A stretch of DNA of 64,000 nucleotides. It comes from Acutalibacter sp. GTDB lineage: Bacteria; Bacillota; Clostridia; Oscillospirales; Acutalibacteraceae. A program made the position numbers and the translations under genes. The notes beneath the pieces are model-generated. The model did not search any database. It saw nothing but the letters and a program-made list of their open reading frames with translations, and was not told the origin of the DNA. The stretch covers positions 1 through 64,000 of the forward strand of contig JAFLRP010000129.1 in assembly GCA_022511515.1 (NCBI GenBank), written 5' to 3'. Below, one piece after another: positions 1-64,000 of this stretch (position 1 is its first letter; each line of letters opens with the position of its first letter).

Positions 1-780
1 TTTGCCTTTACTGGCAATAAATTCGAGTTCCGCTCGCTGGGTTCGGCCATTTCCATCGCCTGCCCCAACATCATGCTGAACACCATGGTGGCGGAGGAAC
101 TCAGGCAGTTTGCCGACGAGCTGGAATCGGCGGAGGATTTGAAATCCGCCGTGACGGAGCTGGTCCGCCGGGTGATGAAGGAGCACAAGCGCATCATCTT
201 CAACGGCGACGGCTACTCCGAGGAATGGGTGAAGGAAGCGGAGCGCCGGGGACTTCTGAACCTGCGCACCACTGTGGACGCGCTGCCCCGGTATCTGGAC
301 AAAAAGAACATCGACCTGTTCACCAGCCACAAAATTTATACGGAAGCCGAAATGACGGCCCGATATGAGACCATTTTGGAAGAATATGTGAAGACCCTGC
401 ACATTGAAGCAGTGACCTTCATCAGCATGGCGCGGCACAAGGTGATCCCCGCCGTCAGCGGATATCTGCGCGATCTGGCAGGAGCTGTCAGCGCCAAGCG
501 GGAGATTTTGAAGGACCTGCCCTGCACGGCGGAGACCGACCTGCTTCAAAAACTTTCCGCCCTGCTGGACGAAGCCTACGCCCAGACGGAAACATTGAAC
601 GCGGCGCTGGACGTCCCTGAGGCCGCCGATCCCGACGTGCTGAAGGCCGCCGCCTATTACCGGGACCACGTTATTCCGGTGATGGAAACGCTCCGCGCCA
701 CCGTCGATAAGTTGGAGGAAAACGTCTCCGCCGAGCGCTGGCCTTACCCCACCTACGCGGAGCTGATGTTCAACGTGTAA
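1..780 (+). CDS. glnN: Glutamine synthetase type III, C-terminal part (5' truncated by window)
   Basis: Frame 1 is open from base 1 (FAFTGNKFEFRSLGSAISIACPNIMLNTMVAEEL...); C-terminal GSIII signature region; the listed ORF starts at an internal Met. Confidence 0.9.
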   Translation, partial: FAFTGNKFEFRSLGSAISIACPNIMLNTMVAEELRQFADELESAEDLKSAVTELVRRVMKEHKRIIFNGDGYSEEWVKEAERRGLLNLRTTVDALPRYLDKKNIDLFTSHKIYTEAEMTARYETILEEYVKTLHIEAVTFISMARHKVIPAVSGYLRDLAGAVSAKREILKDLPCTAETDLLQKLSALLDEAYAQTETLNAALDVPEAADPDVLKAAAYYRDHVIPVMETLRATVDKLEENVSAERWPYPTYAELMFNV

Positions 781-807
781 GAAAGCCGTGCTTGAAAGAG
801 AACATGA

Positions 808-846
808 TAAAAAACCGCTCTGGCGCTGCCAGAGCGGTTTTTTGGA
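808..846 (+). terminator. Rho-independent terminator
   Basis: aaaaccgctctggcgctgccagagcggttttttgg: GC-rich hairpin plus T run just after the glnN stop. Confidence 0.85.
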
Positions 847-874
847 AACTGGCGAAGCAAAGCGCTCCCCATTT

Positions 875-2266
875 TTACCACAGCTTGCCCTCTTTCTCGT
901 AGGCGGTATTCCAATACTCGTCCAGCCAATTCAGCAGGTCCTCTTTGGAAAGCTCGCCGGCGATGAATCTGCGGAGCTTCTCCTCCTGCTGCTCCCGGAA
1001 TCCCTCGTAGGCCTGATACATGGCGGGCGGGACAGCATAGCGGTACCAATCGCCGCGGCCGGCCATTTCGATCTCCGTTGCCAGATTCCCTTCGGTCAGG
1101 GATTCCTCCAGAGCGGAAGCCTCCAAATGAATGGGCAGCGTGCCGCATTCTTTGGCGTAGTGGGTGTTGTTGTCCGCGTTGGACAGGAATGTGAGGAAAT
1201 GGACGGCGATCTCCTCCTCTTTTGCCTTGGAAGAAACGCCCCAGCCCACAAAATATTCGGGAGAGAAGCTGGCAGTGCCGCTCAGACCTCGGGGGAAAGC
1301 CCCCATGGCCCAACTGCCCTCCGGCATGGTTTCCCGCAGAGTTTCCGAAATGGCACGGGGAGCCAGCAGAAGTCCTGCTTTTCCCTCTTGGAATGCCTGA
1401 ATTGCTTGATCTGTTGTCCAGTCTGTCGTGCCCTCCAGTGCCATCGTCATCACGTGCAAAAACTGATCCGCACCGGCGGAGGCCTTTTCCGTGGAGAAAA
1501 TGGATTTCCCCTCGGCTGCCAGAGAATAGTACGCCGCTCCGGGGTCCGCCAAACGGCTCTGATTGAGGGAACTCCACACGATGGCGTCAAAGTAAAAGCC
1601 CAGCCTGTCCCGGCCGGCAAACGCCAGCAATCCTCTGTCGCCCAAGCGATCAATGGCGCCGGTCACCGGGTCGCCGTAGGCGTTGACGCCGCCGGAAATT
1701 TCGTTCCAGGTACGGCAGTTTACATAATCTCTTATCTCCTTGTCCGCGTTGTATTCCTCGAACCAATCCAAGCGGTAATACAAGAGCTCCTGCACGAAAT
1801 CGTTGGGGATCAGATAGGTGTGCAGCAGGCCCATGGAGCCCACGGCGGTCCGTGCCGCCTGAGTCAGCGTGGCGCTTTCTTTCCACACGGTCATGTAGGG
1901 ATAGATGTCCGCAAGCGCGCCCTCCTGTACCAGCGCTACCTGATGGCCGCTGTTGATCTCACCGATGTCAACTTCCCCGGCCTTCAGGGCGTTTTCCAAT
2001 TCCGATTCCCCGGAAAAGGCGCGTATCTCAATATTTGTGTTGGGAAAATCGGCTTGATATTTTTCGGCGATCTCCGTGAGCACAGCCGTCCGGCGGTCGT
2101 CCGGCTGCAGCACGCCCAGCACAAGAACAACCTCCCTGCCGTCGTTGTGCAAGGTGGCAAGGGGTTCTTCCTCGGTTTCCTGCTCCGGCTGCGAGCAAGC
2201 TCCCAACAGAGAAACGCAAAGCAGTGCCGATAGCAAGAGCGCTATGATCCTTTTCCACTTCATCAT
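875..2266 (-). CDS. Extracellular solute-binding lipoprotein (ABC transporter type)
   Basis: MMKWKRIIALLLSALLCVSLLGACSQ lipobox signal peptide; solute-binding protein-like body. Likely start is downstream of the listed ORF start. Confidence 0.8.
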   Translation of the reverse strand: MMKWKRIIALLLSALLCVSLLGACSQPEQETEEEPLATLHNDGREVVLVLGVLQPDDRRTAVLTEIAEKYQADFPNTNIEIRAFSGESELENALKAGEVDIGEINSGHQVALVQEGALADIYPYMTVWKESATLTQAARTAVGSMGLLHTYLIPNDFVQELLYYRLDWFEEYNADKEIRDYVNCRTWNEISGGVNAYGDPVTGAIDRLGDRGLLAFAGRDRLGFYFDAIVWSSLNQSRLADPGAAYYSLAAEGKSIFSTEKASAGADQFLHVMTMALEGTTDWTTDQAIQAFQEGKAGLLLAPRAISETLRETMPEGSWAMGAFPRGLSGTASFSPEYFVGWGVSSKAKEEEIAVHFLTFLSNADNNTHYAKECGTLPIHLEASALEESLTEGNLATEIEMAGRGDWYRYAVPPAMYQAYEGFREQQEEKLRRFIAGELSKEDLLNWLDEYWNTAYEKEGKLW

Positions 2267-2352
2267 ATGAGATACTCCTTTTGTCGTTGCTCCTATTATA
2301 CTCAAGGAATCGGAAAATTACAAGGGCGGTATATGTAAAGCTATATAGCTTG

Positions 2353-4818
2353 TCATATATTTCGCAATTCTTCCAGTAATCGGAGAAGCAGGCTTCCCGT
2401 GCCCACATTGTAACCCGCGCAGCCGTACAGCCCGTTTCCCTGCCGGTCGGCAAGGAGAATCAGGGGCAGCTTGTCCGGCTCAACGAACATTCTCCGCGCC
2501 AGCATGGAGACGGTGTCCCGAAAATCCCCCTGCCACAAGTGATGATTCGGAAGCAGGGCGAGGGCCTTTTGCAGGGTGGGGTCTTGCTCCTGCTCCGCGC
2601 TTACTAAAATGAAATGCAGCCCGCAGTTCCATTGGGAGAACGATACCGCCGCTTCCCGGAGCTCGTTCAAGATGTGCTCGGTGGGCTCGCGGCCGACCTC
2701 CAGCCAGAACAAGAGGGAGATCGGGTGCCGCTCCAGCAGCTTTGCGCTGAGGATTTCCCGGCCCTCCCGGTCTTGCAGGGAAAAGGGCGGTAAAGCCCGG
2801 GCCGTCAAAAAGTCGGTATTTTTTCCTTGCCGGAAATTCAAATCTATCTGCCGTATCTCTCCCGCACACAAAGAAAATTCCAACTGCCTTGCCAACTGAT
2901 TGCCGTTTGGCAGCCGATTGGCGGTCAGCACCCGGTATGTTCCGGGCGGCAGAGAAAAGGTCAGGCTTTCCCCCGCCGGAATTTTTTCCCCGCTGATGGG
3001 GATTTCCCGCCCGGCTTCCAAACGAGTAAGGGAAAGATTTTGGAAAAAGGAAGCCTCCTGCCCCGCCGGGGCGGAGAGAAGCAGTGTTCCCCGTTCTGTT
3101 TTTCCGTCGGCGGCATAAAAATCACCGTCACGGTAGTATTCCGGCGAACCGTCCGCAGGCGATAGCCGGGCGGGAATGCCCATGCTCCTGCACAGCGCGC
3201 AGAACAGCACGGCCTTTCCGGTTTGTGAGGACGCGCCTGTCCGCAGCACTGCCCCGGGAGAAGCCGGCAGCGCGGGATAATCTTCCCGTTCCCGGACATT
3301 TTTCTTGATCCAATCCCAAATGCTTGCCGGATCTTCCCGGAATTTTTCCTGTTCCTCCGGGGAAAAAGCGGCAGAAAAATTTTCCCGCCACGGGCGCAAG
3401 GGCTCCAACCCAATTCGGGGACAAAGGAGCGCGGAAGAAAAGAGTTCCGGCGGGAAGTCCCGCTCCCATCGAAATGCCGGGAGACTGTCAAGGAGCACGT
3501 CCCGGGGCAACTCGACCGCCTGATCCTTTTCGGTGAGAGTTTCAAAAATTCTTTTCTCTTGTTCCGAGAGAATCTGTTTCTCTTCCGCCTGCAGCCGGGC
3601 CGCTTTCTGAGCCCGCAATTTTCCTGCGGCGTCCAGCCATTCCCGGCGTCTTTTTTGCTGTTCGGGGGAAAGCGGGGCAGGGTATCCGTCAGCGCCTGCA
3701 GGAGAGACAAAATCAAAGTCTGTCCAATCAGTTTTTTGATCTGCCATTTCCTGTAACATCAGCGTGACTTTTTGGGTCTCCCCCACATGGAAAAGAGTTT
3801 CTGCTCTGTCTTTGCCGTAAGCTGCCGAGACTTTCACACTGCCCAGTCCCAGCCGAAGTTTTACCTTGCCGCCCTGATCGGTTTTCAGGACGGCGATTGC
3901 AGAGAAATACGCCATATTGAGCAGGGAAAAAGTCACGTCAACACCTGCGGCAGGCCGCCCGGATTTTTCCACTACAGTGACCTCTATCTCCGCCGTTTCC
4001 GCATACCTCGACGTGACGGCTTCATATACCACGCCCTGCTCCGTCCACAGATTTGCAGGCTCGGTATCCGGGAACAGAAAAGAAAAATCCTCTTTATTGC
4101 CCGATGCAAAAGTTCTCGAGCGGATCATCATAGCCCGGGCGGCAGCGGCGGTAAACCAGCCTCTGTCCAGCTCCGGCTCCGGCTCGCAAGCCCCCAGATA
4201 CCGCCAATTTTCGCCGTCGAACACCTCCACCCAGGCGTGATTGTCGTCGCAGTGGGACCACCAGGGCACATAGACCTGCCGGGCACAAATTCCCACGCTG
4301 CGCAGAGCGTTCACGGCGAAGGTGGATTCCTCTCCGCAGCGCCCGTACCCGCAGCGGTACACAGACAGTGCGGAAGCCGTCCTGTCGTCTGTGGAGCGGT
4401 AGGTGACCTCTTCGGCACACCAGCGGTTGACCTCCAATATGGCGTCACGCAGGGAAAGATTCCGCACTCTGTCTGCAAGTTTTTCATAAAAGAAGCCCCG
4501 GCAGTCGGACAATTCTTCTGTATTGATGCGGGGATAGAGTACGCCTGTGAGAAACAGATGTTCCGGCAAAGCGGCGCACCAGTGGAATTCTTTTCGCACT
4601 CGCAAGGCGTGCCGTACCGTGTGCAAAAACAGGGACAGGTCGTAGTCCGCAAAATCGGATAAGGGCATGGTGGCAAAGACGAAGCGAAGATATTTCGCTT
4701 CCTCCGCTGTACCTTGCCTCAACAACTGTTCCGCTTGCTCAACCATTTCTCCCAGCGTCTCCCGGCGCTTCTCCCAAAGGTGCGACCTGTATTGTTCCAT
4801 TTGCTCAGAAAAACTCAT
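2353..4818 (-). CDS. Large transglutaminase-like protein with C-terminal thioredoxin-like domain
   Basis: YGRCGEESTFAVNALRSVGICARQVYVPWWSHCDDNHAWVEV is a transglutaminase core; a second, degenerate TG-like segment (TGKAVLFCALCRSMGIPARL); thioredoxin-fold-like C-terminus. Confidence 0.8.
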   Translation of the reverse strand: MSFSEQMEQYRSHLWEKRRETLGEMVEQAEQLLRQGTAEEAKYLRFVFATMPLSDFADYDLSLFLHTVRHALRVRKEFHWCAALPEHLFLTGVLYPRINTEELSDCRGFFYEKLADRVRNLSLRDAILEVNRWCAEEVTYRSTDDRTASALSVYRCGYGRCGEESTFAVNALRSVGICARQVYVPWWSHCDDNHAWVEVFDGENWRYLGACEPEPELDRGWFTAAAARAMMIRSRTFASGNKEDFSFLFPDTEPANLWTEQGVVYEAVTSRYAETAEIEVTVVEKSGRPAAGVDVTFSLLNMAYFSAIAVLKTDQGGKVKLRLGLGSVKVSAAYGKDRAETLFHVGETQKVTLMLQEMADQKTDWTDFDFVSPAGADGYPAPLSPEQQKRRREWLDAAGKLRAQKAARLQAEEKQILSEQEKRIFETLTEKDQAVELPRDVLLDSLPAFRWERDFPPELFSSALLCPRIGLEPLRPWRENFSAAFSPEEQEKFREDPASIWDWIKKNVREREDYPALPASPGAVLRTGASSQTGKAVLFCALCRSMGIPARLSPADGSPEYYRDGDFYAADGKTERGTLLLSAPAGQEASFFQNLSLTRLEAGREIPISGEKIPAGESLTFSLPPGTYRVLTANRLPNGNQLARQLEFSLCAGEIRQIDLNFRQGKNTDFLTARALPPFSLQDREGREILSAKLLERHPISLLFWLEVGREPTEHILNELREAAVSFSQWNCGLHFILVSAEQEQDPTLQKALALLPNHHLWQGDFRDTVSMLARRMFVEPDKLPLILLADRQGNGLYGCAGYNVGTGSLLLRLLEELRNI

Positions 4819-5564
4819 GCTCTGTCCAATTCCTTCCGGGCCTTGCGGATGTTTTCCTCTGAAGTGCGCCAGATTTCATATTCACTGAGACCGGGCAAGC
4901 CCATATTGACTCCCGCCTTTCGGTAGACCATGCCGCTTTCCAGCACTTCCTTGCCGCTCATGTGAAAGCTCCCCGCCTGAGGGATTTCCTCCCGCACTTT
5001 GCGGATAACTTCCGCGTTCACCCCCGCGCCCAAAAGAAGTTCCACTTCCCCCGCTCCGGCAAACAATTCTTTTAAGAGTTTGAGCCCTTCCACACAAGAG
5101 GGTGCTTGCCCGGAGGTGAGAATACTGTCCACGCCCCATTCCCGGCAGTTTTTGAGCGCCGCAAAGGGGTCCTTGCACACATCAAAGGCCCGATGCAGAG
5201 CAAACCTCTTTCCATGGCTGTGGGCAAGAACAATAAGTTGTTCCATGCGGGGACCGTCCAGTTCCCCCTCGGCAGTCAAAAAACCGCTGACAATGGCGTC
5301 CGCCCCGGCATCCAGCAGGGCTTCTCCATCTTCCAAGATGAGAGAAATTTCCCGCTCTGTGTAAAGGAAATCCCCGAATCTGGGGCGCAGAAGGGCATGG
5401 ACCGGCAGTCCCGTTTCCCGTTTCACCGCTTTCAGCAGCGAAAGAGACGGGGTGGTGCCGCCGATGACCAAATTGGCGCAGAGCTCCAGCCGGTCAGCGC
5501 CGCCGGCTTTCGCCGCCAGCGCCGATTCCACGCTGTCCACACAGACTTCCAAAACGTTTTTCAT
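4815..5564 (-). CDS. cutC: CutC family protein
   Basis: MKNVLEVCVDSVESALAAKAGGADRLELCANLVIGGTTPS...; 4-nt overlap with the upstream part of the downstream gene. Confidence 0.92.
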   Translation of the reverse strand: MKNVLEVCVDSVESALAAKAGGADRLELCANLVIGGTTPSLSLLKAVKRETGLPVHALLRPRFGDFLYTEREISLILEDGEALLDAGADAIVSGFLTAEGELDGPRMEQLIVLAHSHGKRFALHRAFDVCKDPFAALKNCREWGVDSILTSGQAPSCVEGLKLLKELFAGAGEVELLLGAGVNAEVIRKVREEIPQAGSFHMSGKEVLESGMVYRKAGVNMGLPGLSEYEIWRTSEENIRKARKELDRA

Positions 5565-5580
5565 CTTGGTATTTCCTTTG

Positions 5581-6900
5581 TTACTCTTTTAACGTGATTT
5601 CCAGCACGGTGTCCACCGGGTCGGGCAGAACGGGATTCGCCCCCAAATCGGCAAAGACGATATCCGGGTAGTTGTCGTAGATCCAGCTCTTGGCGATGGG
5701 CGCTTCTGCGCCGGTGGCCAGCCAGCGGATGCAGTCCACTTCCTCCCGGCGGAGACCCATCAGAGGCATGCAGCCCACGGTGTTTTCAAAGATGTGCCAG
5801 TAGAGCTTGTTTCCCTTTCGGGTGATCCTGCCCACGTCGGGCTTTTTCAGATTCGCCTTGCCGCAGCCGTAAATGCTGTCGGAATTTTTCTCCATCCATC
5901 CGCCGATATCGGCCAAAATGGACAGGGATTCCGGCGGGATATTGCCCTTTGCGTCGGGACCCACGTTCAAAAGGAGATTGCCGCCCTTGGACACGCACTC
6001 CACCAGCTTTTTGATGAGCATGGAGGAAGGTTTGAAAAATTTGTCGGTCTCGCAGTAGCCCCAGTTGTTGTTCATGGTGACGCAGGCTTCCCAAATGAGA
6101 TCGTTTCCGTTTTTGTCCTGCAGGCCGTCGGGGGGAATGATCTGCTCAGGGCTGGCGAAATCCCCGTGATAAGGGGTTGGATTTCCCTCCCACAGGGAGC
6201 CGAAGCCCTCGCCGCTGACTTCCAGCCGGTTGTCGATAATGACGCCGGGCTGGAGGGTGCGCACCATATCCACCAGCTCCGTGGCCCGCCAGGTCTCGCC
6301 CCGCATGGCGTTCTCTCCCTCGCCGTAGGAGAAATCGAACCAGAGGATGTCGATTTTCCCGTAATTGGTGCAGAGCTCCCGCACCTGATTGTGGAGGTAC
6401 TCCAAATAGCGGTCAAAATTTCTGTTTTCGTTGCCGTAGGCGGGATTGTCCCGCATGGGATGGTTCATGTCGCCGTAGTGGGGATAGTCGTCGTGGTACC
6501 AGTCCAGGAGAGAATAGTAGAATCCCACCTTCAACCCTTCCGCCCGGGCAGCTTCCACGTATTCGCCCACCAAATCCCGGCCGCACTTGGTGTTGGTGGA
6601 CTTGAAGTCCGTGTATTTGCTGTCGAAGAGGCAAAATCCGTCGTGGTGCTTGGCCGTCAGCACCATGTACTTCATGCCGGCGTTTTTGGCAGCTCTCGCC
6701 CATTTTTTCGGGTCATAGTCCACCGGGTTGAACTCCTCAAAATACCGCATGTAGTCCTCTTTGGGAATGCGCTCCTGACTGCGCACCCATTCCCCTCTGG
6801 CGGGGATGGCGTACAGACCCCAGTGAATGAACATGCCAAACCGCGCCTGTGTGTACCACTCCATGCGCTTTTCGTATTCCGCTCTGTTGAATTGATACAT
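5581..6900 (-). CDS. Alpha-L-fucosidase (GH29)
   Basis: WYTQARFGMFIHWGLYAIPARGEW, TAKHHDGFCLFDSKYTDF, DILWFDFSYGEG. Start chosen at MYQFNRAEY with a GGAG SD; the listed ORF is 5'-overextended. Confidence 0.9.
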   Translation of the reverse strand: MYQFNRAEYEKRMEWYTQARFGMFIHWGLYAIPARGEWVRSQERIPKEDYMRYFEEFNPVDYDPKKWARAAKNAGMKYMVLTAKHHDGFCLFDSKYTDFKSTNTKCGRDLVGEYVEAARAEGLKVGFYYSLLDWYHDDYPHYGDMNHPMRDNPAYGNENRNFDRYLEYLHNQVRELCTNYGKIDILWFDFSYGEGENAMRGETWRATELVDMVRTLQPGVIIDNRLEVSGEGFGSLWEGNPTPYHGDFASPEQIIPPDGLQDKNGNDLIWEACVTMNNNWGYCETDKFFKPSSMLIKKLVECVSKGGNLLLNVGPDAKGNIPPESLSILADIGGWMEKNSDSIYGCGKANLKKPDVGRITRKGNKLYWHIFENTVGCMPLMGLRREEVDCIRWLATGAEAPIAKSWIYDNYPDIVFADLGANPVLPDPVDTVLEITLKE

Positions 6901-7048
6901 AATAACTCCTCCATGATCCGTGATAGGATTTCTGCTTTCAATATAGCATACCAATGAACGGAACGCAATGACAAAAAAGTACGGCGCACTTCCGAAGAAA
7001 CGCGCCGCAAAAAAAGGAGTTTGTATGAAGTCTGTATGGATCGATTTT

Positions 7049-8332
7049 TTAGATGGCGTCCAGCGCTTGAGCCAGATCGGCGATGAGGTCATCCACGTGC
7101 TCCGTGCCGATGGAGAGCCGAACCGTGCTGGGCCGGATGCCGGTGGAAAGAAGCTCCTCCTCCGTCATTTGAGAATGGGTGGTGGAAGCCGGATGAATCA
7201 CCAGAGACTTCACGTCCGCCACATTGGCGAGGAGGGAGAAGATCTCCAGGCTGTCCACAAAGCGCTTGGCCTCCTCCGTGCCGCCCTTCACGTCCACGGT
7301 GAAGATAGAAGCACCGCCTTTGGGGAAATACTTTTTGTACAGCTCATAGGAGGGATTCCCGGGGACGGAGGGGTGGTTGACCCGCTCGATCTTCGGGTGG
7401 TTTTTCAAGAATTCCACGATCTTCAGGGTGTTCTCCACATGGCGTTCCACCCGGAGAGATAAAGTCTCCAGCCCCTGCAGGAACAGGAACGCATGGAATG
7501 GGGAAATACACGCGCCGGTGTCCCGGAGCAAAATTGTCCGGATATAGGTGACAAAAGCCGCCGGACCGGCTGTCTGGGTAAAGGACACGCCGTGATAGCT
7601 GGGATTGGGCTCTACAAACTGAGGGAATTTCCCGGAAGCCGCCCAGTCGAATTTGCCGGAGTCCACGATGACGCCGCCCAGCGCCGTTCCGTGACCGCCG
7701 ATAAATTTCGTGGCGGAATGGACCACGATGTCCGCGCCGTACTCGATGGGGCGCAGCAGGTACGGGGTGGCAAAGGTGCTGTCGATGACCAGCGGGATGC
7801 CGTGGGAATGGGCGATATTTGCCACCTTTTCGATATCGATGAGATTGGCGTTGGGGTTGCCGATAGTCTCGATGAAGATCAGTTTGGTGTTGTCCTGCAC
7901 CGCTTTCTCAAACGCACCCTCCTGCTCCGGGTCCACAAAAGTGGCGGTGATGCCGTTCTGGGGCAGGGTATGTTCAAAGTAATTGTAGGTGCCGCCGTAC
8001 AGCGTGGACGCCGCCACCACATGGTCTCCCTGCTGGGCAAGGGCAAGCACGGTGTAGGAGATGGCCGCAGCGCCGGAAGCCACTGCAAGCGCGGCAGAAC
8101 CGCCCTCCAAGGCGGCAATGCGCTGCTCGAAAATATCCTGGGTGGGGTTATTCATACGGGCGTAAATGTTGCCCGTATCCCGCAGGGCGAACAGATCCGC
8201 GGCGTGGTCGCAGTTATCGAACACGAAAGAAGTGCTGGCGTAGATGGGCACTGCCCGGGCGCCCGTAGCAGGGTCGGGTTTTTCCTGGCCCGCATGGAGC
8301 TGCAGCGTTTCAAAATGAAGTTTTTTGTCCAT
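7049..8332 (-). CDS. metY: O-acetylhomoserine aminocarboxypropyltransferase / cysteine synthase family PLP enzyme
   Basis: FETLQLHAGQEKPDPATGARAVPIYASTSFVF...; VVHSATKFIGGHGTALGG PLP lysine region. Confidence 0.93.
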   Translation of the reverse strand: MDKKLHFETLQLHAGQEKPDPATGARAVPIYASTSFVFDNCDHAADLFALRDTGNIYARMNNPTQDIFEQRIAALEGGSAALAVASGAAAISYTVLALAQQGDHVVAASTLYGGTYNYFEHTLPQNGITATFVDPEQEGAFEKAVQDNTKLIFIETIGNPNANLIDIEKVANIAHSHGIPLVIDSTFATPYLLRPIEYGADIVVHSATKFIGGHGTALGGVIVDSGKFDWAASGKFPQFVEPNPSYHGVSFTQTAGPAAFVTYIRTILLRDTGACISPFHAFLFLQGLETLSLRVERHVENTLKIVEFLKNHPKIERVNHPSVPGNPSYELYKKYFPKGGASIFTVDVKGGTEEAKRFVDSLEIFSLLANVADVKSLVIHPASTTHSQMTEEELLSTGIRPSTVRLSIGTEHVDDLIADLAQALDAI

Positions 8333-8370
8333 AGGAAATTCTCCTTTTTCAAGTGTATCTTTTCCGGCAT

Positions 8371-8401
8371 ATCATACCAATTCCTATCGAATTGGTATGA
8401 T
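8371..8401. promoter_or_regulatory. Perfect inverted repeat (13-bp arms, 5-bp spacer) at the metY promoter; candidate Rrf2/CymR-type operator
   Basis: atcataccaattc-ctatc-gaattggtatgat overlapping and immediately downstream of the metY -10 box. Confidence 0.75.
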
Positions 8402-8428
8402 TATAGTCTTTCCCCCATGCCTTGTCAA
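8400..8428 (-). promoter_or_regulatory. Consensus sigma-A-type promoter of metY
   Basis: Minus strand TTGACA - 17 bp - TATAAT. Confidence 0.85.
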
Positions 8429-8441
8429 GGCTTTTTCCGAG

Positions 8442-10745
8442 TTACTGACCTCTCAGCTCCGTTCTTCTGATCTTGCCGCTGATGGTCTTGGGCAGGTCGT
8501 CCCGGAATTCCACGATGCGGGGGTACTTGTAGGGGGCGGTGTGCTTTTTCACATAGCCCTGAATTTCCTTGACCAGATCGTCGCTCTTTTCCGTGCCCTT
8601 TGTCAGCACCACAAAGGCCTTGACCACCTGTCCCCGGATGGGATCGGGGGCGGCGGTGACGGCGCATTCCAGCACATAGGGCAGCTCCATGATGACGCTT
8701 TCGATTTCAAAGGGCCCGATGCGGTAGCCGGAGGATTTGATCACGTCATCGGTACGTCCCACATACCAGAAATAGCCGTCCTCGTCTCGCCAGGCGGTAT
8801 CGCCCGTGTGGTACATGCCGTCGTGCCAGGCTTCTTTTGTCAATTCTTCGTTCCGATAATAGCCCTTGAAAAGCCCGCAGGGCGTGTGTTTGTCGGTGCG
8901 GATGACAATTTCTCCGGTTTCGCCCACCGGGGCGGGAGTACCGTCAGGCAGGACGATATCCACGTCGAACAGGGGATTGGGCACGCCCATAGAGCCGGGC
9001 TTGGGCACGGTGCCGATGGGATTGTAAATGGCCAGGGTGGTCTCCGTCTGGCCGAAGCCCTCCATGAGAGACAGCCCCGTGGCCCGCTTCCACTGCTCGT
9101 AGACTTCCGGATTCAGCGCTTCTCCGGCGGTGGTGGAATACTCGATGGAGGACAGGTCGTATTTGCTCAAATCCTCTTTAATAAAGAAGCGGTACATGGT
9201 GGGCGGGGCGCAGAAGGTGGTGATGTTGTACTTCGCGAACATGGGCAGGATATCGTGGGCGTCAAACTTGTCAAAGTCATAGGTAAAGATGGCGGCCTCG
9301 CACATCCATTGGCCGTAATATTTGCCCCACATGGCCTTGCCCCAGCCGGTGTCGGAAATGGTGAAATGCAGTCCCTCCGGGTTTACATTGTGCCAGCACT
9401 TGGCGGTGGTGTAGTGGCCCAGAGCGTATTTGTAGCTGTGCTCGGCGATCTTGGGATAGCCCGTAGTGCCGGAGGTGAAATACATCAGCATGGTGTCGTT
9501 GCCGCAGGGAGAATTTTCTGTTCTCTCGTACACGTCGGAGAAAGCTTCCACTTCCTTGTCGAAGTCGTGCCAGCCTAACCGGTTCTCCCCCACCATGATC
9601 TTAATTGCCAAGGTGTCGCTGTCCTTGGCGGCACGGTCGGCTTCGTCGGCAGTCTGCCCGTCGGCAGTGCAGAAAATGGCCTTGACCCCAGCCGCCTTGT
9701 AGCGGTACTCAAAATCGTGCTCCATCAGCAGATTGGTGGCGGGGATGATCACCGCGCCGATCTTGTGCAGCGCAGTGATGACGTACCAGAATTGGTAGTG
9801 GCGCTTCAGCACCACCATGACCTTATCTCCCTTTTTGATCCCCAGAGATTCCAGATAGTTAGCGGTCTTGTTGGACAGTCTTTTAATGTCGCCGAAGGTG
9901 AATCTGCGCTCGGTCTTGTCGGCGGAAACGTGGAGCATGGCAAGCCGGTCGGGCTCCCGCTCCGCCAGCTTATCCACGATGTCAAAGGCAAAATTGAATT
10001 TGTCTTCGTTTGGGAATTCGATGTGCTTCAATACTCCGTTTTGGTCCATCTCCATCTTCACAAAGGGAGTGGCCACGGTCTCTCTGTCCTGCCGGGCCAG
10101 CTTCTGATCGATGAGCTTTTGGAAGCGGTCCTGCTCCGGGGCAAATTCTTCCGCGCCCTTCAAAACCACGGCGTAAAGCTCACAGTCCTTGCCGCCGGTG
10201 GCGATCATGCCGTGGGGCGTGCTGGAATTATAGTAGATAGAATCGCCCTCGTGAAGCACTTCGATGTGCGAGCCCACCTGCATCTTCATGGAGCCTTTCA
10301 GCACGATATCAAATTCTTGTCCCACATGGGTGGAAAGCTTGATAGCCACATTCTGCTCCGCTTCGGAATAGGGCATAACTACATGGAAAGGCTCGGCGGT
10401 TTTGTTCTTAAAGAGCGGCGCCATGTTCAGATATTTGAAGCCCTGCCGCCGAGTGATGGGCAGACCCTCCCCTTTCCGGGACAGAGTGTAGCTGGACAGA
10501 GTGGGGCTCACGCCCTTGATCAGGTCGGTGGGATCGATGCCGAAGCGGCTGGCGCATTTGTAAATGAAGGTGAAGCTGAAATCCGCTTCGCCGCTTTCAC
10601 AGCGCAGGTATTCTTCCTTGGACACGCCGGTGCATTTGGCCATTTCCTCCTGAGACAGTCCCATAATCTCCCGCATGGTGCGGATGCGCTCCGCCACCTC
10701 GGAAAGCTGGGCTTTCAGATCGGTTTTTTCTACTGTGTTTGCCAT
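8442..10745 (-). CDS. XRE-HTH + cupin + AMP-dependent acyl-CoA synthetase/ligase fusion
   Basis: N-term RIRTMREIMGLSQEEMAKCTGVSKEEYLRCESGEADFSF (HTH), HVGQEFDIVLKGSMKMQVGSHIEVLHEGDSIYYNSSTPHGM (cupin), then YFTSGTTGYPKIAEH and TGDTAWRDEDGYFWYVGRTDDVIKSSGYRIGPFEIE (ANL ligase). Start at MANTVEKTD. Confidence 0.9.
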   Translation of the reverse strand: MANTVEKTDLKAQLSEVAERIRTMREIMGLSQEEMAKCTGVSKEEYLRCESGEADFSFTFIYKCASRFGIDPTDLIKGVSPTLSSYTLSRKGEGLPITRRQGFKYLNMAPLFKNKTAEPFHVVMPYSEAEQNVAIKLSTHVGQEFDIVLKGSMKMQVGSHIEVLHEGDSIYYNSSTPHGMIATGGKDCELYAVVLKGAEEFAPEQDRFQKLIDQKLARQDRETVATPFVKMEMDQNGVLKHIEFPNEDKFNFAFDIVDKLAEREPDRLAMLHVSADKTERRFTFGDIKRLSNKTANYLESLGIKKGDKVMVVLKRHYQFWYVITALHKIGAVIIPATNLLMEHDFEYRYKAAGVKAIFCTADGQTADEADRAAKDSDTLAIKIMVGENRLGWHDFDKEVEAFSDVYERTENSPCGNDTMLMYFTSGTTGYPKIAEHSYKYALGHYTTAKCWHNVNPEGLHFTISDTGWGKAMWGKYYGQWMCEAAIFTYDFDKFDAHDILPMFAKYNITTFCAPPTMYRFFIKEDLSKYDLSSIEYSTTAGEALNPEVYEQWKRATGLSLMEGFGQTETTLAIYNPIGTVPKPGSMGVPNPLFDVDIVLPDGTPAPVGETGEIVIRTDKHTPCGLFKGYYRNEELTKEAWHDGMYHTGDTAWRDEDGYFWYVGRTDDVIKSSGYRIGPFEIESVIMELPYVLECAVTAAPDPIRGQVVKAFVVLTKGTEKSDDLVKEIQGYVKKHTAPYKYPRIVEFRDDLPKTISGKIRRTELRGQ

Positions 10746-10790
10746 TGGGTGATTCCCCCTTGTGTAAAGTATTTGCCGGGTTCTGCGGGC

Positions 10791-11117
10791 AAGAAAAAAC
10801 GCCTCAAAGGATTTTGGAAAAAAGTCCTTTGAGACGGAACGGATTCCGCGGTACCACTCAAATTGCGCTTTCGCGCCCCTCTTCAGGCTCCGGCAAGCCC
10901 TATGCGTTAACGTGGCATACACGGGAGACGTCTACTGCCCGGGATTTTTGAAACCGCCGCGGGTTCGGGTCTCCGGCTCGGAAGGGATAGGCTGGGTCTT
11001 CTTTTTCTGAAAACCCGGAAACCGCCTTGCCGGCTCGCACCTGCCGCCGGCTCTCTGAAAAGGGAATGGCTTCCCGCCGTCTTCGTCACAGCCTTTCGGA
11101 TATTGCATTGAATATTG
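10791..11117 (-). ncRNA. T-box riboswitch leader upstream of the XRE-cupin-AMP ligase
   Basis: Minus strand: GAGTGGTACCGCGGAATCC T-box (10841-10859), AGAGAG / GGTGCGAGCCGGC stem-I distal motifs, GCAGTAGAC...CACGTTAACG region, and terminator GTCTCAAAGGACTTTTTTCCAAAATCCTTTGAGGCGTTTTTT. Confidence 0.9.
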
Positions 11118-11122
11118 GGGTT

Positions 11123-11151
11123 ATTCTACACTACATTTTGCAAGTTGTCAA
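11123..11151 (-). promoter_or_regulatory. Promoter of the T-box leader
   Basis: Minus strand TTGACA - 17 bp - TAGAAT. Confidence 0.8.
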
Positions 11152-11290
11152 GCGCTAATTTGCAAAATTTCGATTATGCCTTTTTGACAGGACAGGACCC
11201 GTTTCGCGAAAAAGTTCACAAAACTCCTGCCTTTCCTGCATTGACAACGTATGAACAAAAGGATAAACTAAATGGCAGGAGGAAGTTTTT

Positions 11291-11650
11291 ATGCAATATA
11301 CAATCTCACAAATGGCGGAACTTTTTCATGTAAAGCCCCACACTCTGCGGTTTTACGAGCAGGAGGGCATCTTAAAGCCCGAGCGGACGGAAAGCGGCAT
11401 TCGGGTCTACTCCGAGGAGATGAAAACGCAGATGGAAATGGCCATGTGCTTGAAAAGCACCGGGATGTCTCTCAAGGATATCCGGCGGTATTTCGATTTG
11501 GTCAAGACGGGAGACAGCACGCTGGAGCAGAGATTGGAGATATTCCTGGAGCACAGACGGCATGTGCAGGAGGAAATCGAAGCCCTGCAAAAGAATCTTG
11601 CAAAAATTGAGCACAAAATCGAGTGGTGTCAAAACATGCTGGAAAAATAA
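11291..11650 (+). CDS. MerR family transcriptional regulator
   Basis: MQYTISQMAELFHVKPHTLRFYEQEGILKPERTESGIRVYSEE: MerR HTH. Confidence 0.9.
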   Translation: MQYTISQMAELFHVKPHTLRFYEQEGILKPERTESGIRVYSEEMKTQMEMAMCLKSTGMSLKDIRRYFDLVKTGDSTLEQRLEIFLEHRRHVQEEIEALQKNLAKIEHKIEWCQNMLEK

Positions 11651-11659
11651 AACACAGTC

Positions 11660-11704
11660 GTGAAAACGGGCGGGGGAATGGATTCTCCCGCCTGTTTTCG
11701 GGTA
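11660..11704 (+). terminator. Rho-independent terminator after merR-type gene
   Basis: aaacgggcgggggaatggattctcccgcctgtttt hairpin. Confidence 0.75.
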
Positions 11705-11793
11705 AAAATTCGGCGAAATTTCCAAAATTTTTTTACCACTCGGGCCAGTACCTGCCAAAAAAGGAAAAATGTGAACAGAAAGTGACAAATGTA

Positions 11794-11822
11794 TTGATTT
11801 TCCTTATTGGAAAAGATATACT
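11794..11822 (+). promoter_or_regulatory. Promoter of NCS2 permease gene
   Basis: TTGATT - 17 bp - TATACT. Confidence 0.6.
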
Positions 11823-11914
11823 TATTTCATTCCCCTACTTTATTTTGCGGTCAACGATTTAGTCAACTGGAAGAAAGCCGGGGATAATTTTATTTCACTA
11901 GGAGTGTGAATGTT

Positions 11915-13348
11915 GTGGACAAGTTCTTCAAAATCACAGAACGTGGTTCCAATGTACGCACCGAAATCATCGCGGGTCTGACGACCTTCTTCGCGATGGC
12001 GTACATTGTGATCACCAACCCGAACCAGATCGTCAGCTTCAGCCATCTGGCCGAGGGCGCCGATCCCGCATTCCAGCAGATTTGGAACGCGGTCTATGTG
12101 GCCTCCCTGCTGGGTGCTATCGTGGGCACACTGCTGATGGCGCTTTACGCCAAAATGCCGTTTGCTCAGGCTTGCGGTATGGGCCTCAACTCGTTCTTTT
12201 TTGTATCGTTCATCCTGCCCCACGTGATTATGGGCGACGGCAGTGAGGGCCTGATTCAGGGCTATCAGTCCGGTCTGGTCATCATTCTGGTTTCCGGCTT
12301 GATCTTCCTAGTGCTGTCCCTTTCCGGTCTGCGCAGCAAGATTGCCAAGGCATTGCCTGACTGCCTGAAGAAAGCCATTCCCGCCGGTATCGGCCTGTTC
12401 ATCGCTTTCCTGGGCTTCCAGAACGCAGGCATTCTGCAGGCCAATCAGTACACCCTGCTGCAGTTTGTGGACATTCACGGCGCCATCGTGGGCGAGGGCA
12501 TCATGGCTATTATGCCTGCTCTGCTGGCTCTGCTGGGCTTCCTGGTCATCGCCATTCTGGAAAAGTACCATGTAAAGGGCTCTGTTCTGATCTCCATCGT
12601 GGCCATCACCATTCTGTATTACATTGTGACCGGCACGGCTCCTGCCTTTGATATGGGCCAGGTCGGCCAGACCTTTAAGGACTTTGGTTCCATCGGCATC
12701 ACCGGCGTATTTAAGGGCTCCTCCTGGGCTGACGCCTTCAGTGGTCCTGCCATTGGCGGTGTGTTCTCCGCCATTATGCTGATCGTCACCTTCTGCCTGG
12801 TGGATATGTTTGACACCATCGGCACCCTGTACGGCACTGCTTCTCAGGCCGATTTGCTGGACAAGGACGGCGACCCCGTCAACGTCAACGAGTGCATGGC
12901 CAGCGATTCCATCGCCACCGTGGCCGGTTCCGTATTCGGCACCTCCACCGTCACCACCTTTGTGGAGTCCGCTTCCGGCGTTGCCGCCGGCGGCCGCACC
13001 GGCCTGACCTCTCTGGTCGTGGCCATCTGCTTCGCTCTCTGCCTGTTCCTGAGCCCCCTGGCTTCTCTGGTTCCCTCCTGCGCCACCGCTCCCGCTCTGA
13101 TCTATGTGGGCGTGCTGATGCTCAAAGGCTTTGCCAAGGTGGATATGGATGACATGCGCAGCGCGGTTCCCGCTTTCCTGGCGCTCATCATGATGCCCCT
13201 GACCTACTCCATCTCCAACGGTATCGGCATCGGCGCTATCGCCTATGTGGTGATTACCCTCTGCACCGGCAAGTATAAGAAGCGCGACATTCCGGTCACT
13301 ATCATTGCGGCGCTGTTCATTCTGAAGTTCCTCGCCGTCTCCATGTAA
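11915..13348 (+). CDS. pbuG: NCS2 family (guanine/hypoxanthine/adenine type) purine permease
   Basis: MDKFFKITERGSNVRTEIIAGLTTFFAMAYIVITNPNQI; GTG start chosen to fit the AGGAG SD (the listed ORF begins at 11906). Exact substrate not determined. Confidence 0.85.
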   Translation: MDKFFKITERGSNVRTEIIAGLTTFFAMAYIVITNPNQIVSFSHLAEGADPAFQQIWNAVYVASLLGAIVGTLLMALYAKMPFAQACGMGLNSFFFVSFILPHVIMGDGSEGLIQGYQSGLVIILVSGLIFLVLSLSGLRSKIAKALPDCLKKAIPAGIGLFIAFLGFQNAGILQANQYTLLQFVDIHGAIVGEGIMAIMPALLALLGFLVIAILEKYHVKGSVLISIVAITILYYIVTGTAPAFDMGQVGQTFKDFGSIGITGVFKGSSWADAFSGPAIGGVFSAIMLIVTFCLVDMFDTIGTLYGTASQADLLDKDGDPVNVNECMASDSIATVAGSVFGTSTVTTFVESASGVAAGGRTGLTSLVVAICFALCLFLSPLASLVPSCATAPALIYVGVLMLKGFAKVDMDDMRSAVPAFLALIMMPLTYSISNGIGIGAIAYVVITLCTGKYKKRDIPVTIIAALFILKFLAVSM

Positions 13349-13381
13349 TCGGTAGTCGGATTGTCTAAACTGTTTTAAGAT

Positions 13382-13426
13382 TAAAACACGGTGTGTCCCA
13401 ATCGGGACACACCGTGTTTTCTTTTG
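13382..13426 (+). terminator. Strong hairpin terminator
   Basis: aaaacacggtgtgtcccaatcgggacacaccgtgttttctttt. Confidence 0.9.
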
Positions 13427-13449
13427 CAAAACAATATGACTCCCGGCGG

Positions 13450-13992
13450 TCACCACTCCACTTCGATCACACAGCGATCCGCCCCCGTTTTGATGCTTTC
13501 CAGCAAGGTGACCTTTACGTCTGCCTGAAACACTTCATGGAAAATTCCCTCGGCATTCCCCAAGGTGCAGTAGCACCATGTTTTTGATAATTCCTGCGGC
13601 ACTCTTTTTACGCAGGCGCAATAGCATTCCGGGTAGCAAAACCGGATTTTACAGTCGGATATGTATTCCAGAGAAGCAAAGGTCTCTCCCTGATTAAAGG
13701 CATTCACAAATTCTTGGATACTATCTGACTTCTTCAAATATTTCAAGAGCTTTCCCGCAATGGATTTGCCGTCATTGCATCTGCATTCTTTTCTGATCCC
13801 AATGATCGTATCGGTATCAAAATGTTCTTCCAGATAGCCGCAAACAGCTTTCGCCCACTGATATTTCTTCTCAATATCGGCGCTCTTTGACAGCGGATAC
13901 TTTTCTTCAAATTCCCTTGCCGTATCAGCTCCAATATGCTTTTCCAGGCTATCGGCCAACCGAACGGAATGTGCATTATCGTTTTTTGTCAT
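13450..13992 (-). CDS. Small cysteine-rich hypothetical protein (possible V4R/DUF6144-like)
   Basis: MTKNDNAHSVRLADSLEKHIGADTAREF...; Cys cluster CRC...CYPECYCAC...WCYC. Start placed at MTKND. Confidence 0.55.
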   Translation of the reverse strand: MTKNDNAHSVRLADSLEKHIGADTAREFEEKYPLSKSADIEKKYQWAKAVCGYLEEHFDTDTIIGIRKECRCNDGKSIAGKLLKYLKKSDSIQEFVNAFNQGETFASLEYISDCKIRFCYPECYCACVKRVPQELSKTWCYCTLGNAEGIFHEVFQADVKVTLLESIKTGADRCVIEVEW

Positions 13993-14002
13993 TGTTTTCT
14001 CC

Positions 14003-14740
14003 TTACAGCCCTGTTGCTTCCGCCAAAACCTCAGACAAATCCTCCCGGAACACCAGATCGGCGTGGTCGTCGTAGGGTGTTTCGTCACGGTTCAGGAGCA
14101 CTAACTTGGCACTGCGAGAAAGGTAATTGACCAGCCCCGCCGCCGGGTAGACCACTAAAGACGTGCCGCCCACTAAGAGCAGGTCCGCCTGCTCCACATA
14201 TTCCACAGCCCGCACCAGGTTATTCTGGTCCAACTGCTCGCCGTACAGCACTACGTCCGGGCGGATTGTCCCGCCGCAGGTGCATTTGGGAACGCCTGCG
14301 CCCCCCAGCACAATGCTCATGTCGTAAGTCTTTCCGCAGGACAGGCAAAAATAGCGGTTTTCGTTGCCGTGGAGCTCGATCACATTCTTGCTGCCCGCCA
14401 TCTGGTGTAGCCCGTCAATGTTCTGGGTGATTACCGCGTCCAATTTTCCCTCTTGCTCTAACTTTGCCAGCGCGTAGTGGGCGGGGTTGGGCTTGGCGTC
14501 TGGGTACAGCATCACTCTGCGCATAAAGTCGTAGAATTCCGACCTGTGCTCCACGAAATACCGATGGGACAGCATTTCCTCGTAGGAAATGCCCTGCTGC
14601 TTTTCTCTGTATAGCCCGTAGGCGCTGCGGAAATCGGGAATGCCGCTGGCAGTGGAGACCCCCGCTCCGCCCAAAAACACCGTGTGCTTGCTTTCTCTCA
14701 GCCATTGTTTCAGAGTTTCCATGTTTTTGATTTCGCTCAT
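14003..14740 (-). CDS. cobB: Sir2 family NAD-dependent protein deacylase
   Basis: FLGGAGVSTASGIPDFRSAYGLY, TQNIDGLHQMAGSKNVIELHGN, Zn Cys pairs CLSC and CTC. Confidence 0.93.
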   Translation of the reverse strand: MSEIKNMETLKQWLRESKHTVFLGGAGVSTASGIPDFRSAYGLYREKQQGISYEEMLSHRYFVEHRSEFYDFMRRVMLYPDAKPNPAHYALAKLEQEGKLDAVITQNIDGLHQMAGSKNVIELHGNENRYFCLSCGKTYDMSIVLGGAGVPKCTCGGTIRPDVVLYGEQLDQNNLVRAVEYVEQADLLLVGGTSLVVYPAAGLVNYLSRSAKLVLLNRDETPYDDHADLVFREDLSEVLAEATGL

Positions 14741-14744
14741 ACCT

Positions 14745-15509
14745 TTACTCCTTTATAATCAGCTCCACCGGGCAATGGTCGCTGCCCTGCACCTCAGCCA
14801 AGATCAGGCTGTCTATGAGCATTTCCTCCAAGCGCTCGTCCGCCAAAAAATAATCGATGCGCCACCCGGCGTTGTTCTCCCGGGCGTGATACATGTAGCT
14901 CCACCAGGAATAGGCTCCCTTCTGCTCCGGGTAGAAATGCCGGAAGGTATCGATAAACCCGCTGGCCAGCAGCTCGCTGAACTTGCCCCGCTCCTCGTAG
15001 GTGAATCCGGCGTTCCCAATGTTTGGCTTGGGATTTTTCAAGTCGATGGGGCGGTGAGCCACGTTCATATCCCCGCAGACGATAACGGGCTTCTTTTCCC
15101 GCAATTCCGTGAGATACGCCCGGAAGCTGTCCTCAAATTCCATGCGGAATGGGAGCCGTGTCAACTCCCGCTGGGCGTTGGGCGTGTAAACCGTCACTAA
15201 AATGAATTTCTCATACTCAGCGGCGATAACCCTGCCCTCGCCGTCGAATTCCTCCTGTCCAATCCCGTAGGTGACGGACAAGGGCTCTGTTTTGGAAAAC
15301 ACTGCCGTGCCGGAGTAACCCTTGCGGGTAATAGCGGAATTCCAGTATTCGTGGTAGCCGGGGAAATCAAAATCCGCCTGCTCCCGCTGCATTTTTGTCT
15401 CCTGCAGGCAGATGACATCCGGGGCTTCCGCCTGCAAAAATTCCCCGAATCCCTTGTTCATGCACGCCCGCAAACCGTTGACGTTCCAAGATACCAGCTT
15501 CATTTGCAT
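14745..15509 (-). CDS. exoA: Exodeoxyribonuclease III
   Basis: MKLVSWNVNGLRACMNKGFGEFLQAEAPDVICLQETKMQ; C-terminal GSDHCPVELII. Confidence 0.93.
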   Translation of the reverse strand: MQMKLVSWNVNGLRACMNKGFGEFLQAEAPDVICLQETKMQREQADFDFPGYHEYWNSAITRKGYSGTAVFSKTEPLSVTYGIGQEEFDGEGRVIAAEYEKFILVTVYTPNAQRELTRLPFRMEFEDSFRAYLTELREKKPVIVCGDMNVAHRPIDLKNPKPNIGNAGFTYEERGKFSELLASGFIDTFRHFYPEQKGAYSWWSYMYHARENNAGWRIDYFLADERLEEMLIDSLILAEVQGSDHCPVELIIKE

Positions 15510-15646
15510 TTCCCCTTTTCAGTCGGTCTATAATTTTTTCTTAATTTTTTCCAAATATCGGGATTTTCCCCCCGAAATATGTTATACTTTGTTTGTACTT
15601 TATTCAGTCTTTCTGAATTTTAACTTGCGTATAAGGAGACAAAACC

Positions 15647-16174
15647 ATGAAAAATCCCATTGTGACTATTGAAACCACCCGCGGCACCATGAAGGCGGAG
15701 CTGTATCCCGACATTGCCCCCAACACCGTGAACAACTTCATTTCTCTGGTGAAGCAAGGCTTTTACGACGGCACCATCTTCCACCGCGTCATCCCCGGCT
15801 TTATGATCCAGGGCGGCGACCCGGAGGGCACCGGCATGGGCGGCCCGGGCTACGGCATCAAGGGTGAATTTGCCGGAAACGGCGTGAAGAACGATTTGAA
15901 GCACACCACCGGCGTGCTGTCCATGGCCCGTTCTATGCGTCCCAACAGCGCCGGGTCCCAGTTCTTCATCATGGTGGCCGACGCTCCCCATCTGGACGGT
16001 CAGTATGCCGCTTTCGGCAGACTGATCGAGGGGATTGAAGTAGCGCAGGCCATTGTCTCCGCAGACCGCGACCCCGCCGACCGTCCCTATGAGGATCAGA
16101 TCATGGAACGTATCACCGTGGAGACCTTCGGCGAGGAGTACCCCGAACCCGTGACCGGCCCAGAACACGGTTGA
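15647..16174 (+). CDS. ppiB: Peptidyl-prolyl cis-trans isomerase (cyclophilin type)
   Basis: IVTIETTRGTMKAELYPDIAPNTVNNFISL...FHRVIPGFMIQGGDPEGTGMGGPGY. Confidence 0.93.
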   Translation: MKNPIVTIETTRGTMKAELYPDIAPNTVNNFISLVKQGFYDGTIFHRVIPGFMIQGGDPEGTGMGGPGYGIKGEFAGNGVKNDLKHTTGVLSMARSMRPNSAGSQFFIMVADAPHLDGQYAAFGRLIEGIEVAQAIVSADRDPADRPYEDQIMERITVETFGEEYPEPVTGPEHG

Positions 16175-16325
16175 TTTTTTCTTCCGTGAAGATAGTTTCT
16201 CAAAATAATTACTGAACGGCCCGACCGCTTCTTTTTACCGGGAAGAAAGTTTTATCGGGCAACAGCTACTCAACCCGATCGCGGCTTTCTGCTTGCCAAA
16301 CTTTTCTATATTATACTGCACTTTT

Positions 16326-16378
16326 CTCCCTGCTGTCCACTGTTTCGGAAAACGAAACGGACGGCAGGGGGCTTTTTG
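16326..16378. terminator. Hairpin terminator between ppiB and dinB
   Basis: ccctgctgtcc...ggacggcagggggcttttt. Confidence 0.65.
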
Positions 16379-16428
16379 TCTTCCAAAGTAAAAGAAAACA
16401 AAAAGATAAAAAATTCAAAAATTTCCTC

Positions 16429-16456
16429 TTGACATTGCGAACAGTTGTTCTATAAT
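16429..16456 (+). promoter_or_regulatory. dinB promoter with LexA/SOS box in the spacer
   Basis: TTGACA - 16 bp - TATAAT; spacer contains CGAACAGTTGTTCT (16438-16451). A weaker second box CGAACATACATTTG lies at 16471-16484. Confidence 0.8.
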
Positions 16457-16503
16457 AGAAAACAGAAAAACGAACATACATTTGGTAATTGGAGGTGATC
16501 TTT

Positions 16504-17712
16504 GTGGAAAACGGCATTCTGCACGTGGATATGAACAATTTCTACGCTTCTGTGGAAACGCTGTACGCCCCGGAGTACCGGGACGTTCCCATGGCTGTGG
16601 CCGGGGACAAGGAAAGCCGCCACGGGATCATCCTCGCCAAAAATATGCTGGCAAAGCAGCGGGGCGTGCAGACCGCCGAGCCCATCTGGCAGGCAAAGAA
16701 AAAGTGCCCCGACCTGCGGCTGGTCCCGCCCCATTTCGAGCGGTATTCCCACTTTTCCCGGCTGGCCAAAAAAATCTACTGCGAATATACCGACTTGGTG
16801 GAAAGCTTCAGTCCGGACGAGTGCTGGCTGGACGTGTACGGCAGCGAGCGCCTTTTCGGCAGCGGCGAAAAAATCGCCCAGCAGATCAGGCAGCGCGTGA
16901 AAGACGAGCTGGGACTCACCGTGTCCATTGGGGTATCCTTTAACAAGGTATTCGCCAAGCTGGGCAGCGACTACAAAAAGCCCGACGCCGTTACGGTGTT
17001 CGGCAGAAGTCAAATGGAAAGCGTCATTTGGAAGCTGCCCTGCGACGCTTTGCTGTTTGTGGGACCGCACACGGAAAAGACTCTGAAAAAATTCGGTATC
17101 CGCACCATCGGCGACATTGCCCGGCTGGAGCTTTCCGCCATGCGCAGCATGCTGGGGCGCGCAGGGGAAACGCTGTGGCTCTACGCCAACGGACTGGATG
17201 ATTCCCCCGTCTGCCCGGCGGGTCACCGGGAAGCGCCGAAATCCATTGGAAACAGCGTGACTCTGCCCCACGACATCGTGACGGAGCAGGAAGTGAGAGA
17301 GACTTTTCTCCTGCTGGCAGAGACCGTCGCTGCCCGGCTTAGATCGGAGGGGGTCAAGGCGGGTGAGGTGCAGATCACCGTGAAAAGCAGTGAGTTTGAG
17401 GAATTTCAGCGGCAATGCAAAATCGAACCGGCAGCCTGCGATTCCCGCTCCCTGTACCAAGCTGCATTATCCCTGTACCACCGGGAAAACAAGCGTTGGG
17501 CGGTGCGGCTCTTAGGCATCCGGGCGGGAAAGCTCGTCCCGGCGGAGGAGGTCCAAATCTGCCTGTTCGACAACGATGGTGACCGGGAACGGCTGGAGCG
17601 TCTGGAAACTGCCGTGGATGACCTGCGGGAGCGGTTCGGCAAAGGAAGCGTCTCCCGAGCAATGACAATCCATTCCAAAAAACATGAGGAAAATTCGGAA
17701 AACGGAGGATAA
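16504..17712 (+). CDS. dinB: DNA polymerase IV
   Basis: ILHVDMNNFYASVETLYAPEYRDVPMAVAG, SPDECWLDV; GTG start after ggaggtgatc SD. Confidence 0.93.
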   Translation: MENGILHVDMNNFYASVETLYAPEYRDVPMAVAGDKESRHGIILAKNMLAKQRGVQTAEPIWQAKKKCPDLRLVPPHFERYSHFSRLAKKIYCEYTDLVESFSPDECWLDVYGSERLFGSGEKIAQQIRQRVKDELGLTVSIGVSFNKVFAKLGSDYKKPDAVTVFGRSQMESVIWKLPCDALLFVGPHTEKTLKKFGIRTIGDIARLELSAMRSMLGRAGETLWLYANGLDDSPVCPAGHREAPKSIGNSVTLPHDIVTEQEVRETFLLLAETVAARLRSEGVKAGEVQITVKSSEFEEFQRQCKIEPAACDSRSLYQAALSLYHRENKRWAVRLLGIRAGKLVPAEEVQICLFDNDGDRERLERLETAVDDLRERFGKGSVSRAMTIHSKKHEENSENGG

Positions 17713-17717
17713 GGAAA

Positions 17718-18077
17718 ATGAGCGATATCGTAAGACTGGACGTGAACGAAGAATGGGCTCACGCAGGCATTATCAAGGCGGGAGATTTCTGCTTTCTGGG
17801 CTACTGTGTGGGAAACGTGGGCGGCACGGTGGAGGAGCAGGTAAACGGCGCTTTTGACCACATGGAGCGGCGGCTGGCGCTGTGCGGACTGACGCTGGAA
17901 AACGTGGTGAAGATGGACTGCCTGTTCCGGGACGTGCAGAACATCCCCGTCATGGAAAAGGTGATCAAGGAGCGGTTTCACGGGAACTATCCCGTGCGCA
18001 AGTCCATTCAGACCGCCTTTGCCGACCTGGACGCTTTGCAATTTCAGGTAGACGCCGTCGCCTACTGCCCGGACTGA
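17718..18077 (+). CDS. RidA family protein
   Basis: YjgF/RidA-like length and pattern; VEEQVNGAFDHMERRLALCGLTLENVVKMDCLFRDVQNIPVME. Confidence 0.85.
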   Translation: MSDIVRLDVNEEWAHAGIIKAGDFCFLGYCVGNVGGTVEEQVNGAFDHMERRLALCGLTLENVVKMDCLFRDVQNIPVMEKVIKERFHGNYPVRKSIQTAFADLDALQFQVDAVAYCPD

Positions 18078-18131
18078 TTCCTCAGACACCCGGGAAGATT
18101 TCGCCAAACGAAAAGGAAAGGGGCTGACCCC

Positions 18132-19430
18132 GTGGACTTACTGGACAAATTGGAAATATTGACCGACGCCGCCAAGTATGACGTGGCGTGTACCTCCAGC
18201 GGCGTGGACCGCCCGGGCCAGCCGGGGAAGCTGGGGAACGCGGTGAAGGCAGGCATCTGCCATAGCTTTGCCGCCGACGGCCGATGCATCTCGCTCTTGA
18301 AGGTGCTCATGAGCAACGACTGCGCTTACGACTGCTCCTACTGCGTGAATCGGCGCTCCATCGACAGCCGGCGTACCACCTTTACCCCGGAGGAGCTGGT
18401 CAGCCTGACCATTCAGTTTTACCGCCGCAATTACATCGAGGGACTATTTCTCAGCTCCGCTGTGGTGAAGAACCCGGACTACACTTGCGAGCTGATGCTG
18501 CGGGCGTTGAAAAAGCTGCGGGAGGAGGAAAACTTCTGGGGATACGTCCACGTGAAGGCCATCCCCGGGGCCAACCCCCGTCTCACAGAGCAGCTTGGCT
18601 TTTACGCCGACCGCATGAGTGTGAATATCGAGCTGCCCTCCCAGAAAAGCCTTGCCCTTCTGGCGCCCCAAAAGAGTAAGGAGAAAATCCTGGCCCCCAT
18701 GAGCCAGATTCGGGACGGCATCCGGGAAAATACCGCCGATCTGGTAAAGTACAAAGCGGCGCAGAAATTCGTCCCTGCCGGTCAGTCCACCCAAATGATC
18801 ATCGGCGCTTCCCCGGAAACAGATCGGCAAATCCTTTCTCTCACAGAAGGGTTGTACAAGAAGTACAGCTTAAAAAGAGTGTTTTTCTCCGCCTACATGC
18901 CCATGGTGGACGACAGGAATCTGCCTGCCAGAGACACCCCGCCGCCCCTCCTGCGGGAGCATCGGCTGTATCAGGCGGATTGGCTTTTGCGGTTTTACGG
19001 CTTTCAGGCGGCGGAAATTCTGGACGAGGAGCACCCGGATTTCAATCCCCTCTTAGACCCCAAATGCAACTGGGCGGTGAATCATATGGAGCACTTCCCG
19101 GTGGAGATCAACCGGGCGCCCTACGAAATGCTGCTGCGGGTGCCGGGGATCGGGGTGAAAAGCGCCCGGCGCATCCGGGACGCCCGACGGTACGCCAAGT
19201 TGGATTTCGACGCATTGAAAAAGTTGGGCGTGGTGCTGAAACGGGCAAAATACTTTATCATCTGCAACGGGAAATCCATCTCTCCCTTGCCCACGGACAA
19301 CCCGGCGGTGATCGCCGGGGCAGTCAGCGAACGGGGCTTTTCTCAGCGGGAGCTGGCACCGCCGGAGCAGCTTTCCCTATTTGCGCCCATCAAGGAGGAC
19401 CGCATCAAATGTCTGACAGGTCAAATTTAG
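18132..19430 (+). CDS. Putative DNA modification/repair radical SAM protein (TIGR03916-like) with C-terminal HhH motif
   Basis: SNDCAYDCSYCVNRRS (CX3CX2C cluster motif); LLRVPGIGVKSARRIRDARRYAKLDFDALKKLGVV helix-hairpin-helix; GTG start. Confidence 0.85.
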   Translation: MDLLDKLEILTDAAKYDVACTSSGVDRPGQPGKLGNAVKAGICHSFAADGRCISLLKVLMSNDCAYDCSYCVNRRSIDSRRTTFTPEELVSLTIQFYRRNYIEGLFLSSAVVKNPDYTCELMLRALKKLREEENFWGYVHVKAIPGANPRLTEQLGFYADRMSVNIELPSQKSLALLAPQKSKEKILAPMSQIRDGIRENTADLVKYKAAQKFVPAGQSTQMIIGASPETDRQILSLTEGLYKKYSLKRVFFSAYMPMVDDRNLPARDTPPPLLREHRLYQADWLLRFYGFQAAEILDEEHPDFNPLLDPKCNWAVNHMEHFPVEINRAPYEMLLRVPGIGVKSARRIRDARRYAKLDFDALKKLGVVLKRAKYFIICNGKSISPLPTDNPAVIAGAVSERGFSQRELAPPEQLSLFAPIKEDRIKCLTGQI

Positions 19431-20158
19431 TCTATCGCTACGACGGCACGTTTCCCGGCTTTCTCTGCTGTGTGGCGGAGTGCTTTCAGGATAAAAGCTT
19501 GCCCCAGGGCATCCAGCCGCTGGACGAGCCTCAGGCCACCCTATTCCCCGTGAAGGTCATCGACACGGATTTTTCTCTGGCCCAGCGGGTGGAGCGGTCT
19601 ATCCCCAAAAAAATCTCTCCTCAAGCCTATCACATGGTACGCAGCGCTTTTCTCTCCTGCGCGGAGGAGAAGGAGCTGAAAATTCTCCGCTTCCTGCTGC
19701 TGGGCTACAAGCACGGGGCGAAGGTCACGGGGCTGGCCGCCAATGAGGACGTTCACGCCATGAACAAGGCCCTGCTGTATCTGCAGAACGAGGCCCATTC
19801 CCACATCGAATTTCTGCGCTTTTCCGATTTGGGCGAGTTTTTAGCAGCGGAGATCACCCCCAACAACAACGTGCTGCCCCTGATCGCTCCCCATTTTTGC
19901 GACCGCTTTTCCGGGGAGAACCTGATGATCTACGACAAAACCCATCACCTGGGCTTTCTCTACCGCAAGTCAGGCCACCGGGAGTTTTTTCAGGCGGACA
20001 GTATCGATCTGCCCCCGCCGGACGAAGACGAGGAGCGCTACCGAGCGCTGTGGAAGCGCTTCCACGACGCCATCGCCATCGACGGGAGAAAAAATCCCAA
20101 GCTCCAAAAGGGCCACATGCCCATGCGCTACTGGCCCAACATGACGGAATTTCAATGA
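19409..20158 (+). CDS. TIGR03915-like probable DNA metabolism protein, partner of the radical SAM protein
   Basis: MSDRSNLVYRYDGTFPGFLCCVAECF... ending in ...RKNPKLQKGHMPMRYWPNMTEF; overlaps the rSAM gene by 22 nt. The listed ORF start (18980) is overextended. Confidence 0.8.
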   Translation: MSDRSNLVYRYDGTFPGFLCCVAECFQDKSLPQGIQPLDEPQATLFPVKVIDTDFSLAQRVERSIPKKISPQAYHMVRSAFLSCAEEKELKILRFLLLGYKHGAKVTGLAANEDVHAMNKALLYLQNEAHSHIEFLRFSDLGEFLAAEITPNNNVLPLIAPHFCDRFSGENLMIYDKTHHLGFLYRKSGHREFFQADSIDLPPPDEDEERYRALWKRFHDAIAIDGRKNPKLQKGHMPMRYWPNMTEFQ

Positions 20159-20316
20159 GAAAAGGGAAAAAGGGAATTCTTCGCTTGCCTCTCCATAGCG
20201 AATGATAGATTTTTCACATCTTTCATGGTAAAATGATTTTCATAGCGTTACATTTCAAGCTGATGTCTGCCCGACAAAATTGGGAGTTCTTCATTTCATG
20301 GCAAGGGAGTGTTTGT

Positions 20317-20988
20317 ATGAACAGGCTAATTTTGGAAGCGAATGATTTCTTAAAGAGCGGAAAATTTGAGTACGCATTTTGCGGCGGGCAGGCAATTGAT
20401 TTGTTCTTGGGATATGAAAGCCGGGTACATGGCGACATTGACATTTGCTCCTATTGGAGCGACCGTGACAAGATCATTCTGTTTATGCAGGCGCATGGAT
20501 TTCACGTCTATGAAATGCTCGGCGGCGGCAGGGCGCACCGTATTACCGACATCTCCAAGCAAATGTACCAGAAGCGCAATATTTTTTGCTATAAAGAGAG
20601 CTGTCCGTTGGTGAAAATTTATCCTCACGATGAGAATGACTGTTGCCAGATTGAGTTTTTCCACATCGGACAGACCGAGTTTGACTTTATTGAGTTTCTT
20701 TTCAACGACAGATCGGAAACTCAATTTGAATATGCCCGCAATCGGGAGATCAAGCGGGAGATCGGTAAAGCGGTTCTTTCTTCAGACGGCGTGCCGTATC
20801 TCTCTCCTGAAATCTGTCTGCTCTATAAGTCTACCGATACGGAGCGTGAAGGCTATCAGCAGGACTTCGAGCTTACATATCATGCTATGAACTTAGAGCA
20901 GCGGGACTGGTTGAAAGACGCACTTGTCAAGATGTATCCGCAGGGGCACAAATGGCTGAATGATGGCCATGGAACAGATGGAAGATGA
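20317..20988 (+). CDS. Nucleotidyltransferase-fold protein (aminoglycoside/lincosamide nucleotidyltransferase-like)
   Basis: CGGQAIDLFLGYESRVHGDIDICSYWSDRD: NTase GG...D-x-D motif. Resistance function not shown. Confidence 0.65.
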   Translation: MNRLILEANDFLKSGKFEYAFCGGQAIDLFLGYESRVHGDIDICSYWSDRDKIILFMQAHGFHVYEMLGGGRAHRITDISKQMYQKRNIFCYKESCPLVKIYPHDENDCCQIEFFHIGQTEFDFIEFLFNDRSETQFEYARNREIKREIGKAVLSSDGVPYLSPEICLLYKSTDTEREGYQQDFELTYHAMNLEQRDWLKDALVKMYPQGHKWLNDGHGTDGR

Positions 20989-21009
20989 ACGTTATCGACA
21001 TACTGTAAT

Positions 21010-21053
21010 CTGAAAGGACTGCCCTGTTTCCGGGACAGTCCTTTCAGTTTGTA
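21010..21053. terminator. Bidirectional hairpin terminator
   Basis: ctgaaaggactgccctgtttccgggacagtcctttcagtttgt. Confidence 0.85.
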
Positions 21054-21057
21054 AGGC

Positions 21058-22098
21058 CTATCTATCGTACTTCTTTCGCAGCCGCTGCCGGCGTTCGGCG
21101 GATTTTTTCAGTTGCCGCATACGGCGGACATCCTCTTTTTTGCCGGTGAAGATCGCTTCCCGTTGTAGCTGCTGATAGCTTTTCCAGCGCTGGGGAGACA
21201 ATGTGCCCTGCCGGAGGGCTTCTTGAACGGCGCAGCCCGGCTCACTTTCGTGGCGGCAGTCGGAAAATCTGCACTTTTTTGCCAGCTCCTCCACGTCGGG
21301 AAAGGCTTCCTGTAAGCCCTCTGATACGTCCCACATGCCCAACTGCCGCATGCCTGGAGTGTCGATGACCAGCGCGCCGCAGGGGAGACAAAACAGTTGC
21401 CGGTGGGTGGTGGTGTGCCGCCCCCGGGAATCCGATTCCCGCACTGCCCCGGTGGCCATCAGCTCCTCGCCGGCCAAAGCGTTTAAGAGACTGGACTTCC
21501 CCACGCCGGAGGAACCCAAGAAGACCAGGGTCTCCCCGGGCCGCAGGTAGGGGGCCAGTAAATGAAGTCCCTGCCCCGTTTTGGCGCTGACGGGAATCAC
21601 CTCCACGCCGGGGGCGGTCTCCTGCGCCGCCAGAATTTCCGGCGTGTGGTCCCCCGGCAGGTCTGATTTCGTCAGCACCACCACCGGGCGGGCGCCGCTT
21701 TGCCACGCTTGGGCAAGATACCGCTCCAACCGGTTCACGTTGAAATTTTCATTTAAGGACTGCACTACAAACACGGTGTCGAAATTGGCCGCCACCGCCT
21801 GCTCCACCGGATGGCCGGGAGTGGGATCCAGCCGGGAAAAGAAGGTCCGCCGGGGCAGGGTGTGCAAAATCACGCTGTCCCCCGCCGGATTGTACTGAAG
21901 CTCCACAAAGTCCCCCACCGTGGGAAAAGTTTCATCCAGTCCGTCAAAATAGCGGCTGGATTTCAGTCTGCCGTAGCAGCTTCCCTGCCGACAAATCAAC
22001 TGATACCGTTCCTTATGGACTGCCGTCACCCGGGCAATCTCTCCGCTTTCCGCAGAAAGTCCTGCCCGGTCGAATCCGAATTCTTTCCAATATTCCAT
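21058..22098 (-). CDS. rsgA: Ribosome small subunit-dependent GTPase A
   Basis: LGSSGVGKSSLLNALAG, SRGRHTTTHRQLFCLPCGALVIDTPGMRQLGMW, C-terminal Cys/His cluster CRFSDCRHESEPGC. Confidence 0.95.
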   Translation of the reverse strand: MEYWKEFGFDRAGLSAESGEIARVTAVHKERYQLICRQGSCYGRLKSSRYFDGLDETFPTVGDFVELQYNPAGDSVILHTLPRRTFFSRLDPTPGHPVEQAVAANFDTVFVVQSLNENFNVNRLERYLAQAWQSGARPVVVLTKSDLPGDHTPEILAAQETAPGVEVIPVSAKTGQGLHLLAPYLRPGETLVFLGSSGVGKSSLLNALAGEELMATGAVRESDSRGRHTTTHRQLFCLPCGALVIDTPGMRQLGMWDVSEGLQEAFPDVEELAKKCRFSDCRHESEPGCAVQEALRQGTLSPQRWKSYQQLQREAIFTGKKEDVRRMRQLKKSAERRQRLRKKYDR

Positions 22099-22417
22099 TC
22101 AACTTCTCCTTGTATCGTTTTCGTCTTTCCTCTTTCGTAACCAATCTCATAACACATCTCTCCTTTCTGAAAATGGGCGCAAAAATGCCGCAGCAAGCAG
22201 CCTTTTCCATGACTGCTTCCTGCGGCTTGCCGTCGTCTTTCTTTTCAGCGCACCGAAGCGATATTCACGAAAGGTCGCTTTCAGCGGCGGGTTTCCCCCG
22301 CCCGTATTAAATTTTGGCACCTTTCCAAACATTTTTCATACGAACATCACTCCTTTCAAAGGATTACAAATAGAGTTTATCATAATGATTCCGGAAACGC
22401 AAGGGCTTTCGGAAACA

Positions 22418-22456
22418 GAAAGGGCGTGTCCTCGACAATGAGGTCACGCCTTTTTC
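22418..22456 (-). terminator. Terminator of the blaI-blaR1-lipoprotein operon
   Basis: aaagggcgtgtcctcgacaatgaggtcacgccttttt hairpin. Confidence 0.7.
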
Positions 22457-22466
22457 AAATCTCATT

Positions 22467-22841
22467 TCAGTGATGGCTGCCGCTGTTGTGCTGCTGTTCC
22501 TTGTGGCTGCTTTCCGCCGTGTGGCCGCTGTGGTGATGGCTTGCTTCCGTGCAGTCCAGGGAGCAGTTGTGATAGTGGTCGTAGTCCGTACAGTCTGCCG
22601 GACAATGGTGGAAATGGGTCTCGTCCGTGCAGTTTTTGTCTGTGCAGCCCATACTGTTTAGAAAGGCCACGGTGATTTCATCGTGATGGGACTGGGAGGA
22701 CACATCGGAAAGTTCGGACTGTGCGGAGCTGCCCGGTGTTTCGGCCCGGGAGGGAACCTCCGGGCTGTTTGGAATATTTGCCGTACAGCCTGTCATCAGC
22801 AGCAAAAGAACCAATACGACAATAGAATAATAATTTTTCAT
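22467..22841 (-). CDS. His/Cys-rich repeat lipoprotein, candidate metal-binding
   Basis: Lipobox LLLLMTGC; three tandem units CTDKNCTDETHFHH / CPADCTDYDHYHN / CSLDCTEASHHHS; His-rich tail. Confidence 0.8.
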   Translation of the reverse strand: MKNYYSIVVLVLLLLMTGCTANIPNSPEVPSRAETPGSSAQSELSDVSSQSHHDEITVAFLNSMGCTDKNCTDETHFHHCPADCTDYDHYHNCSLDCTEASHHHSGHTAESSHKEQQHNSGSHH

Positions 22842-22873
22842 GTTCTACCTCCATTTTCCTCCTGTTATCGGTT

Positions 22874-23998
22874 TCAGTGATGCGCATCAACGTGGTGGCC
22901 GGAGCTGTGACGGCTGCCCGTGCCGCCCACAGTCTGGACAGGGTGCTGAGAGCTTGTCTTTTCGCTGTCGGAATCTTCCTCGGGTAAAATTTCACTGGTG
23001 TCCGGGGCAGGGTCTATCAACACGTCCTCCGGCGAAACAGGGGGAACGACGGTATAGTACTCGTTTTTCGGCACGGTCATCAGGCAAAGTACTGCGGCAG
23101 CAGCGGCCGTAATTGCCAGCAGGGTGACCCACTTCGCCGGCTTTTGATACTCCATCACGTTCTTGATGCGATGTTTTACGCCGATCTCTCCAAAAGCCAG
23201 CGGACAGGCGGCGATCCCCTGACGGCGAGCCGCACAGCGGAGAAGGGCCTCCGCATAGGCTCTGCGCTCCTCCTTTTCCAGCCCCCGGATGACCCTCTCG
23301 TCGCAGGCCAGCTCCATATCCCTGCACAGCAATCCGTTAGCCACCCAAATCAGCGGATGGAACCAATAAACTGCCAGCAGGACAAATCCCAGCAGCTTCC
23401 ACCAGTGATCTTTTCGGCGGATATGGGCTCTTTCATGGGCGATGACGTGGTCTCTGTCTGCCTCCGCCAGAGAGTAGGGCAGATAGATCGTCGGCCGGAA
23501 AATGCCCAGCACAAAGGGAGAATCCACCCTTTCGCTCTGCTTGATGTTGTCCCGCAGCAGCGTGGCCGTGGCGACGCGGCGTTTCAACAGCAGATAACGG
23601 ATGATTCCGTAGAGCAGTATGAGGGCAGCCCCTACCGCCCACAGCCGGGAAAGGACAAACGACCACACTTGGGCGGGGTTCACGCTGTCGCCGGGAGCGG
23701 GAGACAGTGCGCCTGAGAGAATAGGATTGACCAGCCGATCCACGGTGCCGATTCCGCTGTGGATTTCCGGGGAAGCTGCGTAGAGAATCTCATGAGGCAG
23801 GGGCTGGGCGCTGGGGATCAGGCTCAGGGCGCTTTCCAAAGAGAAAGGACAGAGGAGACGCAGTCCAACAAGCCCCCACAAGATGCAGAAAATCCGCCTG
23901 GGCGCTTTCCGGAATACCAGCCGCATCAGGAGAACCGCCAAAATCAGCCAGCTTGCTGTAATGCTGAGGTTTACCAGATCCAAAAAGAACACTTCCAT
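22874..23998 (-). CDS. BlaR1/MecR1-type M56 membrane metalloprotease with short His-rich C-terminal tail
   Basis: VIAHERAHIRRKDHWWK (HExxH), multiple TM segments, ELACDERVIRGLEKEERRAYAEALL; tail SRHSSGHHVDAHH; no penicillin-binding sensor domain. Confidence 0.88.
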   Translation of the reverse strand: MEVFFLDLVNLSITASWLILAVLLMRLVFRKAPRRIFCILWGLVGLRLLCPFSLESALSLIPSAQPLPHEILYAASPEIHSGIGTVDRLVNPILSGALSPAPGDSVNPAQVWSFVLSRLWAVGAALILLYGIIRYLLLKRRVATATLLRDNIKQSERVDSPFVLGIFRPTIYLPYSLAEADRDHVIAHERAHIRRKDHWWKLLGFVLLAVYWFHPLIWVANGLLCRDMELACDERVIRGLEKEERRAYAEALLRCAARRQGIAACPLAFGEIGVKHRIKNVMEYQKPAKWVTLLAITAAAAAVLCLMTVPKNEYYTVVPPVSPEDVLIDPAPDTSEILPEEDSDSEKTSSQHPVQTVGGTGSRHSSGHHVDAHH

Positions 23999-24009
23999 GG
24001 TCTTCCCCC

Positions 24010-24360
24010 CTATCGCTCCAACATGCGGAGGATCTCCTTGACCTCGTCCTCAGACAGTTTCTGACGGCGGGCAAAAGCGGCAACAAAGGCCGGCAGAGAA
24101 CCCTCAAAGGTCTTTTCCAGCATCTCATCCATTTGGGCCACCTGAATGTCCTCTTTGCTGAACAGGGATGTGACCGTGGCGTTTTCGTTTTTCACCACGC
24201 CCCTGTCGGAAAGGCGGCGGATCACCGTGAAGGTGGTAGTCCTGCTCCAGCCCAATTCCTCTTTACAGATTTTGGCCAGTTGGGTGCTGTTGATTGGCTC
24301 ATGTTTCCACAAGATCAGGCAAAACCGGTATTCGCTTTCAAAGACTTTCGGTGATTCCAT
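24010..24360 (-). CDS. BlaI/MecI/CopY family transcriptional repressor
   Basis: ILWKHEPINSTQLAKICKEELGWSRTTTFTVIRRLSDRGVVKNEN: winged HTH of BlaI type. Confidence 0.9.
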   Translation of the reverse strand: MESPKVFESEYRFCLILWKHEPINSTQLAKICKEELGWSRTTTFTVIRRLSDRGVVKNENATVTSLFSKEDIQVAQMDEMLEKTFEGSLPAFVAAFARRQKLSEDEVKEILRMLER

Positions 24361-24389
24361 AGCGCTTCCTCCCAGTGTTAAACGCTTGC

Positions 24390-24441
24390 GTCTAACGCGT
24401 TCGACTAAAATAAGTCTAACACATTAGACCTCATTTGTCAA
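24390..24441 (-). promoter_or_regulatory. Promoter and two palindromic operators of the blaI operon
   Basis: GTCTAACGCGTTCGAC (24390-24405) and GTCTAACACATTAGAC (24414-24429); minus strand TTGACA - 17 bp - TAGACT, with the second palindrome over the -10. Confidence 0.75.
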
Positions 24442-24522
24442 CCGAATTTTTAAAAATGGCACAGCAAAAAAAGACAAGCAGAGAAATCTCCGCTTGCCTT
24501 TTCGTTTCTGTGATAAAGATTT

Positions 24523-25365
24523 TTACTGCTCTCTCACGGGCAGGGTTTCCAGCAAGTCTGCGGCGCTGTCCAGCCAATCTCCCTCGAACAGCTCCACCGT
24601 GCCGTAGTCGCAGGCGGCGGCCAGCTTGGGCTCGATGGGCAGCTTGCCCAGTACCTTCAAATCGTACTTTGCCGCCACTTCGTCGATATGGCTTTCGCCG
24701 AAGACAGAGAACTGCTTGCCGCAGTCCGGGCAGGTAAAGTAGCTCATATTTTCCACCAATCCCAGCACCGGCACATCCATCAGCTTGGCCATTTCCACGG
24801 CCTTGGAGACGATCATGCTCACCAGCTCCTGGGGGGAAGTGACGATGATGATGCCGTCAAGAGGCAGGGACTGGAACACAGTCAGGGGAGCGTCCCCTGT
24901 TCCGGGAGGCATATCCACGAACATGTAGTCCACATCGCCCCAAATGACGTCCGTCCAGAACTGCTTGATGGCTCCGGCGATGACGGGACCTCTCCACACC
25001 ACGGGTTTCGTTTCCTCGTCCAGCAGGAGGTTGACGCTCATGACCTTCACACCGGTTTTGCTCTCCACCGGGTAAATGCCGTTTTCATCGGACAGCGCCC
25101 GCTGCTTCAGGCCGAAGCACTTGGGGATAGACGGGCCGGTGATGTCGGCGTCCAGCACCGCTACCTTTTCTTCCCGGCGGCGCAGATTGACTGCCAGCAG
25201 GGACGTGACCAGGGATTTTCCCACGCCGCCCTTGCCGCTGACCACGCCGATAACCTTTTTCACGTGGCTCAAGTCGTTCGTCTTTTCCAAAAAGCTCTGG
25301 GGTCCCTGCCGGGAGGGGCAATCCACCCCGCAGGAGGAACAATCATGGGTACAATTCTCAGACAT
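24523..25365 (-). CDS. mrp: Mrp/NBP35 family Fe-S carrier P-loop ATPase
   Basis: VVSGKGGVGKSLVTSLLAVNL, DADITGPSIPKCFGL, DMPPGTGDAPLTVFQSLPLDGIIIVTSPQELVSMIV. Confidence 0.93.
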   Translation of the reverse strand: MSENCTHDCSSCGVDCPSRQGPQSFLEKTNDLSHVKKVIGVVSGKGGVGKSLVTSLLAVNLRRREEKVAVLDADITGPSIPKCFGLKQRALSDENGIYPVESKTGVKVMSVNLLLDEETKPVVWRGPVIAGAIKQFWTDVIWGDVDYMFVDMPPGTGDAPLTVFQSLPLDGIIIVTSPQELVSMIVSKAVEMAKLMDVPVLGLVENMSYFTCPDCGKQFSVFGESHIDEVAAKYDLKVLGKLPIEPKLAAACDYGTVELFEGDWLDSAADLLETLPVREQ

Positions 25366-25453
25366 TTTTTACTTGTCTCCTTCCAAAAATTTTTCTATGA
25401 TTCGGTTTCTATTCCTTCGATAGTTTTTCCTTTTCAGAATAGTGGAACCGTTC

Positions 25454-26374
25454 TTACAAGTATCGCAAAACCGCTTGCTCCGCGTCTAACTCCGCCCTCC
25501 GTCCGATGGGGAGAATGGCGTGATTTTCGCCATGGCCGAAGTCGTCGCAGTACACCACGGGAATGTGATGCCGTTCCCCCAAGACCTGCAGTCTGGCGTA
25601 AAGCTGAGGGCGGGGTTCATCGGAGAAATTGCCGAAAAGCAGGCCGGTACAGGACTTCATGAAATCACTCTGCTCGATGTGTCCCAACACGGCGCTGATA
25701 TGATTTTCCCCGCCGAATTTTTCGTGGTCCTCCAAAAACAGCACATGGGGCTCGTTCAGATCGACAGGAAAATATTTTGTCCCCAGCAGCAGGCAGAAAT
25801 TCGTGGTGTATCCGCCCACCAGTACGCCTTCCGCCTTGCCGGGAGTCAGGGCGCGCCAAGAGGAATTCTTTTCGTGGACGGTCATATCATCGCTCAAAAT
25901 ATGCCCCTGAAAGTGATGTCGGTTGTACTCGGTGGGTTCGGTGAAACAAACCGGATTCTGCCCGTAATAGGTCTCCAGCCCCGTCAGCGCCCACACGGCG
26001 TTTAAGAGGGTGGTGCCGTCGCTGTAGCTGCACATCCGCTTAGGGTGTTGCCGGAACAGGTCAAAATCCACATAGGGCAAAAGCTCGTTGCCGGCCTCTC
26101 CCCCGCCGAACAAAATCAAGTCCACAGAGGAGTCGGCGGCAAGCTGATTCAAGTCAGCCGCCCGTTCCGTGTCGGAGGCCAGATAGCCCCAGGTGTCCTT
26201 GTAGAGATTCTCCCCGGTCACCACCCGGAAGCCCTGCCGCTCCATTTCACTGATGATATTCTTGTATTCCCGGCTGGGCTTGACCTCCTGCCCCGGGGCG
26301 GCCTCATACAGCGGAATATGGCTGGGCGAGCAGATGCCAATGGTCCCGCCCGCTTTCAGACAAGGTGCAATCAT
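25454..26374 (-). CDS. LD-carboxypeptidase family (S66) protein
   Basis: IGICSPSHIP..., CSYSDGTTLLNAVWALTGLETYYGQNP, GEAEGVLVGGYTTN-like segment. Confidence 0.85.
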   Translation of the reverse strand: MIAPCLKAGGTIGICSPSHIPLYEAAPGQEVKPSREYKNIISEMERQGFRVVTGENLYKDTWGYLASDTERAADLNQLAADSSVDLILFGGGEAGNELLPYVDFDLFRQHPKRMCSYSDGTTLLNAVWALTGLETYYGQNPVCFTEPTEYNRHHFQGHILSDDMTVHEKNSSWRALTPGKAEGVLVGGYTTNFCLLLGTKYFPVDLNEPHVLFLEDHEKFGGENHISAVLGHIEQSDFMKSCTGLLFGNFSDEPRPQLYARLQVLGERHHIPVVYCDDFGHGENHAILPIGRRAELDAEQAVLRYL

Positions 26375-26437
26375 GTTTTCTCAACTCTTTCCTCAGTTTC
26401 TCATTGTACACACTTTTCCTCAATTACACAAGATCTC

Positions 26438-27610
26438 TCAGCATTCTTCCAACAAAGCCACAGCGGAGGCCGCCATGCCCTGGCCTGTTCCCGTGAAGCC
26501 CAGCCCCTCCTCGGTGGTGGCTTTCACGCTGATTTTTTCCATTTCTACTCCGCAGGCCGCAGCTAAGTTCTGCCGCATCTCCATAATATAGGGGGCAATT
26601 TTCGGGCGCTGGGCAATGAGGGTACCGTCCACATTGCCGATGGCGTAACCGTTTTCCTTCAGCAATTTACACACTTCGCTGAGCAGCTTCAGACTGTCCG
26701 CCCCCTCAAATTTGGGGTCGGTGTCGGGAAACAGCTTGCCAATGTCTCCCAGTGCCGCCGCGCCCAACAAGGCGTCTGCCACGGCGTGGGTCAGCACATC
26801 GGCATCGGAATGTCCCAAAAGCCCCAGCTCAAAGGGAATCTCCACGCCGCCCAAAATCAGTTTTCTGTTTTCCACCAAACGGTGCACATCGTATCCATAG
26901 CCGATCCTCATTTTTTTGACCTCTCTCTCATGACTGCTTTCCGCAAATGCTTGGAGAATTGCCATATCCTCCGGAGTGGTAAGCTTGCTATTCCGATAAT
27001 CTCCCATGGTCAGCTTAACCCTGCCGCCGGCGGATTCGATCAATTGGCAATCGTCGGTATAGGATTTTCCTCTTTCCTCCGCCTGCCGCAGAGCGGACAG
27101 GTACAGTTCCTTGCGGAAGGCCTGGGGCGTCTGCACGGCGAAAAGTTTTTCCCTCGGCGGCGTTTCCTCCACGAAATCCTGTCCGATTTTACAGGTGTCC
27201 TTTGACGGCACTGCCGCCGTGGCCGCGCCGTATTCCAGCGCGTCGCTGCAGACTCGCCCGATCACTTCCGGCGTGACAAGAGGACGGGCGCCGTCATGAA
27301 TTAAAACATACTCCCACGTCGGCTGTAAAGCCGATGTACCGAAAAAGACCGATTCCTGCCGGGTTTTCCCGCCGGAGACAAAGGACACCGGCAAAGAAAT
27401 GCCGGCTGCGGCTTTTTCCATTTCCGGCTTATCCCTGTCCCGGCACACCACTACGATTTCCCCTACTTGCGGGCTCTTTTCCAACGCTTCCAACGACCAG
27501 CGGAGCACCGGCTTTCCGCCCAGAGTTTCCAGCACCTTGGAGCGCGACCTGCCCATGCGGGTGGAATTTCCCGCCGCCACAATCACCGCGCCGAATCTTT
27601 TTTCCATCAT
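26438..27610 (-). CDS. ispDF: Bifunctional IspD/IspF (MEP cytidylyltransferase / MECDP synthase)
   Basis: Isp[32 protein letters not shown]; Isp[66 protein letters not shown]. Confidence 0.95.
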
Positions 27611-27620
27611 TATGTTCCTT

Positions 27621-27748
27621 GCTTTCGCTTCAGCGAAAGCCTCCTTTCCATTGGGAATTGCGGATGGTTTTGCGAAGCAAAATTGCTGCCTTCATATACG
27701 GCAGCAAAAGCCGCAAAACCGGAAGGTTGAAAACTTGTTTTCAACCTT
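27621..27748 (-). repeat. Copy A of structured dispersed repeat, 5'UTR of ispDF
   Basis: Palindromes GCTTTCGCTTCAGCGAAAGC and AAGGTTGAAAACTTGTTTTCAACCTT flank a core homologous to 60777-60928. Confidence 0.85.
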
Positions 27749-27844
27749 TGTCACCTCTGTTTTCCGTATGGGTCTTCATCTCCCTGTCCCGGAATAAAAG
27801 CAAAACAACAGGACAGTCTATCAGAGAAAGGAGAAGCTTTCTTT

Positions 27845-28531
27845 ATGGAATACTTGCAAATATTGGGGACTACCATGCTGTCTCTGGTCGTCCTGTTCAT
27901 TCTTACAAAGCTTATGGGAAACAAGCAGATTTCCCAGCTCACCATGTTTGACTATATCACCGGCATCACCATCGGCTCTATTGCGGCAGAACTGGCCACC
28001 GAGCTGGAGGAGCCTGACCGGCCTTTATTGGCCATGATCATCTACGGACTCATTGCCGTGCTGATTTCCTTCTGCTCCTCCAAGTCCAATTTCCTGCGGG
28101 GCATTTTAGGCGGGAAGCCCATCATTCTCCTGCAAAACGGCGTGCTGGACAAGAAAAAGCTGAAACAGGCCAAGCTGGATATCAACGAGTTTTTGACTAT
28201 GGCGCGGCTGGCGGGATTTTTTGATCTCAGCCAAGTGCAGACCGCCGTCTTCGAGCAAAACGGCAATGTCAGCTTTTTGCCGAAAGCCCAGTATCGTCCG
28301 GCCAATCCCAACGACATGAAGCTGCCAGTCCAGGGAGAAGACCTCCTGTGGAACGTGATCGTGGACGGCAACGTGATGGAGCGGGAATTACAGCTCGGTG
28401 AGAAAGACACTCACTGGCTGCAGGAGGAACTGAAGCGGCAAAATTTCAACAATCCCAAAGAAGTATTCCTCGCTACACTGGACAAAAACGGAACTCTCAC
28501 CTGCTTTTCCAAGCCGGGGGAGAAACCTTGA
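27845..28531 (+). CDS. DUF421 (YetF-like) membrane protein
   Basis: FILTKLMGNKQISQLTMFDYITGITIGSIAAELATE; GKPIILLQNGVLDKKKLKQAKLDINEFLTMAR. Confidence 0.9.
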   Translation: MEYLQILGTTMLSLVVLFILTKLMGNKQISQLTMFDYITGITIGSIAAELATELEEPDRPLLAMIIYGLIAVLISFCSSKSNFLRGILGGKPIILLQNGVLDKKKLKQAKLDINEFLTMARLAGFFDLSQVQTAVFEQNGNVSFLPKAQYRPANPNDMKLPVQGEDLLWNVIVDGNVMERELQLGEKDTHWLQEELKRQNFNNPKEVFLATLDKNGTLTCFSKPGEKP

Positions 28532-28533
28532 TA

Positions 28534-28569
28534 AAAAGTCGGCTGTCACTCTGACAGCCGCTTTTCTTT
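28534..28569 (+). terminator. Terminator after the DUF421 gene
   Basis: aaaaagtcggctgtcactctgacagccgcttttcttt. Confidence 0.8.
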
Positions 28570-28643
28570 CCCGTGAAAATAGATTTCACAACACGAAACT
28601 CACTGACCCGACCACAGTTGACCATGCGTATCACACATGCGCA

Positions 28644-30443
28644 TCACATGGGATCTTCTGCAAAGGAAAGCTGATCCGCGTTTTCCGTCGGCTTGCTCAC
28701 CTCGGGCAGGCTGTACTTTTCCTGATAGGCGTCAAAGGCCTGTGCAAATTTCCTGTCGCCGCCGGACTTCACCTTGTTCAGATAACCGTGGGCGTCCATT
28801 ACGGAATCCTTGACTTGGAGCACCGTCACGGCGATGTTGGAACAGTGGTCGGAAACGCGTTCGTAATTCGTCAGCAGATCGGACAGGACAAAGCCCAATT
28901 CAATGGTGCATTTTCCCTCCTGCAGCCGCCGAATATGCCGGCCTTTCAGTTCCAATTTCAGGCCGTCAATGACCTGTTCGATGGGCTCTACCTGGCTGGC
29001 CAGAGCGGTATCGTCCTTTTCAAAGGCTTCCACCGTGACATCCAAAATATCCATGATAGCCCGGGTGATCACCACCAGCTCCCGTTGAGCGGCTTCTGAG
29101 AAATGCAGTTTCTTATCGTCGATCTCCTTTGCCGCCCGGAGAATGTTCACCGCGTGGTCGCCGATGCGCTCGAAATCACCGATGTCGTGGAGCAGCTCCG
29201 CCGCCCGGTTGCTGTCAAGGCGGGACAGATCCTTACTGCTGAGCTTCACTAAGAAAGTGCCCAGCTCGTCCTCGTACCGATCCATCTCGTTTTCCATCTC
29301 GGTGACGGAATCCGCGATTTTTTCATCGTAGGCGTCCAAAAGCCCGATGGCTGCCAGCATGGAATCTCTGGCCATCTTTGCCATACGCACCGTGGCGTTT
29401 CGGCACTCCACCAAAGCAAAGGCGGGGGACTGGAGCAGACGCTGATCCAGCAGCACTTCTTCGGTATTTTTGTCCCGAATGGTGATTTTCGCCAGCTTTT
29501 CCAACTGCTTGGAGAAGGGCAGCAAAATCACGGTATTGATGACGTTAAAGAGGGTGTGTACAAAAGCGATGCCCAATGCGCCGATAGGGGAATCCACAAA
29601 TTCAAAGCGGAACACGGCGTGGAGAAGATAGAAAACAGACAGGCTGATCACCGTGCCCAGCAGCTTGAAATAAAGGCTTACCACTGCCACGCGCTTGCCG
29701 TTTTTGTTGGCGCCGATACAGGAAATCAGCCCGGTGATACAAGTGCCGATATTGAGACCTGTGATGATGGGGATCGCCATGCCGTAAGTGATGCTGCCGG
29801 TCATGGACAAGGACTGCAAAATACCGATGGACGCCGCCGAGCTCTGGATGATGCCGGTGACCACCGTGCCCAGTAAAATGCCCATCAAGGGGTTGTTGAA
29901 CATCACCAGAATGTCCTGGAAAATGGGCATATCCGCCAAAGGACTGACAGAGCTGCTCATAAAGGTCATTCCCGTCATCAGAACGGAAAAGCCCAGTAAA
30001 ATCGAGCCGATATCCCGCTTTTTCCCCTCTTTGTGGGCCATGACGAGAAAAATGCCGAGCAAGGCCACCAGCGGAGAGAAGGATTCCGGCTTCAGCATGC
30101 GCAGGAAGAAGCTTTCGCTTTGAATGCCGGCAGCGCTCAAAATCCACGCAGTCAACGTCGTACCGACGCTGGAGCCCATGATGACCCCCACCGTCTGGCT
30201 CAGCTCCATGATGCCGGAGTTCACCAGACCCACCAACATCACCGTCATGGCGGAAGAGGACTGAATGGCGATGGTGATCGCCGCGCCCAACGCCATGCTC
30301 TTGAGCTTATTGGAAGTCATGGATTTTAACACATGCTCCAGCTTGCCGCCCACCATTTTTTCCAGACCGGAGGACATGACATTCATGCCGTACAGGAAAA
30401 AGGCCAGCCCTCCTAACAGTGTAAAAATGGAAAAGATATCCAT
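28644..30443 (-). CDS. Na/Pi cotransporter family protein with PhoU-like C-terminus
   Basis: LGGLAFFLYGMNVMSSGLEKMVGGKLEHVL, AITIAIQSSSAMTVMLVGLVNSGI; PhoU-like helices in C-terminal half. Confidence 0.92.
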   Translation of the reverse strand: MDIFSIFTLLGGLAFFLYGMNVMSSGLEKMVGGKLEHVLKSMTSNKLKSMALGAAITIAIQSSSAMTVMLVGLVNSGIMELSQTVGVIMGSSVGTTLTAWILSAAGIQSESFFLRMLKPESFSPLVALLGIFLVMAHKEGKKRDIGSILLGFSVLMTGMTFMSSSVSPLADMPIFQDILVMFNNPLMGILLGTVVTGIIQSSAASIGILQSLSMTGSITYGMAIPIITGLNIGTCITGLISCIGANKNGKRVAVVSLYFKLLGTVISLSVFYLLHAVFRFEFVDSPIGALGIAFVHTLFNVINTVILLPFSKQLEKLAKITIRDKNTEEVLLDQRLLQSPAFALVECRNATVRMAKMARDSMLAAIGLLDAYDEKIADSVTEMENEMDRYEDELGTFLVKLSSKDLSRLDSNRAAELLHDIGDFERIGDHAVNILRAAKEIDDKKLHFSEAAQRELVVITRAIMDILDVTVEAFEKDDTALASQVEPIEQVIDGLKLELKGRHIRRLQEGKCTIELGFVLSDLLTNYERVSDHCSNIAVTVLQVKDSVMDAHGYLNKVKSGGDRKFAQAFDAYQEKYSLPEVSKPTENADQLSFAEDPM

Positions 30444-30583
30444 TACAGCTTGTCTCCCTCAAATAGTGAATGATTCATTGCGTTCATGATCCTATTACAG
30501 ATCGTTATGCAACGACATATTACCATACAAAGAGAGCAAGTTCAATGGGTAAAATGGAAAAAACGGTGAAATTTCAGCAGGGC

Positions 30584-32065
30584 TTATTTCGGCGGATCAT
30601 TTCCCTGTCCAAGGGCGGGTGAAACCGGCAGCTCGAACCAAAAGGTGCTGCCCTCTCCCAGTTGGCTCACCACGCCGTAAGCGCCGCCGTGGAGTTCCAG
30701 AATGTGCTTGACGATGGAAAGCCCCAGCCCAGTGCCCACCTGAGCCCGCTTGTGCTCCCTATCCACCTTGTAGTACCGTTCCCAAATATCCCGAAGTTTC
30801 TCCTCCGGAATGCCCTCGCCGGTATCGGTGACAGACACCCGGACCTTGCCGTTTGCCACGGTCTGCTCCAAGGCGACGGTTTTGTCCTCTCCGGCATAGG
30901 TGATGGCGTTGTTTACGAGATTATAGACCACCTGGGAAATTTTCAGCTCGTCCGCCGTGACGAACACGTCCTCCTCCGCCAAGAAGGGGAAGCTGTACCC
31001 CGCCAGCTTGTCGTACCGATGGAGAATGGCCCGGATGCTTTCCGTCAAATTGAACCGGGTCACGTCCAACGCCATCACGCCGGCTTCCAGCCGGGACAAA
31101 TCCAAGAGATCGTTGACAAGGTTTGTCAGCCGTTCCGTTTCGTCGATGATGATCTGTACATTTTCCGGAGTATTCTCTCCGGGCAGGTCGCGCATGACCT
31201 CGCCGTAGCCCCGGATCATGGTGAGAGGCGTACGCAGGTCGTGGGAAACGTTTGCCAGTAATTCCCGGCGCAGTCCCTCCACTTTGGAAAGCTCCTCAGC
31301 GGCATAATTCAGTGTCTGCGCCAGCTCGCTGACTTCCTTAGAGCCGCTTTCCGCGAACCGGATATTATAGTTGCCCCTTGCCAGCTCCTTGGCAGCTTCG
31401 TTCACCGCCGCCACCGGGCGGGAAATCCTCCGGGCGATGAACAGCGCCAAAATGCCTCCCAGCAGCACCATGATGACCGTCACGCAAACGAGCTGTACCT
31501 GCAGCGTCTCTACAGTGGCGTCCACCGGGGTGATTTCGCTTTCGATCAGCAGCATTCTATTGAAGCCGGACTGGGTGCGGACAATATCCACATAGAGAAT
31601 GACGTCGGGACGCACGCCGTCCTCATAGGCAAAGGGAGAGGAATACACGGAAAGCCGGTTGCCTCCCTCCAAATTCACCTCGTTGAACAGCACCCTCAAG
31701 TCGTTGCGGGTCATGGTCTCCAGCAGGCAATCCCGCTGGGAATGCTTCCAAGCGCTGTACTGAGTGCCCATCTCGTCCGTGACAACGATGTTGATGCTGC
31801 GCTCGTTGGACAGATTTCTCACCTGAGTGTCCAGTCCGCTGTCCTCCAGTATGCGCTCGATCAGCTCTGCCGTATTTTTAACCTCCGAGGTCTTAATTGT
31901 CCGATAGAATGCCCCTAAAAAGGCAATTTGAAATACCCACAGCAACACGGCAATGATAAGAATGAATACGCCGAAACCCAGAGCGATCTGCCATCGGATC
32001 TTCAGGGGTTTTTTGGGCGGTTTTTCCCCCGGAAGAAACTGGGGAACCTGCATATCATTCATCAT
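30584..32065 (-). CDS. HAMP sensor histidine kinase
   Basis: LLANVSHDLRTPLTMIRGYGEVMRDLP H-box, NLVNNAITYAGED N-box, VTDTGEGIP, GTGLGLSIVKHILELHGG. Confidence 0.93.
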   Translation of the reverse strand: MMNDMQVPQFLPGEKPPKKPLKIRWQIALGFGVFILIIAVLLWVFQIAFLGAFYRTIKTSEVKNTAELIERILEDSGLDTQVRNLSNERSINIVVTDEMGTQYSAWKHSQRDCLLETMTRNDLRVLFNEVNLEGGNRLSVYSSPFAYEDGVRPDVILYVDIVRTQSGFNRMLLIESEITPVDATVETLQVQLVCVTVIMVLLGGILALFIARRISRPVAAVNEAAKELARGNYNIRFAESGSKEVSELAQTLNYAAEELSKVEGLRRELLANVSHDLRTPLTMIRGYGEVMRDLPGENTPENVQIIIDETERLTNLVNDLLDLSRLEAGVMALDVTRFNLTESIRAILHRYDKLAGYSFPFLAEEDVFVTADELKISQVVYNLVNNAITYAGEDKTVALEQTVANGKVRVSVTDTGEGIPEEKLRDIWERYYKVDREHKRAQVGTGLGLSIVKHILELHGGAYGVVSQLGEGSTFWFELPVSPALGQGNDPPK

Positions 32066-32745
32066 AGCACCTCAAAACGGTAGCCCACGCCCCGGAGGGT
32101 CACGATAAACTTGCTGTAAGGACCGAGGGATTTGCGCAGCAGCTTGATGTGGGTGTCCAGTGTTCTGTCGTCCCCGTAAAAATCGTAGCCCCACACGTTG
32201 GTGATCAGCATTTCTCTGGTCAACGCCAGATTTTTGTTGTGGACCAGATAGGCCAGCAGATCGTATTCCTTGGGGGAAAGCTCTGTGCGTTCTCCGTCCA
32301 CCGTGACAATGCGGGCATCAAAATCGATGACTAAACCCTCAAAGGCGATCACATTCCGCCGGGGAGCGTCGGTCTGGGGCCGGACCCGGTTCATGATGGC
32401 ATTCACCCGCATCATCAGCTCCTTGGGAGAAAAGGGCTTGACCACATAGTCGTCCACGCCCAGCTCAAAGCCGTGAATTTTGTCGTACTCCTCTCCCCGG
32501 GCGGAAAGCATCAGCACCGGAGCGGAGCATACCCGGCGAATTTCCGCCACGGCGGAAAAACCGTCTAATTCCGGCATCATCACGTCCATGATGATGATGT
32601 CGAACTTCTCCGGTTCTCTCCGGCAAAGCTCCACCGCCTGCATGCCGTTTTCCGCTTCTGTGACCTGATGTCCCTCAAATTCCGCGTACTTGCGGATGAG
32701 CGTTCTGATCTTCTCTTCGTCGTCTGTCACCAAAATGCGATACAT
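32062..32745 (-). CDS. OmpR/PhoB-type response regulator
   Basis: RILVTDDEEKIRTLIRKYAEFEGH, IIMDVMMPELDG; wHTH C-terminus VWGYDFYGDDRTLDTHIKLLRKSLG; 4-nt overlap with the kinase. Confidence 0.94.
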   Translation of the reverse strand: MYRILVTDDEEKIRTLIRKYAEFEGHQVTEAENGMQAVELCRREPEKFDIIIMDVMMPELDGFSAVAEIRRVCSAPVLMLSARGEEYDKIHGFELGVDDYVVKPFSPKELMMRVNAIMNRVRPQTDAPRRNVIAFEGLVIDFDARIVTVDGERTELSPKEYDLLAYLVHNKNLALTREMLITNVWGYDFYGDDRTLDTHIKLLRKSLGPYSKFIVTLRGVGYRFEVL

Positions 32746-33033
32746 AAAACCCGTCCTTTCTCTTTCAAAGCACTCAAAAACGCCGTATGTTCTATTTCCA
32801 TTAAATACCGGCTCTGTGAAATTCCTGTGACGGTTTTCTCATGTTCCCTTGAACCTGTCCCAAAAGAACGGCAAGACCACCTGCTCAGATATATTCAGTA
32901 TATTCCGGAAGAGACTATTTTTCAAGCTCTCCCTTGCCCCCGGCCGAAGTACCATTCGCCGAGGAAAAGAAAAGAAGCGGAACATTTCACAAAAGACTTT
33001 CGCTTCCGTGCAGTAAGGTTCCAAACTGCGAAG

Positions 33034-33077
33034 AAGCGCTTCTCACTTCCAAAATGAGTGAGGAGCGCCTTTTACTT
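33034..33077 (+). terminator. Hairpin plus T-run with no upstream + strand CDS
   Basis: gcgcttctcacttccaaaatgagtgaggagcgcctttt. Confidence 0.6.
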
Positions 33078-33199
33078 TTCAGCGATACCGCCGTGAGGGT
33101 TGACATTTTCAGGAAAAGTGATAAAATGATTATTTAAGATATCTAACTTTCCTGTATGACAGAGAAAAAATTTGGAATTTCTTACAAGGGGGAAATCGT

Positions 33200-33820
33200 A
33201 TGTTGCCTGTTATTACCATTGCCCGTCAGTATGGAAGCGGAGGTCATGAGGTCGGCGAAAGGCTGGCGCAAAAGCTGGATATTCCTTTTTACGATAAGGC
33301 GCTGATCGCCATGGCGGCCAAGCAGAGCGGAATTTCCCCGGAGGTCTTTGAGCGTGCCGATGAAAAAGCCACCAGCAGCTTGCTGTACTCCATGGTCATG
33401 GGCGGCGGGTACGGCTTTGGCTCTCGTGTTCCGGGGCTGGGCGATATGCCCATCAACGACAAGCTGTTCCTCATCCAGTCTGACATTATCAAGAAAGCGG
33501 CGGAGGAAGGTCCCTGTGTGATCATCGGCCGGTGTGCCGACTATATCCTGCGGGAGCATCTCAACTGCTTCCATGTGTTCATCCATGCCGACAAGGACGC
33601 CCGTGTGAAGCGCATCGTAAGGAAGGAGCTTTGCGAGGAGAAGAAGGCCCCTGATTTCGTGACAAAAAAGGATAAGCAGCGGGCCAACTACTACAATTTC
33701 TATTCCAACAACCGCTGGGACGACCTGAACAATTACGATCTCACGGTGAACATGTCTCGATTCTCCATCGAGCAGGCGGTGAACCTGATCGCCGAAGCCG
33801 CCGGCAAGCTGGATAAATAA
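33200..33820 (+). CDS. Cytidylate kinase-like family protein
   Basis: MLPVITIARQYGSGGHEVGERLAQKLDIPFYDKALI...VIIGRCADYILRE. Confidence 0.9.
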   Translation: MLPVITIARQYGSGGHEVGERLAQKLDIPFYDKALIAMAAKQSGISPEVFERADEKATSSLLYSMVMGGGYGFGSRVPGLGDMPINDKLFLIQSDIIKKAAEEGPCVIIGRCADYILREHLNCFHVFIHADKDARVKRIVRKELCEEKKAPDFVTKKDKQRANYYNFYSNNRWDDLNNYDLTVNMSRFSIEQAVNLIAEAAGKLDK

Positions 33821-33834
33821 CATGCTTTCGACTG

Positions 33835-33873
33835 GAAACGGCCGGAGAGGAAATCCTCTCCGGCCGTTTTGCA
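33835..33873. terminator. Bidirectional terminator
   Basis: aaacggccggagaggaaatcctctccggccgtttt between convergent genes. Confidence 0.9.
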
Positions 33874-33886
33874 TACAGAATACCAT

Positions 33887-34396
33887 CTATTTCGTTTGAT
33901 AATACCGGTAATACTTAAAATCGTACCGCTCATTTGTGACATGGACTAACAGGGATCGCGTATCGATCAGTTGATAGCCGCACCGCTCCAACACATGCTG
34001 AGATTTGACATTCTCCACACCGACTGTGCCGATCAAATAGGGAATCGGATACTGTTCCAGCGCCCATTCGGTCACTTTTTTCGCCGCTTCCGTGGCATAT
34101 CCGTGCCCCTGATATTCCGGCAAAAGCTGGTAAAAGATTTCCGGCTCATGCAGGTCGTCATGTTGTCCCGCACCTACCGTCCCCAGAAATGTTCCCGTCT
34201 GCTTATCAAAAATACCGAAAGAGACCAATCCGTTTACAATGTCCCTCTCGGAATATTGGGAAATCAACCAATCCAAAAATCCTTTTCCGCTTCCGAAACA
34301 AGTTTTTTGCACATCGTTCAGCGACCGTTCGAATTCCGGGTAATCGCCTTCGCACAGGTCCCGAATCACAAGCCGTTCCGTTATCAGTTTCATCAC
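33887..34396 (-). CDS. GNAT family N-acetyltransferase
   Basis: TERLVIRDLCEGDYPEFERSL...QLLPEYQGHGYATEAAKKVTEWAL. Confidence 0.88.
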   Translation of the reverse strand: MMKLITERLVIRDLCEGDYPEFERSLNDVQKTCFGSGKGFLDWLISQYSERDIVNGLVSFGIFDKQTGTFLGTVGAGQHDDLHEPEIFYQLLPEYQGHGYATEAAKKVTEWALEQYPIPYLIGTVGVENVKSQHVLERCGYQLIDTRSLLVHVTNERYDFKYYRYYQTK

Positions 34397-35028
34397 ACCA
34401 CCTCATCCCGTTCTGTCTGCTGCTGCAGACGCTCCCGCAGCTCCGTAAGCTCCTCCTCGGAATACAGGGCGTTCAGCGCCTGCAGGAGGCCGACCGCGGA
34501 AAGATACGCGGGCAATCCCAATTCCCTTTGCAGCGCTTTTCTCCGCCGGGCGCTGTCCTCTCGGCCGGAAAGACCCATCTCAAACAAGTCGGCTTTCGTC
34601 AGCCGCCCTCCTGCCGGGTGCTGCGCGTCGGGCTCCGCCCCTCCGTCCGTCAAAAGGGTCGCCCCTGCCCGGCGCAGCGCTTCCTGAAGGGTTTGCAGGT
34701 CCATGCCCTCCACGCCCAGCGTGCCTGCCTTGGAGGGCGCTGTTTTCCGTTTTTCTTTCCCCGGCATATCGGGGATGTAGGCGTGCTTCAGTTGAGAAGG
34801 AGGAATACAAGAGGAGATCTTGCCCCGGATCACAAAGCCCGCCCCGTCGCTGTCCGTCAGGACTACCAATCCTTGTTTTTCCGCCAGACGGCGCAGGTAT
34901 TTCATTTTTTCCCTGTCCCGGAAAATGCCGAACCCGTCGGTGACAACGATGATGCCGTCTATGAGGGCAGAGAGCTTGATCTTGTCGTATTTTCCCTCCA
35001 CCACCACGGCTTCCTTGATGCGGATCAC
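34393..35028 (-). CDS. Toprim-domain protein, RNase M5-like with DUF4093-like tail
   Basis: KEAVVVEGKYDKIKLSALIDGIIVVTDGFGIF...LVVLTDSDGAGFVIRGKI. Confidence 0.85.
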   Translation of the reverse strand: MIRIKEAVVVEGKYDKIKLSALIDGIIVVTDGFGIFRDREKMKYLRRLAEKQGLVVLTDSDGAGFVIRGKISSCIPPSQLKHAYIPDMPGKEKRKTAPSKAGTLGVEGMDLQTLQEALRRAGATLLTDGGAEPDAQHPAGGRLTKADLFEMGLSGREDSARRRKALQRELGLPAYLSAVGLLQALNALYSEEELTELRERLQQQTERDEVV

Positions 35029-36107
35029 GGTGTGCGTTCCCCCTTTGCCGCCAAAAGCAGCTTAGCGATGAGCCTTTCCAAAATCATTTGATCCGAAAGA
35101 CGGGAGCCTTTCAGGGCCATATCCGCTTCCAGAAGCAGGTCCAAACTCTTGCGGAGAGCCTCCGGCTTGATCTTTCTCACATTTCGCTCAGCGTTTCGCA
35201 AGGGAAACTCCCGGTAGTAGCTGCCGTAATCCTGAGCGTCTACGGCACGTTTTCCGCTTTCCAGCGCCGCCTGCACCCGATACATATCCACATAGGCGGA
35301 GGAGAGGGATCCCAAAATATTGACGGCTTTTTCCTTTTGGTAAAACAGCAGGTCCAACAGCTCATATGCCTTTTCGTAATTTCCCGCCACCAGCGCGTCG
35401 GCCATGCGGTAGGTCTGAGTCTCCATGGTTTTCGGCACAAGCTCCTCGATCATTTCCGCCGTGATCTCCGGCGGGTTTTCCCCGGAGGGCATTGCTGCCG
35501 CTTGTCCTAACGCGTAGGCACAGAGCTTTTCCATTTCGTGGAGCAGGCCGGTCACGTCCTGTCCGGCATACTCCATGATACGGAAAGTATTCCGTTTTGA
35601 GAGGACACAGCCCGCCTTTTCCGCTTCCCGCAGCAGCATCTTTTGCAGTTCTGCCTCGGTGCGCCGCTTGCAGAGCACCACGGTGCCCTTTTCCCTCACG
35701 GTTTTCTGAAATTCCTGCCACTTTTTCGCCTTTTTCTCATCGCTGTACTGCAGGGTGGGGTACCAGAAGACAAGGCTGGTGGTGTCGGGGGTCTCGTCCA
35801 AAAGCTCGTACAGCTTTTTCAGGTCACTGCTGTTCTTTCCCTCCACATCAAAATCCGCAACGGCCACGCATTTATGCTCGGCAAAAAAGGGCGCGGCCTG
35901 AGCGGCATCGAAAATACTGTCTATCTCAGCCTCGTTTGTGAAAGTATGGCTGTTGAACTCGGGGAACGGCTCGCTTTCCGCCTTTTTGAGAATTCGTCCC
36001 GCCGCCCGCTTCACCAGATACTTTTCCTCTCCGGCAATCAGATAGAGCCGGGAAAAAATCCCGCCGGCAAGCTGCTGTTTCAGTTCCGTTTCTGTTATTT
36101 CAGGCAT
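35025..36107 (-). CDS. holA: DNA polymerase III subunit delta
   Basis: LYLIAGEEKYLVKRAAGRILKKAE...; HolA-like length and pattern, MALKGSRLSDQMILERLIAKLL. Confidence 0.9.
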   Translation of the reverse strand: MPEITETELKQQLAGGIFSRLYLIAGEEKYLVKRAAGRILKKAESEPFPEFNSHTFTNEAEIDSIFDAAQAAPFFAEHKCVAVADFDVEGKNSSDLKKLYELLDETPDTTSLVFWYPTLQYSDEKKAKKWQEFQKTVREKGTVVLCKRRTEAELQKMLLREAEKAGCVLSKRNTFRIMEYAGQDVTGLLHEMEKLCAYALGQAAAMPSGENPPEITAEMIEELVPKTMETQTYRMADALVAGNYEKAYELLDLLFYQKEKAVNILGSLSSAYVDMYRVQAALESGKRAVDAQDYGSYYREFPLRNAERNVRKIKPEALRKSLDLLLEADMALKGSRLSDQMILERLIAKLLLAAKGERTP

Positions 36108-38371
36108 AGACTGTCCCCCCTGAATCGCAAGGTTCCGTCCGGCAGCAGGTCGATGAGAAGCCCCACGCCGTCCGGCAGCAAGTACTGTCCCGGCAGTTGT
36201 TCTGCCAAAACGTCCCTGCTGTGTTCTTCTATTATATCATCATTCTGCAAAACCGTAAATGAGGAATTGATTTCCGTCCGCTCCGCCGTGGTAAACAGCA
36301 ACTGGCAGCTCCCCGCGCCGGTCTGTCCCGTTTCCACGATGGCGGAAACGCTGCCCGCCCTCACGGTCAGTCTGGACATATCCTCGGCGAAGGTGATCTT
36401 CACGCCGCCCAGCACTTCTACGGTTTCTCCCTCCTCCGGATACAGGCGCTTTGCCCGGCCGGAAAGGAGCTGCAGCTCCCTCCCCAAATAGGCGTCCTTC
36501 GGCAGCGCCAACTGTTCCACTGAAAATCTTTCCAGCACCTGAGCAGCCGCTTCCCTTGCATCCCGATCCCGGACGGGCAGACAGAGCAGCTCCACCTTTC
36601 TCACATTGTGCCGGAGCAGCAATTCCCTTGCCGCTCCGGTTTGAAAACCGCCCAAGGTCAAAACCGCCGCTCTGTCCCCCTGCAAAATCACCACGCAGGA
36701 GGAATCCGCCGCAGCCGCCATGGTCACCGTGCCCGTCAGGGAAATGGCCGCAAGGGCTCGTCCGCTGCCGAAAAGCAGCAGTAAGCTTGCCAGAACAACG
36801 CAGGCCGCCCGCCGGCCCCGTTTCAGGAGGAATCCTGCCAGCACCACCAATGCGATCCCCGCTGCGCCTACCATCCAAATAGGATCGGACAGGTCAAGCA
36901 CCGTATGGCGGATTTTAGAGAGCTGTCCGGCAATTTTTATGGAAATTCTTGCCAGCCATCCGGCGCAAAAGAAGAAGGGTGCGGAAAGACCGGACAACAC
37001 CGGCAGCAGCCCGAGAAACGCCGCAGCCAGTGAGCAGTACAGCAGCGCAGTACAGGGAAACACCAACAGCAGACTGGACAGAGGCGCAAGCAATGTCAAG
37101 CTTTGAAAGACCGCAAACTGTACCGGCAGCGTAAAGAGGATGGCGGAAAGCGTCACGCTGAGTGATGACGCTACGGGCGCTGCCATCCGAATGATCCGTG
37201 GGTGATGCTCCACAAGTCCCATCAGTCCGGCAGTCATAGGGCCTGAGAGCACCAAAATCCCCAGTGTGGCCAGAACAGACAGCGCAAATCCCACATCTCC
37301 GCCGGAAAAGGGGTTTCTAACGCAAATCAACAAGACGGCAAAGCCGAGGGAATTGACGCCGTCCGCCCGTTTGCCGAGACAGTTTGCCAGCAGCGCCAGC
37401 AGGTACATGATGCCGCTGCGCACTGCCGACACGGGGAAGCCGGTCAGCGCCAGAAAACCGAGAATCGCCCCGGCAGTCAGCAGGTTTTTGACCCGTTTTC
37501 TCAAAAGGGGCAGCGAGCCGAAAATCAGGGATAAAAATCCGCCCAGCGCCGCCATATGCAGTCCGGAAATCACCAATAGATGAGAAGCCCCGATTTCCTG
37601 AAAATCGCCGTACACCTCATCGAAAACCTGCTCCCGTTCTCCCAGCAGCAGGGCACGAATCATGCCGCTTTCCTCTCCCGGTAGCCGGCGCTCAAACTGC
37701 CGCGCCAGAATGCGGCGAAATTCGGCAAAAAGCTTTCCCGGCGGGCTTGCCGTATTGGGAACGATCGCCACCGAATCGTAATTTGAGATGTATGCCCCTG
37801 CTGAAATACCTTCTGCCAGCCGGGAATTTCGGCTGGAGTACAGGGTTCCCGCATCGCTGAAGGAAAAAATCTTCACCGTGCATTCCAGGCTGTCGTAGGG
37901 ACGGCATCCAAAGGGCATGGCGGTGGAAATGCGGAGGGTCAAATCGGGAATGTCCCGGCTTTGCCCGTCTGCTGACAGTCTCTCTACCCGCACCTGATAA
38001 TAGTAGCGCTGATACTGTTCTCTGGGATAGTCCAGTACGATTCCCCGAATACGGGCGGTGCTCCCCGCGAGCTCCTCTGCCGGGGCGACGGTGGTCTCAT
38101 AGGCCCGGACATATCGAAGCATACAGAACCCGCTGACCAGCAGCGCCAATGCGAAACATACCGCGCGGGGAAGCAAAACACCCGAGGTCTCAGACCTCGG
38201 GTGCTTCATTCGTTTGCATACCACACGTACCGCTGCCAAAACGGACAGCAGTCCTATGCCCAGTCCGAGACAGATCGTTGCCGCAGACAATACGAGATCG
38301 GCATCCATACAGGCAGCCAAAATCACGGCCAGAAACGATACTCCTCCCAGCAGGGCAAAGGGGCGCTTCAT
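36095..38371 (-). CDS. comEC: ComEC/Rec2 family competence protein
   Basis: GASHLLVISGLHMAALGGFLSLIF, FPVSAVRSGIMYLLALLANCLGKRADGVNSLGFAVLLIC; N-terminal DUF4131-like region. Confidence 0.92.
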   Translation of the reverse strand: MKRPFALLGGVSFLAVILAACMDADLVLSAATICLGLGIGLLSVLAAVRVVCKRMKHPRSETSGVLLPRAVCFALALLVSGFCMLRYVRAYETTVAPAEELAGSTARIRGIVLDYPREQYQRYYYQVRVERLSADGQSRDIPDLTLRISTAMPFGCRPYDSLECTVKIFSFSDAGTLYSSRNSRLAEGISAGAYISNYDSVAIVPNTASPPGKLFAEFRRILARQFERRLPGEESGMIRALLLGEREQVFDEVYGDFQEIGASHLLVISGLHMAALGGFLSLIFGSLPLLRKRVKNLLTAGAILGFLALTGFPVSAVRSGIMYLLALLANCLGKRADGVNSLGFAVLLICVRNPFSGGDVGFALSVLATLGILVLSGPMTAGLMGLVEHHPRIIRMAAPVASSLSVTLSAILFTLPVQFAVFQSLTLLAPLSSLLLVFPCTALLYCSLAAAFLGLLPVLSGLSAPFFFCAGWLARISIKIAGQLSKIRHTVLDLSDPIWMVGAAGIALVVLAGFLLKRGRRAACVVLASLLLLFGSGRALAAISLTGTVTMAAAADSSCVVILQGDRAAVLTLGGFQTGAARELLLRHNVRKVELLCLPVRDRDAREAAAQVLERFSVEQLALPKDAYLGRELQLLSGRAKRLYPEEGETVEVLGGVKITFAEDMSRLTVRAGSVSAIVETGQTGAGSCQLLFTTAERTEINSSFTVLQNDDIIEEHSRDVLAEQLPGQYLLPDGVGLLIDLLPDGTLRFRGDSLCLK

Positions 38372-38920
38372 TTACTTGAAGAACAGGGGCAGGGGCTCCA
38401 GATAGATGATATCTGTCCGGTCCTTGGCATCGCCCTCAGCCAGCACGGCGGCCTTGCCCACCACGTTGCCGCCGATGGTGTGAAGCAGTTCCTCCAGGGC
38501 GGCCAGAGATTCACCGGTGGAGATCACATCGTCCACGATCAGAATGCGCTTGCCGTTCAGATTGTCGCAGTCCGCCTTGGACAGGTACAGTTTCTGGACA
38601 TGATCGGTGGTGATGGACTTCACCTCCACGTGGATGGGGTCTTCCATATAGGCCTTGATCCCCTTGCGGGCCACCACGTAATTCCGGCAGCCGATCCTTG
38701 CCATTTCATAGGCCAGAGGAATTCCCTTGGATTCCGCAGTGACGATCACATCGTGCTCCGGGCACTTTTCCAGCAATGCCCTGGCGGCGCATTCCGTGAT
38801 CTCCACATCGCTGAACATCACAAAACCCGCAATGTCCATATGCTCGTTGATGGGGCAGATGGGCAGCTCCCTGTCAACCCCGGCGATCTTCATCTTGTAA
38901 ACCTCTCCCATAAATAGCAC
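38372..38920 (-). CDS. Purine-type phosphoribosyltransferase
   Basis: GKRILIVDDVISTGESLAALEELL PRPP motif; Apt/Xpt-like. Confidence 0.85.
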   Translation of the reverse strand: MLFMGEVYKMKIAGVDRELPICPINEHMDIAGFVMFSDVEITECAARALLEKCPEHDVIVTAESKGIPLAYEMARIGCRNYVVARKGIKAYMEDPIHVEVKSITTDHVQKLYLSKADCDNLNGKRILIVDDVISTGESLAALEELLHTIGGNVVGKAAVLAEGDAKDRTDIIYLEPLPLFFK

Positions 38921-39072
38921 TCCTTTTTTCTTGACGTGAAGCCGGTTTCCGCAATACGAAAATCACTGACCCGACTGCAAATTTCCATATATCTTATCCT
39001 CATTATACGCAACAGTCGGGTAAATTGCAAGAAGAATCCGTCAAAATTTCATAGTTTTCTGTGAAAAACTGC

Positions 39073-39429
39073 TCAGTTTCCCGCAGTCGGGAAGGGCGGC
39101 CAGCCCATTACGCGCTTGCCCAGCATGTGGAAATGCAGGTGCTGCACGCTCTGCATGCCGTCTTTGCCGCAGTTGTTCACGATGCGGAAACCGTTTTCCA
39201 GTCCCAGTTCTTTTGCCAGAATGGCGGCGACTTCAAAAATGTGCGCCACCACGCCGCTGTTTTCTGCCGTGATCTCCTTTGCGGAAGCAATGTGCTCCTT
39301 GGGAATCAGCAGCACGTGAACAGGGGCTTGGGGGTCCAAGTCGTAAAAGGCCAGAACGGTTTCGTCTTCGTACACCTTGTTGGAGGGAATTTCCCCCTTT
39401 GCGATCTTACAAAAAATGCAATCTTCCAT
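39073..39429 (-). CDS. HIT family (histidine triad) protein
   Basis: CIFCKIAKGEIPSNKVYEDETVLAFYDLDPQAPVHVLLIPKEHI...VQHLHFHMLGKR. Confidence 0.93.
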   Translation of the reverse strand: MEDCIFCKIAKGEIPSNKVYEDETVLAFYDLDPQAPVHVLLIPKEHIASAKEITAENSGVVAHIFEVAAILAKELGLENGFRIVNNCGKDGMQSVQHLHFHMLGKRVMGWPPFPTAGN

Positions 39430-39463
39430 AATGGATATGCTCCTTTTCTGCGATTCTTCTCGA

Positions 39464-42106
39464 TCAAGCGTTTAATTGGTTCTGCACCAATCCCGGAACA
39501 GCTTCCAGCGCTTCGTCCAGCTTGGTCTGATCCTTTGCGCCCGCCATGGCGAAATCCGGTCTGCCGCCGCCGTTACCGCCGGTAATCATGGCGACCTCTT
39601 TCACCAGCATACCGGCTTTTATTCCTTTGTCTTGGGCAGCTTTACTGCAAACTGCGGCTAGCGTTGCCTTGCCGCCGCTAACCCCCGCAAACACCGCAAC
39701 CATAGGTTCGGACCGTTCCTTTACTTTGTCGCACAGCGCCCGGAGAGCGTCGCTGTCCGTACCGGAAAGCAAGGCGTACAGTACCTTGACCCCGCCGATC
39801 TCCTGCGCATTTTGGAACATGCCGTCCAGGTTGGCTGCAGCGACCTTGGCGTTCAAGGTCTCAATGGTCTTTTCCCGCTCTTTTGCTTCCGCCATGACCT
39901 GTCTCGCTCTGGCGGGAAGTTCCGCCGGATTCAGCACTTTCAGAGCCTGAGCGGTCTCCATGATGGAAAGCTCCTGAGCCGCCATCACGGCAAGCACGCC
40001 GGCACCGGTGACGCCCTCGATTCTCCGCACACCGGAAGCCACGGAGGATTCGGACACGATTTTGAACAGTCCCAAGCGGGAAGTGTTGTCCATGTGGGTG
40101 CCGCCGCAGAATTCCTTGGAGAAGCCGTCTTCCACGGAGACCACCCGCACCACGTCGCCGTATTTTTCGCCAAACAGCGCCATGGCCCCGCTCTTTCTGG
40201 CTTCCTCAATGGGCATTTCCTCCATGGTCACGGGAATCGCCTTCAAAATCTCGTCGTTGACCAGCGTTTCCACCGCCAGCAGTTCCTCGGGAGTCATGGC
40301 GGAGAAATGGGTAAAGTCAAAGCGGACATGCTGCTCGTTCACCAGTTGTCCCGCCTGCTCCACGTGGTCGCCCAGCACTTTTCTTAGAGCCGCCTGCAGC
40401 AGGTGAGCCGCCGTGTGATTGCGCATGATAGCCTTTCTCCGCATGGAGTCCAAAGAGGCTTCCACCTTGTCCCCTACCCGCAGAGTGCCTTCTGCCACCA
40501 CACTGCGATGGAGGTAAATGCCCTCGAATTTGGTGGTGTCGATCACGTCCACGGACACGCCTTCCGATTCCAGCACGCCGCTGTCGCCCACCTGACCGCC
40601 GCCCTCGCCGTAGAAGGGCGTGGCGTCCAGCACCACGGAAATTTCATCGCCTGTTTCAGCGGAATCCACCCGTTCCCCGCTCTTGATGATGGCCAGCACT
40701 TTAGCGGGAGTTTTCAGTTCCGTATAGCCTACAAACTCCGTGACGGGCAGTCCGGCCGCAGCAGTGTTCTCGCCTTTCCAAGCGTCCGCGCCCGCGTCCT
40801 TTCGGGCATTTCTGGCCCGCTCTTTCTGCTGGCGCATCAGCTCCCGGAAACGCTCCTCGTCCACTTCCATGCCGCGCTCCGCCAAAATCTCTCTGGTCAG
40901 GTCCAGCGGGAAGCCGTAGGTGTCGCTGAGAGTAAAGGCACTGTCGCCGGAGAACACCTTGGAGTCTGCCTTGTCGATAAAGCTGTTTAAGAGGGAAAGG
41001 CCCTGATCGATGGTTTTTGAGAAGCTGTCCTCCTCAAAGGAGATCACCTTTTTGATGGTGGCAGCCTTCTCCAAAAGCTCGGGATAGGCTTTGCCGTTTT
41101 CCACTAAGACGGTATCGGCCAGCTCCGACAGGAAGGGCTCGTTGATTCCTAGAAGTTTGCCGTGACGGGCAGCCCGGCGGAGAAGCCGGCGGAGCACATA
41201 GCCCCTGCCCTCGTTGGAGGGCAGCACGCCGTCGCCGATCATGAACACAGTGCTGCGGATATGGTCGGTGATGATGCGCAGAGAGATGTCTGTCTTTTCG
41301 TTTGTTCCGTATTCCACCCCGGAAATGCGGGAAACGTGCTTCATGATGTTCTGCACCGTGTCTACCAGGAACAGGTTGTCCACGCCCTGCATGACACAGG
41401 CTAAGCGCTCCAGACCCATGCCGGTGTCGATATTTTTCTGAACAAGGTCGGTGTAGTTGCCCTGGCCGTCGTTGTTAAACTGGGAGAATACCAGATTCCA
41501 AATCTCCACATAGCGGTCGCATTCGCAGCCCACCCGGCAATCGGGCTTGCCGCAGCCGTGTTCGGGACCACGGTCAAAGTAGATTTCCGAGCAGGGGCCG
41601 CAGGGACCGGCGCCGTGCTCCCAGAAATTGTCCTCTTTGCCCATGCGGCGCATGTGATCCTCCGGCACGCCGATCTCCTTGGTCCAGATGTCCCAAGCCT
41701 CGTCGTCCGTCTCATAGACGGTGACGTGCAAAAGCTCTTTGGGCATTTCCAGCACCTCGGTGAAGAATTCCCAGGCCCACTGGATGGCCTCCCGCTTGAA
41801 ATAGTCGCCGAAGGAGAAATTGCCCAGCATTTCAAAGAACGTGCCGTGGCGGTCCGTGATGCCCACGCTGTCGATATCCGGCGTGCGGATGCACTTCTGG
41901 CAGGTGGTCACCCTGTTTCTGGGCGGGGTGATCTCCCCGGTGAAGTATTTCTTCATGGGCGCCATGCCGGAATTGATGAGCAGCAGGCTGTTGTCTCCCT
42001 GGGGGATCAGGGAAAAACTGGGCAGCCGCAGATGGTTCTTGCTTTCAAAAAACTCCAGATATTTTTGCCGTAATTCATTCAGTCCTGTCCATTGCATCTT
42101 GATCAT
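39464..42106 (-). CDS. alaS: Alanine--tRNA ligase
   Basis: LRQKYLEFFESKNHLRLPSFSLIPQGDNSLLLINSGMAPMKKYFTGE; MRNHTAAHLLQAALRKVLGDHVEQAG; CGGTHMDNTSRLG. Confidence 0.97.
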   Translation of the reverse strand: MIKMQWTGLNELRQKYLEFFESKNHLRLPSFSLIPQGDNSLLLINSGMAPMKKYFTGEITPPRNRVTTCQKCIRTPDIDSVGITDRHGTFFEMLGNFSFGDYFKREAIQWAWEFFTEVLEMPKELLHVTVYETDDEAWDIWTKEIGVPEDHMRRMGKEDNFWEHGAGPCGPCSEIYFDRGPEHGCGKPDCRVGCECDRYVEIWNLVFSQFNNDGQGNYTDLVQKNIDTGMGLERLACVMQGVDNLFLVDTVQNIMKHVSRISGVEYGTNEKTDISLRIITDHIRSTVFMIGDGVLPSNEGRGYVLRRLLRRAARHGKLLGINEPFLSELADTVLVENGKAYPELLEKAATIKKVISFEEDSFSKTIDQGLSLLNSFIDKADSKVFSGDSAFTLSDTYGFPLDLTREILAERGMEVDEERFRELMRQQKERARNARKDAGADAWKGENTAAAGLPVTEFVGYTELKTPAKVLAIIKSGERVDSAETGDEISVVLDATPFYGEGGGQVGDSGVLESEGVSVDVIDTTKFEGIYLHRSVVAEGTLRVGDKVEASLDSMRRKAIMRNHTAAHLLQAALRKVLGDHVEQAGQLVNEQHVRFDFTHFSAMTPEELLAVETLVNDEILKAIPVTMEEMPIEEARKSGAMALFGEKYGDVVRVVSVEDGFSKEFCGGTHMDNTSRLGLFKIVSESSVASGVRRIEGVTGAGVLAVMAAQELSIMETAQALKVLNPAELPARARQVMAEAKEREKTIETLNAKVAAANLDGMFQNAQEIGGVKVLYALLSGTDSDALRALCDKVKERSEPMVAVFAGVSGGKATLAAVCSKAAQDKGIKAGMLVKEVAMITGGNGGGRPDFAMAGAKDQTKLDEALEAVPGLVQNQLNA

Positions 42107-42117
42107 TCCTTTCTGAT

Positions 42118-43152
42118 TTAGTCAACCGTGAATTTCCACAGAAGCTTCAGGGTATTTTCCACGCCGTCGATGTGAGAGCGCTCGTACCCGTGGGAGGCGT
42201 ACACGCCCGGACCGATCAGCCCGTGGCGCACATCATATCCGGCGGAAAGAGCCGCTTCCGCGTCCGAACCGTAGAAGGGGTACACGTCCACGGCGTAAGC
42301 CGCCTCGGCTTCTTTTGCTGCGTTTACAAGGGCAGTCGTCACCGTGTAATCGTAGGGCCCGCCGGAATCCTTGGCGCAGATGGAGACCTCGCGCTCCGTG
42401 CACTTCAGTCCGTCACCCACACAGCCCATGTCCACGCTGACGATCTCGGACACGTCCTCCGGCACATAGGCCGCCGCGCCGTGGCCGACCTCCTCGTAGA
42501 CCGTGAAATGCAGGTAGACCTTGCGCTTTGGGTCCGCCTTTTTCTCTTTTAGCTCCTTGGCATAGCCCAGCAGGATCGCCGCGCTCAGCTTGTCGTCCAA
42601 AAAGCGGCTTTTGATGTACCCGCTCTCCGTGATGACCGTGCGGGGGTCAAAACAGACAAAGTCGCCCACTTCGATTCCCAGCGCTCTCGTTTCATCGGCG
42701 CTTTTCACCGGCTCGTCGATGAGCACTTCCACGGTGTCGAATTTGCGTTTTGCCGCGCCGTAGTCCCGGTTGACGTGAACGGACGCGTTGCAAAGCTGCA
42801 GGCAGCCCGTATATACCTTGCCCTCCCGGGTGTAAATGCGGCAGTTTTCGGCTTCGCAGTTTTCGGCTCGCAGGCCGCCCACCGGGGAGAGCCGCAGCCG
42901 TCCGTTGCCTTTGACCTCCTGAATGACCGCGCCCAGCGTGTCCACATGAGCCATCAAAAGAAGGCCGTCCAATCTTTCCGGCGCTCCGCCGCCCAGGCAG
43001 ACCGTCACGCCGCCCTTGCGGGTTTTTTCCGGGGCATAGCCCAGCCGAGCCAGCTCCTCCCTGAGATAATCCGCCGCCCGCTCGGTAAAGCCGGACGGGC
43101 TGTCGATGGCGCAAAGCCGTTTGACCTGTTCCATGGTGTATTCCGTGTTCAT
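42118..43152 (-). CDS. M42 family metallopeptidase
   Basis: LLLMAHVDTLGAVIQEV, KSRFLDDKLSAAILL, HFTVYEEVGHGAAAYV. Confidence 0.9.
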   Translation of the reverse strand: MNTEYTMEQVKRLCAIDSPSGFTERAADYLREELARLGYAPEKTRKGGVTVCLGGGAPERLDGLLLMAHVDTLGAVIQEVKGNGRLRLSPVGGLRAENCEAENCRIYTREGKVYTGCLQLCNASVHVNRDYGAAKRKFDTVEVLIDEPVKSADETRALGIEVGDFVCFDPRTVITESGYIKSRFLDDKLSAAILLGYAKELKEKKADPKRKVYLHFTVYEEVGHGAAAYVPEDVSEIVSVDMGCVGDGLKCTEREVSICAKDSGGPYDYTVTTALVNAAKEAEAAYAVDVYPFYGSDAEAALSAGYDVRHGLIGPGVYASHGYERSHIDGVENTLKLLWKFTVD

Positions 43153-43188
43153 AGGTTCCGTCCTTTCTCCTTACAAAAATGTTCCTGA

Positions 43189-43467
43189 CAAAAAATATAG
43201 ACCTGCCGCTCCCGCATGGGACGGACAGGTCCGTGGTACCACCCAAATTGCCGAAGTTATCGCCGTTAGACGATTCCTTTTGGCCGCTCAATTTCTTCGT
43301 TAACGCCGAATTACGCCGCCGCTCCTCGCGGCAGCCGTGCACAGTCATCTCAAGACGACCGTCAAAAGACGGGAGCGGCCTGTGTCCTTTCCCAAACGGC
43401 TTGCACCCACCGCCGTCTCTCTGCATGGTGCCCGGAACACATCTTCTCCGCACGGATTCTTTTATTT
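43189..43467 (-). ncRNA. T-box riboswitch leader upstream of M42 peptidase-alaS-HIT operon
   Basis: Minus strand GGGTGGTACCACGG (43231-43244), AGAGAGACGGCGGTGGGTGCAAGCCGT stem-I distal motif, terminator GACCTGTCCGTCCCATGCGGGAGCGGCAGGTCTATATTTTTT; GCC (Ala) triplet placed at the expected specifier position (about 43377-43379). Confidence 0.92.
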
Positions 43468-43473
43468 GGCTTC

Positions 43474-43502
43474 ATTATAGTCTGTTCCTGAAAAACTGTC
43501 AA
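43474..43502 (-). promoter_or_regulatory. Promoter of the alaS-operon T-box leader
   Basis: Minus strand TTGACA - 17 bp - TATAAT. Confidence 0.88.
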
Positions 43503-43629
43503 TCCCTCTTTTTCGGTGGGATGAAAATATTGACAAACCATGCCATTTCTCGCTATACTGTGTGATGGCCGTTTTCTTTTGAAAGGGAAAGCAGGCTTCT
43601 TTTGAGGGGAAGAAAGGGGAAAGGTTCTT

Positions 43630-45033
43630 ATGGAAAAAATCGAGCAGCGGGGGAATGGCTTCTATTCCCAGATCGGCAAGCTGGTCATTCCCATCATCCT
43701 GCAAAATCTCTTGAGCGCGGCGGTGAATTCCGCCGACGTGGTCATGCTGAATTTCGTGGGGCAGTCCAGCATTTCGGCGGTATCTCTTGCCGCCAACTAC
43801 ACCAGCATTCTGTTCATGGTGTTCTACGGGTTGGGCACCGGCGCCACCATGCTGTGCGCCCAATATTTCGGCAAAGGAGACCAGAAGGCCATCGACGCGG
43901 TGGAGGGCATCGCGCTGCGGTTTTCCATCGCTGTCGCCGTGATTTTCGCCGCCGCCGCGTTCACCATTCCGGAAGTGATGATGTGGGGATTTACCACAGA
44001 CCCGGAGCTCATTGAAATCGGCGCGGACTACCTGCGCATTTTGGGCGTCGCCTACCTGTGCTGGGGTCTGACGGAGGTCTATCTCTCCGTCCTGCGCAGC
44101 ATCGGGCGGGTGGCCATCACCACGGTTCTGAACACCTTTGCTTTTACCTTGAATATCGTTCTGAACGCCGTGTTCATCTTCGGGCTGTTTGGCGCGCCGA
44201 AAATGGGTGCCGCCGGCGTGGCATTGGCCACTTCTATTTCTCGCTTGCTGGAGCTGGTGCTCTGTATCATTGTCTCCATCCGCAGTCAGAACGTGAAGCT
44301 CCGGCTTTCCTATATGTTTATCCGCAGCAAGGAACTGCTTTCCGACTTTATGAAAATGGCCATGCCTGCCCTGGCCAACGACGTGGTGTGGGGACTGGGC
44401 TTTTCCATGTACTCCGTGATTATCGGGAGATTTTTGGGCAGCGACGCCGTGGCCGCCAATTCTCTGGCAGTGGTGGTCAGAAACTTCGGCACCATTCTCT
44501 GCTTCGGCATGGCAAATGCCGGAGGGATTTTGTTGGGACAAAAATTCGGCGACAACAAGATGGAGGAAGCGGAATCCGATGCCAGGAAAATCGTGAAGCT
44601 CACGGTCATCACCGGGGCCATCGGCGGGCTCATTGTATTGGCCTCCATGCCGCTGGTGCTGGGCTTTGCGGATTTGACGGAGACCGGCAAGCATTACTTA
44701 AAGGTCATGCTGCTGATCAATTCCTATTACGTCATGGGCGCCGCCGTGAACACCACCCTGATCGCCGGCGTGTTCCGTGCCGGAGGCGACAGCCGGTTCG
44801 GCCTGATTTGCGATTTCATCGACATGTGGGTCTATGCCGTGCCGCTGGGATTCTTCGTCGCCGCAGTATTGAAACTGCCGCCCCTGTGGGTCTATTTTAT
44901 CCTCTGCACGGACGAATTTGTCAAGTGGCCCTGGGTCATTCACCGCTACCGCAGCAAGAAGTGGATGAAGAATATCACCAGAGACAATCTGTTTGAGGAG
45001 CCACCCAAGCCCGAGGAACAGGGCGCGGAATAA
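43630..45033 (+). CDS. MATE family efflux transporter
   Basis: FYSQIGKLVIPIILQNLLSAAVNSADVVMLNFVGQSSISAVSLAAN; 12-TM MATE pattern. Confidence 0.93.
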   Translation: MEKIEQRGNGFYSQIGKLVIPIILQNLLSAAVNSADVVMLNFVGQSSISAVSLAANYTSILFMVFYGLGTGATMLCAQYFGKGDQKAIDAVEGIALRFSIAVAVIFAAAAFTIPEVMMWGFTTDPELIEIGADYLRILGVAYLCWGLTEVYLSVLRSIGRVAITTVLNTFAFTLNIVLNAVFIFGLFGAPKMGAAGVALATSISRLLELVLCIIVSIRSQNVKLRLSYMFIRSKELLSDFMKMAMPALANDVVWGLGFSMYSVIIGRFLGSDAVAANSLAVVVRNFGTILCFGMANAGGILLGQKFGDNKMEEAESDARKIVKLTVITGAIGGLIVLASMPLVLGFADLTETGKHYLKVMLLINSYYVMGAAVNTTLIAGVFRAGGDSRFGLICDFIDMWVYAVPLGFFVAAVLKLPPLWVYFILCTDEFVKWPWVIHRYRSKKWMKNITRDNLFEEPPKPEEQGAE

Positions 45034-45037
45034 AAAA

Positions 45038-45090
45038 CGACGTAATAACTGCCGAAAAGCATCTGCTTTCCGGCAGTTATTTTTTGTGTT
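45038..45090. terminator. Terminator between MATE gene and murF
   Basis: taataactgccgaaaagcatctgctttccggcagttatttttt. Confidence 0.85.
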
Positions 45091-45094
45091 GCTC

Positions 45095-46471
45095 TTAAGA
45101 AAATTTTTCTTTCAGAGAAGCCACGATTTCATCGGTTTTCATGCTGCGGGAGCCCTTGACCAGCACTGCGTCTCCGGGTTGCAAGGTCTCTTTCAAAAAC
45201 GTGCTCGCTTCCCCGTTATCGGCAAACCAGAGGGCGCTTTGCCCGTACCCGGCGGCGATCTCCTTTGCCAGCTCGCCCACGGCGACCAGCAGGTCTACGC
45301 CTTTTTCTCTTGCGTATGTTCCCACCTCAAAATGGCCCTTTGCGGCAAAATCCCCCAGCTCCAGCATATCGGCCAGCACGGCCACGGTTTTGCCGGGATT
45401 TCCCCGGGTAGTCAGCACGTCGATGGCGCTTCGCATGGAATCGGGGCTGGCGTTGTAGCTGTCATCGATCAGGGTCAGTCCCCCGCAATCAAAAATCTGC
45501 TGGCGCATGGCGGGAGCTTTGTACGCGCCGATGGCTCGGGCAGCGTCCTCGGCGGGGACTTTCAAGTACCTCGCCACCGCAAAGGCCGCCAACGCGTTGC
45601 GGACGTTGTGCCGTCCGGCGGCGGGGACAAACAGCTTCTGATGTTCTCCTCCCGGCCCGGTGCAGGTGAAGAACGTGCCCCCGTCCGCTTCCCGCAAGTC
45701 GGAAGCCGTCCAATCGCAGGGGAAATCGACGCCGAACGTCACGACTTTATGAGGGCAGGTTTTTTTCAAACCCGGCAGCAGGTCGTCGTCGCCGTTGACA
45801 AAGAGTGCCCCGTCTTCTGGGAGGTAGTCCGCGATATGGGCCTTTTCCGTGAGTATATTTTCCCGGGTTTTCATGAATTCGATGTGGGACACGCCGATAT
45901 TGGTCATCACCGCGCAGGTGGGTTTTACCACAGCGGCAATGCGCTCCATTTCTCCGGGCATACTGACGCCCATTTCCACCACGGCGGCGGTATGTTCTTT
46001 TTTCAGCCCGCAGACAGTGATGGGCACGCCCACCTGACTATTTTGATTCCCGGCGGTCTTGTGGACATTTCCGGCGGCGCTCAGGGCCTGAGCCACCATT
46101 TCCTTGGCGGTGGTTTTCCCCACGCTGCCGGTGATACCCACCACGGGAATGTCGAATTGGCTTCTGTACCAGGCCGCCGTTTTTTGCAGGGCGGCACGGC
46201 AATCGTCCACCAGCACCAGCGGGCGGTTTTCCCAAGTGACCTTCTGTTCTGTGCGAATGTCCTCTTCGGTGAAAGAGGCCGCACCGCCGCTGTCAAAGGC
46301 CGTCTCAATATAGCGGTGGCCGTCGGTTTTTTCTCCCCGAATGGGAACAAACATCACGCCGGATTTCACTTCCCGGCTGTCCGTGGCGAAAGACGTCACG
46401 ACCGTGTCCTCCTGCCCGCAAAGCAGGGTTCCCCCGGCGGCCTTGACAATTTCAGAAACCTTTAGTCTCAT
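45095..46471 (-). CDS. murF: UDP-N-acetylmuramoyl-tripeptide--D-alanyl-D-alanine ligase
   Basis: VVGITGSVGKTTAKEMVAQALSAAGNVHKTAGNQNSQVGVP; LIDDSYNASPDSMRSAIDVL. Start at MRLKVSEIV. Confidence 0.95.
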   Translation of the reverse strand: MRLKVSEIVKAAGGTLLCGQEDTVVTSFATDSREVKSGVMFVPIRGEKTDGHRYIETAFDSGGAASFTEEDIRTEQKVTWENRPLVLVDDCRAALQKTAAWYRSQFDIPVVGITGSVGKTTAKEMVAQALSAAGNVHKTAGNQNSQVGVPITVCGLKKEHTAAVVEMGVSMPGEMERIAAVVKPTCAVMTNIGVSHIEFMKTRENILTEKAHIADYLPEDGALFVNGDDDLLPGLKKTCPHKVVTFGVDFPCDWTASDLREADGGTFFTCTGPGGEHQKLFVPAAGRHNVRNALAAFAVARYLKVPAEDAARAIGAYKAPAMRQQIFDCGGLTLIDDSYNASPDSMRSAIDVLTTRGNPGKTVAVLADMLELGDFAAKGHFEVGTYAREKGVDLLVAVGELAKEIAAGYGQSALWFADNGEASTFLKETLQPGDAVLVKGSRSMKTDEIVASLKEKFS

Positions 46472-46506
46472 ATGCTTCTCCTCGATGTGTAAAGCGATAT
46501 AGTTTA

Positions 46507-47976
46507 TCAAGTATTTTCAGATTTCATGCTGTCCAGCAGTTCTTGGATGACCACCCGCTCGTCAAAGGGGTACTTCTTCCCCTCAATTTCCTGATAGTCT
46601 TCATGGCCTTTTCCCGCCAGCACCACGATATCCCCGTCCTCAGCGTTTTCCAGACACCAGCGGATGGCCTCCCGGCGGTCGGGAATGGTGATATATTCCC
46701 CACCGGTTTTGGCCATGCCGACCTTGATATCCTCGATGATATCATTCACGTTTTCAAACCGGGAATTGTCCGCCGTCAGCACGGAAAGGTCCGCCAATTT
46801 TCCGCTGACCTCGCCCATCTCGTACCGACGGATCTTCGGGCGGTTGCCCCCAGCGCCGAACATGCAGATCAGCCGATGGGGATCGTATTCCCGCAGAGTG
46901 GTGAGGATGTTCTCCATGCCCACGCCGTTGTGGGCGTAATCCAGCAGCAGGGTATAATTTCCCGGCACGGGCACGGGCTCTATCCGACCCTTGACCTTGA
47001 CGGTGCTGAGTCCCCGCTTCACGGCGGATTCCGGGACGCCCAACACATGGCAGCAGCCGATGGCCGCCAAGGCGTTGTAGGCGTTGAATTTACCGGGAAT
47101 GCCCACCTCGGCGGTAAAATTCATGGCCCCGGAAACCTCAAAGGCGATGCCCAAAAAACCGGGGCGGTTCAGGTGGCGGCAGTCCGCCCCTCTGAGCCAC
47201 GCTTCTTTCCCAAAGCCGAACGTCTTGACCTCGCAGGTGTGTCCCCGCAAAATGCCCTCTAAATTGGGATCGTCCAGATTCATCACGCCGGTTTTGCACA
47301 TGGAAAAGAGCAGGGCTTTGCTCTCCATGTACTCCTGCATATCCTTGTGCTCCACCCCGCCGATGTGGTCCTCGGAGAAGTTGGTAAACACGCCCACTGT
47401 AAAGGGGAAACCGTACACTCTCTTGTCCTTCAGGCCGATGGAGGAAGCCTCCATCACGCAGTATTCGCAGCCCTCATTTGCCATTTGCCGCAGATATTTC
47501 TGGACGTCGTAGCTCTGGGGCGTGGTGTTTTCCGTCTTGATAACCGTGTCACCGATCTGCACCCCGATGGTGCCGATGATGCCGGTCTTGTGCCCGGCGG
47601 CTTCCAGAATGGAGCGCACCATGTAGGCTGTGGTGGTTTTTCCCTTGGTGCCGGTAATGCCGATGACCTTGATGTCCCGTTCTGCGGGATTGCCGAAAAA
47701 CTTCGCGCTCAGCACCGCCAGAGCCGCCTTGGTGTCCGGTACGATCACCACCGGGACGTCCCCCGCGTCCACCGGCTCTTCCGCAACGATGGCCTGCGCT
47801 CCGGCTGCCGCCGCCTGCGGTACGTAGTTATGTCCGTCAGAGGACGACCCGCGAAGGCACACGAACACACAGCCCGGTTTGGCCTGTCTGGAATCGTACA
47901 CCACGTCGGTCACTTCCCTGTCGGTTATTCCTGTTTCAACCTCTCCCAGCACGCGTAAAAATTCAGATAACAGCAT
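46507..47976 (-). CDS. murE: UDP-N-acetylmuramoyl-L-alanyl-D-glutamate--diamino acid ligase (probably meso-DAP)
   Basis: VIGITGTKGKTTTAYMVRSILEAAGHKTGIIGTIGVQIG; YAHNGVGMENIL; DNSRFE at the specificity loop. Confidence 0.94.
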   Translation of the reverse strand: MLLSEFLRVLGEVETGITDREVTDVVYDSRQAKPGCVFVCLRGSSSDGHNYVPQAAAAGAQAIVAEEPVDAGDVPVVIVPDTKAALAVLSAKFFGNPAERDIKVIGITGTKGKTTTAYMVRSILEAAGHKTGIIGTIGVQIGDTVIKTENTTPQSYDVQKYLRQMANEGCEYCVMEASSIGLKDKRVYGFPFTVGVFTNFSEDHIGGVEHKDMQEYMESKALLFSMCKTGVMNLDDPNLEGILRGHTCEVKTFGFGKEAWLRGADCRHLNRPGFLGIAFEVSGAMNFTAEVGIPGKFNAYNALAAIGCCHVLGVPESAVKRGLSTVKVKGRIEPVPVPGNYTLLLDYAHNGVGMENILTTLREYDPHRLICMFGAGGNRPKIRRYEMGEVSGKLADLSVLTADNSRFENVNDIIEDIKVGMAKTGGEYITIPDRREAIRWCLENAEDGDIVVLAGKGHEDYQEIEGKKYPFDERVVIQELLDSMKSENT

Positions 47977-48039
47977 GGTCCTCCATCCTTTCCTGAAATC
48001 GGTTTCATGATACGCTTTTCCCGTAAAAATGTCAATGAA

Positions 48040-49197
48040 TCAGCCCACTGTTTCCCCGCCGCAGAGCAGCCGGTACAGGGTGGGATCGACATGAAATTCC
48101 TCCATGGCCCGCTTGACTTCCAGGAGCGCCTTTTGCCGGCTTTGCTCCGACTTTTCCGGCGCTTTCACCGCCCGAATCAGGATATTCTTGGGCGTGTGGG
48201 ATAAATCCACAAATTCCAAAAGCTGGGCGTGATACCCGGCGTATTCCAGCAGATTCCCTCGGATAGCGTCGGTCAGCAATGCAGCGAACCGCTCTCCCAC
48301 AATGCCGTATCTTGTGAGCAGCGACAGCTCCTCGGTGTGAAGCTGACCGTTCAGCTCGTGCTGACAGCAGGGAACGGAGAAAATCATCTTGCTCCCCCAT
48401 TGAACCGCGTTGTACAAGGCGTAGTCCGTGGCCGTGTCGCAGGCGTGGAGGGTGAGGACCATATCCACGTCGAAGGGGCGGGAAAAACCGCCGATATCCC
48501 CCACCTGAAAAGTCAGGTTTTCGTAGCCGTATTTTTTCGCCGCCGCGTTGCAATTTTTGATCACATCTTCTTTCAGGTCAAGCCCGATCATGTTCAGGGA
48601 AATCCCCCTCACATTGTGAAGATAGTGATACACGATAAAGGTGAGGTAGGATTTTCCGCAGCCGAAGTCGATGATATTGAGATGGGTCAAATTCTGCTTT
48701 CGCACCGCGTCGTCGATGACCTCCAAAAAGCGGTTGATCTGCCGGTACTTGTGGTACATGGGCTTGATCACTTTTCCCTCTTTGGAAAAAATGCCCATGT
48801 CCACCAGCGGCGGGATCACTTCCCCCTCCGGCAGGAGATACTTTTTTATCCTGTTGTGAGAAAGATCCTCCTGTACAGGGACCTCTCCGCTTTTCCGGCG
48901 GTTATAGAGAACTTTCCCCTTTTTCGTGACGCGCACGGCCATTTCAAAGCCCCCGGCCCAAGCGTTCAACTGCCGGAACTCGGCCATCATTTCCAGACAG
49001 ATTTCTCCCAATTTTTCCGAGGGAATATTCTCGTGAAAAGCCTGCTTTTCGGTGAACCGCTCCACCTGATACCCCGTCTCGATGGCGCGGATGACCGCCC
49101 GCCCATAGGGCGTTTCCGGGTAAGCGGGAACGCTCAGCACGATTTTTGAGGGCTCTGCCACCGCGATTTTCTGTATCGTTTCCCGTAAGCTGTCCAT
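48040..49197 (-). CDS. Class I SAM-dependent methyltransferase
   Basis: LNIIDFGCGKSYLTFIVYHYLHNVRGISLNMIGLDLKEDVI motif I; SVPCCQHELN. Confidence 0.85.
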   Translation of the reverse strand: MDSLRETIQKIAVAEPSKIVLSVPAYPETPYGRAVIRAIETGYQVERFTEKQAFHENIPSEKLGEICLEMMAEFRQLNAWAGGFEMAVRVTKKGKVLYNRRKSGEVPVQEDLSHNRIKKYLLPEGEVIPPLVDMGIFSKEGKVIKPMYHKYRQINRFLEVIDDAVRKQNLTHLNIIDFGCGKSYLTFIVYHYLHNVRGISLNMIGLDLKEDVIKNCNAAAKKYGYENLTFQVGDIGGFSRPFDVDMVLTLHACDTATDYALYNAVQWGSKMIFSVPCCQHELNGQLHTEELSLLTRYGIVGERFAALLTDAIRGNLLEYAGYHAQLLEFVDLSHTPKNILIRAVKAPEKSEQSRQKALLEVKRAMEEFHVDPTLYRLLCGGETVG

Positions 49198-49265
49198 TTC
49201 CTTTTCCTTTCTCAAAGTTGAAATATTCCAATTCATTATATTCGGTTTTCTCCCGCAAAATCAAC

Positions 49266-49306
49266 TGAAAACCGCAAAGCCGGAAAGAATGGCTTTGCGG
49301 TTTTTG
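49266..49306 (-). terminator. Terminator of ilvN
   Basis: aaaccgcaaagccggaaagaatggctttgcggtttttg. Confidence 0.85.
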
Positions 49307-49310
49307 CTTA

Positions 49311-49775
49311 CTACTCCAGAGCGATGACCCCGGTGCGGGTGACCTCCTTCACACCGAAGGGGCGCACCAAATCAAAGAGGGTGTCGCATTTTTCCGGGTC
49401 ACCGGCAAATTTCAGGGTGACGGAATTCTTGCTGACACTGGCCACTTCCGCCTTCATCAGCCTGGCAATTTCATTGATCTCCCCGAAATTTTGGGTATCG
49501 CAGCCGATGCGGACCAGCATCAGCTCCGCCTGCACCGCGTCCGCTCCAAGGGAGCGCACCTTGATGACGGGAATGATTTTATTGAGCTGCTTTTCCATCT
49601 GCTCCAGAATGTAATTGTCTCCGTGTCCCACAATGGTCATTCTGGACACGCCGGGATTTTCCGTAGCGCCCACCGCCAGGCTGTCGATATTGTAACCCCG
49701 CCGGGAAAAGAGGGACACCACCCGGGACAGAACGCCGGGGCGGTTTTCCACCAGCACAGAAAGGGTATATTTCAT
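49311..49775 (-). CDS. ilvN: Acetolactate synthase small subunit
   Basis: MKYTLSVLVENRPGVLSRVVSLFSRRGYNIDSLAVG: ACT domain. The listed ORF is 5'-overextended. Confidence 0.95.
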   Translation of the reverse strand: MKYTLSVLVENRPGVLSRVVSLFSRRGYNIDSLAVGATENPGVSRMTIVGHGDNYILEQMEKQLNKIIPVIKVRSLGADAVQAELMLVRIGCDTQNFGEINEIARLMKAEVASVSKNSVTLKFAGDPEKCDTLFDLVRPFGVKEVTRTGVIALE

Positions 49776-49915
49776 TTTTTCGCTCCTTTCCGACGAAATA
49801 TACTTGCAAAACAAAATCAGATTATATAATCGGCAAAGATGTCTTTTTCCCTGAAATACTGCTTTCGCACATGCTGATTTGTACGCTTTCACTAATATTG
49901 CCGTGTGCGATTTTC

Positions 49916-50062
49916 TTTTTTAAGGGGCTTCGTTCTCGCCTGTCGGCTCGGTCGGCGCTGGACGCTCTCCACCGGAGAGCAGCGCCCCTTGCCCCACTTT
50001 TTGATTGCAGCCAGCTATCCCCTTGCAAAAGGAGGGCGTGGGGGCGAAGCCCCCTAAAGAAA
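49916..50062. mobile_element. MITE-like element (about 145 bp) with imperfect terminal inverted repeats between ilvB and ilvN
   Basis: Left end tttttTTAAGGGGCTTCG, right end CGAAGCCCCCTAAAGAAA; internal GC hairpins (GGCGCTGGACGCTCTCC-ACC-GGAGAGCAGCGCC). Confidence 0.65.
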
Positions 50063-50176
50063 TTGCGCAAGAAGATACCGAGGATAGGCAAGCGCTAACA
50101 TGCGCAACGGGAACCACTATGGAAAAGATGTTTTTCCACAAAATATTGGGCAATCTCCGTCTTATGAAAGGAAATA

Positions 50177-51829
50177 CTACACCGTCGGAGTCTCCGGGTC
50201 TACCCGGCAGACCAGCACATAGGGGGTGGGAGCGGCCAGCATTTCTCTGGCCAGTTCTTCCGCTTGGGCGTTGTTTTCCGCCAGCGCCGCCGGAATGCCG
50301 TAGGCTTTGCACAGCGCTACAAAGTCCGGGTTGCCGTCCATATGGGTGGCGATATGTCGTCCGCCGTACTTCATGTTTTGATATTCCCGCACCATGCCAA
50401 GCCGCCGGTTGTCCATGACGATTATCTTGAGCTGAGCATGACAGGCACAGATCACCGCCAGCTCGCTGAGACTCATTTGGAACGCGCCGTCGCCGCAGAT
50501 GGCCGCCACCTGCCGCCGGGGCTCCGCCAGTTTCGCCCCCAAAGCGGCGGGCAGGGCGTATCCCATGGTGCCCAAGCCCCCGCTGGTGAGAAACCGCCCG
50601 GAGCGCTGGGTGAAATGGATCGCCGCCCAAATTTGGCACTGTCCGGGGTCGGCGGCCAGAATGGCGTCCTCGTCCATGAGCTGGGACAGGGTGCGCAAGA
50701 AAGAGCGAGGCTCCACTGCGTCTTCCCTGTCCTCTCCCCGGGGGATATATTGCCGCTTGTATTCCAGTACCTGCTGCCGCCATTCCCGGCAGTCCCCGGG
50801 CTTCGCCCGCTCCGTCAAGTCACGGAGCACTTGCCGGATATCCCCCACAATGGGAATATCCACCCCCATATTTTTCCCGATTTCCGCCGGGTCCACATCG
50901 ATATGAACGATCTTCGCCTGCTCCGCGATTTGGTTTGGCAGCGCGATGGCACGGTCTCCCACCCGGGCGCCGCAAAGCAGGATCAGGTCCGCTTCCCCAA
51001 TGGCACGGTTGGCGTAGCTCCTGCCGAATTTGCCGATCATGCCAAGATAGACGACGCCTTCCTTCCCCGCTCCGATCTCCCAGCTATTCCCGGTGTTGGA
51101 CATGGCCCCCAGCCCCATCATGGTAGAGACCACGGGGATTCCCGTTTTTTCCGCAAAGGCATTCAATTCTTCTCTTGCTCCCGCCAGCAGCACACCGCCG
51201 CCGCAGCATAATATCGGGCGCTTGGCTTCACTGATGGCCTGCACCGCTTTTTTGATTTGCACGGGATGGCCGGACAGCGTGGGCTTGTAGCCGATGATGT
51301 CCGCCTTGTCCGGGTAATGGAAGCTTTCCATCCATTGCTCCTGCACGTCCTGAGGCACGTCAATGAGCACCGGGCCGGGCCGCCCGGTGGAAGCGATGTG
51401 AAAGGCTTCCCGAAACACTTGGGGAATGTCCTGTGCCGAAGTTACCAGATAGCTGTGTTTCGTAAAGGATTCGCAGGCGCCGGTAATGTCCGCTTCCTGA
51501 AACACGTCCCGCCCCAACTGCTCCAGATTCACCTGCCCGGTGATGGCCACCATGGGAACGGAATCCATGTAAGCGGTGGCAATGCCGGTGATGAGATTGG
51601 TCGCGCCCGGTCCCGAGGTGGCAATGCACACCCCCGGCTTTCCCGAAATTCTCGCGTAACCGCTGGCCATGTGGGCGGCATTCTGTTCGGAACGCACCAG
51701 CACATGGCGAATGGAGGAATCATACAACGCATCGTAAAAAGGGCAAATGGCGGCGCCGGGGTAGCCAAACGCGATCTCCACCCCTTCCGCTTCCAGGCAC
51801 TTTACCATAAGCTGCGCGCCACTGAACAT
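50177..51829 (-). CDS. ilvB: Acetolactate synthase large subunit
   Basis: GYPGAAICPFYDALYDSSIRHVLVRSEQNAAHMASGYARISGKPGVCIATSGPGATNLITGIATAYMDSVPMVAITGQV; TPP motif GDGAFQMSLSELAVICACHAQLKIIVMDN. Confidence 0.95.
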   Translation of the reverse strand: MFSGAQLMVKCLEAEGVEIAFGYPGAAICPFYDALYDSSIRHVLVRSEQNAAHMASGYARISGKPGVCIATSGPGATNLITGIATAYMDSVPMVAITGQVNLEQLGRDVFQEADITGACESFTKHSYLVTSAQDIPQVFREAFHIASTGRPGPVLIDVPQDVQEQWMESFHYPDKADIIGYKPTLSGHPVQIKKAVQAISEAKRPILCCGGGVLLAGAREELNAFAEKTGIPVVSTMMGLGAMSNTGNSWEIGAGKEGVVYLGMIGKFGRSYANRAIGEADLILLCGARVGDRAIALPNQIAEQAKIVHIDVDPAEIGKNMGVDIPIVGDIRQVLRDLTERAKPGDCREWRQQVLEYKRQYIPRGEDREDAVEPRSFLRTLSQLMDEDAILAADPGQCQIWAAIHFTQRSGRFLTSGGLGTMGYALPAALGAKLAEPRRQVAAICGDGAFQMSLSELAVICACHAQLKIIVMDNRRLGMVREYQNMKYGGRHIATHMDGNPDFVALCKAYGIPAALAENNAQAEELAREMLAAPTPYVLVCRVDPETPTV

Positions 51830-51869
51830 AACTGGCTCCTTTCATTTTCGGCTCTGCTGTTTCCCGGTC

Positions 51870-52550
51870 TTATTTTGTCTCGTCCAGGCCGAAATGCTCG
51901 GCCAAAATATGAAGCACCTCTTCCCGGGTGTCGTGTTCAAAATCGGACCGGGTATAGGTGAAAAACCCGGTGTGTTCCCAGTCGATCTCCATCGGGGGCC
52001 GATACGTCAGCCACGACTGGAAATTCTCCCGCGTGGCGGCGGGGTCCTTGCACTTCTCGATCTCCGCAAGCATGAATTGCTTGTCCTCGTCTTCGCGGTC
52101 AAAAAAATACTTCGAGCACGCGTCGGGCGGGTCGCAGCACAGGATTGCCACATGGCGCTCGTCTGAGATCTCCCGCAGCACGTCCGGCGGGATATTCGTG
52201 TCGACGATGATCTTCTTCCCGCTCGCCGCCATCTGGAGCAGCATCAAAATCTCAACTTCCACGCACTCGCGCTGCACTTCCTGTGTCCAGCGCCAATGCT
52301 CCTCGGCTGTCATATTGAGCCATTCTTCCCAGCCGCTCATGGTGTCAAAATAGCAAAGCCCCGGCTGCTCCCAGCGGGACAGGACCTCCCTTGGGAACGC
52401 GCCGTGATAATTCTCTCCGCAGTGGATCATATCGTACCGCTCCGAGAGGAGTCTCACCATAGTGGATTTCCCCGCGTAGCTGTGTCCGTTGATAAAATAG
52501 ACATTTCGCAAATAGTGTTTCACCAAATTAGCACTGATTTCCAGTTTCAT
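51870..52550 (-). CDS. P-loop kinase/AAA-type hypothetical protein
   Basis: NVYFINGHSYAGKSTMVRLLSERY Walker A; kinase-like size. Confidence 0.7.
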   Translation of the reverse strand: MKLEISANLVKHYLRNVYFINGHSYAGKSTMVRLLSERYDMIHCGENYHGAFPREVLSRWEQPGLCYFDTMSGWEEWLNMTAEEHWRWTQEVQRECVEVEILMLLQMAASGKKIIVDTNIPPDVLREISDERHVAILCCDPPDACSKYFFDREDEDKQFMLAEIEKCKDPAATRENFQSWLTYRPPMEIDWEHTGFFTYTRSDFEHDTREEVLHILAEHFGLDETK

Positions 52551-52575
52551 ATGTCCTCTCTTTTCTTCTGTCGCG

Positions 52576-53583
52576 TTACAGTTCGATCGACCGGGCGGCG
52601 CAGGCGTTTAAGTCCATACCCGCCGTATTTCCGGCCAAATATTCATAATAGCCCTGCGAGGCAATCATCGCGGCGTTGTCGCCGCAAAGGCTCAGTTCCG
52701 GCATGTACAATTTCCTGCCGGTCTTTTTGCAGAGGGATTGAAGCTCCCTGCGCAGCAGCCGGTTGGCGGAAACGCCCCCGGCGATCACCAGCTTGTCCGC
52801 GCCGGTCTCCTCGGCGGCTTTTTGGAAATTCTCCGTCAAGCAGCGCACCACCGCCCGGCGGTAGGAAGCGCACAGGTCGGGAATGTTCACTTCTTCCCCT
52901 TTTTGCTCCGCGTTGTGCAGCAGGTTGATGACAGCCGTTTTCAGCCCGGAAAAGCTGAAATCCAGCGGCGCGCCTTCCACTCTGGGATGGGGAAGCTGGT
53001 AAGCCTTATCGTTGCCGCCTTCGGCAATGCGGTCCAGCTCCACGCCGCCGGGATAGGGAATGCCCATGGTGCGGGCGGCTTTGTCGAAGGCTTCGCCGGC
53101 CGCATCGTCTCTGGTACGGCCCAGTACCCGGAGGTCGGTGTAGTCTTTCACCTCGATGATGTGAGAATGCCCGCCGGACACCACCAAACAGAGAAAGGGC
53201 GGGGTAAGTTCGGGGGAGGTCAGGTAATTGGCGGCGATATGTCCCCGCAAATGGTGGACGGGAATCAGCGGCAGCCCGGTGGACAGGGACAGCCCTTTGG
53301 CAAAATTCACGCCCACCAGCAGCGCCCCGATGAGTCCCGGCGCATAGGTGACAGCGATCCCGTCCAGATCGTCCCAGTTCTTTCCGCTCTGCTCCATGGC
53401 TTCCCGGACAACGCCCACAATGGCCTCACTGTGGCGGCGGGAAGCGATCTCCGGCACCACACCGCCGTATATGCGATGTTCTTCCACTTGCGAAGCGATA
53501 ACAGAGGATAAAATTTTCCTGCCGTCCTCCACCACCGCAGCAGCAGTTTCATCGCAAGAGGATTCAATTCCTAAAATTAGCAT
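52576..53583 (-). CDS. tsaD: tRNA N6-adenosine threonylcarbamoyltransferase
   Basis: MLILGIESSCDETAAAVVEDG; HHLRGHIAANYLT; VIAGGVSANRLLRREL. Confidence 0.97.
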   Translation of the reverse strand: MLILGIESSCDETAAAVVEDGRKILSSVIASQVEEHRIYGGVVPEIASRRHSEAIVGVVREAMEQSGKNWDDLDGIAVTYAPGLIGALLVGVNFAKGLSLSTGLPLIPVHHLRGHIAANYLTSPELTPPFLCLVVSGGHSHIIEVKDYTDLRVLGRTRDDAAGEAFDKAARTMGIPYPGGVELDRIAEGGNDKAYQLPHPRVEGAPLDFSFSGLKTAVINLLHNAEQKGEEVNIPDLCASYRRAVVRCLTENFQKAAEETGADKLVIAGGVSANRLLRRELQSLCKKTGRKLYMPELSLCGDNAAMIASQGYYEYLAGNTAGMDLNACAARSIEL

Positions 53584-53608
53584 ATCGTTCTCTCCATATG
53601 GTTCTCTT

Positions 53609-54049
53609 TTATCTAAAAAATTTGGTCAAAATCAGCGCATCTTCTTGGGGATCGGTGTAAAAGTTTTTTCTCCGACCGACCTCTTGAAAGCCCATGCTTT
53701 GATATAAAGAAATAGCGCTTTCATTGGAAGCGCGGACCTCCAGCGAGAGGAATTCGCCGCCCCGCCGTCTTGCTTCCTCTTCCAAAGCGCAGAGCAGGGC
53801 TTTTGCCGCACCTTTCCGCCGATGCTGAGGGAACACGGCAAGGTTGTCGAGATAACACTCGCCCCCGGCGCAGTGCATTCCACTGTACCCTAAGATATCT
53901 CTCCCCTCTACTGCGGTGAAAAAAGCGGCAACGGGGTTTGTAAGTTCCTCCAGCAGGGCTTCCCTGCTCCACGGGCGGGAAAAGCAAATTTTTTCAAGCT
54001 CCGCCAGCTTCTCCGTGTGTTCCGTTGTCATGGGAAGAATTTCCATCAC
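53609..54049 (-). CDS. rimI: Ribosomal protein-alanine N-acetyltransferase
   Basis: LAELEKICFSRPWSREALLEEL...NLAVFPQHRRKGAAKALLCAL...MGFQEVGRRKNFYTDPQEDALILTK. Confidence 0.92.
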   Translation of the reverse strand: MMEILPMTTEHTEKLAELEKICFSRPWSREALLEELTNPVAAFFTAVEGRDILGYSGMHCAGGECYLDNLAVFPQHRRKGAAKALLCALEEEARRRGGEFLSLEVRASNESAISLYQSMGFQEVGRRKNFYTDPQEDALILTKFFR

Positions 54050-54064
54050 TTCGTTCTCTCCTGC

Positions 54065-54520
54065 TTAGGACTTATCTCGCTCAAAGGGAAGCATCTGTAG
54101 CACGTAGTCCTGAAAGAATATTTCCAATTCCTCTTGGAGCTTGTCCCGGCAGCGGCGATAGGCCTCCAGATCCTGCCCGTAGGGGTCTTCGATGCGGATG
54201 GGCGTATAGATCTTCTGAGCGGGCACGCCGGCCTGCTCCAAAATGTAGCCGTGGGTCTGGGACATGGTGAAAAACAGGTCCCAGACGGGAATCTCCTCCC
54301 CCGTCAGCCGCCTGGCCTCGTGATCCTTGATGGAAATGCCGATCTCCTCACAGGCGAGGACGGCATTTTCCGCGGCGGGATTGCCCTCCACGGCGGAAAG
54401 CCCGGCGCTTTGGCACAGCACTCTTTCCTCTAATCCCTTTTCCTGTATCATTCGGCGGAACATGCCCTCCGCCATGGGACTTCGGCATGTATTGCCGGTG
54501 CAGACAAATAATATCTTCAT
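54065..54520 (-). CDS. Low-molecular-weight phosphatase, YwlE-like (protein arginine phosphatase type)
   Basis: KILFVCTGNTCRSPMAEGMFRR; Thr in CTGNTCRS as in YwlE. Confidence 0.85.
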   Translation of the reverse strand: MKILFVCTGNTCRSPMAEGMFRRMIQEKGLEERVLCQSAGLSAVEGNPAAENAVLACEEIGISIKDHEARRLTGEEIPVWDLFFTMSQTHGYILEQAGVPAQKIYTPIRIEDPYGQDLEAYRRCRDKLQEELEIFFQDYVLQMLPFERDKS

Positions 54521-54596
54521 ATTTTTTCCTTATCTGTTCATATCGTAAGCGCAAAACGCACATTCCCATAAAATTCTGAGTAAAATCTGTCGAACT

Positions 54597-57164
54597 TTAC
54601 TCTTTCGCGTCGTACCAGGTCTTTCCAGCGTGGGCGTCGGCCACCATGGGCACGGACAGCTCCACCGCCTGCTCCATCTCCTCGGTGAGAAGGCCCTTGA
54701 CCTGCTCTGCTTCCTCCTCCGGGCATTCCACGATCAGCTCGTCGTGGACCTGCAAAATCAGCTTCGCCTTGAGGTTTTCCCGTTCCAGCCGATTGCAGAC
54801 ACGGATCATGGCGATTTTGATCACGTCCGCCGCCGCTCCCTGAATGGGCATATTTCTGGCCACCCGCTCCCCAAAAGCCCGCATGTTAAAATTGGTGCTT
54901 CTGAGCTCCGGCAGGTATCTTCTGCGGCCGAACACCGTCTCCACATAGCCGTTTGCCTTGGCGTCCTCGGCAACTTTCTGCATATAGGCGTCCACGCCGG
55001 AATAATTCCGCAGATATTCCTTGATATAGTCCCCCGCCTCCTTCACCGAAACACCGATGTCCTTGGAAAGGGAGAACGCGCCGATGCCGTAGACAATGCC
55101 GAAATTCACCGCTTTCGCCCGGCGGCGCATTTCCGGCGTCACCATATCCTGGGGCAGCCCGAACACTCTGGCGGCGGTGGAGGAGTGAATATCTCTGCCC
55201 TCCAAAAAGTCCTCCCGCATGGCGTTGTCGTTTGCCACATGGGCCAGCACCCGCAACTCAATCTGGGAGTAGTCCGCGTCCACCAGCACGCCGTTTTCCG
55301 CCGCAAAGAATTTCCGCAGTTCTCTGCCGATGGCGGTGCGCACCGGGATATTTTGCAAATTGGGCTCGGTGCTGGAAATCCGCCCGGTGCGGGTCTCGGT
55401 CTGATTGAAGTTGGAGTGGATGCGCCCGTCCGGGCCGATCACTTTCAGCAGCCCGTCGCAATAGGTGGATTTCAGCTTTGCCACCGTGCGGTATTTGAGA
55501 ACATCGTCCACCACCGGATGGTATCGCAATTCTTCCAGCACGTCGGCGTTGGTGGACCAGCCGCTTTTCGTCTTTTTGCCGTGGGGCAGCCCCATCTTCT
55601 CAAACAGCGCTTCGCCCAGCTGCTTGGGGGAGTTGATATTGAAGTCGTACCCTACCTGCTCCACAATGGATTCGCGGAGCGACCTGACCTGCCGCTCCAT
55701 TTCCTCACCGTAAGTCTCGATGCTGGCCCTGTCCACGTAGAAGCCCACATGCTCCATCTGTGCCAGCACGTAAGCCAGAGGAATTTCGATAGTTTCCAGC
55801 AGCTCCCGCTGGCGGTTTTCGTCGATGGCTCTCATCAGCGCCGCGCAGAGCTTTGGCATGACAGCGGCGCAGTTCAGCTCCGGCCGGTCAAAATCCGGCA
55901 GAGATACGCCGTATTCCGCCGCCAGACGCAGCACGTCGTAACCGGAGGCAGAGGGGTTCAGGAGATATCCCGCCAGCGCCGTGTCGAAGCTGACGCTTTC
56001 CATCTTGCAGCCCAGTTCCAGCGCCTTACGGTGCAAGAGCTTACTATCGTGAGTGAATTTCCGAATGTGCTTGTTCCCGAAAAACGCCTTTAGAAAAGCT
56101 TCATCGGGCGTGACCTGAATCAGCTTTCCCTCCATGGCAAAAATAAGGTTTTTTAACTGGCCGTCATTCCAATCACAGGCGAAATAGGCCTCTTCCTCAT
56201 CTTCCAGCCGGGGGAGCAGGAAAGCGCCGCCGGTCAGCTCCTCCACTTCCGGTTTTTCCGCTGTGTCGTTCTGCTCCGCCGCTTGTACCGCCCCTGCGTT
56301 CAGGCCGAATTTTTCCAGCAGGGAGAAAAGTTCCAGCTTCACCATGGCGGCCGCCGCCTTTTGAGGCTCGCCTGCCGTTTTCACATAGTGGGAAAGGTCT
56401 GTATCGATGGGGGCATTCTTACGGATGGTGCCCAGATCATAGCTCAAAAAGGCGTTTTCCTTAGATTTTTCCAGCTTGTCCTTCACGCCGGGCTTGATGT
56501 CCAGTTCATCCAAGTGGTCGTAGATATACTGCACGCTGCCGAATTTTTGGATCAGCTCCCCCGCGCCTTTCGGACCGATTCCAGCCACGCCGGGAATGCA
56601 GTCGGAGGAATCTCCCTGAATGGCTTTCAAATCAATCATCTGCTGGGGCGTGACCCCGTATTCTTCCTGAATTTTTTCCTCGTTGTACAGCGTCACCTGG
56701 GGCTGGCCGAATTTGGTGGTGGCCAGCCGCACCGTAGTGCTGCCGGAAACGAGCTGCAGGCTGTCCCGGTCGCCGGTGGCGATGAGGCAGGTGTCCCCCT
56801 GTCTCTCGCAAGTGTCCGCCAGCGTGCCCAAAATATCGTCCGCTTCCCAGCCCTCGCAGGAAACGATGCGGTAGCCCAAATCGGTCAGCAATTCCTGCAA
56901 GACGGGAAGCTGCTGGGCCAATTCCGGCGGCATTCCTTTTCGATTTGCTTTATATCCGGCGTACTGCTTGTGCCGGAAAGTGGGGGCGTGCCGGTCAAAG
57001 GCAATGGCCACGGCCTCCGGCTCTGTCTCGTCCAAGAGCCGTTTCAGCATGGTGAGAAAGCCGTAAATGCCGTTGGTAAAGTCTCCGTTTTTCGTGGACA
57101 ACAGCTTGATCCCGTAAAAGGCGCGGTTCAGAATACTGTTGCCGTCTAACACCAGAAGTTTCAC
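54597..57164 (-). CDS. polA: DNA polymerase I
   Basis: 5' nuclease domain MKLLVLDGNSILNRAFYGIKLLSTKNG; polymerase motifs DADYSQIELRVLAHVA, RRRAKAVNFGIVYGIGAFSLSKDIGV, QVHDELIVE. Confidence 0.97.
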   Translation of the reverse strand: MKLLVLDGNSILNRAFYGIKLLSTKNGDFTNGIYGFLTMLKRLLDETEPEAVAIAFDRHAPTFRHKQYAGYKANRKGMPPELAQQLPVLQELLTDLGYRIVSCEGWEADDILGTLADTCERQGDTCLIATGDRDSLQLVSGSTTVRLATTKFGQPQVTLYNEEKIQEEYGVTPQQMIDLKAIQGDSSDCIPGVAGIGPKGAGELIQKFGSVQYIYDHLDELDIKPGVKDKLEKSKENAFLSYDLGTIRKNAPIDTDLSHYVKTAGEPQKAAAAMVKLELFSLLEKFGLNAGAVQAAEQNDTAEKPEVEELTGGAFLLPRLEDEEEAYFACDWNDGQLKNLIFAMEGKLIQVTPDEAFLKAFFGNKHIRKFTHDSKLLHRKALELGCKMESVSFDTALAGYLLNPSASGYDVLRLAAEYGVSLPDFDRPELNCAAVMPKLCAALMRAIDENRQRELLETIEIPLAYVLAQMEHVGFYVDRASIETYGEEMERQVRSLRESIVEQVGYDFNINSPKQLGEALFEKMGLPHGKKTKSGWSTNADVLEELRYHPVVDDVLKYRTVAKLKSTYCDGLLKVIGPDGRIHSNFNQTETRTGRISSTEPNLQNIPVRTAIGRELRKFFAAENGVLVDADYSQIELRVLAHVANDNAMREDFLEGRDIHSSTAARVFGLPQDMVTPEMRRRAKAVNFGIVYGIGAFSLSKDIGVSVKEAGDYIKEYLRNYSGVDAYMQKVAEDAKANGYVETVFGRRRYLPELRSTNFNMRAFGERVARNMPIQGAAADVIKIAMIRVCNRLERENLKAKLILQVHDELIVECPEEEAEQVKGLLTEEMEQAVELSVPMVADAHAGKTWYDAKE

Positions 57165-58150
57165 GTTGCAGCGCTCCCTTCATCTTGATTCATTTGATAA
57201 ATCTCGCCCAATAAAGTGTCCAGCTCAGAGAGAGTGGTGAGCTGTCCCGCCCGGCGGCGGAATTCCGCCGCCCCTCGCATGCCGTGGATATACCAGCCCA
57301 CGTGCTTTCTGGCTTCCCGCATGCCCCGGGATTCTCCCTTCTCCTCGCACAGAAGTCCGATGTGTTTGCGTACCGTGACGATCCACTCGGCTAAACCCGG
57401 CGGGGGAAGAATAGAGCAGGACTCCGTCAGATAGGCGTTGATCTCCCGGAAAATCCAGGGATTTCCCAAGGCCCCTCTGCCCACCAGTACCATATCGCAG
57501 CCCGTCTGCTCCAGCATGAGGGCGCAGGACTGGGCGCCGGTCACGTCGCCGTTGCCGATGACGGGAATTTCCACCGCTTTTTTGACCTCACGGATGATAT
57601 TCCAGTCGGCTTTGCCCTGATAGAGCTGGTCTTTCGTCCGCCCGTGAACGGCGATGGCGTCCGCTCCCGCCGCTTCACAGCGCTTGGCCACCTCTACGGC
57701 GTTGATATTGTTTTTGTCCCAGCCCGCCCGGATCTTCACGGTGACGGGCACGTTCACCCGCTTTTTTACTGCCGCCACGATCTCACCGCATTTTTTGGGG
57801 TCTTTCATCAATGCGCTGCCCGCCCCGCCGCCTACGATTTTCGGCACGGGGCAGCCCATGTTTAAGTCGAAGCCGTCCGGCTGAAAGGGCAGCAGTTTTT
57901 CCGCCGCCAGAGCCAAAGTATCCGCCTCATCGCCGAAGAGCTGCAAAAAGACGGGCCGGGGGTCGCGGCTCAAATCCGCCAGAGCGGCAGTCCGCTTATC
58001 TCCGTATTCCACAGCCTTCGAGCTGATCATTTCCGTGACGGCATAGGCCGCGCCCATCTCCCGGCAGATTTTTCGGTAGGCGGCGTCGGTCACGCCGGCC
58101 ATAGGGGCAAGGGCGGCTTTTCCCTGTATCTCAATCGTTCCGATTTTCAA
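57161..58150 (-). CDS. dusB: tRNA-dihydrouridine synthase
   Basis: ALAPMAGVTDAAYRKICREMGAAYAVTEMISSKAV, DLNMGCPVPKIVGGGAGSALMKDP; 4-nt overlap with polA. Confidence 0.95.
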   Translation of the reverse strand: MKIGTIEIQGKAALAPMAGVTDAAYRKICREMGAAYAVTEMISSKAVEYGDKRTAALADLSRDPRPVFLQLFGDEADTLALAAEKLLPFQPDGFDLNMGCPVPKIVGGGAGSALMKDPKKCGEIVAAVKKRVNVPVTVKIRAGWDKNNINAVEVAKRCEAAGADAIAVHGRTKDQLYQGKADWNIIREVKKAVEIPVIGNGDVTGAQSCALMLEQTGCDMVLVGRGALGNPWIFREINAYLTESCSILPPPGLAEWIVTVRKHIGLLCEEKGESRGMREARKHVGWYIHGMRGAAEFRRRAGQLTTLSELDTLLGEIYQMNQDEGSAAT

Positions 58151-58171
58151 TGTGTTCTTCCTCTTCTACTT

Positions 58172-58819
58172 TTACTTTAAAACTTTGGAAAATACCATTT
58201 GAGAGCTCTCGGAAAACTTCAAGCCCGCTTCCCGGGTGTAGTCCTGCTCCTCTAAGGTCAACCCGTAAGAGGGCAGGAATTCCTTCATGAAGTAATCCGC
58301 TTCCGGCAGGTGCAGGTCGGCGATGGACTGGGTGATAGTTTGCTCCGCCTTGCGGAAATCATGATTGCCGCTGCGCCGCTCCTCCACGCACTTGATGACA
58401 GCGGAAATTTTGTCTGCCGCCTTGACCAGAGTTTTCAGTTCTTCGTCCTGTTCGCCGCCCATGGTCATCAGCGCCCGATAGGACGGCCGCAATTCCTCCG
58501 GCAGCATGGAGACAAGGTGCTCCACCGCCATTTCTTCCACCTCGGCATAGGCGTTCCGGATTTCCTCAGAATGGTACTTGACCGGGGTGGGCATGTCCCC
58601 GGTGATGATTTCCGAGGTGTCGTGGAACATGGCGAGGCTGGCGGCACGCTCCGCGTCGTAGTGTTTCCCGAATTTCTCGTTGCCGACGGTGGCCAGCGCG
58701 TGAGCGATCAGCGCCGTTTCCAGACTGTGCTCACAAATATTTTCGCTGCGGGTATTCCGCATCAGCCCCCAGCGGTTGATATATTTCATACGGGACAGCA
58801 TGGCAAAAAACGGATACAT
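58172..58819 (-). CDS. YfbR-like 5'-deoxynucleotidase (HD domain)
   Basis: RMKYINRWGLMRNTRSENICEHSLETALIAHAL...FHDTSEIITGDMPTPVKYHSEEI. Confidence 0.9.
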   Translation of the reverse strand: MYPFFAMLSRMKYINRWGLMRNTRSENICEHSLETALIAHALATVGNEKFGKHYDAERAASLAMFHDTSEIITGDMPTPVKYHSEEIRNAYAEVEEMAVEHLVSMLPEELRPSYRALMTMGGEQDEELKTLVKAADKISAVIKCVEERRSGNHDFRKAEQTITQSIADLHLPEADYFMKEFLPSYGLTLEEQDYTREAGLKFSESSQMVFSKVLK

Positions 58820-58932
58820 GGGGAAACCTCCCATCGGTAATTCATTCGTTTATAAAATTCGTCCTTATAGTATACTATATCTCCGGGAAAACGGCAAGCC
58901 GGCAGATATTGTGATTCCGATTACTCTATCCA

Positions 58933-59409
58933 TTATAACTCAAACAGGAATTGCTCATAATCCTTTACAAAGTACCGGATATTCGTTCTTCCCTTTTGCA
59001 GAACAGTATGCCCCTCTGCTTCTAACTTTTCCTTTTGCGCTTCCACGCCGCCGGGATATTTGGGATTCAGCTCGCCGTTGGCTTTCAGCGTTCTCCACCA
59101 GGGCGTTTCGTCCTCCTTACGCTGGTGGCTGGCCCACGCCGCGATGGATACAAAAATCCCTGCCGTGATGGGCTCTGTAAAATCTGCGCCGCTCAACTTC
59201 GCAAAGTATTCCCGCAGCTTTCCCACGGTGATGATTTTCCCGTAAGGAACCTGCTTCATTGCCCTGTCGTAGTCCATAGGCGGGGCAAAATACATTCTGT
59301 TTCCGCCGTACTTCTCAATGCTCTTTTTATCCGTGATGATCTGAAACTTCGGCATGTCCCTGCTGTCTTGCAGCATGGCGTTAAAATCCTTCTTTTCTTC
59401 GTGTGCCAT
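58933..59409 (-). CDS. MGMT/alkyltransferase-like (ATL) family protein
   Basis: VPYGKIITVGKLREYFAKLSG...IAAWASHQRKEDETPWWRTLKANGELNPKYPGGVEAQKEKLEAEGH; the Cys of PCHR is replaced by Trp. Confidence 0.75.
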   Translation of the reverse strand: MAHEEKKDFNAMLQDSRDMPKFQIITDKKSIEKYGGNRMYFAPPMDYDRAMKQVPYGKIITVGKLREYFAKLSGADFTEPITAGIFVSIAAWASHQRKEDETPWWRTLKANGELNPKYPGGVEAQKEKLEAEGHTVLQKGRTNIRYFVKDYEQFLFEL

Positions 59410-59485
59410 TGTGACGCACCTCCTTGCTGAAAGCATACCCCTTGCCATTCCACCGTGCAATGAGACAGTTTCAAAAAATCAAAAT

Positions 59486-60019
59486 TCATTTTTCCCCACC
59501 GAAGGAATTGAACCAGGCCCGCTCCGCAAAGGGCTTTTTCTTTACCGCAACAGGAGCGGATTCCGCAGTCCCGATGGGCAGAAAGCAGATGAGCTCGTAT
59601 TCCTCAGGGACGTTCAAAATCTCTGCCATTTGCCGGCCGATTTGGTCCTCGTCCGTGATGTGCCCCTCATACCAGCAGCTTTGATAACCCAACGCGAAAG
59701 CGGCCAGCAGCATGTTCTCGATGGCGGCGGAATAGTCCTGCACGGCAAAGCACCTGTCCCGGTAGGCGATAATCTGCCGGGTCAGCACGCAAATGGCGGC
59801 AGGAGCAGTCTCCCCCACCGGGGGATCGATGACGCTGTGCAGTTTTTGGAGCACCGCAGGGTTGTCCACCGCGATCAGGCTGACGGTCTGCTTGTTGCAG
59901 CCGGAGGGCGCGGCCAGCCCGGCCTCCATGATTTTCACAAGGTCCTCTCTGGGCACGGGATCGGGCCGATACTTCCCCCGATAGCTGTGTCTGTTCAAAA
60001 TCGCTTCCAGGACGTTCAT
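59486..60019 (-). CDS. Nitroreductase family protein
   Basis: MNVLEAILNRHSYRGKYRPDPVPREDLVKIMEAGLAAPSGCNKQT; ENMLLAAFALGYQSCWYEG. Confidence 0.93.
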   Translation of the reverse strand: MNVLEAILNRHSYRGKYRPDPVPREDLVKIMEAGLAAPSGCNKQTVSLIAVDNPAVLQKLHSVIDPPVGETAPAAICVLTRQIIAYRDRCFAVQDYSAAIENMLLAAFALGYQSCWYEGHITDEDQIGRQMAEILNVPEEYELICFLPIGTAESAPVAVKKKPFAERAWFNSFGGEK

Positions 60020-60147
60020 GCAATTTCTCTCCTCCCGTTTTCTCAGGGCACTTTTCACAGAAAAGTATACCACAATTTCCTTGTCCTGTCACTGCCAACG
60101 TGGTATACTGAAATGAAACAAATGAAATGATTGAGAGGATTTTGCAC

Positions 60148-60690
60148 ATGGAAAAAGCCATTGATTTTCGTTTCAACACCCCCACGGAGACCGGCCTGCT
60201 GCTGTCGGCGGAGGTCAAAAAGGCAAAGTACACCTACCTGATTTTTCTCCGCTACTACGGCTGCACCAGTTGTCAGGTGGACCTGATGGACCTGTCCGCT
60301 GCGTATGACAAATTCGTCGAAAAGGACGCCCAGATTTTCGTAGTGCTGCAGAGCAAGCCGGAAATTTTGGCTCAGGGAATCGAGACCCAGGGCATTCCCT
60401 TCAAGCTCATCAGCGACCCGGAGCAGAAGCTCTACCCCCTCTACGACGTGCAGGCGGTGGACGGCTATGAAGCCATGCAGGCGGGCATAACGCCGGAAGC
60501 CGGCCAAAAGTTTGCCGCAAAGATGGAGCGGGGCGCCGCCGCTGGCCTTTCTCACGGCGAGTACGAGGGCAACGAGTACCAGCTCCCCGGCTATTTCCTC
60601 ATTGACGCAGATATGAACCTCTTAAAATCTCACCGCGCCAAAAACATGGCGGATATGCCCGTGGGCGCGGAATATTTGGAATTGCTTTAA
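60148..60690 (+). CDS. Peroxiredoxin/redoxin-like protein
   Basis: YLIFLRYYGCTSCQVDLMDLSAAYDKFVEKDAQIFVVLQS: thioredoxin-fold CxxC. Confidence 0.8.
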   Translation: MEKAIDFRFNTPTETGLLLSAEVKKAKYTYLIFLRYYGCTSCQVDLMDLSAAYDKFVEKDAQIFVVLQSKPEILAQGIETQGIPFKLISDPEQKLYPLYDVQAVDGYEAMQAGITPEAGQKFAAKMERGAAAGLSHGEYEGNEYQLPGYFLIDADMNLLKSHRAKNMADMPVGAEYLELL

Positions 60691-60701
60691 CGAAATCTGT
60701 A

Positions 60702-60763
60702 CAAAATTCCCTCCCTGTGTTAGAATGCTCTTTAAGGCAACGGGGAGGGAAATCTTTTTTACA
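60702..60763 (+). terminator. Terminator after the redoxin gene
   Basis: ttccctccc...gggagggaaatctttttt hairpin with T run. Confidence 0.6.
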
Positions 60764-60776
60764 TCACGGGAGGTTA

Positions 60777-60928
60777 AAGATTGAAAACTTGTTTTCAATC
60801 TTCCGGTTTTGCAACCTTTGCGTGCCACAGGAGTTCGTCTAGCGACGACCTCCGTGATGGCAGCAATTTCGCTTTGCGAAACCGGTCGCAATTCCCAAAG
60901 AAAGGAGGGCTTTCGCTTAAGCGAAAGC
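60777..60928 (+). repeat. Copy B of structured dispersed repeat, 5'UTR of ORF 60936
   Basis: Palindromes AAGATTGAAAACTTGTTTTCAATCTT and GCTTTCGCTTAAGCGAAAGC; core shares GGCAGCAATTTYGCTTYGCRAAACC and CGCAATTCCCAAWG with copy A. Confidence 0.85.
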
Positions 60929-60935
60929 AAAAAAA

Positions 60936-62699
60936 ATGGAAAAGTATCGGAATTTCAGGCTCTGCGGGTACGTTTACGCCTATTATTTGGACAAGACCAC
61001 GCCGGAACAAATGCAGAAAGACATTGAGTTTGCCAAGTATTACACCGGCATGGACAAGGTGTATCTGGAGACCCACCGGGCGCTGGTGGACATTCCCAAG
61101 GAGAAAATGCTGGCCGCCAAAAAGCTGTTTGAGGACAACGGCTTTGAAGTTTCCGGCGGTATCACCACAACGGTGAAGGTGGGTGACAACCCCAAGCCTG
61201 CCATCTTTGACTGCTTCTGCTTTTCCGACCCCGCCCACCGGGAGCGGTTTTTCCAGATCGTTCGGGACACTGCCGAGATGTTCGACGAAATCATTTTAGA
61301 CGACTACTTCTTCTCCTCCTGCCGGTGCAATCTGTGTATCGAGCAAAAGGGCGGCCGCTCTTGGGAGGAATTCAAGTTAGCACAGTTTGCGGAAGTCTCC
61401 CGGGAGGCCGTGGCGCTGGCAAAGAGCGTCAACCCCAACTGCAATTTCATCATCAAATATCCCAACTGGTACGAGAGTTACCAGACCACCGGCTACAACC
61501 CCGGCGTGCAGAAAGATATTTTCGACATGATCTACACCGGCACGGAATCCCGGAACAGCAATTTCAATCACCAGCATCTCCAGCGGTACATGAGCTACAG
61601 CCTCATGCGCTATCTGGAAAACGTGGCCCCCGGGCGCAACGGCGGCGGCTGGATCGATCTGGGCGGCGTGTCTGCCGACAAGAACATGTGGCTGGAACAG
61701 GCCAATCTCACCTTGTTTGCCGGGGCAAAGGAACTGATGCTCTTTAACTTTGAGTCCGTCACCCGGGGCGACAGTCTGCCCCCTCTGGGCACAGATTTGC
61801 GCCGGGTGGACGCGCTCTTGGACAAAGTGGGGATGCCTACCGGCGTCAGTGCCTACGAGCCCCACGATTCCGACGGCGAGGACCAGCTCATCACCTACAT
61901 CGGCATGTGCGGCATCCCCTTTGAGATGAAGCCGGAATTCGATTTTGACGCGGAAGTGCTGTTCTTAGCCGAAAATGCCGCCCATGACCCGCAGGTGGTG
62001 GAAAAGCTCAAGAAATACGTGGCAAACGGCGGCCGCGCGGTGATTACCAGCGGGTTCTTGAAAGCCACTTGGGACCGGGGCATCCGGGACATGACCAGTC
62101 TCATTCCCACAGGCCGCAGAGTTTCCGGCACCAAGTACCAGATCGACTATCTCAACATTTACGACGGGAGCATTCATGAAGCGGAAGAGCCCGCCACCTT
62201 TGAGGTATTCACCGCGAAAAACAACGCCACCTGGAATGATGTGCTCCTGCACGTCAACGATTTCTGCACTCCGGTTTTGACCCAGGATTTCTACGGCGAC
62301 GGCCTCCTGAACACCCTGATCGTCCCCGACAATTTCGGAGACCTCTACCGCATTCCCGGCGGAATTTGGGCGTTCATTTCCAAGGTCTTTACCCGGGGGC
62401 GCAAGCTGTTTTTGGGCACGAAGCCGAAGGCCAATCTCTTTACCTACGACAACGGCGTGTTCGCGGTGTACAACTACCACTCCTACAATTCACCGATAGA
62501 GCTGACGCTTCTCGACGACAACTACATTGGCTTTGAGGACTTGGAAACCGGCGCGCGCACCACAGAGCCTCACCATGTGAATCCCCTGCCCCGCCGGATG
62601 GGAGATTCCGCCACCTTCCGTCCCGAGCCGCTGGAGCGGGTCTTCCGCCTGCAGATCGCGCCGGGCGAATTTAAATTCTACAAGCTGATCAAAAAGTGA
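60936..62699 (+). CDS. Putative glycosidase-like protein of unknown specificity
   Basis: 587-aa cytosolic-looking protein; FDEIILDDYFFSSCRCNLC and a class I glutamine amidotransferase-like/beta-galactosidase trimerisation-like C-terminal half; directly upstream of a GH5 gene. Confidence 0.55.
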   Translation: MEKYRNFRLCGYVYAYYLDKTTPEQMQKDIEFAKYYTGMDKVYLETHRALVDIPKEKMLAAKKLFEDNGFEVSGGITTTVKVGDNPKPAIFDCFCFSDPAHRERFFQIVRDTAEMFDEIILDDYFFSSCRCNLCIEQKGGRSWEEFKLAQFAEVSREAVALAKSVNPNCNFIIKYPNWYESYQTTGYNPGVQKDIFDMIYTGTESRNSNFNHQHLQRYMSYSLMRYLENVAPGRNGGGWIDLGGVSADKNMWLEQANLTLFAGAKELMLFNFESVTRGDSLPPLGTDLRRVDALLDKVGMPTGVSAYEPHDSDGEDQLITYIGMCGIPFEMKPEFDFDAEVLFLAENAAHDPQVVEKLKKYVANGGRAVITSGFLKATWDRGIRDMTSLIPTGRRVSGTKYQIDYLNIYDGSIHEAEEPATFEVFTAKNNATWNDVLLHVNDFCTPVLTQDFYGDGLLNTLIVPDNFGDLYRIPGGIWAFISKVFTRGRKLFLGTKPKANLFTYDNGVFAVYNYHSYNSPIELTLLDDNYIGFEDLETGARTTEPHHVNPLPRRMGDSATFRPEPLERVFRLQIAPGEFKFYKLIKK

Positions 62700-62725
62700 T
62701 AAGAATCTTGAGAGGAGAGAACACC

Positions 62726-64000
62726 ATGCGAGAGGTATTTTCCAAAGACAGAGTGACCGGATTCCTCCACGCCGATGGTCAGAAAATGGTCAACGGCAAG
62801 GGAGAGCAGGTCATTTTACGGGGTTGGGGTATGGGCAACTGGGACAATCCCGAGGGCTTCATGATCGGCGCGGCTGATGACTTTAATCTGTCCTTTGGCC
62901 ACGCGCCCATGGGCAGGATCGACCGAGGCCGGGCTTTAGAGCAGATCGTGCGGGAGACCTGCGGCAGCAAATATCTGGAGACCTTCTGGGACCGCTGGCA
63001 CCAGGCCTGGCTGAACGAGGGCGATATCAAGCTGCTGGCGGAGAGGGGGTACAATTCCGTGCGGCTGCCCATCCGCGCCTGCTCCTTCCTCAAAGAGGAA
63101 CCGGGCATCCAGTGGAATGAGGAGAGCTTTGCCATGCTCACTGATGTGCTGGATTGGTGCGAGAAATATCAGATTTATGCCATCATCGATGTGCATGCTG
63201 CCACGGCAGGACAATCCTGTCTGCCCTGCGACGACGGCGTGGACAACGCACCCCATCTTTTCATCGACGATGAAGCCATGGAGCGCATGTACATCTTGAT
63301 GGAGGAATTTGCCCGGCGGTACAAGGACCGTTGGATCGTGGGCGGCTACGACTGTATCAACGAGCCCTTGTCGGTGACGCCCCGCATGTTCAAGCTTCTG
63401 CCCAAATTAAAGGAATTCTACGCCGAGATGGTCCGCCGGTTCCGGGCGATCGACAAAAATCACATGTTCCTCTTGAACGGCACCCAGTTCTCCTCCCGGA
63501 TGGACGTGTTCGACCGGGAGTACGACCCCGAGTGTCATAACTGGGCCATCGCCATTCACGCCTACGCCATGGTCAGCCCCGAGCCCGCCGCTTTCTCCGA
63601 CGCTTTCAGAAAGTGCGAGGAGTGGAATGTTCCCCTGTGGCTGGGCGAGACGGGAACCTCTTTGGAATACGCTTGGCAGACCACGGTTTACGAAATGTTC
63701 CGGGAACGGGGCGCGGGATACAATTTGTGGAGCTTCAAGACCTGCGGTGATACGGGAGCCGCCAAGGTGCTGAAATTCGACCCGCCCGCCGGCTGGCAGC
63801 GCATTGTGGACTACGCCCTGAAGGGCGGAGCCAAACCCTCCTATGAGGAAGCCCAGAAAATCTTCGACGCTTATCTGGAAGCGGCAAAGTGCGAAAACTG
63901 CACGGAGGACGCCAGCTATCATCCCTATCTGCTGCGGGAGGGGGATTTTGAAATTCCCGCTGTCGGGTACAACGACCTGCCCGCCGACAGCCACCTTGGA
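62726..64000 (+). CDS. Glycoside hydrolase family 5-like protein (3' truncated by window; missing from the ORF track)
   Basis: MREVFSKDRVTGFLHADGQKMVNGKGEQVILRGWGMGNWDN...; ERGYNSVRLPIRACSFL; YDCINEPLSV (acid/base Glu); PLWLGETGTSLEY (nucleophile Glu). SD agaggagaga. Confidence 0.85.
   Translation, partial: MREVFSKDRVTGFLHADGQKMVNGKGEQVILRGWGMGNWDNPEGFMIGAADDFNLSFGHAPMGRIDRGRALEQIVRETCGSKYLETFWDRWHQAWLNEGDIKLLAERGYNSVRLPIRACSFLKEEPGIQWNEESFAMLTDVLDWCEKYQIYAIIDVHAATAGQSCLPCDDGVDNAPHLFIDDEAMERMYILMEEFARRYKDRWIVGGYDCINEPLSVTPRMFKLLPKLKEFYAEMVRRFRAIDKNHMFLLNGTQFSSRMDVFDREYDPECHNWAIAIHAYAMVSPEPAAFSDAFRKCEEWNVPLWLGETGTSLEYAWQTTVYEMFRERGAGYNLWSFKTCGDTGAAKVLKFDPPAGWQRIVDYALKGGAKPSYEEAQKIFDAYLEAAKCENCTEDASYHPYLLREGDFEIPAVGYNDLPADSHLG

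Follow-up and report, generated by a model that had tools for sequence, protein, structure and literature searches.

Gut Clostridia commonly encode M56 proteases that lack a penicillin-binding domain, and few of these proteases have a known signal. The locus described here raises the question of what such a protease may read when it is encoded together with a BlaI-type repressor and a small His/Cys-repeat lipoprotein. It lies in an Acutalibacter sp. genome (assembly GCA_022511515.1), within the 64,000-nucleotide stretch of contig JAFLRP010000129.1 (positions 1 to 64,000) that was analysed as a whole and is referred to below as the window.

The blaI–M56–lipoprotein unit occupies positions 22467-24441 on the minus strand. 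The blaI gene (24010-24360, minus) encodes a 116-aa winged-helix repressor and is followed after 11 bp by the gene of a 374-aa BlaR1-type membrane zinc protease (22874-23998, minus; Pfam Peptidase_M56, 2.5e-57) and, after a further gap of 32 bp, by the gene of a 124-aa His/Cys-repeat lipoprotein (22467-22841, minus). Each of the three is preceded by a G-rich ribosome site. The domains, the short gaps and the shared promoter bear out the proposal of the sequence-only reading that blaI, an M56 protease with a HERAH motif and a small lipoprotein form one operon. A stable hairpin (22419-22454, minus; -22 kcal/mol and z -3.5 for a 71-nt stretch) is located 3' of the lipoprotein gene and is a possible terminator; a strong T run is absent after it on the minus strand. 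The GC content across the locus (0.48-0.59) is ordinary. A Pfam search identified the immediate neighbours of the triad as mrp/NBP35 and rsgA, in agreement with the earlier statement that no beta-lactamase is adjacent.

The repressor belongs to the BlaI/MecI family by its match to Pfam Penicillinase_R (6.9e-22) and to MecI in the PDB (1.4e-07). BlaR1 is known to cleave its repressor at a site with Phe at P1' (PMC9834060), and in an alignment with the PDB MecI and BlaI sequences F96 of the window BlaI falls on F102 of the N101-F102 cleavage site, so that it is the predicted P1' Phe. The operon promoter, TTGACA-17-TAGACT (24413-24441, minus), has the same layout as five other blaI promoters of the group and is accompanied by two dyads of the form GTC(T/G)AA-N4-TTAGAC upstream of blaI. 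Dyad 1, GTCTAATGTGTTAGAC (24414-24429, unstranded), overlaps the -10 element and dyad 2, GTCGAACGCGTTAGAC (24390-24405, unstranded), lies downstream of it. Such dyads at blaI's own promoter are conserved in the other triads described below. Judging from this layout, two BlaI dimers bound to the paired operators would repress the operon; the BlaI proteins of Clostridium thermocellum are described as recognizing inverted repeats of GTCTAT that accommodate four protomers (PMC8457756). Exact matches to the operator occurred in the 2.4-Mb genome at this locus only, and the operator search revealed no metal-transport gene under its control in that genome. The only other near match, a single site with 1 mismatch, adjoins a mobile element, recognized by visual inspection from its MazF/PemK-like and integrase genes. 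It was attributed to chance, since a reversed control pattern matched 10-11 times per strand.

The core of the M56 protease resembles that of S. aureus BlaR1 at the sequence level, and in it the H188ERAH192, D197, E229LACD233 and Y248 motifs were recognized, with H188, E189, H192, D197, E229, D233 and Y248 invariant in 21 sequences. The equivalents of the BlaR1 catalytic motifs HEXXH, EXXXD, Asp210 and Tyr261 (PMC9834060) are all intact. All six PDB matches with E <0.001 obtained with Foldseek were S. aureus BlaR1 (probability 1.00), with TM-scores of just 0.38-0.41 by query length. The AF2 model has a core pLDDT of about 90, whereas residues 314-374 (22877-23059, minus), the putative extracytoplasmic tail examined below by alignments and shuffles, are disordered with pLDDT <50. 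By analogy with the topology of BlaR1 and from the predicted core fold, the active site would face the cytosol and the tail the outside of the cell. No Pfam domain was found after residue 280, and the NCBIfam BlaR1 model scored 90.9 bits against a cutoff of 400. Pfam and the sequence therefore agree with the initial description of a BlaR1-like protein that lacks the penicillin-binding domain and ends in HSSGHHVDAHH; a tail of about 60 residues stands in place of that domain. Relatives of the protease from the same bacterial family (44-57% identity) have C-terminal regions of ~60-630 residues without a His/Cys motif. The very diverse C-terminal regions of the M56 proteins in relatives L007-L035 and L046-L054 form a large set of candidate sensors. 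One extracytoplasmic stretch, PFGLTY...GKxVxSxYD...VYENGxxxGLR, is common to M56 proteins of two different lineages (L138, 1769-3985, minus; L184, 1372-3702, minus; L185, 2374-4608, plus); it has no Pfam match and may be another sensor domain.

The lipoprotein has a signal peptide with the lipobox MTGC (lipid-attachment Cys19) and a His-rich tail. Between them the family alignment places a module, C66-H104 (22530-22646, minus), composed of three C-x(3,4)-C-x4-H-x-H units, CTDKNCTDETHFH, CPADCTDYDHYH and CSLDCTEASHHH, which upholds the earlier account of three ~13-residue His/Cys repeats followed by a His-rich tail. Pfam, NCBIfam and PDB provided no usable match. An NCBIfam BSAP5b hit (E 0.01, 15 bits against a cutoff of 380) was rejected because it covers residues 1-63, outside the module, and a match in G082 was rejected as a flavodoxin-like protein similar only at the N-terminal signal region. 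AF2 gave no confident fold (pLDDT 54), which is compatible with either a metal-organised or a disordered segment and is no evidence for metal. Bacterial metallothioneins and His-rich metal-binding lipoproteins likewise carry dense Cys/His ligands and have no predicted fold without metal. The window lipoprotein differs from both groups in the strict 13-residue period of its C-x3-C-x4-HxH units, in its surface anchor, in its link to a protease/repressor pair and in the lack of a match in the three databases.

A scan for the tandem pattern C-x3-C-x4-HxH-x-C-x3-C-x4-HxH across 84,980 species (257 Gb) returned 41 loci, of which 31 belong to one family and 10 are low-complexity or out-of-frame reads; about 0.5 would be expected by chance, as estimated with equal base frequencies. 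All 31 family loci are in Clostridia, nearly all in metagenome-assembled genomes (MAGs). Viral contigs contained no match to a stricter pattern and, for a looser one, two low-complexity or out-of-frame reads. The family consensus is MGC-x4-C-T-D-x2-HxH-x-C-x3-C-x4-HxH-x-C-x3-C-x4-HxH, carried on a secreted protein or on an M56 C-terminus, and the window's module, one among 46 distinct modules, fits it. C8, H13 and H15 of the first repeat, positions that the search did not require, are invariant in 46/46 modules; the residue between the two His varies (H in 32, Y in 12, F in 1 and C in 1). Judged from these ligands, the three C2H2 sets of the module could hold Zn, Ni, Co or Cu. A related motif, CTVxGCT-x4-HxH, was matched once in 391 Clostridia genomes, by a small secreted protein unrelated to M56, so that its occurrence on M56 proteins was not confirmed. 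A further type of secreted His/Cys protein was noted in the window's own bacterial family: a frame in L231 (G219; 1393-1686, plus) encodes 98 residues with CTVSGCTLTDVHQH and a His-rich tail.

The connection of the module with signalling comes from its fusions. In two Lachnospiraceae loci an M56 domain is followed by a region of ~300 residues and then by the module, in two copies in L184 and in one copy in L185, and in a Subdoligranulum locus (L186) by a short linker and one module. The L186 protein ends in SGHSSGHHADAHHS, resembling the HSSGHHVDAHH end of the window M56. All three fused genes are placed directly downstream of a blaI gene, the fused modules sit at the extracellular C-terminus of M56, i.e. 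in the sensor position of BlaR1, and the module was fused to no protein other than M56 in the loci examined. Since the module elsewhere forms the extracytoplasmic end of M56 proteins encoded behind blaI, its association with BlaI/M56 systems, read at first from a single operon, holds beyond this locus. In L185 the fused M56 gene is immediately followed, in tandem, by a closely related second M56 gene (4613-6055, plus) that lacks the His/Cys module.

In a tree of 65 M56 cores the operon-type proteins, together with that of G696, clustered in a single group with good support, well away from the fused proteins. The AU test rejected the placement of every module-linked M56 protein in a single clade (p 1.8e-56) as well as a clade uniting the operon type with L184/L185 (p 6e-36); the fused types were not separated from each other (p 0.195). 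The rejection of a single origin implies that the module and M56 have been linked at least twice. Two independent linkages among ~32 loci would arise by chance with a probability of roughly 5e-4; this estimate takes a rough density of three blaI loci in 3,000 genes, and the loci are not fully independent.

The search for the triad across genomes, envisaged by the sequence-only reading as a check, yielded four more genomes, all Lachnospiraceae (L071, L087, L090 and L140), with the gene order blaI–M56–lipoprotein and paired operators at the promoter. Their BlaI proteins are 82-86% identical to that of the window and their M56 proteins about 62%; because the order and the paired operators are shared at ~62% M56 identity, the unit has been kept over a long divergence. 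One of the Lachnospiraceae triads has, ~2 kb upstream and on the opposite strand, a CDF cation efflux gene (L190, 1270-2496, minus; Cation_efflux 4e-49). In a sample of 300 genomes from the bacterial family of the window, a close lipoprotein was found in one (G288, the same genome as G696), and no blaI or M56 gene stood beside mrp in 27 other genomes of the same genus, so the operon is sporadic. In these 27 genomes rsgA was not found next to mrp either, so that they do not provide a clean empty site for an insertion at mrp. The operon has perhaps moved horizontally between Oscillospirales and Lachnospirales.

The short M56 tail with a His-rich end is present in the window, L071, L090 and L140; the M56 reading frame of L087 is broken by unresolved bases and was left outside the comparison. 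Aligned with the lipoprotein of its own triad, the tail beat all 500 shuffles in each of L071, L090 and L140, clearly in L071 (score 95, shuffle maximum 66) and barely in L140 (76 against 75). The window tail shows a weak similarity to the lipoprotein of its own triad, with 64 of 500 shuffles scoring as well, and matches the lipoproteins of the other triads with 0-3 of 500 shuffles as good. In the Lachnospiraceae triads the tail can be read as a degenerate copy of the end of the module.

We give an even chance to the reading that the locus is an autoregulated BlaI/BlaR1-type operon whose input is a Cys/His metal-ligand module, with the lipoprotein as metal sensor or buffer. A metal at the cell surface is the probable signal of the switch, as suggested by relatives in which the signalling protease itself bears these repeats, by the ligand chemistry and by a precedent in Synechocystis, where, according to the parts of the PetR/PetP reports available, copper activates a BlaR1-type protease and the BlaI-type regulator is degraded (PMC7896320, PMC13421787). 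The best reading of the locus is that the module is here mostly detached onto the lipoprotein and that the output is the operon itself. The M56 protease would cross the membrane, its zinc active site facing the cytosol and its His-rich tail the outside, and the lipoprotein on the outer face would carry the complete module. A change in the metal status of the lipoprotein would, through the lipoprotein and the M56 tail, shift the protease to its active state; the active protease would cleave BlaI, derepression would provide more lipoprotein, and the extra lipoprotein would buffer the metal and close the loop. The repressor has Cys14 and Cys32 as its only cysteines, both in the N-terminal domain, lacks the C-terminal CxC of the CopY type and scored 38.8 against TIGR02698 (CopY; cutoff 121.95). 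Without the CopY CxC motifs, a metal effect, if any, most likely enters through the protease.

A second reading, unlikely in our view though the best placed of the alternatives, makes the lipoprotein an output only: M56 would use its own membrane loops to sense something else (cell-wall damage, a peptide, membrane stress), and the lipoprotein, once induced, would form a protective coat or a sink for metal at the surface. The lipoprotein gene is the third and induced one, the usual place of an effector, the protease tail is short, and the family consists mostly of orphan lipoproteins with ordinary-looking promoters. About 20 members are orphans without blaI, M56 or operator, a few of them at contig ends, and inspection of their promoters by eye did not reveal a shared metal-regulator box. 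The lipoprotein can therefore act without BlaR1, and a sensor role cannot be universal. In G696 and G697 an orphan lipoprotein coexists with a BlaI, encoded elsewhere in the genome, that is 84% identical to the window's; the G696 M56 has a different C-terminal domain. Against an output-only role speak the three M56 receptors behind blaI that contain the module themselves and the Lachnospiraceae triad tails resembling the module's end. A GNAT acetyltransferase gene lies directly downstream of the orphan lipoprotein gene in three genomes (L194, 3822-4652, plus; L195, 4713-5507, plus, where Pfam was applied; L197, 4874-5659, plus).

The six Cys of each module are invariant in the 46-module alignment and the organisms are taken to be anaerobes, so the module could also be pictured as a thiol/redox sensor in which the protease is triggered by extracellular oxidation of Cys or by disulphide exchange there, and not by metal occupancy as such. 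This is improbable, as a thiol switch would need neither the HxH pairs, which are equally invariant, nor the His-rich tails.

In three related Oscillospiraceae MAGs (L075, 1474-7058, minus; L093, 2611-8000, minus; L095, 4832-7999, minus) the module gene is the last of a peptide/nickel-family ABC importer operon, 56-71 bases after the ATPase genes; a substrate-binding protein and permeases are also encoded in L075 and L093. These three loci also count in favour of the metal-ligand reading preferred above. Their arrangement would suit a metal-acquisition factor that feeds an importer and is induced by BlaI/M56 upon metal starvation, a role that we consider distinctly improbable: the importer is absent beside the window triad and the four other triads, and the best matches of the importer permeases and of one ATPase, although to nickel models, were below curated cutoffs. 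The family resemblance to BlaI and BlaR1 might also suggest that the pair is an ordinary one that responds to beta-lactams and that the lipoprotein gene is an unrelated passenger; this is very unlikely given the missing penicillin-binding domain, the BlaR1 model score of 90.9 bits against 400, the lack of an adjacent beta-lactamase and a passenger that is conserved in place and fused elsewhere.

The metal-reading operon favoured here shares with BlaI/BlaR1 and MecI/MecR1 of Staphylococcus and Bacillus licheniformis a winged-helix repressor with dyad operators and an M56 zinc protease with HEXXH, EXXXD, Asp and Tyr motifs, an extracytoplasmic C-terminus and a matching fold. It differs in that a short His-rich tail and a separate His/Cys lipoprotein replace the class-D-like penicillin-binding sensor, and in that neither a beta-lactamase nor a PBP2a gene is adjacent in the window. 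PetR/PetP, likened here by description and not by comparison of sequences, resembles it in being a metal-responsive BlaI/BlaR1-type pair; the system differs in controlling plastocyanin and cytochrome c6, and the available text of these reports mentions no His/Cys lipoprotein. The copper repressors CopY/TcrY are metal-responsive BlaI-like winged-helix proteins with CxC motifs (PMC5772342) and have TACAnnTGTA operators in place of the window's GTCTAA-N4-TTAGAC; unlike in CopY, metal would have to act in the window through M56 and not on the repressor. BlaI_0696 and BlaI_1845 of C. thermocellum are encoded in small autoregulatory operons with blaR1 for which, in the part of the report available, the authors assume a beta-lactam response and describe no His/Cys module (PMC8457756).

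BlaI and M56 are known parts, and what would be new is the Cys/His module as input. Neither such a module as an input of BlaI/BlaR1, detached or fused, nor the triad was found described in the open-access literature searched, which leaves most subscription papers outside. More tentatively, a portable Cys/His metal-binding module may represent a new class of BlaI/BlaR1 input that makes a surface metal sensor in gut Clostridia, occurring alone, in the operon or fused; in the operon form the protease would retain no more than a decayed remnant of the module, and the signal would come from the separate, self-induced lipoprotein. The locus and its fused relatives give the signal of one M56 protease a concrete, testable identity, a Cys/His ligand module, and the short operators of the locus suit a reporter. 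If the operon is metal-responsive, it would place a further BlaI/BlaR1-type system of this kind beside the cyanobacterial PetR/PetP, and labelling such pairs as beta-lactam resistance can then mislead.
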